Positions 1 through 64,000 of a DNA stretch of 64,000 nucleotides are shown here, one piece after another. Under the pieces are notes generated by a model. The model was not told the origin of the DNA, searched no databases, and saw only the letters and a list, made by a program, of their open reading frames with translations. Every line of letters begins with the position of its first letter. The first letter of the stretch is position 1. The position numbers and the translations under genes were made by a program. This stretch comes from Tachypleus tridentatus (taxonomy: Eukaryota > Arthropoda > Merostomata > Xiphosura > Limulidae), in contig NC_134830.1 of NCBI RefSeq assembly GCF_004210375.1, positions 70,224,326 to 70,288,325 of the forward strand, written 5' to 3'.

Positions 1-194
1 GAAGCATTTCCTGAATCACGATTAACGCTTAACTTACAAGTCTTTCTTTTCATTGTACATTTCTGATGTAGATGTGAATTCTTTTTTAAATGAGAGAAAG
101 AACGATCAACTGAGGCACGAGTGACTGGAAGAGTCAAGGTTAACTCACACAACTTTGGGCTGCATCTAAATTGGCATTTCGCAAAAAAATAAAG

Positions 195-319
195 TTTGTT
201 TGTTTAGGATTAGGCACAAAGCTACACAATGGGTTATCTGTGCTCTGCCCACCACGAGTATCGAAACCCGATTTTTAGCGGTGTAAGTCCATAGACATAC
301 CGCTGTGCCATTTGCGGGC
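195..319 (-). mobile_element. SINE family B copy (tRNA-like head)
   Basis: This is a minus-strand copy of a short SINE of about 125 bp. On the minus strand it has a tRNA-like head (GGCACAGCGGTATGTC-like A box, then GGGTTTCGATAC-like B box), then CAGATAACCCATTGTGTAGC and a GTTTGTTTG-type tail, seen here at 195-205. It lies next to the 3' end of the hAT remnant, where that coding sequence is cut off. The same unit recurs at 14936, 18290, 20231, 33966, 35963 and 63862. Confidence 0.75.
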
Positions 320-329
320 AGAAGTAAAA

Positions 330-2424
330 TAATGTAATTCATTCAATGGTTTTTCCTTTCAAGTGAGCGTCAGAGTATAAAACCCAAAGTTCACTTTTCA
401 AGCGATGTATATCAAAGTATTCTCCATTATTATCTTGTAATGATTTTGATGCTAATTCAGGAATTTTTACGTTTCCTTGTTTTTCAGTATCGAGAAGCTC
501 AAAGAATGCTGTTTTTCGAGCTTTGAAACATATTTTAAATTTGACCGCAGACTGCATCCAAAATTTCATAAAATAACTTTCTGTATGTTATTTTAATGTC
601 TTTTCCGTGATCGTTTCTTATTCGGTTAGTAGTGGGGGGTATAATCCATCGACTGCTGTCCAAAAAATCATCGCAGAACAGTCACCGTTTCATTTACTTT
701 ATTCATATAGTAGGATATGTCAAATATCTTATTCTGTTGAACATCAAATATAACATTTGTATATGAAAAAGTATTGATAAAGATATTCAACAAGAAATTG
801 AGCTTAAAATCTATGAGATTTTTTCGATGAAAGTGTTTGGACACAGGTAGAGATTTGAGTATTCCAAATGCCAAAATTATTAACAATATTTGAAATAAGT
901 CAACGATTTCTTCCATGTGTTCGAAGACAGTTTCAACAAGGCAGTGGTTATAATTGTACCGAGTCGGGGTCAATTTCAGGAATCTTTTCTTTAGTTCGGT
1001 ATCTGAAAGGTGCACACGCTTTGTTAATTTTGCTAAAAACAAAGATAATGATTTAAATTTTTAAAGAATCTGTCACCCTCCTTGATCTTCGTCATAGATT
1101 GCGACTCACCAAATTCAATATATTTGCCGCTAAAGTCAATCTATGTGCTAAAGTCAGTCTATTTGCCAACAATGAATGAAAAGAGCTTTTGGATACTTTT
1201 TATCTCTAACTTTGTTTTGAAGTCCATTCAGCTCATTGAACATCACGCTTGCCCCATCGTAGGTTTGCGCAACAAATTTTAACCCAATATTTAATTCATC
1301 GACTAAATTAAACACTATCCTGGATAAACCTTCAGCTGTTTGATCTGCACTAACATTTGTAGATCCCAGAAATCTATCGCAAATTTCACCATCTTTAGTC
1401 ACATATCGCACAACACTAGAAAGCCTAGAAATGGTTCTTGCATTTGTAGTTACATCTAAGATAAGAGCCACAAACAAAGAATTACTTATTTCACTTTTAA
1501 TTTTATTCAACAATATTTCTCCTACACAATTATTGAGGTCATTCTGGATTCTATTTGAAACAACAATTGATTTCTCTAAACAGGATTTCAATAATGGATC
1601 ATATTTCTTGCACAAATTTTCCAATTCCACATGAGTACCTCGGTTAGCAGACTCTAATGATCCATCATGGCCTCTAATGCTAATTGTTGTTCACACAAAT
1701 ATCATACTAAGTCGATTAATGTTTTTAAATCGACATTAAATGTCTAATGGATTATTAGAATAACCCACTAATATTACTTTCAATAATAGTGACCTGATTA
1801 GCGAGGTCACTAATCGACCTTTTCGTTGTCGATTTGCACAGTTATTTAGTGTTGACTAATTGATTTAGTTGAAATTCAATCTGTGATTTTCTAAATTTAG
1901 CTAGGCCTAGAATTGAAAATATATGACTGGAGGAATTTTCATGTCTTTTTAATAGCCTTTAAAACATCAAATTCGCTTGAGTTCCATGTCCCACATTCAC
2001 TGTTAAATAATAAACACGGCCAGCAAAAAGCTTCTGCAAGTTAGGACAAGCATTTAACCAAGATGTTCTGTCATACTGGTTTATAATGAATTTTCGAATG
2101 CAGTTTTGTTCTTCCAGTCAGACTCAGAGTTTGTATCAATCTTAGATTTCTGATGATGCTTTCTCTATCACTAAAACTCATTATACTAAACTTGTTCACT
2201 AGTAAGCTTTCAATACTACGGTTACAGTCTTTTCTATTATCTTTTGAATCCATATTCAAATCTGAAGAGCGATGCTTCACAAAACATTTATGCATACAAA
2301 AAATAACAGTATCGTCTAATACGATGCCGGAAGCACCTGCACAGAGCGTGACATAAGAGAGATAACTACTAGCCACGAGCCCGAAATGCAGGTCACGAGA
2401 AAACAAAGCTTCTAAATATCGCAA
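330..2424 (-). pseudogene. hAT transposase remnant, ZMYM1/DUF4371 type
   Basis: The minus strand encodes broken pieces of a hAT-superfamily transposase of the TTF-zinc-finger/DUF4371 (ZMYM1-like) class. In order: an N-terminal stretch (2424-2071) reaches KIHYKPV and is followed by a stop where the family has Trp. A TTF-type zinc finger (about 2040-1900) reads FCWPCLLFNSECGTWNSSEF. The hallmark RGHDGSLESANRG (about 1680-1640) follows after a frameshift. The DUF4371 core (1630-1154) contains LILDVTTNARTISRLSSVV, with the first catalytic Asp region, and AQTYDGASVM, with the second. A part resembling KRTH..DTE..KRF..L..TRYNYN lies at 1042-668 and a late segment at 569-339 (LKSELWVLYSDAH). The C-terminal dimerisation domain is missing, so the copy is truncated near 330. 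Stops and frameshifts make it dead. Inverted repeats were not identified. Confidence 0.85.
1709..1819. repeat. Possible small inverted-repeat insertion in the hAT remnant
   Basis: About 110 bp begins with AAGTCGATTAATG and ends with the imperfect complement (GTCACTAATCGACCT). It lies where the hAT reading frame stops making sense, between the zinc finger and the RGHDG motif. A shorter hairpin (GTCGATT...AAATCGAC) lies at its left end. No target-site duplication is clear, so this could be decay of the original sequence instead. Confidence 0.3.
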
Positions 2425-2429
2425 GAAAA

Positions 2430-3060
2430 TTAACTATTATTTTTATTATTATATTTCATTTGTTTGTCACACATTTTAATTTATGAAATAATAACTTGGA
2501 AACGCAAACTTTATTTCGCTTACATTTTTAGCGATTTAAATAATTTAATATATAGACTATAAATTGTCAATAAGTTCCACTTGTTCATGTATTTTGAAGT
2601 AAGATGAACTTGTGATTACTTTCTTTATGCCATAGAAGAGTTCAGTATATCATTTAAGATGTTTTATTTTTTTAAATACATGTATGAATTTTAAATTTTT
2701 TATTCAGAAAATTATTCATGTAAGAAGCATTTTATAGTTTAACAAATACAATATTTAACAAAAATGTTTCTTGCTCGAAGTAAGGCCTTTGCCGGAGGGA
2801 AAAAACTAAGTTCAATTCAAAAAAATGGAAGCGTTTTGGGAGTTGCAGTTCAGAATTTTCCCAACAGTGCTTTCGCTTATACAAGGTGATTACTGATTAT
2901 GTACGGTATAGTAAAGTGTTTCCGTATTAATCAATTGCAAGTTTATAACGTTGTATTTAGCTGATACTTAAAAATTTATTTTTTTTAACTTTTTTAGCTT
3001 TCATGGACCGCATGCCTTTAATGAGTTAGAATGTTAACTAGACAAACTACTAGAAAATGT
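2430..3060. other. AT-rich interval, nothing recognised
   Basis: I see no ORF, repeat family or transposon end in this stretch. It separates the hAT remnant from a SINE. Confidence 0.6.
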
Positions 3061-3061
3061 A

Positions 3062-3175
3062 TATGTGTGTAGTAAACCCTTATCGGGCTAGGGCTATCTG
3101 CTGAGCCCACCTAAGAGGATTGTACTTCAGATTTTAGCGTTGTAAATTTGTAGACTTACCACTTCACCAGCGAGG
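3062..3175 (-). mobile_element. SINE family C copy
   Basis: Minus-strand copy of a third tRNA-headed SINE. The plus strand reads GGGCTATCTGCTGAGCCCACC, then TTTTAGCGTTGTAAAT and GACTTACCACTTCACCAGCG, the complement of a head with a GGTAAGTC A box and a TTCGATTCCCC-like B box. TGTGTGTAG at the left is the remains of the (AC)n tail. Related copies lie at 9048, 15450, 21098 and 48706. Confidence 0.65.
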
Positions 3176-3267
3176 GACTACTAGAAAATATCTACAAAAT
3201 AAGACCTAGAAAAACACACGGGTATGGTGTAAAATTTTAATGTTAAATAATTGCAGTTACTACTTAC

Positions 3268-4180
3268 CAATCAATAAATAAAGAATTAAATCTGTTACAT
3301 ACTACAGAGAGAACACTAATTACTAATTAATATTGTAGCATCTGATACTTACCACAGAGAGAACACTAATTACTAATTAATATTCTAGTATCTGATACTT
3401 ACTACAGAGAGAACACTAATTACTAATATCTGATACGTACTGTTTGTTTTTGAATTTCGGGGAAAGCTACTCGAGGGCTATTTGCGCTAGCCGTCCCTAA
3501 TTTAGCAGTGTAAGACTAGAGGGAAGGCAGCTAGTCATCACCACTCACCACCAACTCTTAGGCTACTTTTTTACTAACGAATAGTGGGATTGACCGTAAC
3601 ATTATAACGCCCCCACGACTGAAAGAGCGAGCATGTTTGTTGTGACAGGAATTCGAACCCGCGACCCTCAGATTACGAGTCAAACGCCTTAACCCACCTG
3701 GCTATGCCGACCTCTGATACATACTATATAGAGAACACTAATTACTAATTAATATTGTAGTATCTGATACTTACTACACAAAATACACTAATTACTAATT
3801 AATCTACTAATATCTGATACATACTATAGAGAAAACACTAATTACTAATTAATCTACTAATATCTGATACATACTATAGAGAAAACACTAATTACTAATT
3901 AATCTACTAATATCTGATACATACTATAGTGAAAACACTAATTACTAATTAATCTATTAATATATTATACTTACTACACAGGAAATAACAATGACTAATT
4001 AATCTTCTAGTATCTGATACCTACTACACATGAAACAACAATTAATAATCAATCTTTTAATCTCTCTTACTTGCTGTTCAGAGAACAACAATTATTAATT
4101 AGTTTTCGAATCTATATCACTTACTGTACTGTATCTTCTAAACTCTGATATTTACTACACAGAGAACAACAATTATTAAT
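3268..4180 (+). repeat. Minisatellite, 50-bp unit, interrupted by a SINE
   Basis: Tandem array whose unit contains ACACTAATTACTAATTAAT, then a TAATATCTGATAC segment, then TACTACAGAGAGA. In the best-preserved part, AATCTACTAA recurs at 3801, 3851 and 3901, so the period is exactly 50 bp. Units at the right end (after about 3950) are more diverged. A family A SINE splits the array at 3442-3712. Confidence 0.9.
3442..3712 (-). mobile_element. SINE family A copy inside the minisatellite
   Basis: Near full-length minus-strand copy of the main SINE. The plus strand starts with GTTTGTTTTTGAATTTCGG, continues with GGCTATTTGCGCTAGCCGTC and ends in the tRNA-like head (CACCTGGCTATGCCGACC). It is flanked by TCTGATACGTACT (3429-3441) and TCTGATACATACT (3713-3725), which fits a 13-bp target-site duplication, although the array itself repeats this motif. 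Confidence 0.9.
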
Positions 4181-4732
4181 GTTATTCTAATTACTTCTTA
4201 ATGAAACGTACCCCGTAAAACACTGATTTAAATAAATATATAATATGAAGCTTAATTTATTTGTGTATGTTTTTTTTTACGTTTCAAAGGGAATGGTATA
4301 CCCAAAATACAGCTATAAACGATAAACCTAATATTGGAATTTATCATCGTAGATTCTAACGAAATTTTGTTCTTAACTGTCTACATAACGTCAATGTTAC
4401 TTAAACTTCAACTATAACATGAGCAAGTTGTTCGGAAAAATAATGTAACAAGCGTATTTTGATAAAAGTAATTACTTTAGTTTCTCGAATCCAAAAGCGA
4501 CATTCGCTTACAAATAGAATAACAAATTTAGTGGTGATAGTGAAGAAACGTAGGTTCAAAGTTTTTGACAATTCAAGTTCCGGAAACCAGATATAAAACA
4601 GTCTTGGCCAAAATGTTCGCATGTTGTTCTATATTGATTTTATTATCTAGATGCCTGCACCAGTTATTAAGTAAATACCCAAGTAGTAAAAAAAGAAAGT
4701 AGCGCGTAATCGGACAAACATATGCGAGCGTT
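4181..4732. other. AT-rich interval, nothing recognised
   Basis: I see no gene or repeat family here. Short ORFs on the minus strand show no domain. Confidence 0.5.
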
Positions 4733-4880
4733 ATTGTTGTTTGAATTTCGCTCAAATTGATCGTCATATTATAACGCCCCCACTGATGAAAAGGCGAGTA
4801 AGTGTGGTGTGATGTGGATTCAAACCCGTGCCCCTCAGATTTCCAGTCAAGCACTGAAACAATCTAGCCACGCTGGGCCT
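4733..4880 (-). mobile_element. SINE family A copy with internal deletion
   Basis: Minus-strand copy in which TTGTTTGAATTTCGC is joined directly to the GATCGTCATATTATAACGCC segment, so about 120 bp of the middle (the AGCCGTCCCTAATTTAGC and ACCAACGAATAG parts) is missing. The tRNA-like head is present at the right end (TAGCCACGCTGGGCCT). Confidence 0.8.
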
Positions 4881-5069
4881 ATTCTAGCTTGTATAAGTTA
4901 TTTTGAACATTTGTTTGTCAAAAAACATAAACACCTGTTTAGTACAAAAGGGTTTGTTTTTTTTTTTTTTCAAAAAGATCAACGCTTTATTCAGACAATT
5001 TATTGTATTTGGTGTTCAGTCATGCTTCGTCGCGTGCTAGAAGTTATAGGGCGTTAAATTGTTCGGCTG

Positions 5070-5974
5070 TCCAAAAATGGTATGGAACAAACTGATATAC
5101 CAGAACAGTAGGCTTGGTATACTGTTTTCAAAATCTTGAAACGTCATTGGATTGCAAGAACTTTTACTGGCAGATGACGAAAAACTACTTCCTGAAATGA
5201 CCAGGTTTGCCCGTAAAAGTCGAAAGAAATATTTCAACACTTTACGACAGGAATAGCAAGGTATATAGAAGAAGAACAGTGAATAGGAGAATAATGACCG
5301 AGCAAGGTTATATTGCCAGAAGGGCTACCTGCAAATAGATATTAACTAGAATTTACCACTGTCACTGTGGGTATGAGAGTATGCCAACTTAAAATTAGGA
5401 CACTGGAGATATGTAATCTTTTCAGATATGTCCTGTTTTCATCTTGTTAAAGCTGATGGTAGGATTCGTATTTGTCGATTTCTTGAAGAACAAACAAGGA
5501 AAGACTGTCTTTCTCACAGGAAACACACAGGAGGTGGAGCAATACATGTTTGGGCAGCTATTCATCATGGTAGAAAAACTGCTCTCCATATTCTCCAAAG
5601 AAACATCAATGGCATCGCTTATAGGTATCACATGAAAACAATATTTCTGCAATATGCTAAGACAAGGTTTGGCAATAATTTTGTATTCAAGGATGACATT
5701 GCCACTACCCACAGCGCTGGTTTCATATACAGGATTATCTCGACCAGGAGAAGATTGAAGATTGTCATGGCCAGCAAAGCCTCCTATTGAGAACTGTTAG
5801 ACAGAATTGAGTCAGCAAATTGCCAACCGCTACTGTAAACTAACTACTGTAGCTGAGCTCGTAGTGACAAGTTGTGATAAAATCACGATGGATTACATCA
5901 ATAACATCATCGACAGCATGCCACGTCACTTTCAGAAAGTTAGTGGTTTACGAAGAGAATTAATCAAGTACTGA
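5070..5974 (+). pseudogene. Tc1-type transposase remnant (first copy)
   Basis: The plus strand carries a broken Tc1 transposase. A part resembling the N-terminal HTH and linker region (RTFTGR.RKTTS.NDQ, about 5150-5210) is followed by HWRYVIFSD (ending about 5427), which contains the first catalytic Asp. The core follows (5428-5790) with RKHTGGGAIHVWAAIHHG and NNFVFKDDIATTHSAG, which holds the second Asp. WPAKPPIEN at about 5770-5797 keeps the third (Glu) motif in another frame, after a loss of a few residues of the usual SPDLN segment. The C-terminal end (INNIIDSMPRHFQKV...) stops at 5972-5974. Several stops and frameshifts show it is inactive. I did not find its terminal inverted repeats. 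Confidence 0.85.
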
Positions 5975-6242
5975 ACGTTAATATAAATTGAAATAAAACT
6001 ATATATGCTATTTATAATGATTTGGTGTTATATTTTATCATTATACATGTTTTGATAATGTTTTGTTGTGACAGGTGAAATGCTGAATTACGCATCTTTC
6101 TAAGGGCGTCTGTTAAAAATGATTTCTCTTTTAATAAATCGTTCATGATGTCCATGGAACTTGTCTCATTATTCAATTTATATAGGTACATGTTTAGCAT
6201 AACATGCATTTCTCAGTTTGACAGCGCTAAACGCTATTTGTA

Positions 6243-7672
6243 TACTCTTCAAAACAAGAAATGCAAAAGGGATATTTTTTTATTTTAAAGAGAAATATAT
6301 GTAATAATGTTACAAGCTCAGAGTATGTGATGTTACACGTGTTAAGGCACTGATTATCAGACCAAAATGACAATAAAAGTTGTGCACTTTGAAAACGGAG
6401 GAAAACATCGGATTTTTCGTCAAAACGCATTCGTGTCCAATAAATTTGTTTGAGAGATCTGCATGTTCTGCAAGTGCAACATGTGCAAAATCCCTATAAA
6501 AGTGACGGGTTCTCGGTTTCCATAACTCAGTGTTAAGCCACCGACACGTAATACAGTTACGCCAAGACTGACTGAAGCACAACGCAACAACGCCATTGGT
6601 CGCTTGGAAGCAGGCGAATCTCGATCAGATGTTGCCAAAGCTGTGAATGTCCACCCAAGCACCATCACAAGGCTATGGAATCGTCACCAACAACATGGAT
6701 AAACTCATAACCGTTCACGATCTGGCAGACCTCGTGTGACCACGCCCGCACAAGATCGCAACATCCGGTTACGTCACCTTCGGAATAGGACCACCACTGC
6801 GACGTCTACTGCCTCAACCATACCAGGGCTGCGTAAGATGTTCGATCAGACCGTACGCAACCGTCAACGCACATCGGGTATGGCCTCATCGACGATGGAG
6901 GCATGTTTGGTTCAGCGATGAATCACGTTTTATGCTTCGTAGGCAGGATGGAAGGACCCGTGTTTACCATCACCGAGGTGAACGTTTTGCAGCAAACTGT
7001 GTGCAGGATGTTGACAGATTTGGTGATGGCAGCGTCATGATGCCATCGTCTGCCATCGTCTACAATGCCAGAACAGACCTTTTGCACATTCGAGAGAATC
7101 TTACGGCTCAACGATACGTCGACGAGATTCTTAGGCCCTATGTGCTTCATCATGAACCATGGTGTTCATCATGGTGAACATCAACGACGTTTTTCAACCT
7201 GACAACGCCCGTTCTCACACAACCCGACTCTCCACTGTCTTCTTGATACACCACAACATCAACGTTCTTCCCTGGCCCTCCAGATCACCAGATTTAAACC
7301 CCATCGAACATCTTTGGGACGAGTTGGACCGACGTCTGCGACGGCGACAACCTCAACCGCAGACTCTACCTCAGCTTGCAGCAGCTTTGCAGGCTGAGTG
7401 GACAGCCATTCCACAAGATGTGATTCCTCATCTCATCGCTTCCATGGGCAGGAAATGCCAAGCAGTTATTGATGCTCACGGGGGGTATACTCGTTATTGA
7501 CGTTGAGTGACGTTAAACTTCAACTAGTGAGCGTGGACTTCGTCTTTGCAGACTTTGGATGTTCAGCAGTGAATGTGCAAAGTTTCACACATGTCATACA
7601 GAACTACCCGGAATAAACTTGTTAACAATTTGTCTAATATTTTGCCTTTTGCGTTTCTTTTTTTGAAGAGTA
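6243..7672 (+). mobile_element. Tc1-family DNA transposon with both inverted repeats
   Basis: A 1,430-bp element is bounded by 28-bp terminal inverted repeats (6243-6270, starting TACTCTTCAAAACAAG, and 7645-7672, whose complement starts TACTCTTCAAAAAAAG) and flanked by TA on each side (6241-6242 and 7673-7674), as expected for Tc1/mariner insertion. The two repeats differ at a few positions. The interior holds a damaged transposase gene. Confidence 0.92.
6550..7500 (+). pseudogene. Tc1 transposase (DD34E), broken
   Basis: Parts in order: the N-terminal HTH (PRLTEAQRNNAIGRLEAGES, about 6562-6620, then VHPSTITRLWNRHQQHG and a stop). The GRPRVTT linker and the second HTH (to about 6867) follow. 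A frameshift and the loss of roughly 25 residues join RNR directly to NAHR. The catalytic domain has WFSDESRF (first Asp, about 6915), QPDNARSH (second Asp, about 7200) and PIEHLWDEL (Glu, about 7308). I count 34 residues between the second Asp and the Glu, the DD34E spacing of Tc1. The end reads AHGGYTRY and stops at 7500. Another frameshift lies near 7160-7175, and a 9-bp duplication near 7040 disrupts the MVWGAI-like motif. The element could move only with transposase supplied in trans. Confidence 0.9.
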
Positions 7673-7674
7673 TA

Positions 7675-8355
7675 TTTTATCTTAATACTAATTAACTTAT
7701 TTGTTACAAAATATGCAGACATTTTGGTCAAGACTATACTAGTTTTCTTCGGAAACAAAGATAAAAAGGAATTTGATTAGAATCTTTGGTATTTCACCCG
7801 ACGAAACGTTATACTGTTTACTATTTTGTCTTTGTCAAACAATCTTACAATATCTATGGCATTATAGTTGTAGGTGATCCAATATTAAGACAAAGGAGAT
7901 TTTTCGTCCAACTCTATTTACGTCATATTGAACAGAATTTTCTTGTGAAGTATAATATTGTAATGTTTCATGGAAGACTGGGTTGTCCTTAGTCCTAATA
8001 ATGTATAAAGTGAGCTCATGAGTTAAAGGAGAACATTACAAAGTAAAGATTTTACTTTCTTTCTCCTTTTTTTTATCGTGGTATAGACATGGATTCACGA
8101 GATTACTGGTCAGACCAAAAACACTTGAGCCGTATTTTACAAGGATAAGACAATAACATTCCTACTGTAATCTAATCGTGAATTCACAAGATTTCAGACC
8201 ATATCATCTCTTGAAGTTCAGAAATAGCTCTGTTTTAACCGATAAAGGTTCACAAAATTCTAGACTACATAAGCCACACCTAATCTGTATCCTACGAGCA
8301 GAAAAAATAGTTCTGTTTTATAAACACAAGCTCACTACAAGCCAGACCACATGAA
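7675..8355. other. AT-rich interval, nothing recognised
   Basis: I see no coding sequence or known repeat here. Confidence 0.5.
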
Positions 8356-8440
8356 GTTTGTAATGTTCCAAATTTATAAACATTTCTGGTCAAATATCTG
8401 TAGTTTTCTGATTAATAATAATTTATCACAATTATAGTTT
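8356..8440 (+). repeat. Repeat family D, copy 1
   Basis: This block (TTTGTAATGTTCCAAATT..., AACATTTCTGGTC, TCTGTAGTTTTCTGATTAAT, TATCACAATTATAG) recurs at 21398-21475 in the same orientation and at 38287-38388 inverted. It is a dispersed repeat whose full extent I could not define. Confidence 0.6.
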
Positions 8441-8556
8441 TTGAGCTTTATAGTATATTGACTATAGTTAACCAACAACATTCTGTTACTGCCTACCTGT
8501 GTCTTGCGATAGCTACCTTTTATGCTTATCAGACGAGGTTATACGAAATTCAGTTG

Positions 8557-8819
8557 GCAAGCCCGGAATGGCCAGGCTGTTAAGGCACTCGACTCGTAAT
8601 CTGAGGGTCGCGGGTTCGAAACATGCGCGCCCTTTCAGCAGTGGGGGCGTTATAATGTTACGGTTAATCCTACCATTACTTGGTAAAAGAGTAGCTCAAG
8701 AGTTGGCGGTGGGTGGTGATGACTAGTTGCCTTTCCTTACACTGCTAAATTAGGGACGGCTAGCGCAGATAGCCCTCGTGTAGCTTTGTGCGAAATTCAA
8801 AAAAACAAAATAAACAAAC
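8557..8819 (+). mobile_element. SINE family A copy
   Basis: Plus-strand copy from the tRNA-like head (GCCCGGAATGGCCAGG, then GGTCGCGGGTTCGAA) through ATTAGGGACGGCTAGCGCAG to an A-rich AAACAAACA tail. A segment after the B box (the CCCCGTCGCACCA part) is deleted. Flanks AAATTCAGTTG (8546-8556) and AAATTCAACTG (8820-8830) look like a diverged 11-bp target-site duplication. Confidence 0.9.
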
Positions 8820-9047
8820 AAATTCAACTGACATCAATACTTACAATCACTAGTATTTTACACATACACACTGAAGCATTTAAAGAGGGTAGGGAACTTC
8901 ATCCTTATGTGTATGTTCAACGTAAATCTGTATCTTTTACACAGTTTTCTGACAAAACTATCCCCAAATTACAACCATTTTAGACACTAAATACATGTAT
9001 ATTATTGAAATATTTTAAAGATTTAATATTATTGCCTTACAGGAATT

Positions 9048-9165
9048 AACCGCTAGTGCAGCGGTAAGAAAACGGATTTACAACCCTAATATCAGGCGTT
9101 CGATTCCCCTCAGTAGGCTGAGTAGATAGCCTGATGTGGCTTTTCAGAAAACACATACACACACG
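9048..9165 (+). mobile_element. SINE family C copy
   Basis: Plus-strand copy with GCTAGTGCAGCGGTAAGAAA (A box) and GGCGTTCGATTCCCC (B box), then GAGTAGATAGCCTGATGTGG and an AAAACACATACACAC tail. It is the clearest family C unit in the window. Confidence 0.75.
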
Positions 9166-9169
9166 CCTT

Positions 9170-11490
9170 GAGGAAATTTCATGTTGATTAAAATCAACCA
9201 AACACATCTTATAACAATGAAAGTACTTTGGTGAGATACCGTAAATACTAAGTTTTTGCTCAAATTACTATTGTTTTCTTGGAAATACAATAAAACTATC
9301 TCTCACATGCAATAATAAATAAATCGATGTATAAAACTAAAAAAAGACGACGGTTTATATTGTATATTTACCAGAGAATGATGAATACTTAAAAGATAAA
9401 AACTTAATTCTGAAAACACATCACTTAGTTTAAGTTTGCCATCAAAACTAAATTTATCCTTCAACAGTTACAAACCCAAAATTTGCATGTAGATAACTGA
9501 AGTAAAAATGTCCTAGTGTAATTATCACACATATAAAGATATTCTTTGTCGCCATCTAGTGACACGAAATTAGTTTATAAAGAATGTATTTAATCGCCAA
9601 TGATCTTAAATATATCAGTGTGAATTTTAAAAACTTCTAGCTTGATTTGATTAGAATGCTATACAAGTTAGCCCATAATATGCATTGTGAAATATAATGG
9701 AACTAGGGAACTCAGAATGAGAGAACTGACTTGCTTCTCGAGCAAGAATCCTCTTCGATTAATCTTCGAGCAGTGATTGACGAGATGTTTTCTCAGATAA
9801 GACAGAAACTGCATTAAGTATAATAAAGAACAGGGCTTTGTAATGTATATACGTTTAAAAAACATGTAGGGCAAAACAGGGACAAAAAACATTGATCAAA
9901 TTACCTTTATTCGGAGCACTCGTAATATTAATTTCGGAATGAAAAACCAACAACAACAGACCTTCTGTACATGTTCAATGAAAATATAACGAACCCTTGT
10001 ACAATCAATAGTTCAAAAATAAATTTAAACATTAATAGGATATATATTCATCTTGAAATATAAGGCGATTTAGTAACAATATGTAATTTTCGCTTTGATA
10101 TTTTGTTAGTACAACCACGTTTATCAAAGGAGAGAAAACACAAAGTCTTATTGCCTGAAACTCTCATTTTCTATGAGTGAATGTAAAAGTTTGTGCAAAG
10201 AAAAGATATATATATATATTATCATTTACAAAATTCGTAAGTCTCCTTGGGGTGATTCGGCGTTTCATTGATTTGAAGAAAGAGCCGATTTTGCTTGAAG
10301 CTATAGTTCTCAGTTGATTGTGACATAGGTTTTGCGAGATAATATTTTTATACATTGTTATATTACGTTCCAGTGAAATGTTTATGACCGTCGTTTTAAT
10401 GTAATTATATAAGAAATTGCCATTCGAAAGACAGCTTTGTGTCTTTTCAATTCATGGATCTGTGACGTGTGCGTATATGATCTCTGTGTATAACTATTGT
10501 TTAGGCAAGAATACTTAATAATCTAAATTAAATGTTAGCTACAAAGAGATAAAAAGTCCTTAAGAGAAAACTAGCGGTGGATAACGCTCTTTTTAGGTGA
10601 GAAAAATAAATTTACAATTCTGAGACTATATGCCTATATGATTTTTAGCTACAGGCTAAAATTCGTTTTGTAGACGTAGCATAATAACACTAAAGGGTAA
10701 TTCACGATGATAACGTAAATTATTTCATTGAGGACCTTTATGTATACAAGTCAATTTTAAGCTGAAAATTATAGAACAGGTAAAATATCGATTTTTTGTT
10801 GTTTTTTTCACGCATGCCTGCTAACCCAGTGTTCAAATTGTTGTGTTTATTACTGATTCTGCTATTCTTTATTACTACAGTTTTGTAATAGAATCTCCTC
10901 ATAAATAAGAGAAATCCTAAGTACCAAAAACTAATGTCTGTAATGAATCATGAATCTTAATCACAGGGTGACAAAAAGAACATTAATGTTACGAACAAAA
11001 CATTTATTGTCGGGTTTTGACAGTTTTATTGTTCATTTATAGTTGAAAACAGAACTCAAGTTAAGCACAGAGCCAATCACATTTGATTTGTAAAGGTCTA
11101 ATAAATTTCAGCTTCTAGAACGCATTCGACATAGGCCTATAATTTACCATTTATATATTTCAAAGACTTAATTTCAAAACTCTTGAATAGAAAGACACTT
11201 TTATATTTGCAGAAATTCTCTAATAATCTAGACAATCCATCTTTATATAAATGTGAACCAATACCTTAAATGCCGTTTAGTCGATATGGGTATGTAATGT
11301 TTGGAATATCTAATCTAAACAACCCATCTTTTGACACATGAGCTAACTTTCCGTTCAGTAAATCCGTGGCTTAGTCACAGATGTTCCTATTTTTGAACTA
11401 TTGACCAGAGTGAAAATAACTAGTCAGTATTTCCCGACTCTTACACGGATATTCTTAATCGAAGAACAAAACTATTTGTTTTATAATCCA
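9170..11490. other. Long AT-rich interval, nothing recognised
   Basis: About 2.3 kb with no coding sequence or transposon ends that I can identify. A short (TA)n tract lies at 10206-10221. Confidence 0.5.
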
Positions 11491-11494
11491 CCCA

Positions 11495-11595
11495 CATCTG
11501 AAAGTGTGGAATATACTTAGTGACCAAACATAGATTTGAACCTTGGATCTCCCTATACGCAGCCTAGCGTGCTCGCCATTACTTCACACCAGGCG
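11495..11595 (-). repeat. Possible tRNA-derived SINE remnant
   Basis: On the minus strand a GTGTGAAGTAATGGCGAGCA part could be a decayed A-box region, and GGTTCAAATC resembles a pol III B box. It does not match families A, B or C well. This is weak evidence. Confidence 0.3.
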
Positions 11596-11865
11596 TACAT
11601 ACGTATCTAAAATGTTTATAATGAGTTCGAAATTAGGAACAGATATGCACAGATAGCACCAGTGAAAGTTTGTACAAAATTCTGAGGCACAAATAATCTT
11701 TATGAATTTCATTTCATTATGAACATTGCAGCAAGCTTCTTGTCACCTAGCTTATCATGTGTGAATCACATGTTATAAATTTACAAATGTTGAAACTCTT
11801 AAAATTATATATAACTATAATGTATTTGATACGACATATAAGCGTTTACGTCTTACCGCATGGTA

Positions 11866-12140
11866 AGGCTCCGCATGGGCAGGTGGTTAAGGCACTCGAC
11901 TCGTAATCCGAGAGTCGCGGTTTCGAATCCCCGTCACACCAAACATGCTCGCCCTTTCAGCCGTGGGGAGCGTTATAATATGTCGGTCAAACCCACTATT
12001 CGTTGGTAAAAGAGTAGCCCAAGAGTTGGCGGTGGCTAGTGACTCCTAGCTGGCTTTCTTCTAGCCTTACATTGCTAAATTAGCGACGGCGTGTGCAAAT
12101 AGCCCTCGTGTAGCTTTGCGCAAATTTCAAAACAAACCAA
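11866..12140 (+). mobile_element. SINE family A copy
   Basis: Near full-length plus-strand copy from GCATGGGCAGGTGGTTAAGG (head) to the AAACAAACC tail. It is flanked by ACGTCTTA at 11848-11855 and 12141-12148, an 8-bp direct repeat consistent with target-site duplication. Confidence 0.92.
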
Positions 12141-12319
12141 ACGTCTTAACTGTTGCATTGAGTAGTGATTTTGTTATTTGTTTTTTACAGAGAAAGGTAA
12201 AATAATACAAATTAGAAAACTATGTTATACAGTTATCAGAACAACACAAACTTTAAACATTTGAACTTCCTGATGAAAAACGACACTCAATACGTTTAGA
12301 CCATACTTAGATAAATGCA

Positions 12320-12560
12320 ATTAAACTAGAGTGCCTCATTTTTATACTTAGATCAATATAGTTAAGCTAGACCAACATGACTCGCTGATCATACTAGCAT
12401 TAATATCGCCAGGTCAACGTGATTCACTGATAATACTTACATCAGTATAAATAGATGAACATTATTCAATGATTTTTGTACTTACAATCAATATAGCTAA
12501 AGAACGGAGCACATTGCACATACATCAATATTGTTAGACAACCAACACGACTCACTGATA
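12320..12560 (+). repeat. Degenerate tandem repeat
   Basis: Three to four diverged units share a motif like CATCAATATAGTTAGAC, then CCAACACGACTCACTGATAAT. The spacing is about 60-70 bp and indels make the period irregular. Confidence 0.5.
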
Positions 12561-12836
12561 ATACAACGCTAACGCACATTCAAGTAATGAAAAATATGGA
12601 AACACAATGTTTTTTTTAACTCTAAGTACAAGACGAAACGTAATAATAAGCTAACTATTAGTACTGGTTTTATTTTAGTTAAAAGTCCACAGACATAAAC
12701 ATAAAATAATTGAATACAGTGAAACCGTAAACTCATAATATTATGAGTCATGTCCGCAACAATTTTTTACTTTTTTGATGTAAAATATGCAAGTACTAAT
12801 TACGTTTGAGTGTATGTATATATGTGTGTGTGTGTG

Positions 12837-13470
12837 TATTTAGTACTGTAGTTTGTCTTCAAGATAACGTAGGATAATTAAACCGAGCATTCCCTTATAT
12901 TTAGAGCCTTGGTTCGTGCTCAGTATAAAGTAGGATAACTAAATAACTGAACATTTTCATGTATTTAGAACCCTAGTTTACCTTAAGTATAACGTAGGAT
13001 AATTACACTGAACATTTTCATACATATAGAACCCACGTTTATTTATATTATGATGTGAAATAGTTCAACTGAGCATTTCTGTATTTTTGGCCCGAGTAGT
13101 AACCTTAGAGTCACGGGTTCGAATTCCTGTCGCACCAAACATGTTCGCCTTTTCAGCCGTGGAAGGATTATAATATAACAGTCAATACAACTATTCGTTG
13201 GTAAAAGAGTAGCCCAACAGTTGGCGGTGGTAGTGATGACTAGCTGCCTTCCCTCTAGCCTTACACTGCTAAATTAAGGACGGCTAGCGCAGATAGCTCT
13301 CGGGTAGCTTTGCGCGAAATTAAAAAAAAAACAATCCATATATTTAGAACCTTAGTTTGTCTCCAGTATAACGTATGATAATTAAACTGGATATTTTTTA
13401 TATATTTAGAATTCTAGTTCATTTCCAGTACAACGTATGATAATTAAACTGAACATTTCTAATTTTCAGC
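12837..13470 (+). repeat. Minisatellite, about 60-bp unit, interrupted by a SINE
   Basis: The unit reads roughly TATTTAGAACCTTAGTTTG, then CAGTATAACGTAGGATAATT, then AAACTGAACATTTTC. Four units lie before and two after a family A SINE at 13088-13335. Confidence 0.8.
13088..13335 (+). mobile_element. SINE family A copy, 5' truncated, inside the minisatellite
   Basis: The copy lacks most of the A-box part of the head. It starts GGCCCGAGTAGTAACC and runs into GGGTTCGAATTCCTGTCGC, then the normal body and an A-rich tail. Minisatellite units continue on both sides. Confidence 0.85.
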
Positions 13471-14439
13471 TTTGGTATTGCTCAGAAGAAACAAAATCGA
13501 AAAACAATATCCCATTTTGGTACGATGTGATCCAAGCCACATTACCATAGCCTATCATCGTGCAATATTAATAACTTCCCGAACTGTACAAATGTTTTTG
13601 CATTCACAGATACACATATGCACAGATACTTTGAAAAAATCACAACCTCGCATCGTACTCCCAAACATAGTAAGTACAAATGGCAAATGATGCTATATGT
13701 GTGGTAAAACACGATGTGTTCATTTAAGAACTAATAACACTACGCAATAATGACTAAAACATAAATGTGATAATATATATATATTTAATGTTTAATTATT
13801 CCCTTTACTGTAAGCTAGTTAACGAAAGAATTAAGCATAATATTACAGTAATTTTCTATGGCTACGTGTAATTACATGCCTTCTACATACAAAATTAAAA
13901 CTTTCAAATATATATATATATATATATACATTGATATACCTATCTACTTTAACACTCATTATTAAACTTACCTCTGCATGTGTTGGAACTTCTCTTCGAT
14001 TTTATTACCTTTAGGAATCAAACAAAAAATTCCGCAGCGTAAGAAACTACATTGAAAATAATCGATATTGAAGGAAATACATGTTTATTTTATTTTTCCT
14101 GCAGTTATTAACAGATTGTTTATTCTATATTGAAGGGATGACTACAAATAAACGAGTCTAATGAAGACCTGTATTGTATACAGTGAAATTGAAATATATT
14201 CTATTAAAGTGCAATAGACGGAGTGGAATACACCTGCAACGTTACAGATTGATTAACTTGATCTCCTATAATTTATTAGGAATTTTTAGCATTTTTTCTA
14301 TGTTTTTTAAACGTATCACATGTTGGATGTGATGGACCTCTCGAGTTACCCTAAGTACACAACTCGAGTCCTAAGGCACAAGTTTGTAAACTGTTTAAGA
14401 AAAATACATATTTATTTTTATTATAATTTTCAAAGAAGC
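13471..14439. other. AT-rich interval, nothing recognised
   Basis: No gene is supported. A (TA)n tract lies at about 13910-13928. Confidence 0.5.
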
Positions 14440-14452
14440 AAACATGAATAGT

Positions 14453-14673
14453 GTTTGTGTTTGTTTTGAATTTCGCGCAAAGCTACACAGAAACTATTTG
14501 TGCTAGCCGTCGCTAATTTAGCAGTGTAAGACTAGAGGGAAGGCAACTAGTCATCACCACCCACCGCCAACTCTTGGGCTATTCTTTTACCAACCAATAG
14601 TGGGATTAACCGTAACTTTATAACTTTATAACTGGCTGAAAGGGCCAGCATGTTTGGTGTGACGGGGATTCGA
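14453..14673 (-). mobile_element. SINE family A copy, 5' truncated, with target-site duplication
   Basis: Minus-strand copy that ends at GTGACGGGGATTCGA, so the head upstream of the B box is missing. It is flanked by a perfect 13-bp direct repeat AAACATGAATAGT (14440-14452 and 14674-14686). The perfect flanks show it inserted already truncated, as in target-primed reverse transcription. Confidence 0.95.
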
Positions 14674-14935
14674 AAACATGAATAGTTAATAACAAGTTGA
14701 AGTATCCAACTAACGAAGCTGATAGAACGTAAATGAGTCGGATAGAATTAGTGGTTAAAAATAAGGATAACACGCGAGTTTTTAAGCAGTGATATCCAAA
14801 ACCTTCAAGATATGAAAGACAGCCAAATAGACTGACGTCATCACTTTTATATATTTTTTAAATTAGTTGTATAGTAATAGTTTTTGAACTTACTTTGTAA
14901 ACAGATACCACGAAGAAGAACTAAAAATAAGGTTC

Positions 14936-15058
14936 GATTTTTTGTTTAAAATTAAGCATAAAGCTACACAATGGGCTATCTGTGCTCTGCCCGCCATTGT
15001 ATCGAAAACCGTTTTTTAGCGAAATTAGTCCTCAGACATGCTGCTGTGCTACTGGAGG
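14936..15058 (-). mobile_element. SINE family B copy
   Basis: Minus-strand copy. The plus strand reads AAGCTACACAATGGGCTATC, CTGTGCTCTGCCCGCCATTG, then TCGAAAACCG and GACATGCTGCTGTGCTACTG, complementary to the B head. Confidence 0.8.
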
Positions 15059-15449
15059 ACCAAATGAGGTTTGACACTATAATATAAAAATCTGAGGAGC
15101 TAGTGTATCCTCGTGGTTGGTGTTTTTGGGAGGAGATAGAGGATCCCGGATGCGAAACTCGATCTAACTTGCTGTATATGTGTTATAAGTGTCATAGTCA
15201 ATTCCGCTTTTCGCAGCAAAAAGAAAGAAAAATAGTCAAACAAAACCTTTGTGGCAGCAGGTGATGGTGAATAACAAACAGACTTTCTTCTGGTCAGTAG
15301 TCTAAAATTAAGACGACTCCACCTGCGGACATGAAGTTAGTTTGACAAACTCGGAACCTAATTTTAAAGAAAAGTAAATAGCTTTTAACTTAACCTACGT
15401 TCGTCGATTAACAAACAAGAACAATATATTCAGATACAAACATGTGTGT

Positions 15450-15570
15450 TTGTGTATGTTTTCCTATAGCAAGACCACATCGGACTATCTGCTGAGTCCA
15501 CCGAGGGGAATCGAACCGCTTATTTTAGCGTTGTAAATCCAAAGACTTACCGCTATTCCAGCAGGAGACA
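15450..15570 (-). mobile_element. SINE family C copy
   Basis: Minus-strand copy with ACCACATCGGACTATCTGCT, CCACCGAGGGGAATCGAAC and TTTAGCGTTGTAAATCC. The left end keeps TGTGTTTGTGTATGTTTTC, the complement of the family's (AC)-rich tail. Confidence 0.75.
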
Positions 15571-15639
15571 AAGATATGAGCAAGAAATATAACAGTGTGA
15601 GACTTAGGAACGTAACATAGATTAGCAATATAATTATTC

Positions 15640-15718
15640 AGCTGAAACACTTGTCTAACCGTGAGAAATCGAACATCGAATTTTACAGTTGTAAAATTTA
15701 TCACTGTCCCAACAGAGG
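15640..15718 (-). mobile_element. Degraded SINE family B/C fragment
   Basis: ATCGAACATCGAATTTTACA, then TTGTAAAATTTATCACTGTC and CCAACAGAGG resemble the head of B/C units in minus orientation. It lies about 70 bp beyond the clearer C copy at 15450. Confidence 0.4.
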
Positions 15719-15721
15719 ACA

Positions 15722-16965
15722 TTCAATTAGCCATACAGGCTTTGTAAAATTTATGTATTTGTGAAAATACTGAAGAAACGTTAATGATTTTTATCTTGCT
15801 AAAAATATTGCTTTTTTTATTTCCTAAATTAAATAAATATTCGTTAGCTTAAAAGTTTGGGAAGTCAGTGATATTTACTCTCGTATTTCGTACTCAATGT
15901 ATTCATTATTTCTAGTTAGGAAAATCATTATGTGAAAATGTGTCATCCAGAAGATGAAAGTATGGCCAAACTTGATCCGAAAGTGACATCATGAAATGAA
16001 GGATACAGTAATAATCTGGTTGGTAATAAAGACGTACTGTAAGATCTAACCACTCGCACCTTTCTAACAATCCAAACAGAAAACTCGTCCAAACGCGAAC
16101 ACTGACATATATCTGGTTGTATGTAAAGACATAAATCGGGCGGTTTAGAGTTGTCCAGTAACTTGCTATATCATTAAAGATAGTAAAAATACTAGAATAT
16201 TTTGCTTGGGTTTTGTTTATCACTTTTCTCTGTAAGATTATTATGTGATTAAACCAAGTAAATAGAAAAACGGAAAGTATTTTCTGGAAGCAGCTTAAAT
16301 AAATATCGATTTATTTAAATGAACAAAAATTCAACCTAAATGTCACATTGTAACGACGTGGGTTAAACTGGCTGAGTAGAGACCCCCAAGAATTCTGGTA
16401 CAGTTGCTCTTAATTTTGAACAACTGACCAGAAAGAGAGATTTTTGCCTAGCTTTTTGAGCCGAATCACATCACGAAAACGAAAATTGCTTTTACAACAT
16501 AACTCCAAATGTTGGGTGTTTTCGACAACTTAATTTTTCGAATCACCAAACCCGTTGATTCCCAGCTACAAGGCGCTGCCTGGGTCATTGATTTGAATAT
16601 ATTGCCTGCTAAAACACGTTATTTCAAACATTAATTAATGTATATAATTCGTTAAAACACAAAATGTTTCTAAAAATAGGCTTATAACATTACAGTTCTC
16701 AAGGAGCACTTATCGTCAATACAGGCCTATCGTTGTATAAAACATCAAAACAGCTTCGGAGATTTTCGGGAAAGTTTATAATACAACAAGTTCGTAACGT
16801 CTTACCAATGACAGAAATGTAAATATGAAAATATGAGCATATTCGGATATGACGAGATGAACTGCTTGTACATTCATGTGAATTATTCAACCGTATACAA
16901 GTATATAATCATATGGGTAAGAGGAACTGCACGTGTATGCTTGTATATTCAGTTATTTGACGGTA
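15722..16965. other. AT-rich interval, nothing recognised
   Basis: Short ORFs here show no recognisable domain or codon structure. I see no repeat family. Confidence 0.5.
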
Positions 16966-17070
16966 GACAGCACTCGTAGTGCAATGACAAGTCTGAAGAC
17001 ACATAACGCTAAAAACATGGTTTCGACACCCGTTGTGGGAACAGAACAGACAACCTATTGTGCAGAAACA
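16966..17070 (+). mobile_element. Degraded SINE family B copy
   Basis: CTGAAGACACATAACGCTAA, ACATGGTTTCGACACCCGTTG, GGAACAGAACAGACAACC and TATTGTGC follow the order of the B family with many changes. This explains the short ORF at 16933-17205. Confidence 0.5.
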
Positions 17071-17347
17071 TTCAGCTATCTGCGGGTAAACACTTCAAGT
17101 ATATGCATATCATATATAAATGTGATAAGCTCTGGTAAACAGATATATATTGTATATATCTGTAAACAGTTTCTTCCCATGAACACTTTCTGCTTCGATG
17201 GGTAAAATATTTATTCCCATATCTCAAATGTAAACAGTTTTACTATACAGATGTAACAGGTATTTTAATTTCAGACGGTTTAGTAAAACATGAACAGTTC
17301 TGACTGCATATATTTTTATCTCAACGCAAACAGTTGTGATAAACATA

Positions 17348-17569
17348 CAGGGTGGCCCGTAAGTCCCTACCCATCCATATGTTATTATGTTATATTCAAT
17401 TACGCATTATAAGTTTGTTTATATTTTTCTGGGAAATATGGCCGTTGTAAGTCCATTTACACTTGAAGAGAGTATTGTGACAAGTACGTGGGTACATGTG
17501 CGCAAGAATACTGGTGGCACCCTGGATACATAAGATATATGAATGGGTAGAGTCTTACGGGCCACCCTG
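17348..17569 (+). mobile_element. Mariner/Tc1-type internally deleted element (MITE)
   Basis: A 222-bp element with imperfect inverted repeats of about 35 bp, starting CAGGGTGGCCCGTAAG on both ends, flanked by TA (17346-17347 and 17570-17571). After the left repeat there is an ATG at about 17440 followed by an in-frame stretch (MAVVSPFTLEESIV...) that looks like the start of a transposase N-terminal HTH and soon stops. The unit is best read as a deletion derivative of a larger element. Confidence 0.88.
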
Positions 17570-17709
17570 TATATGTTTTATTTAAAAGTAAACAGGTTTG
17601 ATAAACAAATGTTTCATTATCTGAAATATACAGTTGCGGCATGTACATAGGTTGAATTAACTCAGTGTACAAGTTATATTAAACATTAATAAAAAAAATA
17701 CGTGAGTGG

Positions 17710-17757
17710 GGTATCGATGTACTCAGAATACGAGGTATCGATGTACTCAGAATACGA
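17710..17757 (+). repeat. Two exact 24-bp tandem units
   Basis: A 24-bp unit starting GGTATCGATGTACTCAG is present twice, without a mismatch as I read it. Confidence 0.9.
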
Positions 17758-18068
17758 GGTTTCCGCTTTGATCCCTAACGGATGAATCATGTAAGACGAT
17801 TCGCCATCGAAGCCTTGATTAAAACCTACAGCATCTCTTTATGAATACAGACTTTGATTGCATTTACTAGTTAAAGTTTAGTAGCCAGCTATTATTGAAG
17901 TTGTTTATTCTTCCAGAGGTGGCAGTGCTTTTTTCTTGGTAATATTACTTACCCATACCACTAATAATCACTCATCTCTGGCCTGTGACATAATTAAGCA
18001 GCAGAAAATAATTTGGGACTTGTTTTGTAGAAGATGTCAGGAACCAAACATAATTTTTAAATGTTAAC

Positions 18069-18280
18069 TCGGCCTAGAATGGTCATTAGACACTCGACAT
18101 AAGCTGTAGGTTCAAATTCCAAACATGCTCGCCCTTTCAGCCGTCGTTGTGTTATATGTGACGGTAAGTTTCAATATTCGTTGTTAAAAGATAAAAGACT
18201 AGCTCAAGAGTTTGGTGGTGTGTAGTAATGACTAGTTGTCTTCCATCTAGTCTTTCACTGCTAAATTAGTCTTTGTTTCA
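18069..18280 (+). mobile_element. Degraded SINE family A copy
   Basis: Plus-strand copy with a decayed head (CTCGGCCTAGAATGGTC) and body (AACATGCTCGCCCTTTCAGC, CACTGCTAAATTAG). A family B SINE has inserted at its 3' end, which removed or displaced the tail. Confidence 0.8.
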
Positions 18281-18289
18281 TTTCCAAGT

Positions 18290-18411
18290 GCCCCCCAGTG
18301 GCTCAGCGGTATGTCTGCGGACTTACAACGCTAAGAACTGGGCTTCGATACCCGTGGTGGGCAGATCACAGATAGCCCATTGTGTAGCTTTGTGCTACAA
18401 CAACAACAACC
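18290..18411 (+). mobile_element. SINE family B copy, nested after family A
   Basis: The cleanest B copy: CCCCCCAGTGGCTCAGCGG, TATGTCTGCGGACTTACAAC, GGGCTTCGATACCCGTGGTG, AGATAGCCCATTGTGTAGC, then a CAACAACAAC tail. It is flanked by TTTCCAAGT at 18281-18289 and 18412-18420, a 9-bp target-site duplication. Confidence 0.9.
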
Positions 18412-18569
18412 TTTCCAAGTACAAAGCTTTACAGTCTGTGATGTGTCACCGCAGCTTAACAAGACTTGAAAATTGCCGCTGTGCCATCTGGTGGTGGATA
18501 TTTTCAATTGTTAATCAGCAAGAAGCAAGGTGGGGAATTATTAAATAATAATTTTTAAGCAAGATAATA

Positions 18570-18650
18570 TTTATTGCAAAAAAAACATACTACATGTTTC
18601 AGAAGTACTTTAGTCTGTCTTCGTCAAATATAATTGTGCTTAGAAATCGT
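18570..18650 (-). repeat. Possible Penelope-like or other retroelement 3' end
   Basis: The minus strand reads TATTTGACGAAGACAGACTA, then AAGTACTTCTGAAACATG. This GAAGA...GAAAC layout resembles the conserved 3' segment of Penelope-like elements, as also at 24590 and 27960. No reverse transcriptase is present. Confidence 0.3.
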
Positions 18651-18904
18651 TGTTTTTTAATCTACTTCTGTTTAAGCATAACTTGATACACAAGGTACCG
18701 GATACACTTCTTCGTACCTTTATTCATTATTGTCGGTGTATTTGTACACTAAATATCGTGTAATTAGCCCACCAATATGAAAATTTACTTTCTTCTGTAC
18801 ACTAACAAGACATCAGCAAATTTATAAAAATATACATCTTTCCTGAATGTTTGAAAGAATACACTTCGTAATTGTTCTTCTAGTCTTTTAGTATCAATTA
18901 AACA

Positions 18905-18995
18905 CAAACGCAAAGTTATATAAGAGGCTATCTGCGTGCTGTTCACCGCAAAGAATGAAACGCTGAATTTTATAAATCTATAAGCCTACCGATAA
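18905..18995 (-). mobile_element. Degraded SINE family B/C fragment
   Basis: GCAAAGTTATATAAGAGGC, TATCTGCGTGCTGTTCACCG and AAACGCTGAATTTTATAAAT correspond to the minus strand of a B/C unit with many changes. Confidence 0.45.
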
Positions 18996-20230
18996 ATGTA
19001 TGAAAAACGACAAGCTATAATATTCCCGTAGACCGTCGTGATCATAACATAATTTGTAAACAACACCGCTGATGAAGCTACGTTGCAAATGCTGTCAAAG
19101 AACCAACGCTACTGCCTACCACTCTCACAAGAAAAACAACATTACCAACTAACTTATTAAGCATTTCAGGCAAGTTAATGTGTTTATTGATGTTGAAAAT
19201 TTTCATATGATCCTCAAGAAAACATATGGTACATTAGAATCAGTTTTTTTATTCGATTAAGAGCAAAGTTACGAAATAAAAAAGCAATTATGTTAATTCC
19301 AACCTCAGCAAGTCACAAGAACCAAAAAAGCAATAAATATCATGATCCAATTTGTCTGTGTATGTGTATGTGTGTGTATATATATACACAATGAATATAG
19401 TATTACACGCAACTTTTGTAAACAACTGAAAAAGTGGCCAGGAAATTTCTTCCAATTATTATATAAAGCAGGAAATAACGATATTCTAAATTAGTTGAGT
19501 AACAGCTGGAGGTTCCAGCCTTCAGGCTATTTCATTCATGACAAGGTATTTTATAACACTGTGTTAAACATTCGCGTGCAACAACAACAAAAAAAGGCAA
19601 ATATGTTGCACTTAAAAAATTAATTATAAAAGTTACATCTAAATGTTTATATAGAGTGAACATTATCGTGTTTCAGTTTTTATTTGTTTATTAACTCGAA
19701 TAGAAGGGTTAAGGTTCGCTCACTCTGCGTGATGGTTAATACAGTGTATAGAATTATATCTACGGTAAATATTTTTTTATTTGCGAGATTTCAGCCTTCA
19801 GCAAGCAATAAAGTATTGGGTATTAAAATTCGTCACACTGTGAAACAATGAAATGATTTAAAATATGTATCTGGCCAACAGTCGCAACAATAAATGACAT
19901 CTTGTATTAAAGTTATTAAATATATGGACTTATGATAAATATATAATATAAATCGATTGCTTCGCTTCGATATAATAAATATAAGTAAAAGACAATTATA
20001 AAAAATTGTATAGCAAAATAAAAATATAAGTCGATTGTTTCGATATAATAAACATCTGAAAAATACAAACATAGGTATTATATATAGAATTAAAATCGAT
20101 CGCAAATAAAAATATTTTAATATTGAAAGTCCGTGTATAATTCTACACATCGGTTTATCAATGTTATGAGCCTTAAACAACAATCAGAGTTCATATTGTA
20201 TTAAACATTTGTAGAAGTTACAAAAGTACA
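18996..20230. other. AT-rich interval, nothing recognised
   Basis: There is a short (TG/TA) run at 19357-19388. The 116-residue minus ORF at 19833-20183 is low-complexity AT-rich sequence without a domain. Confidence 0.5.
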
Positions 20231-20345
20231 CTCTCCCTAGTGGTATATCTGCGGAATCACATCGCTACAATTCGGGTTTCAATACCTGTGTTGAGCAAAG
20301 CACAGATAGTCAATTGTGTAGCTTTGTACATAAATTAAAACAAAC
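20231..20345 (+). mobile_element. SINE family B copy
   Basis: CTCCCTAGTGGTATATCTGC, TTCGGGTTTCAATACCTG, AGCACAGATAGTCAATTGTG and an AAAACAAACAC tail in plus orientation. Confidence 0.8.
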
Positions 20346-20348
20346 ACA

Positions 20349-20453
20349 AAAACTATTGTACAACGATGCCATCGTAATTCATCAAAACTATTGTACAACG
20401 ATGCCATCGTAATTCATCAAAACTATTATACAATGATGCCATCGTAATTCATC
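20349..20453 (+). repeat. Three tandem 35-bp units
   Basis: A 35-bp unit starting AAAACTATTGTACAACG and containing the palindrome CGATGCCATCG is present three times. Units 1 and 2 are identical and unit 3 has two changes. It lies directly after the tail of the B SINE. Confidence 0.92.
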
Positions 20454-20615
20454 AGTTCAATAAAAGCCACAGGATTATAAAAAAATATATTTATTGGTAA
20501 CATTCTTAAGAATTCTCTTAGAAAACAATAAAAAATTGTTGTTACTACAAGGGGTGTTGTCTGTCATTCAAATGGTTGTCGATGCGTACTCTGTACTTGT
20601 GTTACTTTTTTTACG

Positions 20616-20882
20616 GGCCCGGCATATCCATGTGGGTTAAGGCGTTCGACTCCTGATCTGAGGGTCGCGGGTTCGAATTCCCGTCGCACCAAACGTGCTC
20701 GCTCTTTCAGTCGTGGGGGCGTTATAATGTGACGGTCAATCCCACTATTCGTTTGTAAAAAAGTAGCCCAAGAGTTGGCGGAGGGTGGTGATAACTACCA
20801 GTCTTACAGTGCTAAATTAGGGACGGCTTGCATGGATAGCTCTCGAGTAGCTTTGCGCAAAATCCACAAAACAAAAAAAACA
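20616..20882 (+). mobile_element. SINE family A copy
   Basis: Plus-strand copy with an almost consensus head (GGTCGCGGGTTCGAATTCCC, GTCGCACCAAACGTGC). It has a small deletion before CAGTCTTACAGTGCTAAATT. A-rich tail. Confidence 0.92.
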
Positions 20883-21097
20883 ACTTTTTCTTACAAAATT
20901 ATTCATATTAATTAATGGTTCGCTAGTTTAATATTTGAAATACTTATTATATTTTTAAATTATAAATCAAAGGAAGTTAAGATGGCATGAGGGTGACCAT
21001 TCCCCATGAATCTACTGACATTAAATTTCCAAGAAATTCAAATTGATGTTAAGCCTATTTCGTATTTGTAGAATACCAAGTTTAATTTTAAAATGTT

Positions 21098-21162
21098 TCC
21101 CCTCGGTGGGCTGAGCAGATAGCCCGATGTGGCTTTGCTATAAGAAAAACACACAAACACTA
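21098..21162 (+). mobile_element. SINE family C 3' fragment
   Basis: TTTCCCCTCGGTGGGCTGAG, CAGATAGCCCGATGTGGC, TTTGCTATAAGAAAAACACAC: the 3' half of family C only. Confidence 0.75.
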
Positions 21163-21397
21163 ATTTTAAAATTGGATTAAATCACTTATGAAATATGTTA
21201 CGTACTAAAATTTTCTCGGACGAATCTCCGACTTATTGTGTTACATATTACAATTTCAAATAGCTGAAAATTTTAATTTAGAAGTTAATTAAATGTCGCT
21301 ATGTATTAAATTGATACACACAATATTCTTATATGGAATATAAGTTCACTTTTCACCGAGGAAGATATCTAATGTCTTTGTAGAAATAACACTGCAA

Positions 21398-21475
21398 TTT
21401 GTAATGTTTGAAATCTACAAACATTCCTGGTCGTATTCTGTAGTTTGACTAATGAGCGTTTGTCACAATTATAAC
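21398..21475 (+). repeat. Repeat family D, copy 2
   Basis: TTTGTAATGTTTGAAATCTA, AACATTCCTGGTC, TCTGTAGTTTGACTAATGAG, GTCACAATTATAAC match the 8356-8440 block. Confidence 0.6.
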
Positions 21476-24400
21476 ACCAGTATTTTATGTATATGATTTA
21501 AAATTATCCAAACACTGATATACCAGAGGGCTTATGTTGTTCTATTTAGACTTTATATAAGAAATAAACGTAAATTACGAACATTTTGAGGATGAAATAT
21601 AATAATTAGCTTAGCTGACGTAAAATATACAGAATGATATGGATAAATATTTTGAAAATTAGAGAAACAACGTCCCTTGATTTCAGAGCAAATATTGAAT
21701 AAGATATTTATTTTTCTTTCATAATCAAACACATCTATCGGGATATTTCGATGATTTTAACTAAAGAAAATGTATTTCTCATATGGATAAGAGCGAAAAG
21801 TTCAAAAGAGAGACAATATGAATAATCAGAAATTATTTCTGGGTTTGAAGACGATCACTTCTCTTTTCAAACTTTCCTGAATCAGGAACAAAATATGTAA
21901 ATATATAACTTACTTTTTTAGTAATGGGAAATACATCAGAAATTTTATTTTAAAACTTTGCAACACAAAGAAAAATAACTGTAATTACTTGTAAAGCGAT
22001 TTTATTTATTATTAAGAAGTAATAATAGAGTGACGCAGTGGACTTTGAACTGTAAAAACAACAAAAACGTGTCAGGTAACAAAACCAATTTCATGACTAG
22101 TTGAGATTTGTATATTTAAGCAGGGTCAGCTGTCATCAGAGAATTTCACCCCAAAAAAATACGGTTTCAGCCGAAGAACACGTCTAAGTTTTCATTTCAC
22201 AATTCGTCCTACAAAGATATGAAGAAGACATGAATACGAAGTTTATATGGAAAGCTGAATAGCTTCAAAATGAGAGCGCATAAAGACATGTGGATATATC
22301 TAAAAACTACATCAAGTGATAAAAAATTTTTTCTGTTTGCTAGGTATAATCATAAATGTCTTCATGTGCTCCATTATCACATGAGTGATTTTCTCAATAA
22401 TGTCATCAACAATGGCTAAGATCCAACATAACAGCTTTTTGTGAAGCATCACTCTAACAGTTCTGTTTGCAAGAGAGAAGAAATAGCACAGCAGGGGTCA
22501 CATAATGGAAGTCCTCTAGTCCGTCGTTTGTCTTGTTAGATCGCTTGTTATGAAGACCTCTGTATTCATTAAGCGATAAGATACCCAAGCACAAACTAAA
22601 GGATATTCAACTCCAACAAACCAACCAGAACAGTAATTGAATTAAAACGTGTCAGTGATGTCCAAAGAACGCTTGGATTAGTAGGAGTTTTGTTATACTA
22701 CCATTTTATGTCTTTCACTCGCCTTGTTAAAATATATGTATAAAATATTCAGTAAAAAACGAAGTACAATTACAAATACAATTACAAGGCAACTGTGTTT
22801 TTCTTCTACTTATATTTATACATATCATTTAAATATCGTTTTATTATAGTTTGAGCAAAAATAATGTAATTGAACATTTTATCTTTATTAATGTTTATGG
22901 ATGTTATTGTCTATAAAATTCATTTTTGTATTTGTACTTTCTACTCGGTCAGAAATAAAACTAAAAATAACTGCATCAATCCTACTTTTTAACAGTACGA
23001 AGTAACTAAACTAAAAAAAGGAAACTTCAATATTTTTACCAGTATTAAACTTTATTAAGAAAAAAGCCTTTTTTTATTCTCATATAATAAAATATAAATA
23101 GTTCAGTCTAAACTGAAAAATTTAGCATGCACCTAAACTTAAATAATGTTTTGTGTTCCAAACAATTATGAGTTTTTCAGTTCTCTGTTGATTAAGAGAA
23201 TCACCTTACAATATAGTCTTTTATTTTACAAATGTTTTTTTTGGTGTTTAATTCAGTTTTTTTATTCGTTTATAAATGTTACAAAATAATATAATGTAGG
23301 AACAGTCTCTAGTATATTCAATAATTTCACGCGTTAACAACGGGAAAAACAGTAAAATTGTACCTGATGTAGAAATTTTAAAAAAGAAAGTTTTAGAGAG
23401 GAATAACTGAGATTAGTAGGTGAGGAACAATTACATAAACAAGAGAAAATTAGTTAGGGATCAGTTAAATGGTAGTTCTCAGGAGTTCAAGCTCACTACG
23501 TTGAGTCCGACTGGACATCCACAATCTGAAGTCAGTACTGTCCTAAAATATACTAATAGTTTCGTAACGTAATACATTAGTTTTCTTTGTTCTTCAAACT
23601 TCGATATATTACATAAAGTACTTAGTTTTAAACAAAAATATTTGTTTATGAAAACAAAAGCTGTAAGTTAACACAACATTGTGGACAGTTAAAATTTTGC
23701 ATAGTCTCTCATGGTGATATAACACGTTAAAACGTATAAAATTAATGGTAAATTCTAGAATGTTTAAAAGTATTTAAGAATTAAGAGGTAAGAACGTTAT
23801 CACTCGGTCGCACCCGTTTACTGAGAGTTTCCAAAATGTTTTTGTCAGCCAATGAAAAACAAAATCCTATGTGATAAAAGTGATTTGCTACTTTAAGTAA
23901 ATCAAATACATAAAAGTTTACTCACTAAGGATTCGGATGCTTTGTAAAAAACATCTGTAGATGCCATAGCTCTGACATCTATATCTTAACACCATTTATG
24001 GAAGAACACGATGACTAGGGAATTTTATCTCGTGATAGAGCTTCACGTTGTCGATGTTCTGCCCCCCCCCGCAAGATATCTTACATAAGTCGAGCAACCT
24101 ATTCTTTAAAGTACTTGAACCTAATACAGATCTCTTGTCACCTACTTTCTTTCTTTACTTTAAAGTATTGATGGATCTCATGGTGGCGGTATTTTTTGTC
24201 GTAGACAACTTTTTATCGCAGAAAAGAGAGAGATATAGCGAAAGGTAACAGAAAGCTTTATGTTTTACGTCATTGAGATGCACCTGTGCCTTATCCTTGG
24301 CTGGAAAAAAATGTCTGCTTCTATTTAACTAGAGTTTTCCTCCAAAGCTTTTGGGAGTTATTTTTATGTATGATAAGAACTCATTCGTTTGTATTTTTCC

Positions 24401-24589
24401 ACGTTTTTATTGCATGGATTGCTTTTGAATTTCAAACATTTTCCTTTGGGTAAGTTTATTTTTTATATTTTATAGAATAGTGTCGTTTTTTTCTCGTGGC
24501 TCCCTCTGTTATTACAGTTAACCTTTATGTATATATATATATATATCGTACAGTATTATTTTCAACCAAAGTATCTAACTTTCCTGATA
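21476..24589. other. Longest featureless interval on the left half
   Basis: About 3.1 kb of AT-rich sequence with no recognisable gene or repeat. A C10 run lies at 24061-24070, and (TA)n sequence lies near 24530-24546. Confidence 0.45.
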
Positions 24590-24720
24590 GTATTGTGTTC
24601 TTATTTCTATCATAAACAAACTAACATTTCAGCTACCAATTCGATTACGTAGCCTTCGTCAGTGATTGTTGTGATACACGAAAGAATAACATAAAGCAGA
24701 AATCGTATTCCAAACAAGAA
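24590..24720 (-). repeat. Possible Penelope-like or other retroelement 3' end
   Basis: The minus strand reads ATCACTGACGAAGGCTACGT, AATCGAATTGGTAGCTGAAA, then TGTTAGTTTGTTTATGATAG. The GACGAAGGCTACG...GCTGAAATG layout is typical of retroelement tails. No ORF is attached. Confidence 0.3.
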
Positions 24721-25608
24721 AAATTATTGAAACTAATACAAAACAAGATCATAAGTCATTAAAATTCACAGTAGTGACTAGTTAAGTTTGATGAAATCTG
24801 CCAAAAATATAGCTTGAGAGCTTTAATCTAAAATGCAGTTTTATTAGTTTCCATTCTCTTCCATATACTTCTCAATATCTTGCAGCAATTTTTAGTGTGT
24901 GTTTTTTCAAATAACAACGTACAAAATTACAAAAACAACACACAACGTACTGAAAAGATGAAATATTAATATATCAATGCTATTAAATAAACAACGCATG
25001 ATATATGACTTTAAATGAAAGAAACATCCAGTTTATCCTCGATGAAGAAAGATTCGCCATTTAAAAACACTAGGATTATAGCGTTTTGTATTTTTGTCTT
25101 AATAAAGTATATTCGTCATATGACATTAGTATGAGGCATATTATATTTGTAAACACTAAATTTTTTATCCAGCCTCCTAGGTATTTTCAAAAATTAGAAG
25201 AATGTATAATAATAGCATTTCAACCGCACTATACTTGGCATATTCATTGCCGACGAAATGTTTCGCTTAATCTAGAATTATTCAGGCCTATTGAAATACA
25301 GCAAATATAGTAGTAGTTGAAACACTATTTATATAAGTCATTTCTTAAAGTAATAATGTGATGGAAAATATAGTGTGATTGGAATACCAATGTTATACAT
25401 TCTTCAAAGTCTTGAATACTCCTAAAGGACCAGATATAGAATGTAATGTTTAGAGCTATAGGAGACATAATTATAATATCTTATGACCAATTTAATTATA
25501 GTTATTCTTGTAAAAGCTTGTAAAATGCTTGTAAAATCGTTCACATCATAAATATTGTTTAAAACGATTTTTTTGAACATATGTGTTTTCTTAATACCTT
25601 AATATGTT
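24721..25608. other. AT-rich interval, nothing recognised
   Basis: No gene or repeat family is seen. Confidence 0.5.
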
Positions 25609-25619
25609 AACTATCTCAG

Positions 25620-25897
25620 AGTGGTCCGGCATGGCCAGGTGGGTTAAGGCGTTCGACTAGTAATCTGAGGGTCGCGGGTTCAAATCCCAGTCGCACCAAA
25701 CATGCTCGCCCTTTCAGCGGTGGGAGCGTTATAATGTGACGGTCAATCCCGATATTCGTTGGTAAAAGAGTAGCCCATGAGTTTGCGGTGGTGGGTAGTG
25801 ATGACTAGCTGTCTTCCCTATAGTCTTGCACTGCTAAATTAGGGACGGCTAGCGCAGATAGCCCTTGAGTAGCTTTGCGCGAAATAGAAAACAAACA
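25620..25897 (+). mobile_element. SINE family A copy, full length with target-site duplication
   Basis: This is a full-length reference copy: GGTCCGGCATGGCCAGGTGG, A box GGTTAAGGCGTTCGACTAG, B box GGGTTCAAATCCC, body to GACGGCTAGCGCAGATAGCC and a GAAAACAAACA tail. It is flanked by a perfect 11-bp repeat AACTATCTCAG (25609-25619 and 25898-25908). Confidence 0.96.
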
Positions 25898-25999
25898 AAC
25901 TATCTCAGTGGGTGAGCAGTATACAGAAAGTATATTAATATATGCATGTTTTCCTATTTTCTTTCTTTAAAAAGTAAGATAAATGAAACAGACAACCTT

Positions 26000-26098
26000 T
26001 TTTGTTGTTTATTGTTCAGCACATAGCTGTACAACTGATTAAATGTACTGTGTCTACCACAGAGATCGAGTGCTATGAATTTGACCACTCAGCACTAG
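26000..26098 (-). mobile_element. Strongly degraded SINE family B fragment
   Basis: GCACATAGCTGTACAACTGA, CTGTGTCTACCACAGAGATC and GACCACTCAGCACTAGCGG follow the complement of B with many differences. Confidence 0.35.
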
Positions 26099-26814
26099 CG
26101 GAGCATACACAAAGATAACAACCAAAGAGTTATTTTGTAACTTTGACTACTTCGACCAATGTGATCACAAAATAACAAATCCCAACATAAATTAAAAAAA
26201 TTTGATATAACATAAGATAATTAAAAAAAGTTGATGGTATAATATAATTAATAAAATTGTACATTAAGAAGAACAAATGAAAGTTAAAAACTGTACCAAG
26301 AGAAGAATATATAAACACAATAATTATCATTTTAGAAAGTAATAACTGCGTTATCTACAGTTATCTAAAAATATACAAATAGCAACAGTTGGTTATTAGG
26401 CCCAACTACGTCCTGATTTCAAATTTATGATAGTAAATATTAATAAGTACTGCATCGTTTGCTCCGTATATATATATATCACTGGGCAAGTGATAAAAGA
26501 CATCTTTTCTATGAAACAGTTTTTGCATACATCCATAATAGTATTAAATATAACAGTTATAGAAAATGTATTTAGTAAAGTTTAATATATTATGGCGAAA
26601 CAAGTCTTTCAACATTTACAATACCAAAATAATAACATCCATTAAATTTGAATTTATCAATCAAAAGATGTAGTTTCTTATAAAAAAGCAATAACACACG
26701 AATATAAAGTTTTTTTGAGATAACAGTTTTTCAAATAGGATTAACAGAACAGAACTTTGGAAAGAAAATACATGAACATCGGGCTATGGGTAGACTATAA
26801 GAATGAGGATTGAG
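26099..26814. other. AT-rich interval, nothing recognised
   Basis: No gene is supported. A (TA)n tract lies at 26468-26478. Confidence 0.5.
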
Positions 26815-26935
26815 TTACACTGTTCGGTCAGACAAGAGTAGCCTAAACATTGACGGTCAGTGCTGTTGATTAGTTGCATTTTTTCTAGTCTTTTAGTTCA
26901 AAGTTAGATATGGCTATATGCAAATTGTCCAAAAC
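26815..26935 (+). mobile_element. Degraded SINE family A fragment
   Basis: GACAAGAGTAGCCTAAACAT, TGACGGTCAGTGCTGTTGAT, TAGTTGCATTTTTTCTAGTC follow the middle of family A (AAGAGTAGCCCAAGAGTTGG, GTGGTGATGACTAGCTGCC). Head and tail are not recognisable. Confidence 0.5.
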
Positions 26936-27254
26936 AGCCAAAACAATGATAAATGAATAAGTAAGAAAGACGCGATTTTACCTAATTTTGTTCAAATGTA
27001 TGGTTATCTTCACTTTCGAAGCCGTCAAATGTCTACAATTTGGTCGTTTTTGTGTTTACTTTGACAAGTAAAAACATTTGATTTATAAATGTAAATTAAT
27101 TAACTTTCCTTTCTATTAATCATCTGTACAAGTGTTGCCTTTGTGTTCTCGAAGAGAAAGGGTTACTTTGAGAAAACATTAAATAGACAGAAACTATGGA
27201 TAACAACAGGTGAGCTAAGATATGCAAATGATTAATCACAAGTACAATGTAAAT

Positions 27255-27362
27255 TAAGTCACTAGTAAGAAAGATGCCTTATAACCCTGAAAATCGAGTT
27301 TCGATATCCCGTGATGGGCACAGTACAAACAGCATATTGCGTAGCTTCATGCTACAAACACA
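27255..27362 (+). mobile_element. Degraded SINE family B copy
   Basis: CTTATAACCCTGAAAATCGA, GTTTCGATATCCCGTGATGG, GCACAGTACAAACAGCATAT, TGCGTAGCTTCATGCTACAA and an ACAAACAC tail. Confidence 0.65.
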
Positions 27363-27959
27363 AATACAATATGTTCGCTAGTTTTATGGTGTGTTTAGTA
27401 AGCTTTAAAGTGTATGCTACTTCAGACTGTTTATTCAAACAAACATTCGAAGCTGGTTATTTAAATGTATCTATACGTTTGTAAGTCAAATTGTTTTTGT
27501 GCTTGTGAAAGGGCGGGAATGTGTATGAAAAACCTCAAGTTTCAATGTATCAGTACATAGTCTTGTATATAAAACATGATCACAAGCAGAATGATTAAAT
27601 GTCTAACGTGAAAGTAACACTTTATAATAATAACTTAATGAAAAATCAGTCATATTTGACCAAAGTCTTGGTTATTTAAGACACGCAGTTTGTATGAGAT
27701 ACATGTGTCTCTTTTTTGTCTTGTTAGATATATAAAGTTATTCAGAGAAAAACTAACGGAAGTAGTCAGTAAGTAGTAGGAATAACAAAATTAATAAATA
27801 TAAATAAACATCTGCAAATAATATGAAGAAGTCAACAACAGAGTTGGTGAGGTCTTGAATTTCGCTTCCACTAAAAGTCTAAAATGCTTATTTTTTGAAA
27901 AGTAATTGAATTGACTTATGACATAACTTATAATAAAAAACAAAATATTCCTTCGGTTA
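27363..27959. other. AT-rich interval, nothing certain
   Basis: No gene is supported. The last part, before 27960, could belong to the retroelement tail that follows, but no reverse transcriptase motif is visible. Confidence 0.4.
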
Positions 27960-28095
27960 AAATATATTCTCAAGATGAAGATAGCCTAAGAAGGTCGAAA
28001 CGCTGTTCTGTACTATATTTTAATTAGAGTTTTATTACCTATACCAACCGTATTGATAATACATTTTTACTTCAAGTGGGCTTCTCGTCATCACG
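27960..28095 (+). repeat. Possible Penelope-like or other retroelement 3' end
   Basis: CAAGATGAAGATAGCCTAAG, then AAGGTCGAAACGCTGTTCTG and TTTTAATTAGAGTTTTATTA. The GAAGA...AAGGTCGAAACG string is a pattern I associate with retroelement 3' ends. The upstream coding part is absent. Confidence 0.35.
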
Positions 28096-28990
28096 AATTC
28101 TTTTGGTTAAGCCATTCATAATGTTTTGAGCTCTAAAGGACCAACTAGAAACCTCGCTGACGGTTAAATGAAAAGTAAAAGTTACTTTACTTGTAATATA
28201 GCTTTTTCGTATTATTTTACTGTGAAACAGGGTTTCCCACTATCCCATTTTACAGTTAAACTTAATACTTGAGTTTCATAGCCTCTAGGATTTTCTACGT
28301 TATGATACGAAGTAACTCACCTTAAGAACAAAATCCTTTTTCCATAACCATCGAAGAACTGCACATGCGGGCAGTTATTTGTGAGATGGTATAAATATAT
28401 GAACTTATAAATCTTTAACTCTAAATAGAGTCGGAAAAGGTAAACAGCCACAGGTTTTATTTCATAATAAAAGAACATCAACTTAGGTGTATGAAGAAAA
28501 ACTTTGATCAGACTTTATTCACCACATAAGAACTCCATCATATGACATTATTATAAAGCAAGATGAAGTGATAAGGGTATGGCTTTTGTTATTGTTGTGC
28601 CAGACGTGATGGTTATCGACAGTACCACGTGATATTAATAAACGTCTTTGTCAGAATTACAATTTGTGTACACTTAGTGCAAATAATAGGTTTACGTAAA
28701 AACACTATTAATGACAAGACTGTTGATGATCAATGTTGCCCAGTAAAGAAATAACAGAGATGGTCAGTGATTGTTTGAAAGTGTATATGTGGTAACACCA
28801 GCAAAATTATAGAAAGCATTTAATATGTACAAAGAATATGACTAAGCTAATAATAGATCTGATCAGGTCTCACTCCAGATCAACTTTGTTCAGTAAATTG
28901 TTATAGGTTTAAATAACAGCTGTAATTGTCTCTAATGTTTATAGTATTTGTATGGTGTTAATTTAGTACTGACCCGATGTATTTTTTTAA
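28096..28990. other. AT-rich interval, nothing recognised
   Basis: No gene or repeat family is seen. Confidence 0.5.
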
Positions 28991-28992
28991 GT

Positions 28993-29445
28993 CTACATTA
29001 AGTTATTGTTACAAATATATTATTCACTCAACATTGGCCTGACATGGTCAGGTGGTTAAGGTGCTCGACTCGTAATTTGAGGGTTGCGGGCTCGAATCTC
29101 CGTCACACCAAACATGCTCGCCCTTACAGCCGTGGGGGCGTTATAATGTGACAATCAATCTGCTATTCATTGGTAAAAGAGTAGCCCAAGAGTTGGCGGT
29201 GAATGGTGATGACTAGCTACCTTAAACTGCTAAATTAGGGACTGCTAGTGCAGATAGCGCGAAATTCAAAAACAAACAAAAAAAAACTAAAAATTAAATT
29301 GTTGTTACAACTAAATTATTCACTGTACATATAGTTATTTTTATAAATAAATCATTTATTGTACATAAAGTCATTATTATAAATTAATTATTCATTATAC
29401 ATAAAGTCATTTTTAAAAGTAAATTATTCACTATACACCATACAA
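28993..29445 (+). repeat. AT minisatellite of about 40 bp, interrupted by a SINE
   Basis: The unit reads roughly TATTATAAATAAATTATTCA then CTGTACATAAAGTCAT. One unit (TTACAAATATATTATTCACT) precedes the SINE at 29036-29284, and about four diverged units follow at 29300-29440. Confidence 0.65.
29036..29284 (+). mobile_element. SINE family A copy inside a minisatellite
   Basis: Plus-strand copy: GGCCTGACATGGTCAGGTGG, GCGGGCTCGAATCTCCGTCA, a deletion in the CCTTCCCTCTAGTCTTACAC part, then CAGATAGCGCGAAATTC and an A-rich tail. Confidence 0.92.
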
Positions 29446-29739
29446 AAAAAGACAGCCTTACTATTCCATTTTCACTCTAAACTTTATTTATTACTTTATG
29501 CCTAAACACTTTACTGTGTTGATAATGTGTTACCATATAGAAATAATTTTTGAAAAAAAAATCATTTAATTATGTAGAAATTATTTGTGTAAATATACAT
29601 GGCTTTAATAACCAACCACAATTTATTAAAAACATTCGTTATATAATACGTTTGTGAGCTTCATATTACAAAATAATAAATCGGCTTCGAATGTGTACAC
29701 TACATATTGAAACATTTAATAATTTGTTTTTCATATTGT

Positions 29740-29798
29740 TTAGAATTTCTGGCAACTCTACACGGGGGTTACCGGCATTAGACGTCCCTAATATGGAG
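29740..29798 (-). mobile_element. SINE family A 3' fragment
   Basis: TTTAGAATTTCTGGCAACTC, TACACGGGGGTTACCGGCAT, TAGACGTCCCTAATATGG match the complement of the A tail (GAATTTCGCGCAAAGCTAC, CTAGCCGTCCCTAATTTAG). It explains the central part of the 71-codon ORF at 29691-29906, which is therefore not evidence of a gene. Confidence 0.7.
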
Positions 29799-29799
29799 T

Positions 29800-30536
29800 C
29801 ATCTCACTATTTCTACAAAGACCTAGGCTCTGTATTAGCTAGGAACAAAGACGGTCCACGAAAAGGAACAACAAATTATAAAACCCGCATTTTATTAACA
29901 CCTTAGTTTTTGACATTCGGTACACTATCTTTTGAGGTAGAAAATAATCAGCTACCTAAGGAAGATTTTAAAGGACGTACAGGCAAAAGTTCAGTTGAAC
30001 ACCTAATCTCTTGAAAAAACATATCTAACGTATGCATTAGTCCAGCCACATGAATATCTTTCAGGCTAAACCTTAAGATATACAGAAATTTGTAAAACGT
30101 AACTATACACATCGACATACGTATTTGTTATTGTTTTACTTTTTTAAAAACATTTTCCACTGCGAAACCGGAAAATAAATAGAGTTAAATTACATACCAC
30201 GATTTTATTGAGAAAAAAATGGTTTCAAAACCTAGACAGCTGTTAATGAAGTTTTGTTATTTTTAAGTTTCGAACGATTTAATTTAGTTTTTATGTAGAT
30301 AAAACCTATTCACTCACGAAATGGATAACTGTAAAAGAGAAACGACTAATGTACTGGTAGAGAAATAATTTATCCTACAGTTAAACAGAAGAAGAGAATA
30401 ACTCAAAGAAATAATGTAAACAAAAGATGAATAATTTGTTATGATACATTAGAACTACAGTGGATTGAACGAAAATAAGTTAGAATTTATTTGTTTGTTT
30501 GTTATTGATTCAAAAACTTTATGGTTGAAAATAAAT
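29800..30536. other. AT-rich interval, nothing recognised
   Basis: No gene or repeat family is seen. Confidence 0.5.
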
Positions 30537-30547
30537 AAAAATGTATA

Positions 30548-30818
30548 CGTTCGTTTTAGAATTTTGCACAAAGCTACTCGAGGGCTATCTGTGCTAGCCG
30601 TCCCTAATTTAGCAGTGTAAGACTAGAGGGAAGGCAGCTAGTCATCACCACCCACCGCCAACTCTTGGGCTACTCTTTTACCAACGAATAGGGGGATTGA
30701 CCGTCACATTATACACCCCCACGGCTGGGAGGGCGAGCATGTTTAGCGCGACGCGGGCGCGAACCCGCGACCCTCGGATTACGAGTCACACGCCTTACGC
30801 GCTTGGCCATGCCAGGCC
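30548..30818 (-). mobile_element. SINE family A copy
   Basis: Minus-strand copy close to full length, ending TTGGCCATGCCAGGCC. Flanks AAAAATGTATA (30537-30547) and AAAAATCTATA (30819-30829) fit an 11-bp target-site duplication with one change. Confidence 0.93.
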
Positions 30819-30825
30819 AAAAATC

Positions 30826-30945
30826 TATAACAATAAGCAAAACATTGCAGAATGGGCTGTTTGTGTTGTGACTATGTAAAGATTGAACTTCGGATTTTTT
30901 GCATTATAAGCCCTTAATCTTACCGTTGAGCTACCAGAAGGTTTG
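30826..30945 (-). mobile_element. Degraded SINE family B/C fragment
   Basis: CATTGCAGAATGGGCTGTTT, GATTGAACTTCGGATTTTTT, GCATTATAAGCCCTTAATCT, TACCGTTGAGCTACCAGAAG resemble the complement of a tRNA-headed B/C unit. It directly follows the A copy. Confidence 0.5.
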
Positions 30946-31075
30946 TTTAAATAAAGAAATATAAAAACATGTTGATATTTTTCGAAATAAAACATTAACA
31001 AATGTAAATTTGTTAAGTCTAGCCAGAAATAAGCACAAATCAGTTAGATTTGAAATAAAAAAAGTCATAAAGGAA

Positions 31076-31178
31076 AGCGACATGTTAGCGAATTTACAAC
31101 GGTAGAAAGCGGGTTTCGACACCCTCGGTGTGCAGAGCACGGGCAGCTCATTGTACAGCTTTGTGCTTAAATACAAAC
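31076..31178 (+). mobile_element. SINE family B copy
   Basis: GCGAATTTACAACGGTAGAA, GCGGGTTTCGACACCCTCGG, GCAGAGCACGGGCAGCTCAT, TGTACAGCTTTGTGCTTAAA and an ACAAACAT tail. The A-box part is decayed. Confidence 0.7.
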
Positions 31179-33127
31179 ATAAACAAAAATCATTCGAAAA
31201 GAAAATTTCATACAATTGGATCATACAACCTGAACAGAATACTGACCAAATAAATATATTTTTGCTTAACTTCTGGCCAATCATTGAGAACACCAGTTTT
31301 TGTAAAGTTCGAGTAAGAATCTGTGTAAAGAAGGAATAAACAAGTATCTATTCAGAGTAAACAACAAGTCAGGTCAACATGTGGTAAAAACTAATGTAGA
31401 GAAAGATGGAACGAAACTGACTGTGTCGAATTTATGAACAGTGTGGTTAATTATGAAAACACGTAAAGTTGTAATAATATAAGTAGAAATGATGTATAGC
31501 TTTTTTATTCTAAATTAACAATTATAAAGAAAAATCATTTCTGTTCTACAGCACTAGAGGACAAAGCTTCAGGGAGAAAGTTATTTCTTCTTGCTTTATC
31601 CATTTATCACTCAGACTGTGTACTCAAATATACACGTATATTCCAGTACTACACTAAACGTTATGAAGATAATTCTCAAAGACATTATCGTTAATGAGAG
31701 TGTATACGGAATAGATTTTCGAAATTATCCTCTAACAAATCGAAACGTTCAAGATATAAAAAGCTCAGCAGATGGCTCATATTGTATAATAAATAATATA
31801 GAAGAAAAGAAAGTGGGAGTCATTTCTTAATGCGAAATAAATAAATCAATCAGCCACGACTGTTAAACTCGAGGATCTGAAGAAACGTGAATCATATGAT
31901 ATTTAATTAAAAGGCTATAAATTCTTAACGCTAAAGAAGGAATGAGAGATCAGGTTTTAGCCTATGTTATATGGTTTAAGCTTAGGCAAACCAGAAACAG
32001 CAAAATGCAAAATGTTTTCAACTAGTTATTTTTAAAGAATTATTTAAAATAACATAACAGCACACAGTACTCATACAAAATGAGATTCTTTGAATTATTT
32101 ATCAAATACTGATTGAATATTAAATAAAAAATAAATAATTAATTAAAGTTTATGAAAACAGAAGGGAAATGTTCTCTAATCGTACTATGTCCATTATATA
32201 GATTCTTAAGATGAATTAAATGACAGAAATGTTTAGTTGTTTCTCAGTTTCCGCAAAAAATATCACGCAATAAAACGAGAAAACTATAATATCTAAAGTA
32301 ATATTATCGTACTGAACTATTCCTCAATAAATTTTATATTATTCTATACTGCAACACCATTAAAAATCTAATGAGAGATCTAAGGGGCAGTCAGATGACC
32401 TGCAATACAAATTATTGGTCATCATACTTATGCTAAATTCATTGTATTGCACTATTATATTTCTGCGTCGTCACAGAGATTAAAGTGCTTCAACGTTATT
32501 CATCAACCATATCTAAGCATAAAAGACCGACATTTGAATGTTTCACTCATATGAGGAGCTATTGTGCGAATGAAAACTGGCCATTCATGGAAGGCTGTTA
32601 CAGGTTGATTACAGCTATCTACACGTGCTGTTAAAGATGTGGAACAACTGTTAAACAAAAAATACAACAGTCAGTAGTGCGCCACGACAATTCAATATTG
32701 AATAAATAGGGTTATAAACCCTTGAGCTCAAAGCTTTTCAAAATCTTGCTACATGTGTGTAATACTTTGAAGCTACCCATGTGCTATATGCTTCTAAATA
32801 TGTTCCACTCTTTCAGCTGTGGGGATATTATAACAATCAATCCAACTGAATTACTGTATCTTTTATTTTTAATTTAACATTTAACAACACTGAATTTTAG
32901 TATGATCCAAATATCTAAAGACGTTTCAAAGTACTTGAAACAGGTGGTGTGTTATACAGAGCTACGCTGAAATGATAAAGCATACAAAACAATAAGAGTT
33001 GTTTGATATGCTACATAAATGTTAAAAATTGTACATACTTTAAATCATAAAATTTAAAATTTTAGGTTATGCTTTGTGGAAAAATGTTTTTGTCGGGTTT
33101 CAGCTCTAAATCTACGTTTCTGTTTTT
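31179..33127. other. AT-rich interval; one weak SINE A fragment
   Basis: No gene is supported; the 79-codon ORF at 31591-31830 has no recognisable domain. At 32795-32850, TGTTCCACTCTTTCAGCTGT, GGGGATATTATAACAATCAA resembles the middle of SINE A (ATGCTCGCCCTTTCAGCCGT). Confidence 0.45.
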
Positions 33128-33138
33128 CATTTGGATTA

Positions 33139-33417
33139 GCCCGGCATGACCAGGTGGGTTAAGGCGTGCGACTCGTAATCTGAGGGTCGAGGGTTCGCAT
33201 CCCCGTCACACCAAACATGCTCGCTCTTTCAGCCGTGGGGGCGTTATAATGTTACGGTCAATCCCACTATTTGTTGGTAAAAGAGTAGCCCAAGAGTTGG
33301 TGGTAGGTGGGGATGACTAGCTGCCTTCCCTCTAGTCTTACACTGCTAAATTACGGACGGCTAGCGCAGGTAGCCCTCGAGTAGCTTTGCGCGAAATTCC
33401 AAAAACAAAGAAACAAA
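33139..33417 (+). mobile_element. SINE family A copy, first of a tandem pair
   Basis: Full-length plus-strand copy close to consensus. It is flanked by a perfect 11-bp repeat CATTTGGATTA (33128-33138 and 33418-33428). Confidence 0.96.
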
Positions 33418-33443
33418 CATTTGGATTAATATAAATTGTTATA

Positions 33444-33715
33444 GGCCCGGCATGCCCAGGTGGGTTAAGGCGTTCGACTCGTAATCCGCGGGTTCGAATC
33501 CCCGTCGCACCAAACATGTGCGCTTTTTCAGCCATTGGGGCGTTAAAATGTGACGGTCAGTACCACTATTCGTTGGTAAAAGAGTAACCCAAGAATTGGT
33601 GGTGGGTAGCGATGACTAGCTGCCTTCCCTCTAGTTTTACACTGATATTTATGGACGGCTAGCGCAGATACCCCTCGAGTAGCTGTGCGCGAAATTAAAA
33701 AAAAAACAAACAAAC
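33444..33715 (+). mobile_element. SINE family A copy, second of a tandem pair
   Basis: Full-length plus-strand copy with a short deletion in the head before CGCGGGTTCGAATCCCCGTC. It has its own perfect 13-bp target-site duplication ATAAATTGTTATA (33431-33443 and 33716-33728). It therefore arose by separate insertion a few bases after the first copy, not by tandem duplication. Confidence 0.96.
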
Positions 33716-33965
33716 ATAAATTGTTATAATTTTATTTATTCGTTTTAAGAAAAATATAAAGCAACATAAATTTCGTCTTTTATATATCTTTTTTATAATA
33801 TCGAAAAGTTATTTCGATATGTATAATGTGTTGACAAGTATCTGTAATTAACAACTACCTGAAATAAAATCTGATATGCCCGAAAAGAATAAGTAACCGA
33901 AGACTTAAGAACTAGTCATTCTTACATTAGAAACACTAATTAGAACAAGCACACCCTATCTTACA

Positions 33966-34074
33966 GCGCCATAGCTGTATGTCTGCAGACTTACAATGCT
34001 GAAAATCGGGTTTCCATACTCATGGCAGAGAGAAAACAACAAGTTTATTGTGTAGTTTTGTTCTTAACTTCAAA
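33966..34074 (+). mobile_element. SINE family B copy
   Basis: AGCGCCATAGCTGTATGTCT, GCAGACTTACAATGCTGAAA, ATCGGGTTTCCATACTCATG, TTTATTGTGTAGTTTTGTTC in plus orientation. Confidence 0.75.
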
Positions 34075-35962
34075 CAATCTCAACCAGAACAACCAATCAG
34101 CAGCATAAGGGCTTTCTTTGTTCGACTTTTAGAGGCGAATAATGAAGTTAGATGCTACAGTTAAGATGTCCTTTCAATGTTGAAAGAGCAGAGGATGTAG
34201 ACAGGGTATGATACCATAAGGAATTACGTTTTAGCCATACCAAAATAATTCTAGTGTCATTTTGTGTCACAAAGTAATGTTAGAAGGAGAACAACATTTA
34301 CCGAGTTTACACTTTGCTTTAACGTCTCTTCATATCAGATCACTTGAACATTATTTTGTTGAGATTCTATTAAATGCTTAATAACTAAACTAAGCAATTT
34401 AAAAACAATCCTCTGCAGTATTTATGTTCTTGTTCAGAAGTGTCATTAGTTCATAATCTTAAATCTTTATTGTCGTTTTTTTTTCTACTTTAAGTTAAAC
34501 TGTAAGATAATTATGAACGTAAGTAGTGATGTAAGTTTTTTAAATTATTTACCTAATTCAAAACATTTAGCACAATAAAAAATACTGAATTGGGAAATTA
34601 ATTTAAGTTCATTTCTTAGAACTATAGCTAACGCTTAAGTGTTTAGATAAATAATAAGTATTGCAACGGACAAGTAAAAAATTGCTACTGAAGAAAACTC
34701 AAATGACTCGGGGTAGTTTGATGTTTCTGATTCCAAAAATATAGTCAGAATTCGTCCATCGCCCCTGGATTTTGAGTTATTGTAATATTTTAGTATTTTA
34801 TCATCACTATATGAAATACCATGCAATCAACTCAGTATAAGTGATTTATGCTGTGAATTAGGTTTACGAGAACAGCTTAATAGGTAAAAGGCATTCACTT
34901 TTGATAACTTCAAACGTTGACTATATTTTATTGGTAAAATTCCAAATATATTGTTCATATTTCTACTATTTGTTCTTAATATAGTTGTGACAAATTACAC
35001 CTATTTTGCTTCATTTTCACTCTCAACCACTCTGCCTAGGAATCACGAAACCCTCAAGTGCTAAGTTTGGTAAAACATTCGAGAAGTTTCATGACCTAGC
35101 ATGGATGGAGTCAGACGCCTCTCTTTCTCAGTTGCCTCTCACTCACTCAGTTGGTCACGTCGTCTGTCTTCGCGCACAGTCAGAATAAAGTCCAGACTTC
35201 GCCCTTGCATCATATAAGCGGTATAATAAAATTTTACAAAACTTTGTGTGTGTGTTTTTTTTATCCTTTAAACTCCAGTTCTGTAAAAATACTTTATTTT
35301 ATAATTATTTTTTAGAAAGTTATTTGAAATACCGGCTGCCTTAATTTCAAGTAAACTATGAAAGTGTAGAAATCACTCTCACAGTTCGTGCTACATTTGC
35401 AAAAAAATATATTACAGTTTCACGAAGTCAAAACATCACATACAAGGTAAAGGTATCTTACAGCCACAATTGTGAATGTAAAATTGGTGATCGAGACGAA
35501 TATTTGGCTTTAGATGCGTGTTGTAAAGTTTGAACACCTGACTTGATACAGTGGCTGCATAAGAAGAGAGAAAGTACACCATCGACAACTTCCATGATGT
35601 GATGTGAGTCACACAATCATCTATTTGAGTGTTACTTATGCATGACTAATTTTTCTGGATATTCGCCATAAAAGTCTTGCTTCTTATTACAGCATGTAAA
35701 ATACTTTGCGTTTTTGTATACACGTTGATGGATTAATGTAAAAATTAGGTACTGAACACCATCCTTTTATCGACTCATATAAAGTTAGTTTGAAAGCTGT
35801 ACTTTTGTTACAATTAGAACAAAAGTCATTGATTCCTATTGATCATGCTGTGAACAAAGACACTTACCAAAGCCTGCAGATTATATATTCTTAAATACAA
35901 TTTTCAATGAATAAATAAAGTTATTAACAAAACAGTTGTTATTTTTTCGATATATAAGAATA
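34075..35962. other. Mostly AT-rich interval with one less AT-rich patch
   Basis: No gene can be supported. A patch at about 35000-35220 is clearly less AT-rich than its surroundings and holds a 60-codon plus-strand ORF without a known domain. See findings. Confidence 0.4.
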
Positions 35963-36080
35963 GCCTCCCCCCAGTGGTACAGCGGTATTCTGCAAACTTA
36001 TACCACCAGAAATCGAGTTTCGATACCAGTTTGGGGTAGAGCAGAACTCGCCCTTTGTGTAGCCATGCGCTTAATAACAA
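35963..36080 (+). mobile_element. SINE family B copy
   Basis: CCTCCCCCCAGTGGTACAGC, ATCGAGTTTCGATACCAGTT, GAGCAGAACTCGCCCTTTGT, GTAGCCATGCGCTTAATAAC, then a CAACAACA tail. Confidence 0.8.
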
Positions 36081-37985
36081 CAACAGTAAACGAAGATTTT
36101 AAATAAATCTATTATGACTCGAAAACTAGCGATAATTTATAATTTTCAACGTGAATTTTTAGAATTAAATTACACAAAAACAGCTGCATTTTTGAGTAGT
36201 ATAATTTCGAAAGTACTTATTGCCTTTCAGGCACATTTGACAATGAAACACAAAGATATGAGTTACAGAGTAAGAATGTTTTAATAGCGAATTACATGCT
36301 TTATTTAGTATTAAAAACTAAGAAAAAGACATTTAAAACTACTTTTACTCTATTCTTACACAAGAATACTGACTGTTTGACGCAGTCAAAATGTTCTACA
36401 TCTGAAATGGTTCATCTCGCCTCTCAGTTATTTTTAACTGCGGTTATACTCTATAACTAACTTACTTTTGAAGTAAAACTCCCTGTACAATAGAAACTTG
36501 TGGAGATATATAAACAAAATATCCTGCAAATAACGCAAAATTAGTCCATTAGAAGGTTTTATAAAGATCTATGATCCAGAAAGGCATTTACCTTTAAAAC
36601 CTTCTTTAGCCTTTGACCTTGATCTACGTGATAAGTCTGTTTAATAACGATAGTTTTGATGGCTTGAGTGTGTAATAGAATCAAGGTGCAATTGTAGGTT
36701 CGAAATTTAATCATGACGACAATTGGCTTTGAAGTGTAATTAGTTGATAGATACAAGCCATTCTAAGAAGATATTATACTCGCTTTTGTTGTTTTATCTT
36801 TGGTGAATTATTAACATTACAAACAAATTACTGATCTGCATTGAGAATGAACTCATAAACTCGATCTAGGTCTAATCATTTGGGATGGTGCGCAGTAGCT
36901 CCGCTCCGATCTTTGTAATTAGATAAAACTTATATTTTAACAACTCGTGCATGAAATCGTAATGTTCCATGTATAATGGTGGCCTAGTGGCTTAGCTTTT
37001 CATTCTTCTAGACTGTAACTTTTAAGTGTTCTTGATCAGACATTAAGCTAATAAAATTTACCTCTGTATCATTGGGAATATAGCATATCATGTTTTAAAA
37101 CTGATTTTAACATATAATAGCTTTTGTATTTTTACATTTTGGGATTCTCTTATCATTATTAATGTCTGACAAGAATAAATGTTTGAAGTGTTATACATAT
37201 CGGACTTAAATAACGTAGAACGATTAAACTTTATATGCTACTCCAGTACTGAGATATCTTACACTGAAATGAATTACCCCTTTGTTGAACAAGCGTTTGA
37301 CAACAATCGGTTAAATGTATTGTCATTGGACTCAGGCTTACAGGAAAGTAAATAAAGTTTTATAAATATATTGTATTTGAAATATGAATAAAACTAGTCT
37401 TATTTGTATTATAAATAAATATTCTTCCCAATTCATAGGGATTTTAACTAGAATATAATAGTTAGGTGAAGATAAATCCTTTCATGCAAATATTATTAGG
37501 ACTGTATTTTTAAATTTAAAGAGAACATACAATTAAAACCGCAATTGTAGTACTGAAAAAATAAAGTTTGATCCACATCTGTTTGCTCTAAAATTTCGTG
37601 AAACACAGAAATTATGAATTGGTATAAAATAGTCTCAAAAATCACAATAAAAATATACTTCAACATTTTAAATAATATGAAAAATTATAAATATAGAATG
37701 TCGCAGGAAAGCCCAATATTTAACAACTATTTCTTAAAAGATTTTTCTACTGGAGTTACTAACTTTCATCAAATACACATAGCTAAATGTAGCTTTTGCA
37801 AGTATTATTTATATAAGACAATTTATTATTCTTAACTTTGTTTAACAAAAAACTGGAGTTTATTATGAGACATTTGTATAAACGTAAATAACACCATGGC
37901 CTATATCTCCACAGTGTAATTTCACTATTAGAGCTTCGTAAGGAGTTATCGATATTCTACAAGTTGACTAATCCAGTTAAATGGA
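36081..37985. other. AT-rich interval, nothing recognised
   Basis: No gene or repeat family is seen. Confidence 0.45.
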
Positions 37986-37989
37986 TTAG

Positions 37990-38702
37990 TTAACTTTGTA
38001 ACGGATTTATTGTTATATAGTTATTTTAATATCGATGTTTGTTTCAGTTAAATATATATTTATAAATGCATGTAGCTTGTACTATTAAATGTGTATTGCG
38101 ATATTCCTGCATATTCACTAAATTTATAGATTCTCGAATGTAAGAATCAACAATAAAGGTGTTACGAAAGGACTATCATCTGTATTGTTGCCTTAGCTAA
38201 AATTTTTAGAAACTCTCCTTTCAAGCTTATGAAATAAGCTAACTCGACATGAAGAGTGTGTATATATTGTTGATTTGCTACAGTTGGTACATTTAAAATC
38301 TCCAAAGCTATAACAGTGATAACCGCTTATTAATCGGGAAACTACAGATATTTGACCAGGAATTTATAGATTTCAAGCATTACAAATGGTTTAACTGCAG
38401 CGAATTATATTTCTACGAAGATATTGTATAATTTTAGCTGTGAAAAAATCATGTGTGAAGAGCTACCTAGCTCCCTATTACGTGAATTGTACCCTGTAAC
38501 ACATTTACTGTTATACATTTATTTTAATATCTACGTTTGTTCCAGTTTGATTCATGTGACGCATATAATTTAATGTGTATTACGCAAGTCCCGCTTGTTC
38601 TAGAAATTTGTAAAAATCTTGAGAGTAAGAATCAACAATATATGTTTTACGAAAACTCTAGCGTATTTTCAAATATTGTTGAACTTTCGAGAATTTCTCC
38701 TA
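37990..38702 (+). repeat. Two diverged direct repeats about 490 bp apart
   Basis: Segment 37990-38225 (GTAACGGATTTATTGTTATA, TATTTTAATATCGATGTTTG, TGTAAGAATCAACAATAAAG) matches 38487-38702 (GTAACACATTTACTGTTATA, TATTTTAATATCTACGTTTG, AGTAAGAATCAACAATATAT). The inverted D-family block at 38287-38388 lies between them. They could be two units of a larger satellite or the ends of an old element. Confidence 0.6.
38287..38388 (-). repeat. Repeat family D, copy 3 (inverted)
   Basis: The complement of AACTACAGATATTTGACCAG, GAATTTATAGATTTCAAGCA, TTACAAATGG matches the D blocks at 8356 and 21398. It also extends further (AGCGGTTATCACTGTTATAG). Confidence 0.6.
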
Positions 38703-38793
38703 ATAAGTAAATAAATGCAAACCATCACAAACGCCGAGAGACAGTAAGAGAATATTGTTTGGTTTCTACAAACAGTATACTATGAGCCACGAA

Positions 38794-39133
38794 GGCCTGG
38801 CATGGTCAGATGATTAGGGAATTCGACTTGTAATCTGAAGGTCACGGTTCGAATACCCGTCCCAACAAACATGTTCGCCCTTTCAATTGTAGAAATGTTA
38901 TAATGTGACGGTCGATCCCACTATCCATTGTTAAAGAGTAGTCCAAGAGTTAGCCGTGGGGGCATTATAATATTATGGTCAATCCCACTATTCGTTGGTA
39001 AAAGAGTGCTTAAGAGCTGGCAGTGGGTGGTGATGACTAGCTGTCTTCTCTCTAGTCTTTCAGTGCCAAATTAAGGACGGCTAGCACAGATAGCCCTCGT
39101 GAAACTTTGCGCGAATTTCAAAAACAAACAAAC
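38794..39133 (+). mobile_element. SINE family A copy with internal duplication
   Basis: Plus-strand copy about 65 bp longer than the others. The segment that normally reads GGGGGCGTTATAATGTGACG, GTCAATCCCACTATTCG, GTAAAAGAGTAGCCCAAGAG occurs twice in a row (about 38885-38952 and 38953-39020). The second version starts GCCGTGGGGGCATTATAATA. Confidence 0.88.
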
Positions 39134-41764
39134 AATGTAAGTGCTATTGAGCTATTTTATAAAGTTGTACTTTGCTACATTTTCAACAGTTTTCCGTTTT
39201 TTGTTTTGTTTCATTATATTACAAACAAAGTATTTTTGTCACTCAGATGTTGTCTTTTGTTTTTCTACTTTCAAACTTCATTTCACAAAGGATCTTGCAA
39301 AATCCTGTCATGAGTTGAATACACTGCTTTGGAGCTAATATGCAAAGTAAAAGATTTGTGATGTGTTAGTTTTGTGACCAAGCTTGGTGTAAGCTTTGGA
39401 GATTTTATTGTATTTTTTAAAAAACTAGTTCTTTGTTTATATTATCTGTTGTTGTTTTGTTCAATAGTTGTTCCATTTGTAATGCGATTGCTAAGTTTAT
39501 TCGAATTTTCTTACTACAATCAACATTTGTTCGAAATAGTGATATGACTACAACTGCCTTGACTTACTTCGCTAATACTGATGCCTCCTTGGGATAAAAT
39601 AATGACAATGAAACAGTTATTCCAGGAGATAAAGAATTCTTTAGGGAAAATTTTAGTTAAACGCTCAGTTAATTTTCTTTACAGACGCTAGTTATTCTAG
39701 CATTAGGTCAGCACTTTTCAATTTTAAGGAATATATAAGAGCTGATGATAACGTATATGAATCATTACATTTCTCACTAAATATCTGGTGTACTATCAAG
39801 AAAGACCTGTCAACCACAGTAACTGTATCTCAAAACTAATGTTGGTGATTCTGTCAGTTGGAAAGACATCGAATTTATCATGCCTTTTAATTGGCTTATT
39901 AACTTTCAAGACCAGAAATTATGATACATATATAGTTAATCTTGTCGATGTTTAAATTTGAGATAGAACAATAATACATTTTTGTATGGTTATATAAAGT
40001 TATATCCAGGAAACATATTAATAAGTGTCTATTCCATTTGTATCTAGCCTAGTTCATAAACGGATAGACTAAAGCATATAAATATCGAAATTTTATTCAG
40101 ATATTATAATAGACGCTCTAGCATCTAAGAAGAGAGAAATTAATAATCTGTAACTTGGATGATTTAAAAATGTAAAGCTCACTGGAAAACTCAGATCCCC
40201 AGTGGCTACAATGTAATGAGAAAAAAAAATAATTTGGAGTTTATTACACTTCGTACGATATCAAGGATTTCAGACAATTTCAAGTATAAATATCGCATAA
40301 TGTTACTTGATTTCTGCAAGGTTACAGATTAAAGGACCCAATATGTGAAAGAAATAGGTTTTGTGTTTTACAGTTGTGAAATGAAACAGTCGTGACTGGG
40401 AGTTAAAGCAGATATACAAACAAAGACTTTATTGGCAAAGAAAACTGAAGAATGAATGATAGATTGGGTGACCGTGGAATTGTAATAATAGCATGTTGTG
40501 TTAAGTTAGATAAAATCTTGAATGTTAATAAAAATAGTTAAAAACAAAAAGTCTATTAACAATAAACTAAAAAAATGATATACATACTTGGCCAAGATGA
40601 TAAATTTTTGCAAAAAACTAAAAGAATATTTTGGGTCTTCCAAGACAAAAATGAATCTGTTTGAGAACACCAAAACTAAATGTACAATTAACATTCTATC
40701 TGTAACACATTAATCAAAAACTGAATCACCAAAACCCGAAAATATTTCTGCTCCGTATAACAGCCAGAGAAATATCTTTCATACACAAAGTGAAGTTGGA
40801 CATAATATAAGTATCCTGTGAAATAATAAATAATTTATTTGATCAAACCCTGCTACATAAAGTAACATCTGGGACTGAATTTACGAACACGAACAGATTT
40901 AAGATATTCAAGTGAGACCTTAGAATATTTTTCCATCTATAGATATTAGAATATATATACATGATAAAGATATTTTCGCACCATAGATTTGCTCTATCAA
41001 TGTCACATATAGCTAGAAAAAATTCATAAACCATAGTAGAACTAGCTTGTATCTAACGTCTATAAGAAAAAAAGAGCTGGAGGTTCTAAAAATGACAGAA
41101 TACAGTCTACAAATTTCCTACTTTCAAGACTCACTTCTTCTGAGCAGGATTAAGAAAATCAATTAGCAAATTACATAAGTTTTTTTCATATTTGATGTAA
41201 ACAACGTAAATAACAGTCATAGACAAAAAGCTATACCAACGTTCAGTTGACGTTGTAACAAAAAAATGACAGTTGGCCTATTAGATCCTTACCAATGTCA
41301 TTTTGATCTAATAACTACAAACTAGGATTCTTGTTAGATTGAAACATGTAGGTTTTACAGAGAACTGACTGTATTATGTGAAAATTATTTTGAATATTCA
41401 ACTCAACAGTTGCGTGAAATATATAGCCGATATAAAGTTCGATAAACAGCATATTAGAACAATATTTTAACATTGTTTGGTAGTATAATGCGACCAAAAA
41501 GATATGTAACAGCTCTTTCCGATGCAAAATATTCATATACTTAGATCATAAATATGTATTCAGATCAGGAATTTAGAATTTCCAAAGTGGAAACACCTTT
41601 TATACATTGAAAAATGGATGAATATAGATCAAATTGAGGCATCAGGACCATCTAAAAAAGAGTATTAAAACGAATGGTACTTTGGCTGTAATAAGCAAAT
41701 CGTGGAGTTTTATATTAGATAAGAAACCATAAACACAAACTAGTTAGTTAAATTCTTGTCATTA
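39134..41764. other. Long AT-rich interval, nothing recognised
   Basis: About 2.6 kb without recognisable genes or repeats. The two overlapping plus-strand ORFs at 39107-39338 partly start in the SINE tail and are not credible genes. Confidence 0.45.
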
Positions 41765-42000
41765 CTTTTAAGGCATACAGGGCCAATGCGTTTGAATTCA
41801 GTTTTGAAGTGGTTCAAGCGAATGAGAATGATGATCTATACCCTCTCCCTGAACGAGATGCCAGTCAGGTTAACAACCATTTAACAGCTGGTATTCACCA
41901 TGCAGCTGGAAAGACTGTCAAAAGTGGGGTCAAGTGTCTTCCTTAAAGACACAACAGTATGACGAAGGCCAGCCTCAGTCTGAGAAGCAAGTTAGTCAAG
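41765..42000 (+). repeat. Candidate old SINE-like block
   Basis: The segment is less AT-rich than its surroundings and contains GGGGTCAAGTGTCTTCCTTA, then AAGACACAACAGTATGACG. It resembles the AAGTGTCTTGCCCAAGGACACAAC core (read in two parts) that I recall from repeats in marine invertebrates. I recognise no coding sequence. Confidence 0.3.
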
Positions 42001-42885
42001 CAATTTCTTATGTCCCAAGAAACAGTACACATAAAACTTAAGCAACTAAAATCTCTCGAATACAAGTTTATTTTTTAAAATATTCGTTCAGCCATCCCAT
42101 ACGTCAACCAGTAAAGTCACCGAATGAACTACCTAGGGTTTCTGTGCGGTCGAATTGTTCACACGAACGCTGAGAAACTGTCATCCTTGCCCATGATATG
42201 AATTCGAGAATACAAACAAGAAGAAGAGATGTTAGACAAGACAGCCTTATGGAACCTTTTGCAACGAAAACTACGCTATAATGCTATGGTCAAGATAGAG
42301 GGTCGACAGATAGATAATGACAGAGCTGGCAAAATGGACAGTAATGGAGAAGAGAGACTCAAAGATAATTTAATATAACATACGTAATCTCTGTTTATGA
42401 TTGTACTATCAAACAAAGTTCATTTGGCTGAATACCAATTGATTATCATAACATTTAATTGAGTCACATACAAAAGTATCTGAGGTGCCATCTTAGAAAC
42501 TTAGGTTCTAACGATAGTCTGTTATCATCAGTTACGAGATGAAATTCTGTCATATTTCATCCCAAATGTAATGAGCCAAAAAACAACAACAAACAAACGG
42601 GTAAATCAAGAGATAAAATACATGTATTGTCCATATCCGTAGATAAAATAATGAATACTATTAATTTAGCCTAAAATGCTAACTAAGATAATAAAAGAGC
42701 TTAAAGATAAAAGATAGTCTGTTGTATGGTTAATGAACTCGAAGAAGGCTTATCACTAAACATCTTCATGAAAGAGGGGATGATGCAATTAGATCAATTT
42801 TTGTTTTGCGTCTTAAATATTTCAGATCAACGTTTTTAATCTACAAGAGCTGCTGTTCCCAGATAGTATCTCTCTTCTTCGCTGA
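42001..42885. other. AT-rich interval, nothing recognised
   Basis: No gene or repeat family is seen. Confidence 0.45.
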
Positions 42886-42965
42886 TGTCCTCCGCTGGTA
42901 CAGAGGTAAGTCCACGAATTTGCAGTCTAATCTAGCTTTGCTATGAGAAAACACACACACATATA
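42886..42965 (+). mobile_element. SINE family C copy with the middle deleted
   Basis: CCTCCGCTGGTACAGAGGTA, AGTCCACGAATTTGCAGTC is joined to AGCTTTGCTATGAGAAAACA and ACACACACAT. The B box and GATAGCCCGATG part are lost. Confidence 0.65.
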
Positions 42966-43004
42966 CTCGCACCAAGGTTACAAAAAATGGATCAGAAATA
43001 ATTA

Positions 43005-43282
43005 AGCCCGGCATGGTCAGGTGGTTAGGAAGCTCGACTCGTAATCTGAGAGTTTTGGGTTCGAATCCTTGTCACACCAAACATGCTCGCCCTTTCAGCC
43101 CAGTAGAGGCGTTATAATGTTATGGCCAATCCCACTATTCGTTGGTAAAAGAGTAGCCCAAGAGTTGGCGGTGGGTGGTGATGAGTAGCTGCCTTCACTT
43201 TAGTCATACACTACTAAATTAGGGACGGCTAGCGCAGATAGCCCTCGATAAGCTTTGCGCGAAAGTTAAAAACAAAAACAAG
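43005..43282 (+). mobile_element. SINE family A copy with long target-site duplication
   Basis: Full-length plus-strand copy (GCCCGGCATGGTCAGGTGG... to AAAACAAAAACAAG). Flanks at 42984-43004 and 43283-43303 form a 21-bp direct repeat with two mismatches (AAAATGGATCAG... and AAAATAGATCAG...). Confidence 0.95.
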
Positions 43283-43303
43283 AAAATAGATCAGCAATAA
43301 TTA

Positions 43304-43631
43304 GGACAAAAGTTTGATCTAATTGTATTTTCTAAAATATTTAAAAAATGTCTGATCTTAACAAAACTATTTGTTGCTATGCTTGCATATAGCCACTGTA
43401 GAACCTTCAATAAACACCTTGTGATCAAGGGAGAAATGAGTATAATGAAGAAATGAGTAATTGGTGAACATGCTTAGGACTAGAGTATAAGGGAAATATC
43501 AGACGTCTTTTGAGTGCATTTTACTCTTTAGGAAACATTTATCATTTTTGAACCACATGAGTGTACGTTGATGTGTCAATACATATGTATTTCACTTCAG
43601 ATAGGACTTGTAGGATGAGTTAAGAGAATAC
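43304..43631. other. AT-rich interval, nothing recognised
   Basis: Unique-looking sequence between the SINE and the 450-bp inverted-repeat element. Confidence 0.5.
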
Positions 43632-43637
43632 TTATTA

Positions 43638-44087
43638 CACTATGTAACACAAATTTTGTTCCTAGATAGTATGTGTTATTTCTTAATTGCTTGTGTTGTA
43701 AAAGTACAAAAAATGGCCATTATTTCCTTCAAACTTTGCTTTTGTAGATAATGAAATTTAGAAATTAACCAGTTTTTATATAAAAAAGGGGCAAATTTGC
43801 ACATTTACATTTACATAAGGCCCGAATAAAACAACATAGGAATCAAGATTTACATGCATTTATACTGAAGTTATACAAAAATGTTTAGAAGTGAGTAGTT
43901 TTTCAAGATTTGCGACTGTAATGTAAATCACTTTCACGTATCAGCCCCCAAATATATTCTCCCAGGTGACAAAGACAAAGTTTGGAGAGAAAAATAGGTC
44001 TTTTCCATTTACTTTAGGCATAAGCAATTGGGAAATAACACTTTCTGTCCAGGAACAAGAAAAAAGTAAAAAATTTGTTATATAGTG
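43638..44087 (-). mobile_element. 450-bp inverted-repeat element, internally deleted
   Basis: The left end starts CACTATGTAACACAAATTTT and the complement of the right end starts CACTATATAACAAATTTTTT. The two arms can be aligned over about 110 bp (43638-43745 and 43968-44087), sharing TTCCT.GA.AG, GTGTTATTTC..AATTGCTT and TCAAACTTTG/CCAAACTTTG. It is flanked by TTATTA on both sides (43632-43637 and 44088-44093). Positions 43638-43967 match 46009-46338, including the last codons of the uncharacterised gene (IWGLIRESDLHYSRKS on the minus strand). Positions 43968-44030 match 47605-47665. It is therefore a deletion derivative that kept both ends of the larger copy and lost almost the whole coding region. 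Confidence 0.85.
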
Positions 44088-44093
44088 TTATTA

Positions 44094-45512
44094 GCTAAAG
44101 TCCATCTCCCGTGTCGTAGACTTGAACTTTAGGTACACATTCCTGCCATTTTAACGACCAAATCGACTGGACTAGTATGAAGATCACTGACCAGAAATCC
44201 AACACCACAAAATACAAAGATACCATGGCGAATAAACTGAACCACTGTGCCTCCTAAACACACAGAATTAAACTCTAGATAAAGTCCAGTTCATTATGTC
44301 TGAGCTAACATCACCTTTAGCGCAAAATAAAACATTGATTGCAAAAAATCGTTTACCTTAACTTAATATAAATACATTCATGCAACAGTATCAGTTATAA
44401 GCATCAACAGATTTACTATCATGCACGTTTCTAAAGCGTATTTTCATGGGTAATTTTAAACTTAAATTATTGGTTACTGCTTTCATTAACACCGTATTTT
44501 GTTTACTTGCTTAATATGTTCCTGCAAAAGTTATTTTTTCACATTACTATTTTAACGAAAAAATATTTATAATCATATTTAATTATTATGTTAATTCTAC
44601 ATTAAAACATATTTAACATAAAATTTCAAGAACTGTTTTTTCTTGGAAAAAGTAATGAAAGTAATGAAAACCAGTTAACAGAAAAAAAACCCAACAAAAA
44701 CAAAGCAGTTGACATCACTTTAAATAAGAAAGATAACCATAATTTTATTTCAGGAATAAAAAGAGGAAATTCGTCTAGTGTCAATAAATTTAAAAAAACT
44801 GTCCAATAAATGTACCCATACAAACCGACACTAGGAGCAAATGCCACTAATAATTCATGTTAATTAATGAAAATAAACTTAATTTAAAATACAGTACACT
44901 TTTATTAATTATGGAACAACCTGTTAAAAGACGGACAAAACGTAATATTAACTTAAAATCCTGATTAACCGAAAAATGTGCCAAAACATTTTTATTCATT
45001 CAAAGCAATTGAAATATGGCATTTGAACAATAATGGATAGAGATAAATGATGTGATTTCTCTTCGTTTAATAACTTCTTAGAACAAATTCGTCTTCTAAA
45101 TGAGTTAATAACGAACATTTAACTAAATACTGGGTGTATACTGGAATTGAACATGTTATAACAACAAAAACTAAATGGCCGAATAAATTTTCCATATTTG
45201 CTCTTATAATATATGTATATAAGAAGAAGAATATTTTGAAAACAAATCTTGTAATTTTCTTTCTTTAGTTTAATGAATTGATAAATAACTGAGCTCTTAC
45301 AGCAAAATCTAAATTTCTGTGGGAAAATGTTGCATCCTTTGTCATAGGAGGTTAACTTAAGGCAGCGAAATAACAAAGTACAAGTTGTATGACATGTACG
45401 TTAAACTTGGTTTCCTCTTGTTTTTAGTGAAAGACCATTATAATATAAATCTGTAACATCACACTGATTTGATTCAAGACCTTAAATACTTTGTAAACAT
45501 GAAATAAAATAC
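44094..45512. other. AT-rich interval, nothing recognised
   Basis: No gene or repeat family is seen between the 450-bp element and the next SINE. Confidence 0.45.
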
Positions 45513-45523
45513 CTATCGTCAGA

Positions 45524-45803
45524 CTGGTTGGTTGTTGTTGTGGAATTTCGTGTAAAACTACACGAGAGCTACCTCCGCTAGCCGTCCCTAATTTAGCAGT
45601 GTAAGACTAGAGGAAAGGCAGCTAGACATCACCACTAACCGCCAAATCTTGGGCTACTCTTTCAACGAATAGTGGGATTGGCTATCACATTATAACGCCT
45701 CAACTGGGCTGAAAGGGCGAACATGTTTGGTGTGACGGGGATTCAAACCTGGAACCCTCAGATTACGAGTCGAGCTTCCTAGCTTCCTGGCCATGCCGGG
45801 CCT
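45524..45803 (-). mobile_element. SINE family A copy
   Basis: Full-length minus-strand copy (GTTGTTGTTGTGGAATTTCG... to TGGCCATGCCGGGCCT). It is flanked by a perfect 11-bp repeat CTATCGTCAGA (45513-45523 and 45804-45814). Confidence 0.96.
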
Positions 45804-46260
45804 CTATCGTCAGAAGATGACGATGGAAATATATTTGCGGGAAAGATGCGCTCTGCTACAACTAATAATAAACAAAGACTGATAATTTTAATTAATCATT
45901 AATCTGATATAGCAACCAAGACTGCAAGTTAACTAAGTTAAAGAAAGTTGTCGACGTAAAAATGTCAAACAGAGAAAATAAAATTATCGAACGAGATCAA
46001 CTAAACTACATTGTGTGACACAAAATTTGTTCCTGGACAGTATGTGTTAGTTCTTAACTACTTATGTTGCAAAAATACAGGAAATGGCCATTATTCCCTT
46101 CAAACTTTGCTTTTGTTACCTGAATAATGACATTTAGAAATTAACTTATTCTCTATGTAAAAACGGACAAATTTGCCAATTTTCATTTACATAAGGTCTG
46201 AATAAAACGACATGTGAATCAAGATTTATATGTATTTATACTAAAGTTATACAAAAATTT

Positions 46261-47400
46261 TTAAAAGTGATTAATTTTTCGAGATTTGCGACTGTAATGT
46301 AAATCACTTTCACGTATCAGCCCCCAAATATAGTTTCCCATCATGTTTTCGTTATATGTTCCTTGATAGCGGCGTTCAAAGTCCAGTATATCATGGTGGA
46401 AGCGTTCGCCTTATTCCTCTAAGTATGCTCCCACGTTCTCCTTGAATTTATCAAGATTAGCGTCAAGGATATGGACTTTCAGGGACATCCTGCAGCCCAT
46501 TTTGCCGTAGTTCTTCACCAGAGCCTCAACCAATTTCACATAATTTTCGGCCTTGCGATTACCCAAGAAGCCCCGAACCACTACGACAAAGCTGTACCAA
46601 GCTTTCTTTTTCCCTTCCTACTGAGCTTCTTGAGGAATTCTTTGCACTCCAGGATCTTCTTTATTTGTAGTCCAACGAAGACATCAGTTTTGACCTTTGC
46701 CCCAGACAGCTTAGGGAAGAAGTCTCGAAGGTACTTGAAGGCTGTGACAAATTGTTTCATAAGACTTAATTTTATGTGCAATGCTGTGACAAATTATTTC
46801 GTAAAACCCAATTTTATGTGTAATGGTGGGAACAATACCATCTGGAGGTTGACATTTGACATTGTGCCTCCCAACAGGGAACTCGGTCCGTTGTGGGCAG
46901 TGTCCCTGCTGTCACAAAGGCAAAGATAACAGGGAAACTTGGTAAAGCTTCCTTAGAGACCCATCAGAAATGCCACCATTTTGAAGTATCTGATAACCTC
47001 CCAGTCATACTCATCATACTTCAAGGCTTCTAACAAAGTCTTGACGCTGTTGTATTCGTCTTCGAGGTGCACCGAAATATATTTAAATTTTAAAAGGTCT
47101 AAAATTTGTATAATATAAAATCTTACTATTCAAGCAAGCAAAAATTGTCCGTCTTACCTTCTAGATTTTTTTTTAAATGCTCGCAGGTAAAATGAGGTGC
47201 CCAGGGTTTGTCTTAATCCCAGAAAGGCATGCTGAAACATGCCTTGTAGGCTTCACACATTTTAGGAGATGCTGTCAGAGAGTACTTTTTCGCTCTTTTC
47301 TTGATAAATTGACCACATACATAGCAGAATGCGTCTGGAGAATACTTGCAGCTTCTTCATGCCATCTTTGATAAAACCAGATAGGTCTATGTATTCACTT
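46261..47400 (-). pseudogene. Broken gene of an uncharacterised arthropod protein family, probable transposase
   Basis: Read on the minus strand. The N-terminal piece (about 47400-47165) has GMKKLQVFSRR, then in another frame FCYVCGQF..KRAKKYSLTA and WAPHFTC, a Cys-rich, possibly zinc-binding segment. A large deletion follows. The next piece (47075-46870) reads VHLEDEYNSVKTLLEALKYD, EYDWEV..FKMVAFLMGL, a stop, then FTKFPCYLCLCDSRD. Next come LFPPLHIKLGF, FVTAFKYLRDFFPKLSGAK and VFVGLQIKKILECKEF (46840-46600). After a frameshift near 46600 a frame runs to the end: FLGNRKAENYVKLVEALVKN, MSLKVHILDANLDKFKENVG, an in-frame stop at 46411-46413, GERFHHDILDFERRYQGTY, IWGLIRESDLHY, and a stop at 46261. 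I recall closely similar proteins annotated as hypothetical in spiders and insects; I know no assigned function. At least three inactivating changes are visible. Confidence 0.8.
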
Positions 47401-47454
47401 ACGCAGCTAGAACTAAATTGAAGTGGTGAGTGGTGATCCCCTGTATATATATTA

Positions 47455-47535
47455 CTATGGAAAGTTCTAGAAAATTCTCGTAAGTTCTACAACATTCTAG
47501 AAAGTTCTTGAAAATTATTGTAAGTTCGAGAAAAT
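47455..47535 (+). repeat. Short tandem repeat, about 20-bp unit
   Basis: Four diverged units of a motif like AAGTTCTAGAAAATTCTCGT lie upstream of the broken gene, inside the right part of the element. The AGAAnnTTC-like spacing resembles heat-shock elements, but with this AT content it may be chance. Confidence 0.6.
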
Positions 47536-47690
47536 TCTCTATTATCTACTCAGCACTGAATCTACCTGAAATGTTTTGTAAAATGAATAAATTTGAAAAT
47601 TTTATTACTCAGGTCACAAAAGCAAAGTTTGAAGAGAGAAATAGGTCTTTTCCATTTACTTTAGGCAAACTCATAAGTTATTGCTGTAAT

Positions 47691-48358
47691 TAGATTTTCG
47701 ACGATTTGTTCTCTTTTATAATGATTTTATTTTTACAAATCTTTGTATTTTAAATAATTTTTCAGACCTCTTTGATAAAATGATAACTGCTACATAATTA
47801 ATAAAAATATATTAATAGAGTGCTTGCAACTTATATCGGGCAAATAAAGTTTGGTTTCATTAATCTTATTTTAGAAATTCGATTTGTTGTAAAACACTAG
47901 AAAATTACAAATGCAATGACAACGACAATATAATTTATTACAGGCGTTTGAAATGTAATGTGATAACAGTAATAAATCCTTAATGTTACCTAAACCTAAC
48001 CTAAGTATTATGTAAACAAAGACAATAAACGCAGAGGTCCTTAAACATGACGGCAGGAAGTGAGAAACTGACTTTTCTAAAAAAAATAAAAAATAAATGA
48101 TACATTAGTGAAAATGTTTCGAAACATTATTATCTTGTTATATTTATTTTTCTCATATCTTACCCGTGCATACAATAACAATGAGAATTTTTGGTAATAT
48201 TTTATGATTAATTAATCACTTGTGAAACAAAAACGTAAAACGAAACAGTGCTATGAAGCAGGCTCTTGATGACAAAGCAGCAAAGAAACTTAACAATATT
48301 AATTAAAAAGGGTTATAAAAATAAGTTAACTACATACGTTTGCATAACAAATATTAAC
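47691..48358. other. AT-rich interval, nothing recognised
   Basis: No gene or repeat family is seen. Confidence 0.5.
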
Positions 48359-48462
48359 ATCGCCAATGGTACAGCGGTATGTATGTGGATTTATAACCCT
48401 AGAAACCACGTTTCGATACTCGTGGAAGGTAGCGCATAAATAATTTTTTTGCTACAAGAATA
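48359..48462 (+). mobile_element. SINE family B copy
   Basis: ATCGCCAATGGTACAGCGGT, ATTTATAACCCTAGAAACCA, CGTTTCGATACTCGTGGAAG in plus orientation. The 3' part is diverged. Confidence 0.7.
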
Positions 48463-48705
48463 AACATTAGGAATATTGCTCTTCCAGGATTTTACTAACT
48501 TTCAGAATTTAAGCCTAATATTTCTTTAATATTTGAAATAAACGTAAGATGTGTAGGTACTTTCACTGACCTGTTATGGTTATCTTTCAATCTTTAGAAA
48601 AGCTTCTAGTCAGACGTGACGGATACACCACACAATATTTTTAAGGGGATGTCGGTCGGTTTGTAATTTATCATGAGAGTGTATATTCCTAAAATATTTG
48701 TTTAA

Positions 48706-48826
48706 TAGTATGTGTGTTTTATAGGAAAAAACACATTTTAGCTATTTGCTGTGTTCACCGCAAGGAATGTAACCTCGAATTTTAGCGTCGTAAGTCCGTA
48801 AACGTATAACTGTCCCACTAGGAGAT
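48706..48826 (-). mobile_element. SINE family C copy
   Basis: GTATGTGTGTTTTATAGGAA (complement of the AC tail), GCTATTTGCTGTGTTCACCG, GAATTTTAGCGTCGTAAGTC and AACTGTCCCACTAGGAG. Confidence 0.65.
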
Positions 48827-48932
48827 TTCTAAAGTATAATACAACAGGTTTGCTGTGTTAGTTGAAGCAATATTCATCTACATTTCCAGCTCTCAAATGA
48901 AGCACTTGTAAGGTCATTAATATATATATATA

Positions 48933-49364
48933 CATATATATTAGGTTGTTGTAACCAAAAACAAGCCGAAACAAAAATAAATAAAAATGAAAACGATATA
49001 CTAATTTAAAGGATCCAAAGGTACAAGCTATAATGTGAGATATAAAATGTATCCTATGTTTTGGAGGTGACGGAAGAAGTAGTAGCCACATTGCGGTAGA
49101 GATACACCGTCTATCAGTCTTAACCTCCATTCGCCAGTCTCGCATAAAAAAATAAAATAAAAGTAAATGAATAGCAATAGAAACAGAAATTAAGGGAAGT
49201 GTGATGCGAGTGCTCAAGTCCACAATATCCCACATCTATATCACTCTTCACTGTGTGCAGACAGTTATTGGAAAATGATTCCTCTCCAAAGTGAAGAAGA
49301 AGAAAAAAAAAAAAGGTACTACATTGGGGGTAAGTAAGTTAAACAGACTTATCTCGTGAAGTTA
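48933..49364 (+). repeat. Direct repeat of about 430 bp, left copy
   Basis: The repeat starts CATATATATTAGGTTGTTGT and ends GGTACTACATTGGGGGTAAG... GAAGTTA. It matches 52828-53269 along its whole length at a level I would judge around 75-80% by eye, in the same orientation. Landmarks are ACAAGCTATAATGTG.GATAT, GGTTTTGGAGGTGAC-type text and CTTAACCTCCATTC. The 125-codon minus ORF here is not convincingly kept in the other copy. Confidence 0.85.
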
Positions 49365-50166
49365 GTATTCCAACCCCCATTATGGTAGAATGGCTCTAAC
49401 TGGTAGCCCAGTGAACGAATTATACTAATATAAAAAGTCCCATCCAGTTATCTAAATTAACTAGTATAGCTCCAAACCACCACACATTTATTAAGTCTAG
49501 TATGACTATCATGCTCTAAACCAGTGGTTCTTAACCTGGTAGTCGTTTGAAGTTTCTCGGGGAGTCACAGAAGGTTTGGGAATTATTGGGGAAATCACGG
49601 AGCAGTTTGTAGTTTTTGTGGCAAGTGCCTGTAACTGCCCACCAATGAGAAACAAGCTGAAGTGCGGCAGTTGAACCGCGTCGAGATGCTTGTTGCGCAA
49701 CCACCTATCTAATTTTGAGTAAAAATTTTCATATATTACAACCTTTTGAATTGCCTAAATTTTTAATTATAATATTAATACATAGTACTTAAAATTTAAA
49801 TATCAAATTTTCCATCGTATTTAGTATATTTTCTCATTATATATATATATATATATATACTGGAAGCGGAAAATGTTTGGCAAGATAATTTAGCCTCTGA
49901 ACAATTCGGTCTCAAGGAAATTCGTCCTCAAGATGATTAGGTCTTGAGATAATTGAATCTCAGCATATTTCTGCCTTAATTCATTTGGCCATCAAAAAAT
50001 TTGCCTGATAAACCTCAGCAATTAAAAATAGAACTAATTTCCACAAGACTTATATTAAATTAGAAAGACAGATAAAATGTTACCATACTATATATATATA
50101 TATACATACATTTATATAATGTATATATATTGACTTTTTATTTAATTTATAAAAATAAAAAAAATT

Positions 50167-50429
50167 CGTTTGTTTGTTTGTTTTTGAATTTTGCACAAAG
50201 CTACTCGAGGGCTATCTATGCTAGCTGTCTCTAATTTAGTAGTGTAAGACTAGAGGGAAGGCAGCTAGGCATCACCACCCACCGCCAATTTTTGGGCTAC
50301 TCTTTTACCAACGAATAATGGAATTGACCGTCACATTATAATGCCCCCAAGGTTGAAAGGACGAGCATGTTTGACGCGACGGATTTACGAACCCGCGACC
50401 CTCAGATTACGAGTCGCACGCTTTAACAC
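50167..50429 (-). mobile_element. SINE family A copy inside the hAT element
   Basis: Minus-strand copy (GTTTGTTTGTTTGTTTTTGA... to GAGTCGCACGCTTTAACAC) truncated just before the outermost head bases. It lies in the non-coding 5' part of the hAT element, so it inserted after the hAT did. Confidence 0.92.
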
Positions 50430-50673
50430 TAATCAGCGTTAAAATTCTATCCAAAACTTCTTGAGGGGTGCAGCGCTGTGCCATACTGCAGACACACAAG
50501 ACACTTTTCACACAAAAAACAATATTTTTGTCTACACAAGATCGAGTGAAGTTATTTATTTTACTATTATTGTTTATTATTCATTATTTATTTCTTATTT
50601 TATCTTCATGTCTGCAAGTTTCTGAAACGAAATTTTATTTTCTTGCAGATACATTTCTGTTTTCTGTTCGCAA

Positions 50674-52466
50674 TATGTCTGCAAAGAAGCGTACATACAA
50701 TGAAGCCTTTCTCAAGATGGATTTCACAAGTATCGTTCAGAACTCTGTGGTCAAGCCGCAATGCATCGTTTGCGGAAAGGTTTTGAGTAATGAAAGTATG
50801 AAGCCAAGCAAACTGAAGGTGCATTTTGAGTCTCTTCACAGCCAACTGTTGGACAAAAGCTTGGACTATTTCAAGTGAAAAGAAGCTTCTCTAAAGGCCA
50901 GTCGCATGGACTCCACTGGTCACTTCGCTGGTCAGAACAAAGCAGCGTTGGAGGCTTTATACAGAATTGCTCTAAAAATTGCGTAGACCAAGAAGCCTCA
51001 TACCATTGGTGAAGATCTGACTAAGCCTTGCATTCTGAAAGCAACGAAGGCAATTCTTGGAGAATAGCGGGCACACCAGTTGAGGGCAATTTCCTATCGA
51101 ATGATATAGTCAAAAGTCGGATCTCGGACATGAGTAAGGATATTCTGCTGCAAGTTGGACTGCTGTAAAGAGTAGTCCTGTGTATTCACTGCAACTGGAT
51201 GAGTCGACAGATGTTGCCTCGTGTTCCCAACTCATTGTTTATGTTCGCTATCTTGACAGAGAAATTATGAAGGAGGAGTACTTGTTCTCTGAGCCAGTGG
51301 CCACAACAACTCGTGGAGAAGACATTTTCAAAATTCTAGAAACCTTTCTCCTTAAACATGGGCTGAGTTGGGAAGCACTTGTTTGTCTGTGTACAGATGG
51401 GGTTCCTTCCATGACTGGTTGCAAATCTGGCTTCAAAGCCTTCATGAGAAATGTCGTTCCGCATGTCTCGTTCACTCATTGCATGATTCATCGTTATGCT
51501 TTGTCGATGAAGGTCTCCCACTTGGACTTCAAGAAGTGCTTACGGACGTTGTGAAGGTTGTGAACCATATCCGAGGGAACTCAACAACTTCAAGAGTTTC
51601 TAAAGTGCTTTGTGAAGAAATGGGTGCTGACTTCTCTGTTCTTCTGTTTCACACGGAGGTACGTTGGCTCTCAAGTGGCACGGTTCTGAATCGGGTGCTA
51701 CAACTTCGAGAGGATATAACGATGTTGTTGGAACAAGGTCGTACCTCGAAAGAGAATCTTCTTCATGAAAAGATGCAAGATGACCATTTCGTAACAAAGG
51801 TTGCCTACCTGGCTGATTTCTTCTCTGAGGTGAATTCCCTGAACATTTCACTCTAAGGAAATCTTGCAATGCTGCACACAGTTCGTGACAAAGTGGCAGC
51901 GTTCAAGTATAAGATTCAACTTTATCAGAAACGAGTTCAGGACGGTGACACAACGTTCTTCTCTCAGATGACGACTATCCTGGCTTCTATGCCAGAAGCT
52001 GAATGCAGTTTCCGTGTAGAGATTTCAGCTCAAGTTCTGGCTGTGAATGACGCCATCAAAAGTTACTTCCCAAGATTGGATGACCGTTGTACTGATGTAT
52101 GGATCCTTCAGACCCTTTTTAGTGAAGGAGAGTACCATCAGTGATACTGATGTTGCTGCCAAGGTAGAATTTCTTCAAATTCGTGAGGATACTCAGATGA
52201 AAGTCGATTTTTCTGAACAAGAGCTTCCTACATTTTGGGCAAAACTGAAGAACAACTATCATCTCCTTTCGATGCGTGCACTGACTATGCTGATCCAGTC
52301 CCCTTCGCCCTATCGCTGCGAAGCTGGATTCTCAACTATGATGGCTCTGAAAACAACGGCACGCAACAGGCTTTTGATTAACGCCGACATGAGGTGTTGT
52401 CTGTCGAGCATTGTTCCTCGCTTTGATGTACTTATGGCTGCAAAACAATATCAACCCTCACACTGA
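50674..52466 (+). pseudogene. hAT transposase, ZBED5-like, broken
   Basis: The likely start is MSAKKRTYNEAFLKMDF (50674). A BED-type zinc finger follows: CIVCGKVL...SKLKVHFESLH (Cys-X2-Cys...His-X4-His). A stop comes at about 50877. The frame is then disturbed to about 51180, where YSLQLDESTDVASCSQLIVY holds the first catalytic Asp region and [14 protein letters not shown] the second. Frameshift at about 51540. The next stretch (to 51856) has [15 protein letters not shown] and [19 protein letters not shown] (the insertion domain of ZBED5-like proteins), then a stop, then 51869-52144 and a final frame ending YRCEAGFSTMMALKTTARNR (C-terminal hAT dimerisation domain, with Glu in EAGFS) with its stop at 52466. 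The near-complete domain order with about four stops or frameshifts points to moderate age. Confidence 0.93.
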
Positions 52467-52827
52467 GTGAATAAGTAGGTTTTGTATGATGTTCAGTAAT
52501 TCCATGAATTTTGCATTTGTTTAGCACTTGTAGCATTTCTCAAGGTCATTTATTTGTAACATTTTTAATAAATTAGAATCTTTATATAGTTTTGTTTTAT
52601 TCTATGTTTTGTTTATGGCAAAGTTCACCATTACAAAAATTATTATAGGGGTCACGGTAATATCCTGGAGAGTCTCAGGGGGTAAGACGATGAAAAAGGT
52701 TAAGAACCACTGCTCTAAACAAACCAATATAATTAGTCAGAGGTTTAGATTTGCTGTTCTTAACGGAGTCTTTCCTTTTGATTATGTATTGATTTAATTT
52801 ACTTAACTCATTCTGTATTAATTTTCT

Positions 52828-53269
52828 CATATATATTGGTTTGTTATAACTTAAAAACAAGCTAAAACAAAAATAAATTAAAATATAATAAATTACTAAA
52901 CAAATAATGCTGCAAAGATTCCAGCATACAAGCTATAATGTGGGATATAAAATGTACTCTAGGTTTTGGAGGTGACTCAAAAAGTAAAACTCACATTGCA
53001 GTGGGGATACACCATCTATCATTCTTAACCTCCATTCATCAGTCTCACATAAGAAATAAAGGAGTAGCAACAGACATAGAAATAAAAATTAAAAGAGCGA
53101 GATGTGGGTGCTCATGTTCATAACTATCTTACATCCATATCACCCTTCATTGTCTGCAGACAGTTATGGGAAGGTCACTGCTCTCCAAAGTAAAGAAGAA
53201 GATAAAAAAAAGTAAGTATAAGGTACTACATTGGGGTAAGTAGGTTAAATAACTTACCTCATGAAGTTA
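52828..53269 (+). repeat. Direct repeat of about 430 bp, right copy
   Basis: Partner of 48933-49364. It starts CATATATATTGGTTTGTTAT and ends ACATTGGGGTAAGTAGG... GAAGTTA. Without the hAT element, about 265 bp separates the two copies. The pair could be terminal repeats of a very short retroelement or two units of a local duplication. Confidence 0.85.
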
Positions 53270-54845
53270 AAATAATAATATATTGAGCATTTAGGTTATT
53301 CTGCTAAAAGCCATTCAAAAGATGAAGAAATTCAATGAATGTAAACTTAGTTCGCATTAAAGTAAAGTGTAATATTCTAACTCAAACATTTTCAAGTTCA
53401 TTTAATTCATAAGAGAATAAATTATTAAACCTGGATTATCAATAAACGCAAGGATTGTAAAGTATGCTTTCATTAATCTCATATAAATCTTTACTTTTTT
53501 ACTCAACAATGTAACAAGTTCTTGTAACTGGTAACGACCAATTCTCCACCTGCAATAACATTCAAGAGCTAAATGCTTTTAACATTCCAATAATTGATAA
53601 TAGTTTTTTTACTGAACCTGCCCCTGTCTCATGGCTCAGCTGGGAGCTTCAAGACTAACAACGCTAACATTTTGAGATTCATTCCTACGGGCATGACCAG
53701 ATTAAAGGCCTACCTTAATCTGCCTGGAGCTGAAGACTTCCAGAGGACCTACTCACATTACTTCATGATACAAAAAACAAATAAGATGGTCATTCGAGCC
53801 AATTATTTAAAAGAACTAACTTTATAAGTTTCTAAAAGAAGACAGATCAGAGAATTGAAATTTAAGTTTTTTTTTCTCAGTCAGGAGAGGATACAGAATT
53901 TTTTGAAGAGCGGCATTCAGCCTGTAAAAGAACTGTAAAATAAATAAGAACAGTAGTATATTTGTGATATTAAGATGCATGTAGGAGTGTTTCAGAGGAA
54001 ATTCGTTGATTCGATCAATAGTCAATACTAAAAATCTAGGTTTGTCATAACATACTTGTTTTAAATTTCCACTTATTATCCTACTAAATACTTTTATGTT
54101 TTAAGGTTGTGCTTGGTGAATTTAAGTATAAGATGTTGATGAATCTTCGAAGTATCATAATTCTTACGTATTAGGGCAATTTTATCTGTGAATAAGATAA
54201 TTTCGAAATATAGTTCATCGACATTTTGATATTTATCATATGCAAACTATACATACACAAAATGCATAGAACTTTAAGATATGCATATTTTTGAATTAAG
54301 ATAGATTGCATAGAAATACTAAATGTATATTTCATTTCACAATTGGGTCAATAATAATAGTTCACGTTATGCATTATTCTAGTTTGAATTTTGAGCTGAA
54401 TAAATATCTTGAAGATAAAATAATTTATGTCTGTGTTATTAGCTCTGTTTATACAAGATCAGCCATTTTTACCGATATTGTAACCACCATAAAATATATG
54501 AAATAGATCTAAATCACCCCTTTTTTCTTTCTAAAACAGCTACAGATTATAGTCGAAAATTATAATTACTTACAATAATGTGGCTTCAGAATTTTTTGTT
54601 CAATTATTCATCTTAGAATATGAAATATTTTCACACACATGGAGTTCCCTAAAATTGCGTAGTTTATTTAGCTTTCTAACTACCATAGAAATGACTTAAA
54701 ATTATTCCGATATCTGGTCAAACAAAGCCTCAATAGAGATATTTGAAGAAAACAACTTACAGATGTTGAAATTATTAGTCCACTGTTCCACAGTTTTAGA
54801 CCCTACAGCTGCCAGTTGAATACAATATTCGCCTTTTATTGGTTT
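53270..54845. other. AT-rich interval with one weak SINE fragment
   Basis: No gene is supported. At 53615-53700, CATGGCTCAGCTGGGAGC, CTAACAACGCTAACATTTTG and GATTCATTCCTACGGGC resemble a decayed B/C-type SINE head in plus orientation. Confidence 0.4.
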
Positions 54846-54946
54846 AATATAATGTAATGTAATGTAATGTAATGTAATGTAATATAATATAATATAATAT
54901 AATATAATATAATATAATATAATATAATATAATATAATATAATATA
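54846..54946 (+). repeat. Pentanucleotide microsatellite (AATGT)n-(AATAT)n
   Basis: About six AATGT units are followed by about fourteen AATAT units in phase. The abrupt switch in unit type suggests that one variant expanded. The 97-codon minus ORF here is a translation of this tract. Confidence 0.97.
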
Positions 54947-55983
54947 AAACATGACATTTGTCTAGTATTTTATTGCTAATATCTCTATAAAGCAAAAGCT
55001 TTATTGTGACAAATTCTTGCTATAAATTCATAGTTTAGCTTGAAGATATATGAATATAATGTAAGTGGTAAATTACAAGGAAAGTTATAACGCCTTAGAG
55101 AGTAGCAGAAAATGTTGACATAAATAGTTCGAACTGGAGAACTGTCATCATGATACACAGAAAGTGAAGTTTAGCATTTATATATATATAAAAAAGAACC
55201 CTTCTAAGAATACAAAATTGACGCTTCATTTTATGTTGATGAAGTTTTATTTGCAAATTATGTTAAATGCCAGCTTTATTGAAATACATTTATAATAAAG
55301 TAGTTTAATTAAAATTTGAATGTAAATGTACAAGACTGTGTAAGACGAACTTTGACCTATTCATAGTAAAAGCGTTAACACTCTCAACACGGGCTCGGTC
55401 CCAGGAAACGACTTTTACCTGTATGTCGTTTTAATACTATGACAGTTAATGCATTTAGTATATCATCACAAAATCTGACAGGTTCTCAGTAAACAGAAGA
55501 AGTCGTTTGCACGAAAATAAATAAGTTTTGTTTAATGAAATATTTTTACCAAAGAATTTTCCGTGAATTTATCGAGTTTCTTTTTAATTAGTTCGAGTGC
55601 AAAGTGATTTTCATTTTAAGATTAAAAATAGTTTTCTTAATCTCAAATGACATTTGCGTTATCTCTAAAACTTAAATATATGTTAAACTTTTTTTTTTCA
55701 CTAAAACTTTATATTTTACTTGTTATTTTCTCCACTCTAGCTCTATACAAGGTTAGCCAATTTCACCGACCTCATAACCACCAAAAATCTCGAAATAAAT
55801 CTAAGTTACATCTTCGTTTTTGGAATGACTTCAAATTGCAACATGAAACTACATTTCTTTAAACTAAGTAGTTGTAATTTAAAATTTGTCTGTTCTGAAA
55901 GTGTTTGTATATGAAAAAGTTTTCGTTTGTTCATTAACCTAATATCTGTCTTTCTTCGAATACATATAAAACATCTTCCTTTA
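54947..55983. other. AT-rich interval, nothing recognised
   Basis: No gene or repeat family is seen. A (TA)n tract lies at 55180-55190. Confidence 0.5.
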
Positions 55984-56261
55984 GGCTCGGTATGGCCAGG
56001 TGGTTTGAGTCACTTGACACGCAAACTGAGATTCGCGGACTCGAATTCCGAATTCTCATTCCACTAACATGCTCGCACTTTCGACCGTAAAGATATTATA
56101 ATGTTTGGCCAATTCAATTATTCGTAAAATGGGTAGCCCAAGAGTTGGATGTGGGTGGAGATCACTAGCTGCCTTCCGTCTAATTTTTCACTGTTAAATT
56201 AGGAACGGTTAGCGCAGATAGCCTTCCTAAAGCTTTGCGCGAAATTCACGAAACAAACAAA
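55984..56261 (+). mobile_element. SINE family A copy, diverged
   Basis: GGCTCGGTATGGCCAGGTGG head with a mutated middle, GCCCAAGAGTTGGATGTGGG, GGTTAGCGCAGATAGCC and an AAACAAACAAAC tail. Confidence 0.9.
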
Positions 56262-56685
56262 CATATGTAGGTTTTCCTGCAAACAAAAACTTCTTCTTTC
56301 ACAGCTGTTGACGTTATAGTGCGGGAAAATACTATGTTTGTTGTTACACCAGGGTCGTGGTTTGTACCCTGTGCACAAGTACACCATATGACACTTTCCA
56401 AGGCTACATCCATGTACGTAATGCATCAGTATATTAGCATTTACTGTGAAAAAGTGCAGGTTTACCTACCAGCTTGTAAATTAATAGTAAAACAACAAAA
56501 AAAGGGCAGATATTTTTTTATAATAGACAGTTTACAACCCCAATTCTGTTCACAAATGCATTCAACATTGTAACAGTTTCGTTACATCTTTGGAAAATGG
56601 GGATTATGGTTTGCAGTACCTTTACAAAGTCAATTTGACTATACTTTGGTTGTAGGATGTTTTCATAAATAGTGTGTTTTCTTAT

Positions 56686-56750
56686 ATCAAAGCCATATCG
56701 GGATATCTGCTGCGTCTACGGATTTATAACGCAAAATTCAGGTGTTGGTG
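56686..56750. mobile_element. Rearranged SINE family C fragment
   Basis: AGCCATATCGGGATATCTGC is a minus-strand C tail, while GTCTACGGATTTATAACGC, AAAATTCAGGTGTTGGTGCC is a plus-strand C head. The halves lie head to tail in opposite orientation, followed by a C10 run. Confidence 0.5.
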
Positions 56751-57092
56751 CCCCCCCCCCACCGGTTATACAAATTTTATAACGAGTTATTTTTAATTAT
56801 AATTTTGATTACTTTCTCAGAATTTAGTAATCGAAAAACAATGAAATTTCTGTCGCATATTGAAGGAACTTCACAGCAAAAATGGCAAATTTCAAACCTC
56901 AAGAACTACTCACAAACACATGCTCCAAGACCTGACGTTGATCTCGTGTGCAAAACAGATTTGGCTATTTTCATGCAGTTAGTTCTAGTCGCTCAAATAT
57001 TTTAACCGTCTCAAACTGTGCATGTGTTTCCTTCAGATTTTTCTGTAATAAATTTAGACCTATCACACATGACTAAAGCTGCACGCGTCTTC

Positions 57093-57667
57093 TGTTTGTT
57101 TGTTTTGTGTTTGAATTTCGCGCAAAGCTACACGTTTGTTTGTTTGTTTTTGGAATTTCGCGCAAAGCTACGCAAAGGCTATCTGCTCTAGCTATCCCTA
57201 ATTTAGCAGTGTAAGACTAGAGGGAAGACAGCTAGTCATCACCACCCACCGCCAACTCTTGGGCTACTCTTTTACCAACGAATAGTGGGATTGACCGTAA
57301 CATTATAACGCCCCCACGGCTGGGAGGGCAAGCATGTTTGGCGCGACCGGGATGCGAACCCGCGACCCTCAGATTACGAGTCGCACGCCTTAACACGCTT
57401 GGCCATGCCGGGCCGTAAAGCTACACGAGGACCGTGTTTGCTAGCTATCCCTAATTTAGCAGTGTACGACTAGAGAGAGAGCAGCTAGTCATCACCATCA
57501 ACTCCCAACTGTTGGACTACTTTTTTATCAACTAATAGTGGGATTGACCCTCTTATTATAACATTCCCACAGCTGAAAGGGCGAGCATGTTTGGTATGAC
57601 GGGGATTCAAACTCGCGACCATCAGATTGTGTGTCGAGAGTTCTAACCACCTAGTCATGCCAGTGTT
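57093..57667 (-). mobile_element. Older SINE family A copy, split by a younger one
   Basis: Minus-strand copy whose tail (57093-57134, TGTGTTTGAATTTCGCGCAA) is separated from the rest (57417-57667: ACACGAGGACCGTGTTTGC ... CACCTAGTCATGCCAGTG) by a second SINE. Joining the two parts gives one continuous, fairly diverged copy. Confidence 0.93.
57135..57416 (-). mobile_element. Younger SINE family A copy nested in the older copy
   Basis: Full-length minus-strand copy close to the consensus. It is flanked by a perfect 11-bp duplication AAAGCTACACG (57124-57134 and 57417-57427), which is itself part of the 3' tail of the host SINE. Confidence 0.97.
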
Positions 57668-60600
57668 TTCAAATATTTTAAAAGCTGAAACCGTCAATTT
57701 TCTAATGCGATTTTTGTTTTTGTTTTTTTTGAGCGCGATGGGCCAGAAGCTCTGACTTAATCCGGTTCCACCAACAGGGCTAACATCACAGATTCTGTAA
57801 CTTTACGCTTAATTCTAAATAAATAAATAGTATCTTATTATTATGCTTAATTGAAGTATTTTCTTAATAACCAAATTGTTACTTTTGAAAATATTCTGAA
57901 AAACAAAAAACAAAACAAAAAAAGAACATCGCTCTTATATTGGTTATCTGTAATAGAATTTTTTTATTACGTTATTTGATAATCAGCAAAAGCTTATCAG
58001 TACACAGATTATTGATGATTCAAAACTTCAAAAAACAAACATAAACAATGAATATAATTTAGTTTAATATTTTTGAATGTCATAATACAATATGGTAGCG
58101 TTATCTAAAGCATCAAATATATACAAAAATATCAATTAGAAACAAATAATACTGAAATATAACAAAACTGATAATCACAATTGGTGTTAATATAAATCTG
58201 AAACCACATTTCTAATAACTATAGTGGGTCGTCGATGTTAAGTTTTCGAGTTCATACTATTTTATTTAAAAAACAAATGTCACTGCACAGTGCCATGGAT
58301 GGAAACATTCTGTAGCACTAATAACCTAGAATACTTCATTAATGGTGATTAGAGGACTGTACATTTCTACCAAATATTCCACTGTTAGTTCGGAAGAACT
58401 GTCTTTTCAATAATGACCAATACACTTATAAACGTTAGAAATAAGCTGAGACGAGGAATCGAGAGGCCTAATCAGGATGAAAAACTACCTTTTCTGGTGG
58501 TATTGGTGATGCAAAATGTGTCAGTGTTTCTACTATATGTTAACGAACTTGTAACACTAAAAGTGATCAAGGAACTCGGTCTTATCAACGAGAAATTAGA
58601 AAGTCCCGTTGCAAGCTTTCATAATGTTTATTTTTATACGATATACGAGTATAGCTACTTCTGTATAATATGCCTATCAAAGGAAAGTTGTATCCTATTT
58701 AAGGTGCTCGAATACAGTAGATTGTCCTAAGTTGGGACGAAGCTATTTAGTTGACTGTAAGTTTTGTCTAATAATTGCTAAGGTAAAAGTTGATTAAACT
58801 ATGTTTCTCGAACCGAGCATCAAACGCCCAGAAGTTGGTTTTTAAGACATGAGAAAGATATAATAGTAGAACATATGATAACATAGAGATAGTTGTGTGC
58901 AAAATACGTCCAATGATTCAACGTAAAAAACTGCGTGCAAATAATGGTTTACTGACACTGTGAAAACAACAAGGTTATTATCAATTCCAGGGCCTGAAAT
59001 TTCTCTCTAAAAATAATGAGCCTGTAAATCAAGTGTTAGAACGTTATACTCTAGGAAAGAACATTCTTTCCGGACGTTCCATATTAACCTAATTTGTAAG
59101 CCTTGCTTTAGAGCGCACAGCACCTCAAAACTCGAGTTATAGTTTGTTTGTGCAAACATAAAAGTATGAACTAAATTTATAGATCAACGATATGCTATAG
59201 GTATTTCAGCCCACATTATGACTTTGTCTGTTAAATATATATTTCAAGCTAATACATGCATACAAATATATAATTATCACATATTTTTGTTACTGCTTTA
59301 CAGACACCTTAATATTCTGAAAAAAAAAAAAATGGCCAGGTTTATAAATTCTCAAGCAGAACCATAAAATGAGGATTTTGCTATCGACAACCATGCAAAT
59401 ATGTCGTGAAAAAAATTGGACAGAACTGGTTGAGGTTTGAACAAATAATTTATTTTAATCTAACTGTTTTTCTATTACTATTTGCCAATCAAAACTCTGA
59501 TATAACTTTATCCTTCAACAATCCAAAGCTAAATGTAACAGTTTTGAATAACAAATCTTTGTTGAGCCTAAACCACTATAATATATGTCAATTTAGCCTT
59601 ACATGCGTCTTTTTGATTACAGGATTAAGTTACAATTTGAAAGTGTCAGATAAGTTCACTTTTATTTCCTTGCCATTGTAGTAAATAAGCATAACATGCA
59701 TTTTTTACCTTTTTTTTCGAAATAGCATCATTCAAAATTGTCAATTCTTATATGTGCAGTTTTCATGTAACAGTGAATAAGAAAGTCACTAAGTGCCTGT
59801 ATTTCAGTTGTCCTTGTCATTCTTTTCAAATAACACTCATTGATAAGCAAATTCCTATTTTGTGAGGACTCTTTGATGATTTTATTGTGTGGTGTGTTGG
59901 CTGTGTCATTATTAGAGCTTCATTTGGTCATTAATAAACGGTATGGTCTTAAGTTTAACAGTTAGTGAAGCAACGTTTGAGGGTCTTTTTTCATCAGAAA
60001 AGGGTATTCTTATGCAAATCCATGTTTTGAGTGATATTCTGGTCAATATCATGTTTTACTATGGGTTTTACCATGACATGACTTTGCATTATGGTAGCCA
60101 ATGCAATGATTGCTATTAAAACTAAATTATTGAAGTGTTGAATGCATGGCATTATATTTTAATGGATAAGAACTCAATTTATTAGTTTCTTTCAAAGGAT
60201 ATATCATTTACAATGTTCATTCACTTATATTAAAGGATAATTTACTGTGTAATCATTATGAAAAGATATTTCTGTGTATTTATTGAGTTAAAAGGTTGTT
60301 GAAAGAACAATAGAAAACTGCAGTATTATTTGACCATATCATGTATAAAATGTATTGGTTTTTTAAAGTTAAAATTAGTTGTTAGCAGAGAACAAGCCTG
60401 ACGTACAAGGGTAGGGAAAGTGCACTATATATGCACAGCATGTAAACTTACCTTCTTGTACTAGTACAGTATTATTTCAAAATTTATCAGTTATTCTGGT
60501 ATGTGTAGTTTTATATAATTTTTAGATTTCCAAACAGAAAAATCTGCCCTTTATCTTTTACTTAATATACTTTAACTTCATTGCAATGTCCTGCAATATT

Positions 60601-63315
60601 TCCAAATGCATTAGCATTGTTTTTGAGATTATTTCAACTATTTTTTTGTTAAAAGAGACAAAACAAATGAGTAAAAACAGTCAAATTATACATCCATGAA
60701 ATCTTTGATTATTCATTTTATCCAATTCAGTTTAAAATAGGTTCAACATACCTAGAATTATTTAAGAATCCATAACATTTCTAAACATACAACATACTAA
60801 TTTTATGTTTTAGTATTACTTTGAAACTTTTCAGAAATTTTTATGAAGAAGAAATAGTATGACTGTGTAAGGTATTTTGACATGTTCAGATTTGGGTTTC
60901 TCATTATGTTTGAGAGATCTTGAAGGGAGGAAAGGTTACGTTTTATAACAATGAAAAAATTCAGGTAGGCCAGTAATGTTCATGGTTTAATATGACTCAC
61001 AGTTTAGTGTCTATCATGAAACCAGAGCATTTTTACTTTATAAAAACTTTTATTGGGACACTAGGGCAAATTACCAAAAAGTGGAAGTGTCCTGGCAAAA
61101 CTGGAATTTTTGATTGCCTTAGGACAGTTTTGTCTTTCAGTGGTAAGTCAGTGATGTCTTGGTTGAGTTTATTATCTCCTTTAAGTTGGGGTGAGAATGA
61201 CCAGTAATTTAGTTATCACTAGTTACTCTATTAGACAATGTATGGTTTACACAGTCTAATTAATGATTTTGTCTAAGTGAATCAGATAGAAGTTACTTCT
61301 GATCTTGTAAAATTGACTGTCCTTTGTCAAATCATCAAGCAGATATACATTGTGTTTGTGTCAATAATAAAGTTTATTCACTTGAGTTTTAAATTGTGTC
61401 CTGTCTCATTATTTCATTTGTCACAAACTCAGAAGTACTCCGAGGTAAATATCTTGAAAAATCTGTTATTTTAAGGGGCTCATCTTATCACTCTAAGGAA
61501 AATCTGTTTTAAATACTAAACCATCCATACTTATATAAACATGAAAATTAACAAATTTTGCAGATACTGACTGATCACAATTATGTATTGTATTATAGAA
61601 ACCTTATTCAGATAATAAATGATGTATGTATATTTTTGCAATGCAACATTTCACTTTGCATGTGTAGAAATGTTAAATAAATATATGTGTAGACTTTTTG
61701 TATGGACTGGCTGAAAATACTGCAATGACTATTGAAACATTAGACTAAGTAATTACACAAATGTGGGCATCCACAGGAGTGGCAAGCACTTAACATTTAT
61801 TTTAATTTAGTGCAAGCTTTCTTTTTATTAATATACCAAATTATCAATGGAATTAGTCATATAGTTTATGATCCTGTTAAGTAGGTTAAAAAATTTTGTT
61901 GATACAGCTACAACTTTTATAATTCTTCCAAGAGTTGGCTTAGTAGAGCAGAACCAAGATTGTAAATTAATAAACTGAATTAATAACCTGATGAATATAA
62001 AATGTTATTTCATAGTTTAAAAAATTACCTTTTGTTAAGAACCTATCAATAGGAAATAGATAATTAATTGTATCATTTTTGAAACCTGAAAAAGAGAAAA
62101 ATACTAATTTTATTATATTAATGGTCACATATTTTATTTTTAACATCCTACAAGAACGATATATATATCTACAAGTATTTTAGGAGCAATTATTCCTAAT
62201 GTGAATAATGTTGCAGATATATATTTTTAGTAGCTCACAATGGAATTCGTTAATAAGAGAAAGTAGTAAGGAAGAACAAAATGTTGACTACTTTACAGGA
62301 AGATGTAAACAGAGCTTTGCACAAAATAATGTTTAGAAAAATCATTATTCACTGTGGAAAAATTTTTAGTTTAATGTTTTTTAGAAATTTACTGATAATC
62401 TGACAGTTTCTATATAATTTAAACTATATTACAAACTAGTAAAGGAGAATAGAAAACAAATATGGAAGATTTCCCAGTGTAAGGCATAAACTTACAATAT
62501 CCAATGAAAAAAGTATCCTAACAATAACCAATATTCTATTAAAAGATTAGTATTACATTTTTATTCTCAACATTCTCATATCTCTTCATATCACATAGTT
62601 TTTCAATAATGTTTTGAAACAATGAAATTAGTAATTAAAAGTTTCTCTTTAATAATGTTTACATACATGAGAAACAATAACTTGAAATTCCTGAGAATTT
62701 ATTTTTTTGTAATAAGTTAAATGAAGTACATAATTAAATATTTTTTTTATTTATTTATTGTAGCAAAGAACAACAAAATATAAAAATTCTATGTGTGTGT
62801 GAAAAGATATTTGAATACCATTATCAGTTTTGTTTTATAACAACCAGATAAGGAAGTTTCTTTTATAAATTATCAACCCCAAGTTTTAAATATAACGACA
62901 ACAACATGTTAATGATAAACAGTCTTACAATAACTATTAAAAACAAAACAAAATTACAAAATATGAAATGTGTGAAATGCTTTAATACATTATTTTTATT
63001 TCGTCTACAGTCTTTCATTCATAGCAAGCTAATGATGCAACCAGAGAAAAGTGATAATGTGTACTCATGCATTGTAGCAAAGCTGTAATGTTAATGTAAC
63101 AATGACTGCTACTTTATTCACACTAACTGCACATTTTAGCAAAGGCAATAATTGTTATATTGTACAGAAGACTTTATAAAAGTGCAACTTCAAATAAAAC
63201 CTTTTTAAATTCAACAGTTAAAATAAAAAAGTACTCAACAGAATGAAGACAGAAGTTTACTGATGAGTTAACAGTATAGCATTTACAAGAAGTTATGGTT
63301 CAGCTGGATTAAATT
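57668..63315. other. 5.6-kb interval almost free of recognisable repeats
   Basis: I see no SINE A, B or C copy and no transposon end here, in contrast to the rest of the window. Short ORFs (for example 58413-58730, 105 codons) have no recognisable domain. The right part may be 3' UTR or flanking DNA of the possible minus-strand gene at 63316-63475. Confidence 0.4.
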
Positions 63316-63475
63316 CTATTGATTGCCATCATCAGTCATAAACTGGCTTAGAACTTCCTGTGTAGGATTATCATATTTCTGTTCATCCCTATCACCATGT
63401 TGTACAGAAGTGTCAGTCAATCTGTATTGCTGACAATTAGTTCCTGTAGTGGTGATCACATGTGTGGTTAAAGAC
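63316..63475 (-). CDS. Possible 3'-terminal coding exon of a host gene (partial)
   Basis: On the minus strand a pyrimidine-rich tract and TTTTTTTCAG (acceptor AG at 63477-63476) are followed by one base and then 52 open codons to a TAG at 63316-63318. The translation starts SLTTHVITTTGTNCQQYRL and ends EVLSQFMTDDGNQ. The composition (polar, acidic end, no low-complexity AT-driven Lys/Asn/Ile/Phe runs) differs from the chance ORFs of the window. I cannot assign a family; the look is that of a C-terminal tail of a nuclear protein. Upstream exons would lie to the right, outside the window or not recognisable. Confidence 0.4.
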
Positions 63476-63861
63476 CTGAAAAAAAGACGATATTGTCTTT
63501 ATTTGAATAAAGTTTGAAAATTCAAAGATTTTGAAATCCTAAAATTTGACATTATTCTCAGTTTAATTATATTTTATCAAAGAACAACATATGGGAAAAC
63601 ACATATTGGTGGTGATGACAAACTAATGAATTCATGAAACACAGTTAACCTGACTTACATAAATAGTAAGACTTAACAAGACTTAAAAAAATCTCATTTG
63701 CTGAAAAATGAAACACACATGAAAATAAAGACTGAAAGGTTAAGGTTAGAAAGGCATATTGACAGCAGATATCATTGCATGACAAATATCTTATATTTTA
63801 AAGGTGAAAAAAGGAAGTAAATGTAGGAATAGCTTATGTCAATTATTCAAAGACAATGTGC
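63476..63861. other. Possible intron, nothing recognised
   Basis: AT-rich sequence between the possible exon and a B SINE. If the exon is real, this is the 3' part of its upstream intron. Confidence 0.35.
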
Positions 63862-63994
63862 TTGTTTTATTTGTTTGAATTTAAGCACAAAGCCACACAA
63901 AAATGGGCTATCTATGCTTTGCCCATCATGGGTATGGAAACCAGGATCATAGCGATGTAAGTCTGCAGACATATTGCTGTGCCACTGGGGGGTG
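63862..63994 (-). mobile_element. SINE family B copy
   Basis: Well-preserved minus-strand copy: TTTGTTTGAATTTAAGCACA, AAAATGGGCTATCTATGC, TTTGCCCATCATGGGTATGG, GATGTAAGTCTGCAGACATA, TTGCTGTGCCACTGGGGGGT. Confidence 0.85.
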
Positions 63995-64000
63995 AAACAA

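Follow-up and report, generated by a model that had tools for sequence, protein, structure and literature searches.

A probable Chapaev3 transposon relic in the Tachypleus tridentatus genome with a heat-shock-element-like array upstream of its transposase gene

A broken protein gene lies between inverted repeats in the genome of Tachypleus tridentatus, and the question is whether this gene is the transposase of the repeats that surround it and, if so, to which group the transposon belongs. We analysed a window of 64,000 nt (NC_134830.1:70,224,326-70,288,325, designated G000:C6) against its own genome of 2.17 Gb in 205 contigs. An earlier note on this DNA had proposed that the protein is the transposase of an undescribed group of DNA transposons. 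We find that the transposon part of this proposal holds and that the anatomy leads to a group that already has a name. From published descriptions we place the minus strand of the window at 46009-47673, with a probability of roughly 90%, as a dead copy of a Chapaev3 cut-and-paste DNA transposon. Chapaev3 is a member of the CMC group and is related to Transib and RAG1.

The window copy is a decayed deletion derivative whose extent was drawn from genome matches, alignment borders and end models. Its right terminal inverted repeat lies at 46009-46134 on the minus strand, where end model positions 2-124 align at 46134-46012 and the outermost three bases are extrapolated. At the other side a remnant of the left repeat lies at 47578-47673, also on the minus strand, where only positions 61-156 of the left-end model match; the outer 60 positions are gone and the left (5′) end is truncated near 47673. 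Because this outer end is lost, the target duplication of the window gene copy is unreadable. Exon 1, which encodes a cysteine-rich N terminus with two CxxC pairs and contains two stops, lies at 47158-47365 on the minus strand, followed by the donor side of an intron (47079-47157). Here an internal deletion, with an approximate junction, runs from the intron into exon 2 and has removed the segment with the aspartate D1, so this copy could have moved only with an enzyme from intact relatives. Exon 2 survives on the minus strand in two frames, one (46581-47078) with the region of the second aspartate (D2), a CxxC pair, PPLH and two stops, and the other (46264-46617) with H(4)H, GERFH, the C terminus and one stop. 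Besides the stops and the frame change, D2 is replaced by Tyr and the second His of H(4)H by Asn, and a 42-bp tandem duplication lies within the coding remnant (46738-46821, minus strand). The motifs listed in the earlier note are all present, with FPCYLCLCDSR and PPLHIKLG in 46794-46952, VFVGLQIKK in 46581-46793, FLGNRKAENY and MSLKVH in 46411-46617, and GERFHHDI and IWGLIRES in 46261-46410. The arrangement exceeds what chance would give, as the stretch has at least 12 other near end-to-end matches in its own genome at 82-85% identity (40 scored of 7,939 candidates), and in an alignment of 21 rows its borders are sharp and common to the copies.

Other repeats are found in the same window. A ~270-bp repeat occurs in several copies and in both orientations (43006-43279, 45531-45801 and 50177-50416), with similar words at 38898-39027 and 57094-57171; by eye its head resembles a tRNA-derived SINE, but neither ARAGORN nor Rfam detects anything within the window. 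A ~380-bp repeat is present as two direct copies 3.9 kb apart (48957-49329 and 52853-53236) whose pieces are ~79-91% identical.

If the protein belongs to the element, the two should be found together elsewhere. Using a query of 167 residues of the protein only, we found at least 150 places in its own genome (150 scored of 9,573 candidates). Inward-facing end repeats, some of them partial, stand on both sides of the protein in 29 of the 30 loci fetched from this search, L049 being the locus without one, and this agrees with the view that the protein is the transposase of a DNA transposon. The 30 loci are partly non-independent: a single insertion is found at two places as L029 and L030, the flanks of L032 are identical to those of L036, and a tandem array accounts for L047, L057 and L058. 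Among elements in which both ends can be read, L031 (2,468 bp) and L041 (2,497 bp) are the longest, and both are complete copies.

Some of these loci have features of their own. L047, L057 and L058 (G000:C12:46031946, 46038342 and 46044733) are spaced by ~6.4 kb in one orientation, as if they were part of a larger tandem array. L025 and L030 hold the same insertion at two sites on C1, with a KTQNTLTTFELLSY-like coding repeat adjoining the left end of L030 and a similar repeat in L025. Beside the right end of the element in L016 there is a frame of 113 aa whose sequence is like the end of a Tc1/mariner-type transposase.

A host gene family lying by chance in repeats would be expected to have evolved under selection, and the frame does carry such a signature. 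After removing duplicates (L022, L029, L030, L036, L040, L057 and L058), we counted codon variants in 44 sequences and found a ratio of synonymous to other changes of 104:170 for variants common to at least 4 copies versus 153:574 for singletons (p = 1.1e-7 at columns with at least 20 copies; p = 2.6e-7 at columns with at least 30). Common variants are thus richer in synonymous changes than singletons, indicating that selection acted on the frame before its copies fell into decay. A host gene is nevertheless a very improbable explanation given the 150 scored places, the coincidence of element borders and end repeats with the gene in nearly every fetched locus, and the fact that no open frame in those scored places exceeds 405 aa, which is shorter than exon 2.

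The same family includes the 450-bp element whose arms, as the earlier note had pointed out, are matched by the sequences on the two sides of the gene; the end models recover both matches. This element lies at 43638-44087 on the minus strand, between two copies of the target-site duplication TTA (43635-43637 on the left and 44088-44090 on the right). Window comparison and the end models indicate that both of its ends are complete, and it has in common with the window gene copy both ends and the final codons of the transposase gene. Judged by these shared parts, the 450-bp element is a MITE, an internal-deletion derivative of the family of the window transposon. We found at least 40 similar places in its own genome, counting the element itself (40 scored of 5,086 candidates), and 15 deletion copies differ from one another by a mean of 11.8% in pairwise comparison with gaps ignored. 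The element lies in unique sequence, and a search with its joined flanks found no empty site. Its inverted repeats and target duplication are as previously described, but not the duplication length of 6 bp: the TTATTA match is a longer match in that single copy, and the duplication itself is TTA.

The length of the duplication was read across the family with end models built from the deletion copies and run over 50 loci (L009-L058) and the window. We kept 38 elements whose ends matched within a few bases, counting identical flank pairs once. The termini read CACTATG...CATAGTG and so carry the 5′-CAC...GTG-3′ of Chapaev3, with deviations in single copies such as CAT, TAA and GTA. Of the 38 elements, 27 are flanked by an exact 3-bp direct repeat, none by one of 4 or 5 bp, and one by a 6-bp repeat, versus 0.24 six-base matches expected from shuffled pairings. 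Without L030, which is the same insertion as L025, 37 independent insertions remain; 26 have an exact 3-bp duplication and 11 do not, and in 10,000 shuffled pairings the number of exact duplications averaged 11.8 and never exceeded 23. The high level of this control comes from the prevalence of TTA and TAA, and the informative part is the middle base. Where TWA stands on both sides (n = 26), the middle base agrees in the direct sense in 23 cases and in the inverted sense in 3 (Fisher p = 1.2e-4). The exact duplications are TTA or TAA in 23 of 26 cases, and the insertions are preceded by A (33/37), followed by T (36/37), or both (32/37). The target duplication of the family is thus 3 bp, usually TWA inside A|TWA|T. 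The insertion at L033 seems to be common to a duplicated segment, with the same flanks and a similar split at G000:C7:89255835-89257659 and C7:91057699-91059515, and a search with its joined flanks found no empty site.

The transposase gene reads as two exons between the inverted repeats, encoding a protein of ~560 aa. Exon 1 has ~69 codons with the two CxxC pairs, and exon 2 has ~492 codons as measured in L048 and L031, which are both broken. The GT-AG intron between them is 207 nt in L048, 216 nt in L050 and 217 nt in L041, and its donor is lost in L031. Exon 2 contains, in order, D1 (LFIDSSS), a spacing of 54, D2 (GDFKM), a spacing of 19, CxxC (PCYLC), PPLH, HxxxxH (HILDAH), a spacing of 17, and E (GERFH). 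Retention of these residues among the copies is 29/30 for D1, 40/49 for D2, 45/49 and 44/48 for the two cysteines, 36/47 and 39/47 for the two histidines, and 39/48 for E. These seven residues are retained about as often as acidic, Cys and His positions elsewhere in the frame and no more often, and their retention supports the layout without proving catalysis. We regard the D, D and E as candidate catalytic residues, the Glu of GERFH being the likely third. The earlier note had sought this triad in FPCYLCLCDSR, VFVGLQIKK and GERFH; its choice of GERFH probably stands, whereas FPCYLC corresponds to the C(2)C motif and neither aspartate lies in VFVGLQIKK. Taking PPLH, as we infer, to be the LH motif published for Chapaev3, C(2)C, LH and H(4)H occur in order between D2 and E as in that group.

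Profile, structure and pattern searches returned little that resembles this protein. A Pfam-A scan gave nothing over cut-off in six window pieces and seven frames of relatives, the N terminus of one relative reaching 19.5 bits with zf-AD, below the cut-off of 28. Interferon and GRAS appeared below cut-off at the level of chance and were rejected. A search of solved structures with one window piece, a core profile and an N-terminal profile gave nothing meaningful, and RAG1 was not found. In its own genome neither PF02992 nor PF12940 matched, and since the control was silent too, their absence is not shown. Phage and plasmid records gave no match with one frame each. IMG/VR yielded no relative with one protein query and none with the pattern PPLHIKLGLM, and the pattern GERFHQDI selected 19 loci from IMG/VR and GTDB genomes, none of which encodes a relative (best tblastn E 0.026); both patterns see close relatives only. 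No paper mentioning the peptides GERFHQDI or HLDFFPEN was found in the literature.

We propose that the transposase would be a D-D-E nuclease with an RNase H-like fold, in which C(2)C and H(4)H together bind zinc as they do in RAG1. Its cysteine-rich N terminus would hold the element ends, and the enzyme would cut the element out and join it with a 3-bp stagger. In the available part of its published account, RAG1 has D600, D708, C727/C730, H937/H942 and E962 (PMC4914335). The window family and RAG1 have in common the spacing of 19 from D2 to CxxC, the spacing of the two histidines and the CAC ends. They differ in the spacing from H to E (20 in RAG1, 17 in the window family) and from D1 to D2 (108 versus 54).

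Target duplications separate the family from several other systems. Transib makes a duplication of 5 bp, and Dada one of 6 bp according to the earlier note. In contrast to Transib, the window family makes a 3-bp duplication and has no exact 5-bp match among the 38 elements. IS3EU is given a 6-bp duplication in the part of the source available (PMC12730594), and a kinship with IS3EU or Dada, with which the earlier note had proposed a comparison, finds no support in the 3-bp duplication of this family. According to the description of Chapaev3, as far as it was available, the termini are CAC and GTG, the duplication is TWA and always has A before it and T after it, the transposase shows C(2)C, LH and H(4)H, and MITEs arise by internal deletion; Garfield_BM (2,289 bp, two exons, 556 aa) and Merrow_PM (2,451 bp, exons of 78 and 484 aa) are members (PMC4079192). 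Compared by description, the window family is like Merrow and Garfield in its CAC..GTG ends, its A|TWA|T duplication, C(2)C and H(4)H, LH by the PPLH reading, its two exons, its size of ~2.3-2.5 kb, and its internal-deletion MITEs. Chapaev3 with a complex N-terminal zinc finger, the Chapa domain, is described in a second source seen in excerpt (PMC4411706), and Chapaev is listed in a third among the superfamilies present in all arthropods investigated (PMC6327564, also in excerpt). In anatomy the family agrees with Chapaev3 at its ends, in its duplication and the bases targeted, in its motifs, and in exon plan and size, which suggests a new member of a group that is already known. The earlier note had held that classification under a named superfamily would speak against an undescribed group, and because the features of the window family match Chapaev3, its anatomy places it in such a superfamily.

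Could the element instead belong to another lineage of the same supergroup, either EnSpm/CACTA proper or a separate CMC branch? CAC..GTG ends with a 3-bp duplication fit EnSpm too (PMC12730594), Repbase filed Chapaev and Mirage under EnSpm in 2015 (PMC4455052), and a CMC clade of unclassified animal transposases has been reported beside the fungal CNEST (PMC12810828), each according to the portion of the source available. We consider this alternative unlikely, as the A|TWA|T target, the division into two exons and the element length are those of Chapaev3. In addition, Transposase_21 (PF02992), which marks EnSpm, matched none of the six window pieces and seven frames of relatives.

The unexpected part of this Chapaev3-type family is a promoter-like array, resembling heat-shock elements, upstream of exon 1. 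The interval from the left end repeat to the start codon contains alternating 5-bp units, nnGAA and nnTTC, which we take to be heat-shock-element units. In the window copy (47460-47539, minus strand) 12 of 16 units are in register, whereas the rest of the window, both strands considered, reaches at most 4 of 16. The count is 13 of 16 in the majority row of the deletion copies, and in the long copies tested it is 11 (L031), 9 (L041), 12 (L048) and 13 (L050). Each of the 15 deletion copies has at least one three-unit site, with a total of 61 versus 0.11 expected in Markov-resampled sequence, although these sites are not independent because the copies share ancestry. Across 48 loci (248,193 bases), 138 of 144 three-unit sites sit 120-300 bp inside left ends. 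Such a site is present at 43 of 50 left ends and absent from 7, whereas none of the 49 matching right-end regions has one. A query with the array segment found at least 40 places in its own genome, including itself (40 scored of 1,381 candidates). Downstream of the array, a TATA-like match is found in 13 of the 15 deletion copies and TCAKTY in 12 (TCAGTT in 11), as raw counts of short motifs; the window copy has no TCAKTY match.

An array of this kind can be read in two ways. It may be a simple 10/20-bp tandem repeat that merely resembles heat-shock elements and has no function, for which we see about an even chance. Tandem Repeats Finder reports periods of 10, 20 and 40 at the window array, and the GAA-nn-TTC spacers of the majority row largely alternate between TT and CT, as expected if the array grew by 20-bp duplication, as it may have done; common ancestry accounts for its presence in many copies. 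Against a functionless repeat, the base composition leads one to expect a four-unit ancestor in register only ~7e-5 times per 300 bp, and the array stands between end repeat and start codon in the deletion copies as well as in each of the four long copies that were tested.

The other reading, which we hold tentatively and at somewhat less than even odds, is that of a Chapaev3 family with an hsp-type promoter made up of a 16-unit array, a TATA-like stretch and an initiator-like TCAGTT. The array would have served as an HSF-driven promoter of the transposase, heat would have driven transposition, and the copies would have spread strong HSF sites through the 2.17-Gb genome. Both heat induction of the transposase and a function of the array are inferred here from the DNA. 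A precedent is found in Caenorhabditis Helitrons, whose heat-shock elements bind HSF-1 and whose enzyme is heat-induced, as stated in the part of that report available (PMC6927752). The likeness is that, in many copies, grouped heat-shock elements precede the gene for the enzyme that the element encodes; the differences are that Helitrons are another superfamily in another phylum, and that binding and induction were measured there and are predictions from sequence here. In a fungus, putative heat-shock elements have been reported in LTR retrotransposons, and the CMC element CNEST is mobile (PMC12810828, in excerpt). The available portions of the literature thus report heat-shock elements in Helitrons and in fungal LTR elements, and we saw no Chapaev case in them, which does not prove absence from print. 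The accessible description of Merrow and Garfield mentions no heat-shock-like array of the kind that the window family carries (PMC4079192).

These results give a name to a protein for which the Pfam-A scan of window pieces and relatives' frames yielded no match over cut-off and which the earlier note described as an arthropod family without function. Naming the family would keep relics of its transposase from being mistaken for host genes. The array in turn poses the question whether a RAG-related cut-and-paste transposon may be induced by stress. It also poses the question whether copies of this family may have rewired the heat-shock response, as the available part of one report describes for the Helitrons of Caenorhabditis (PMC6927752).
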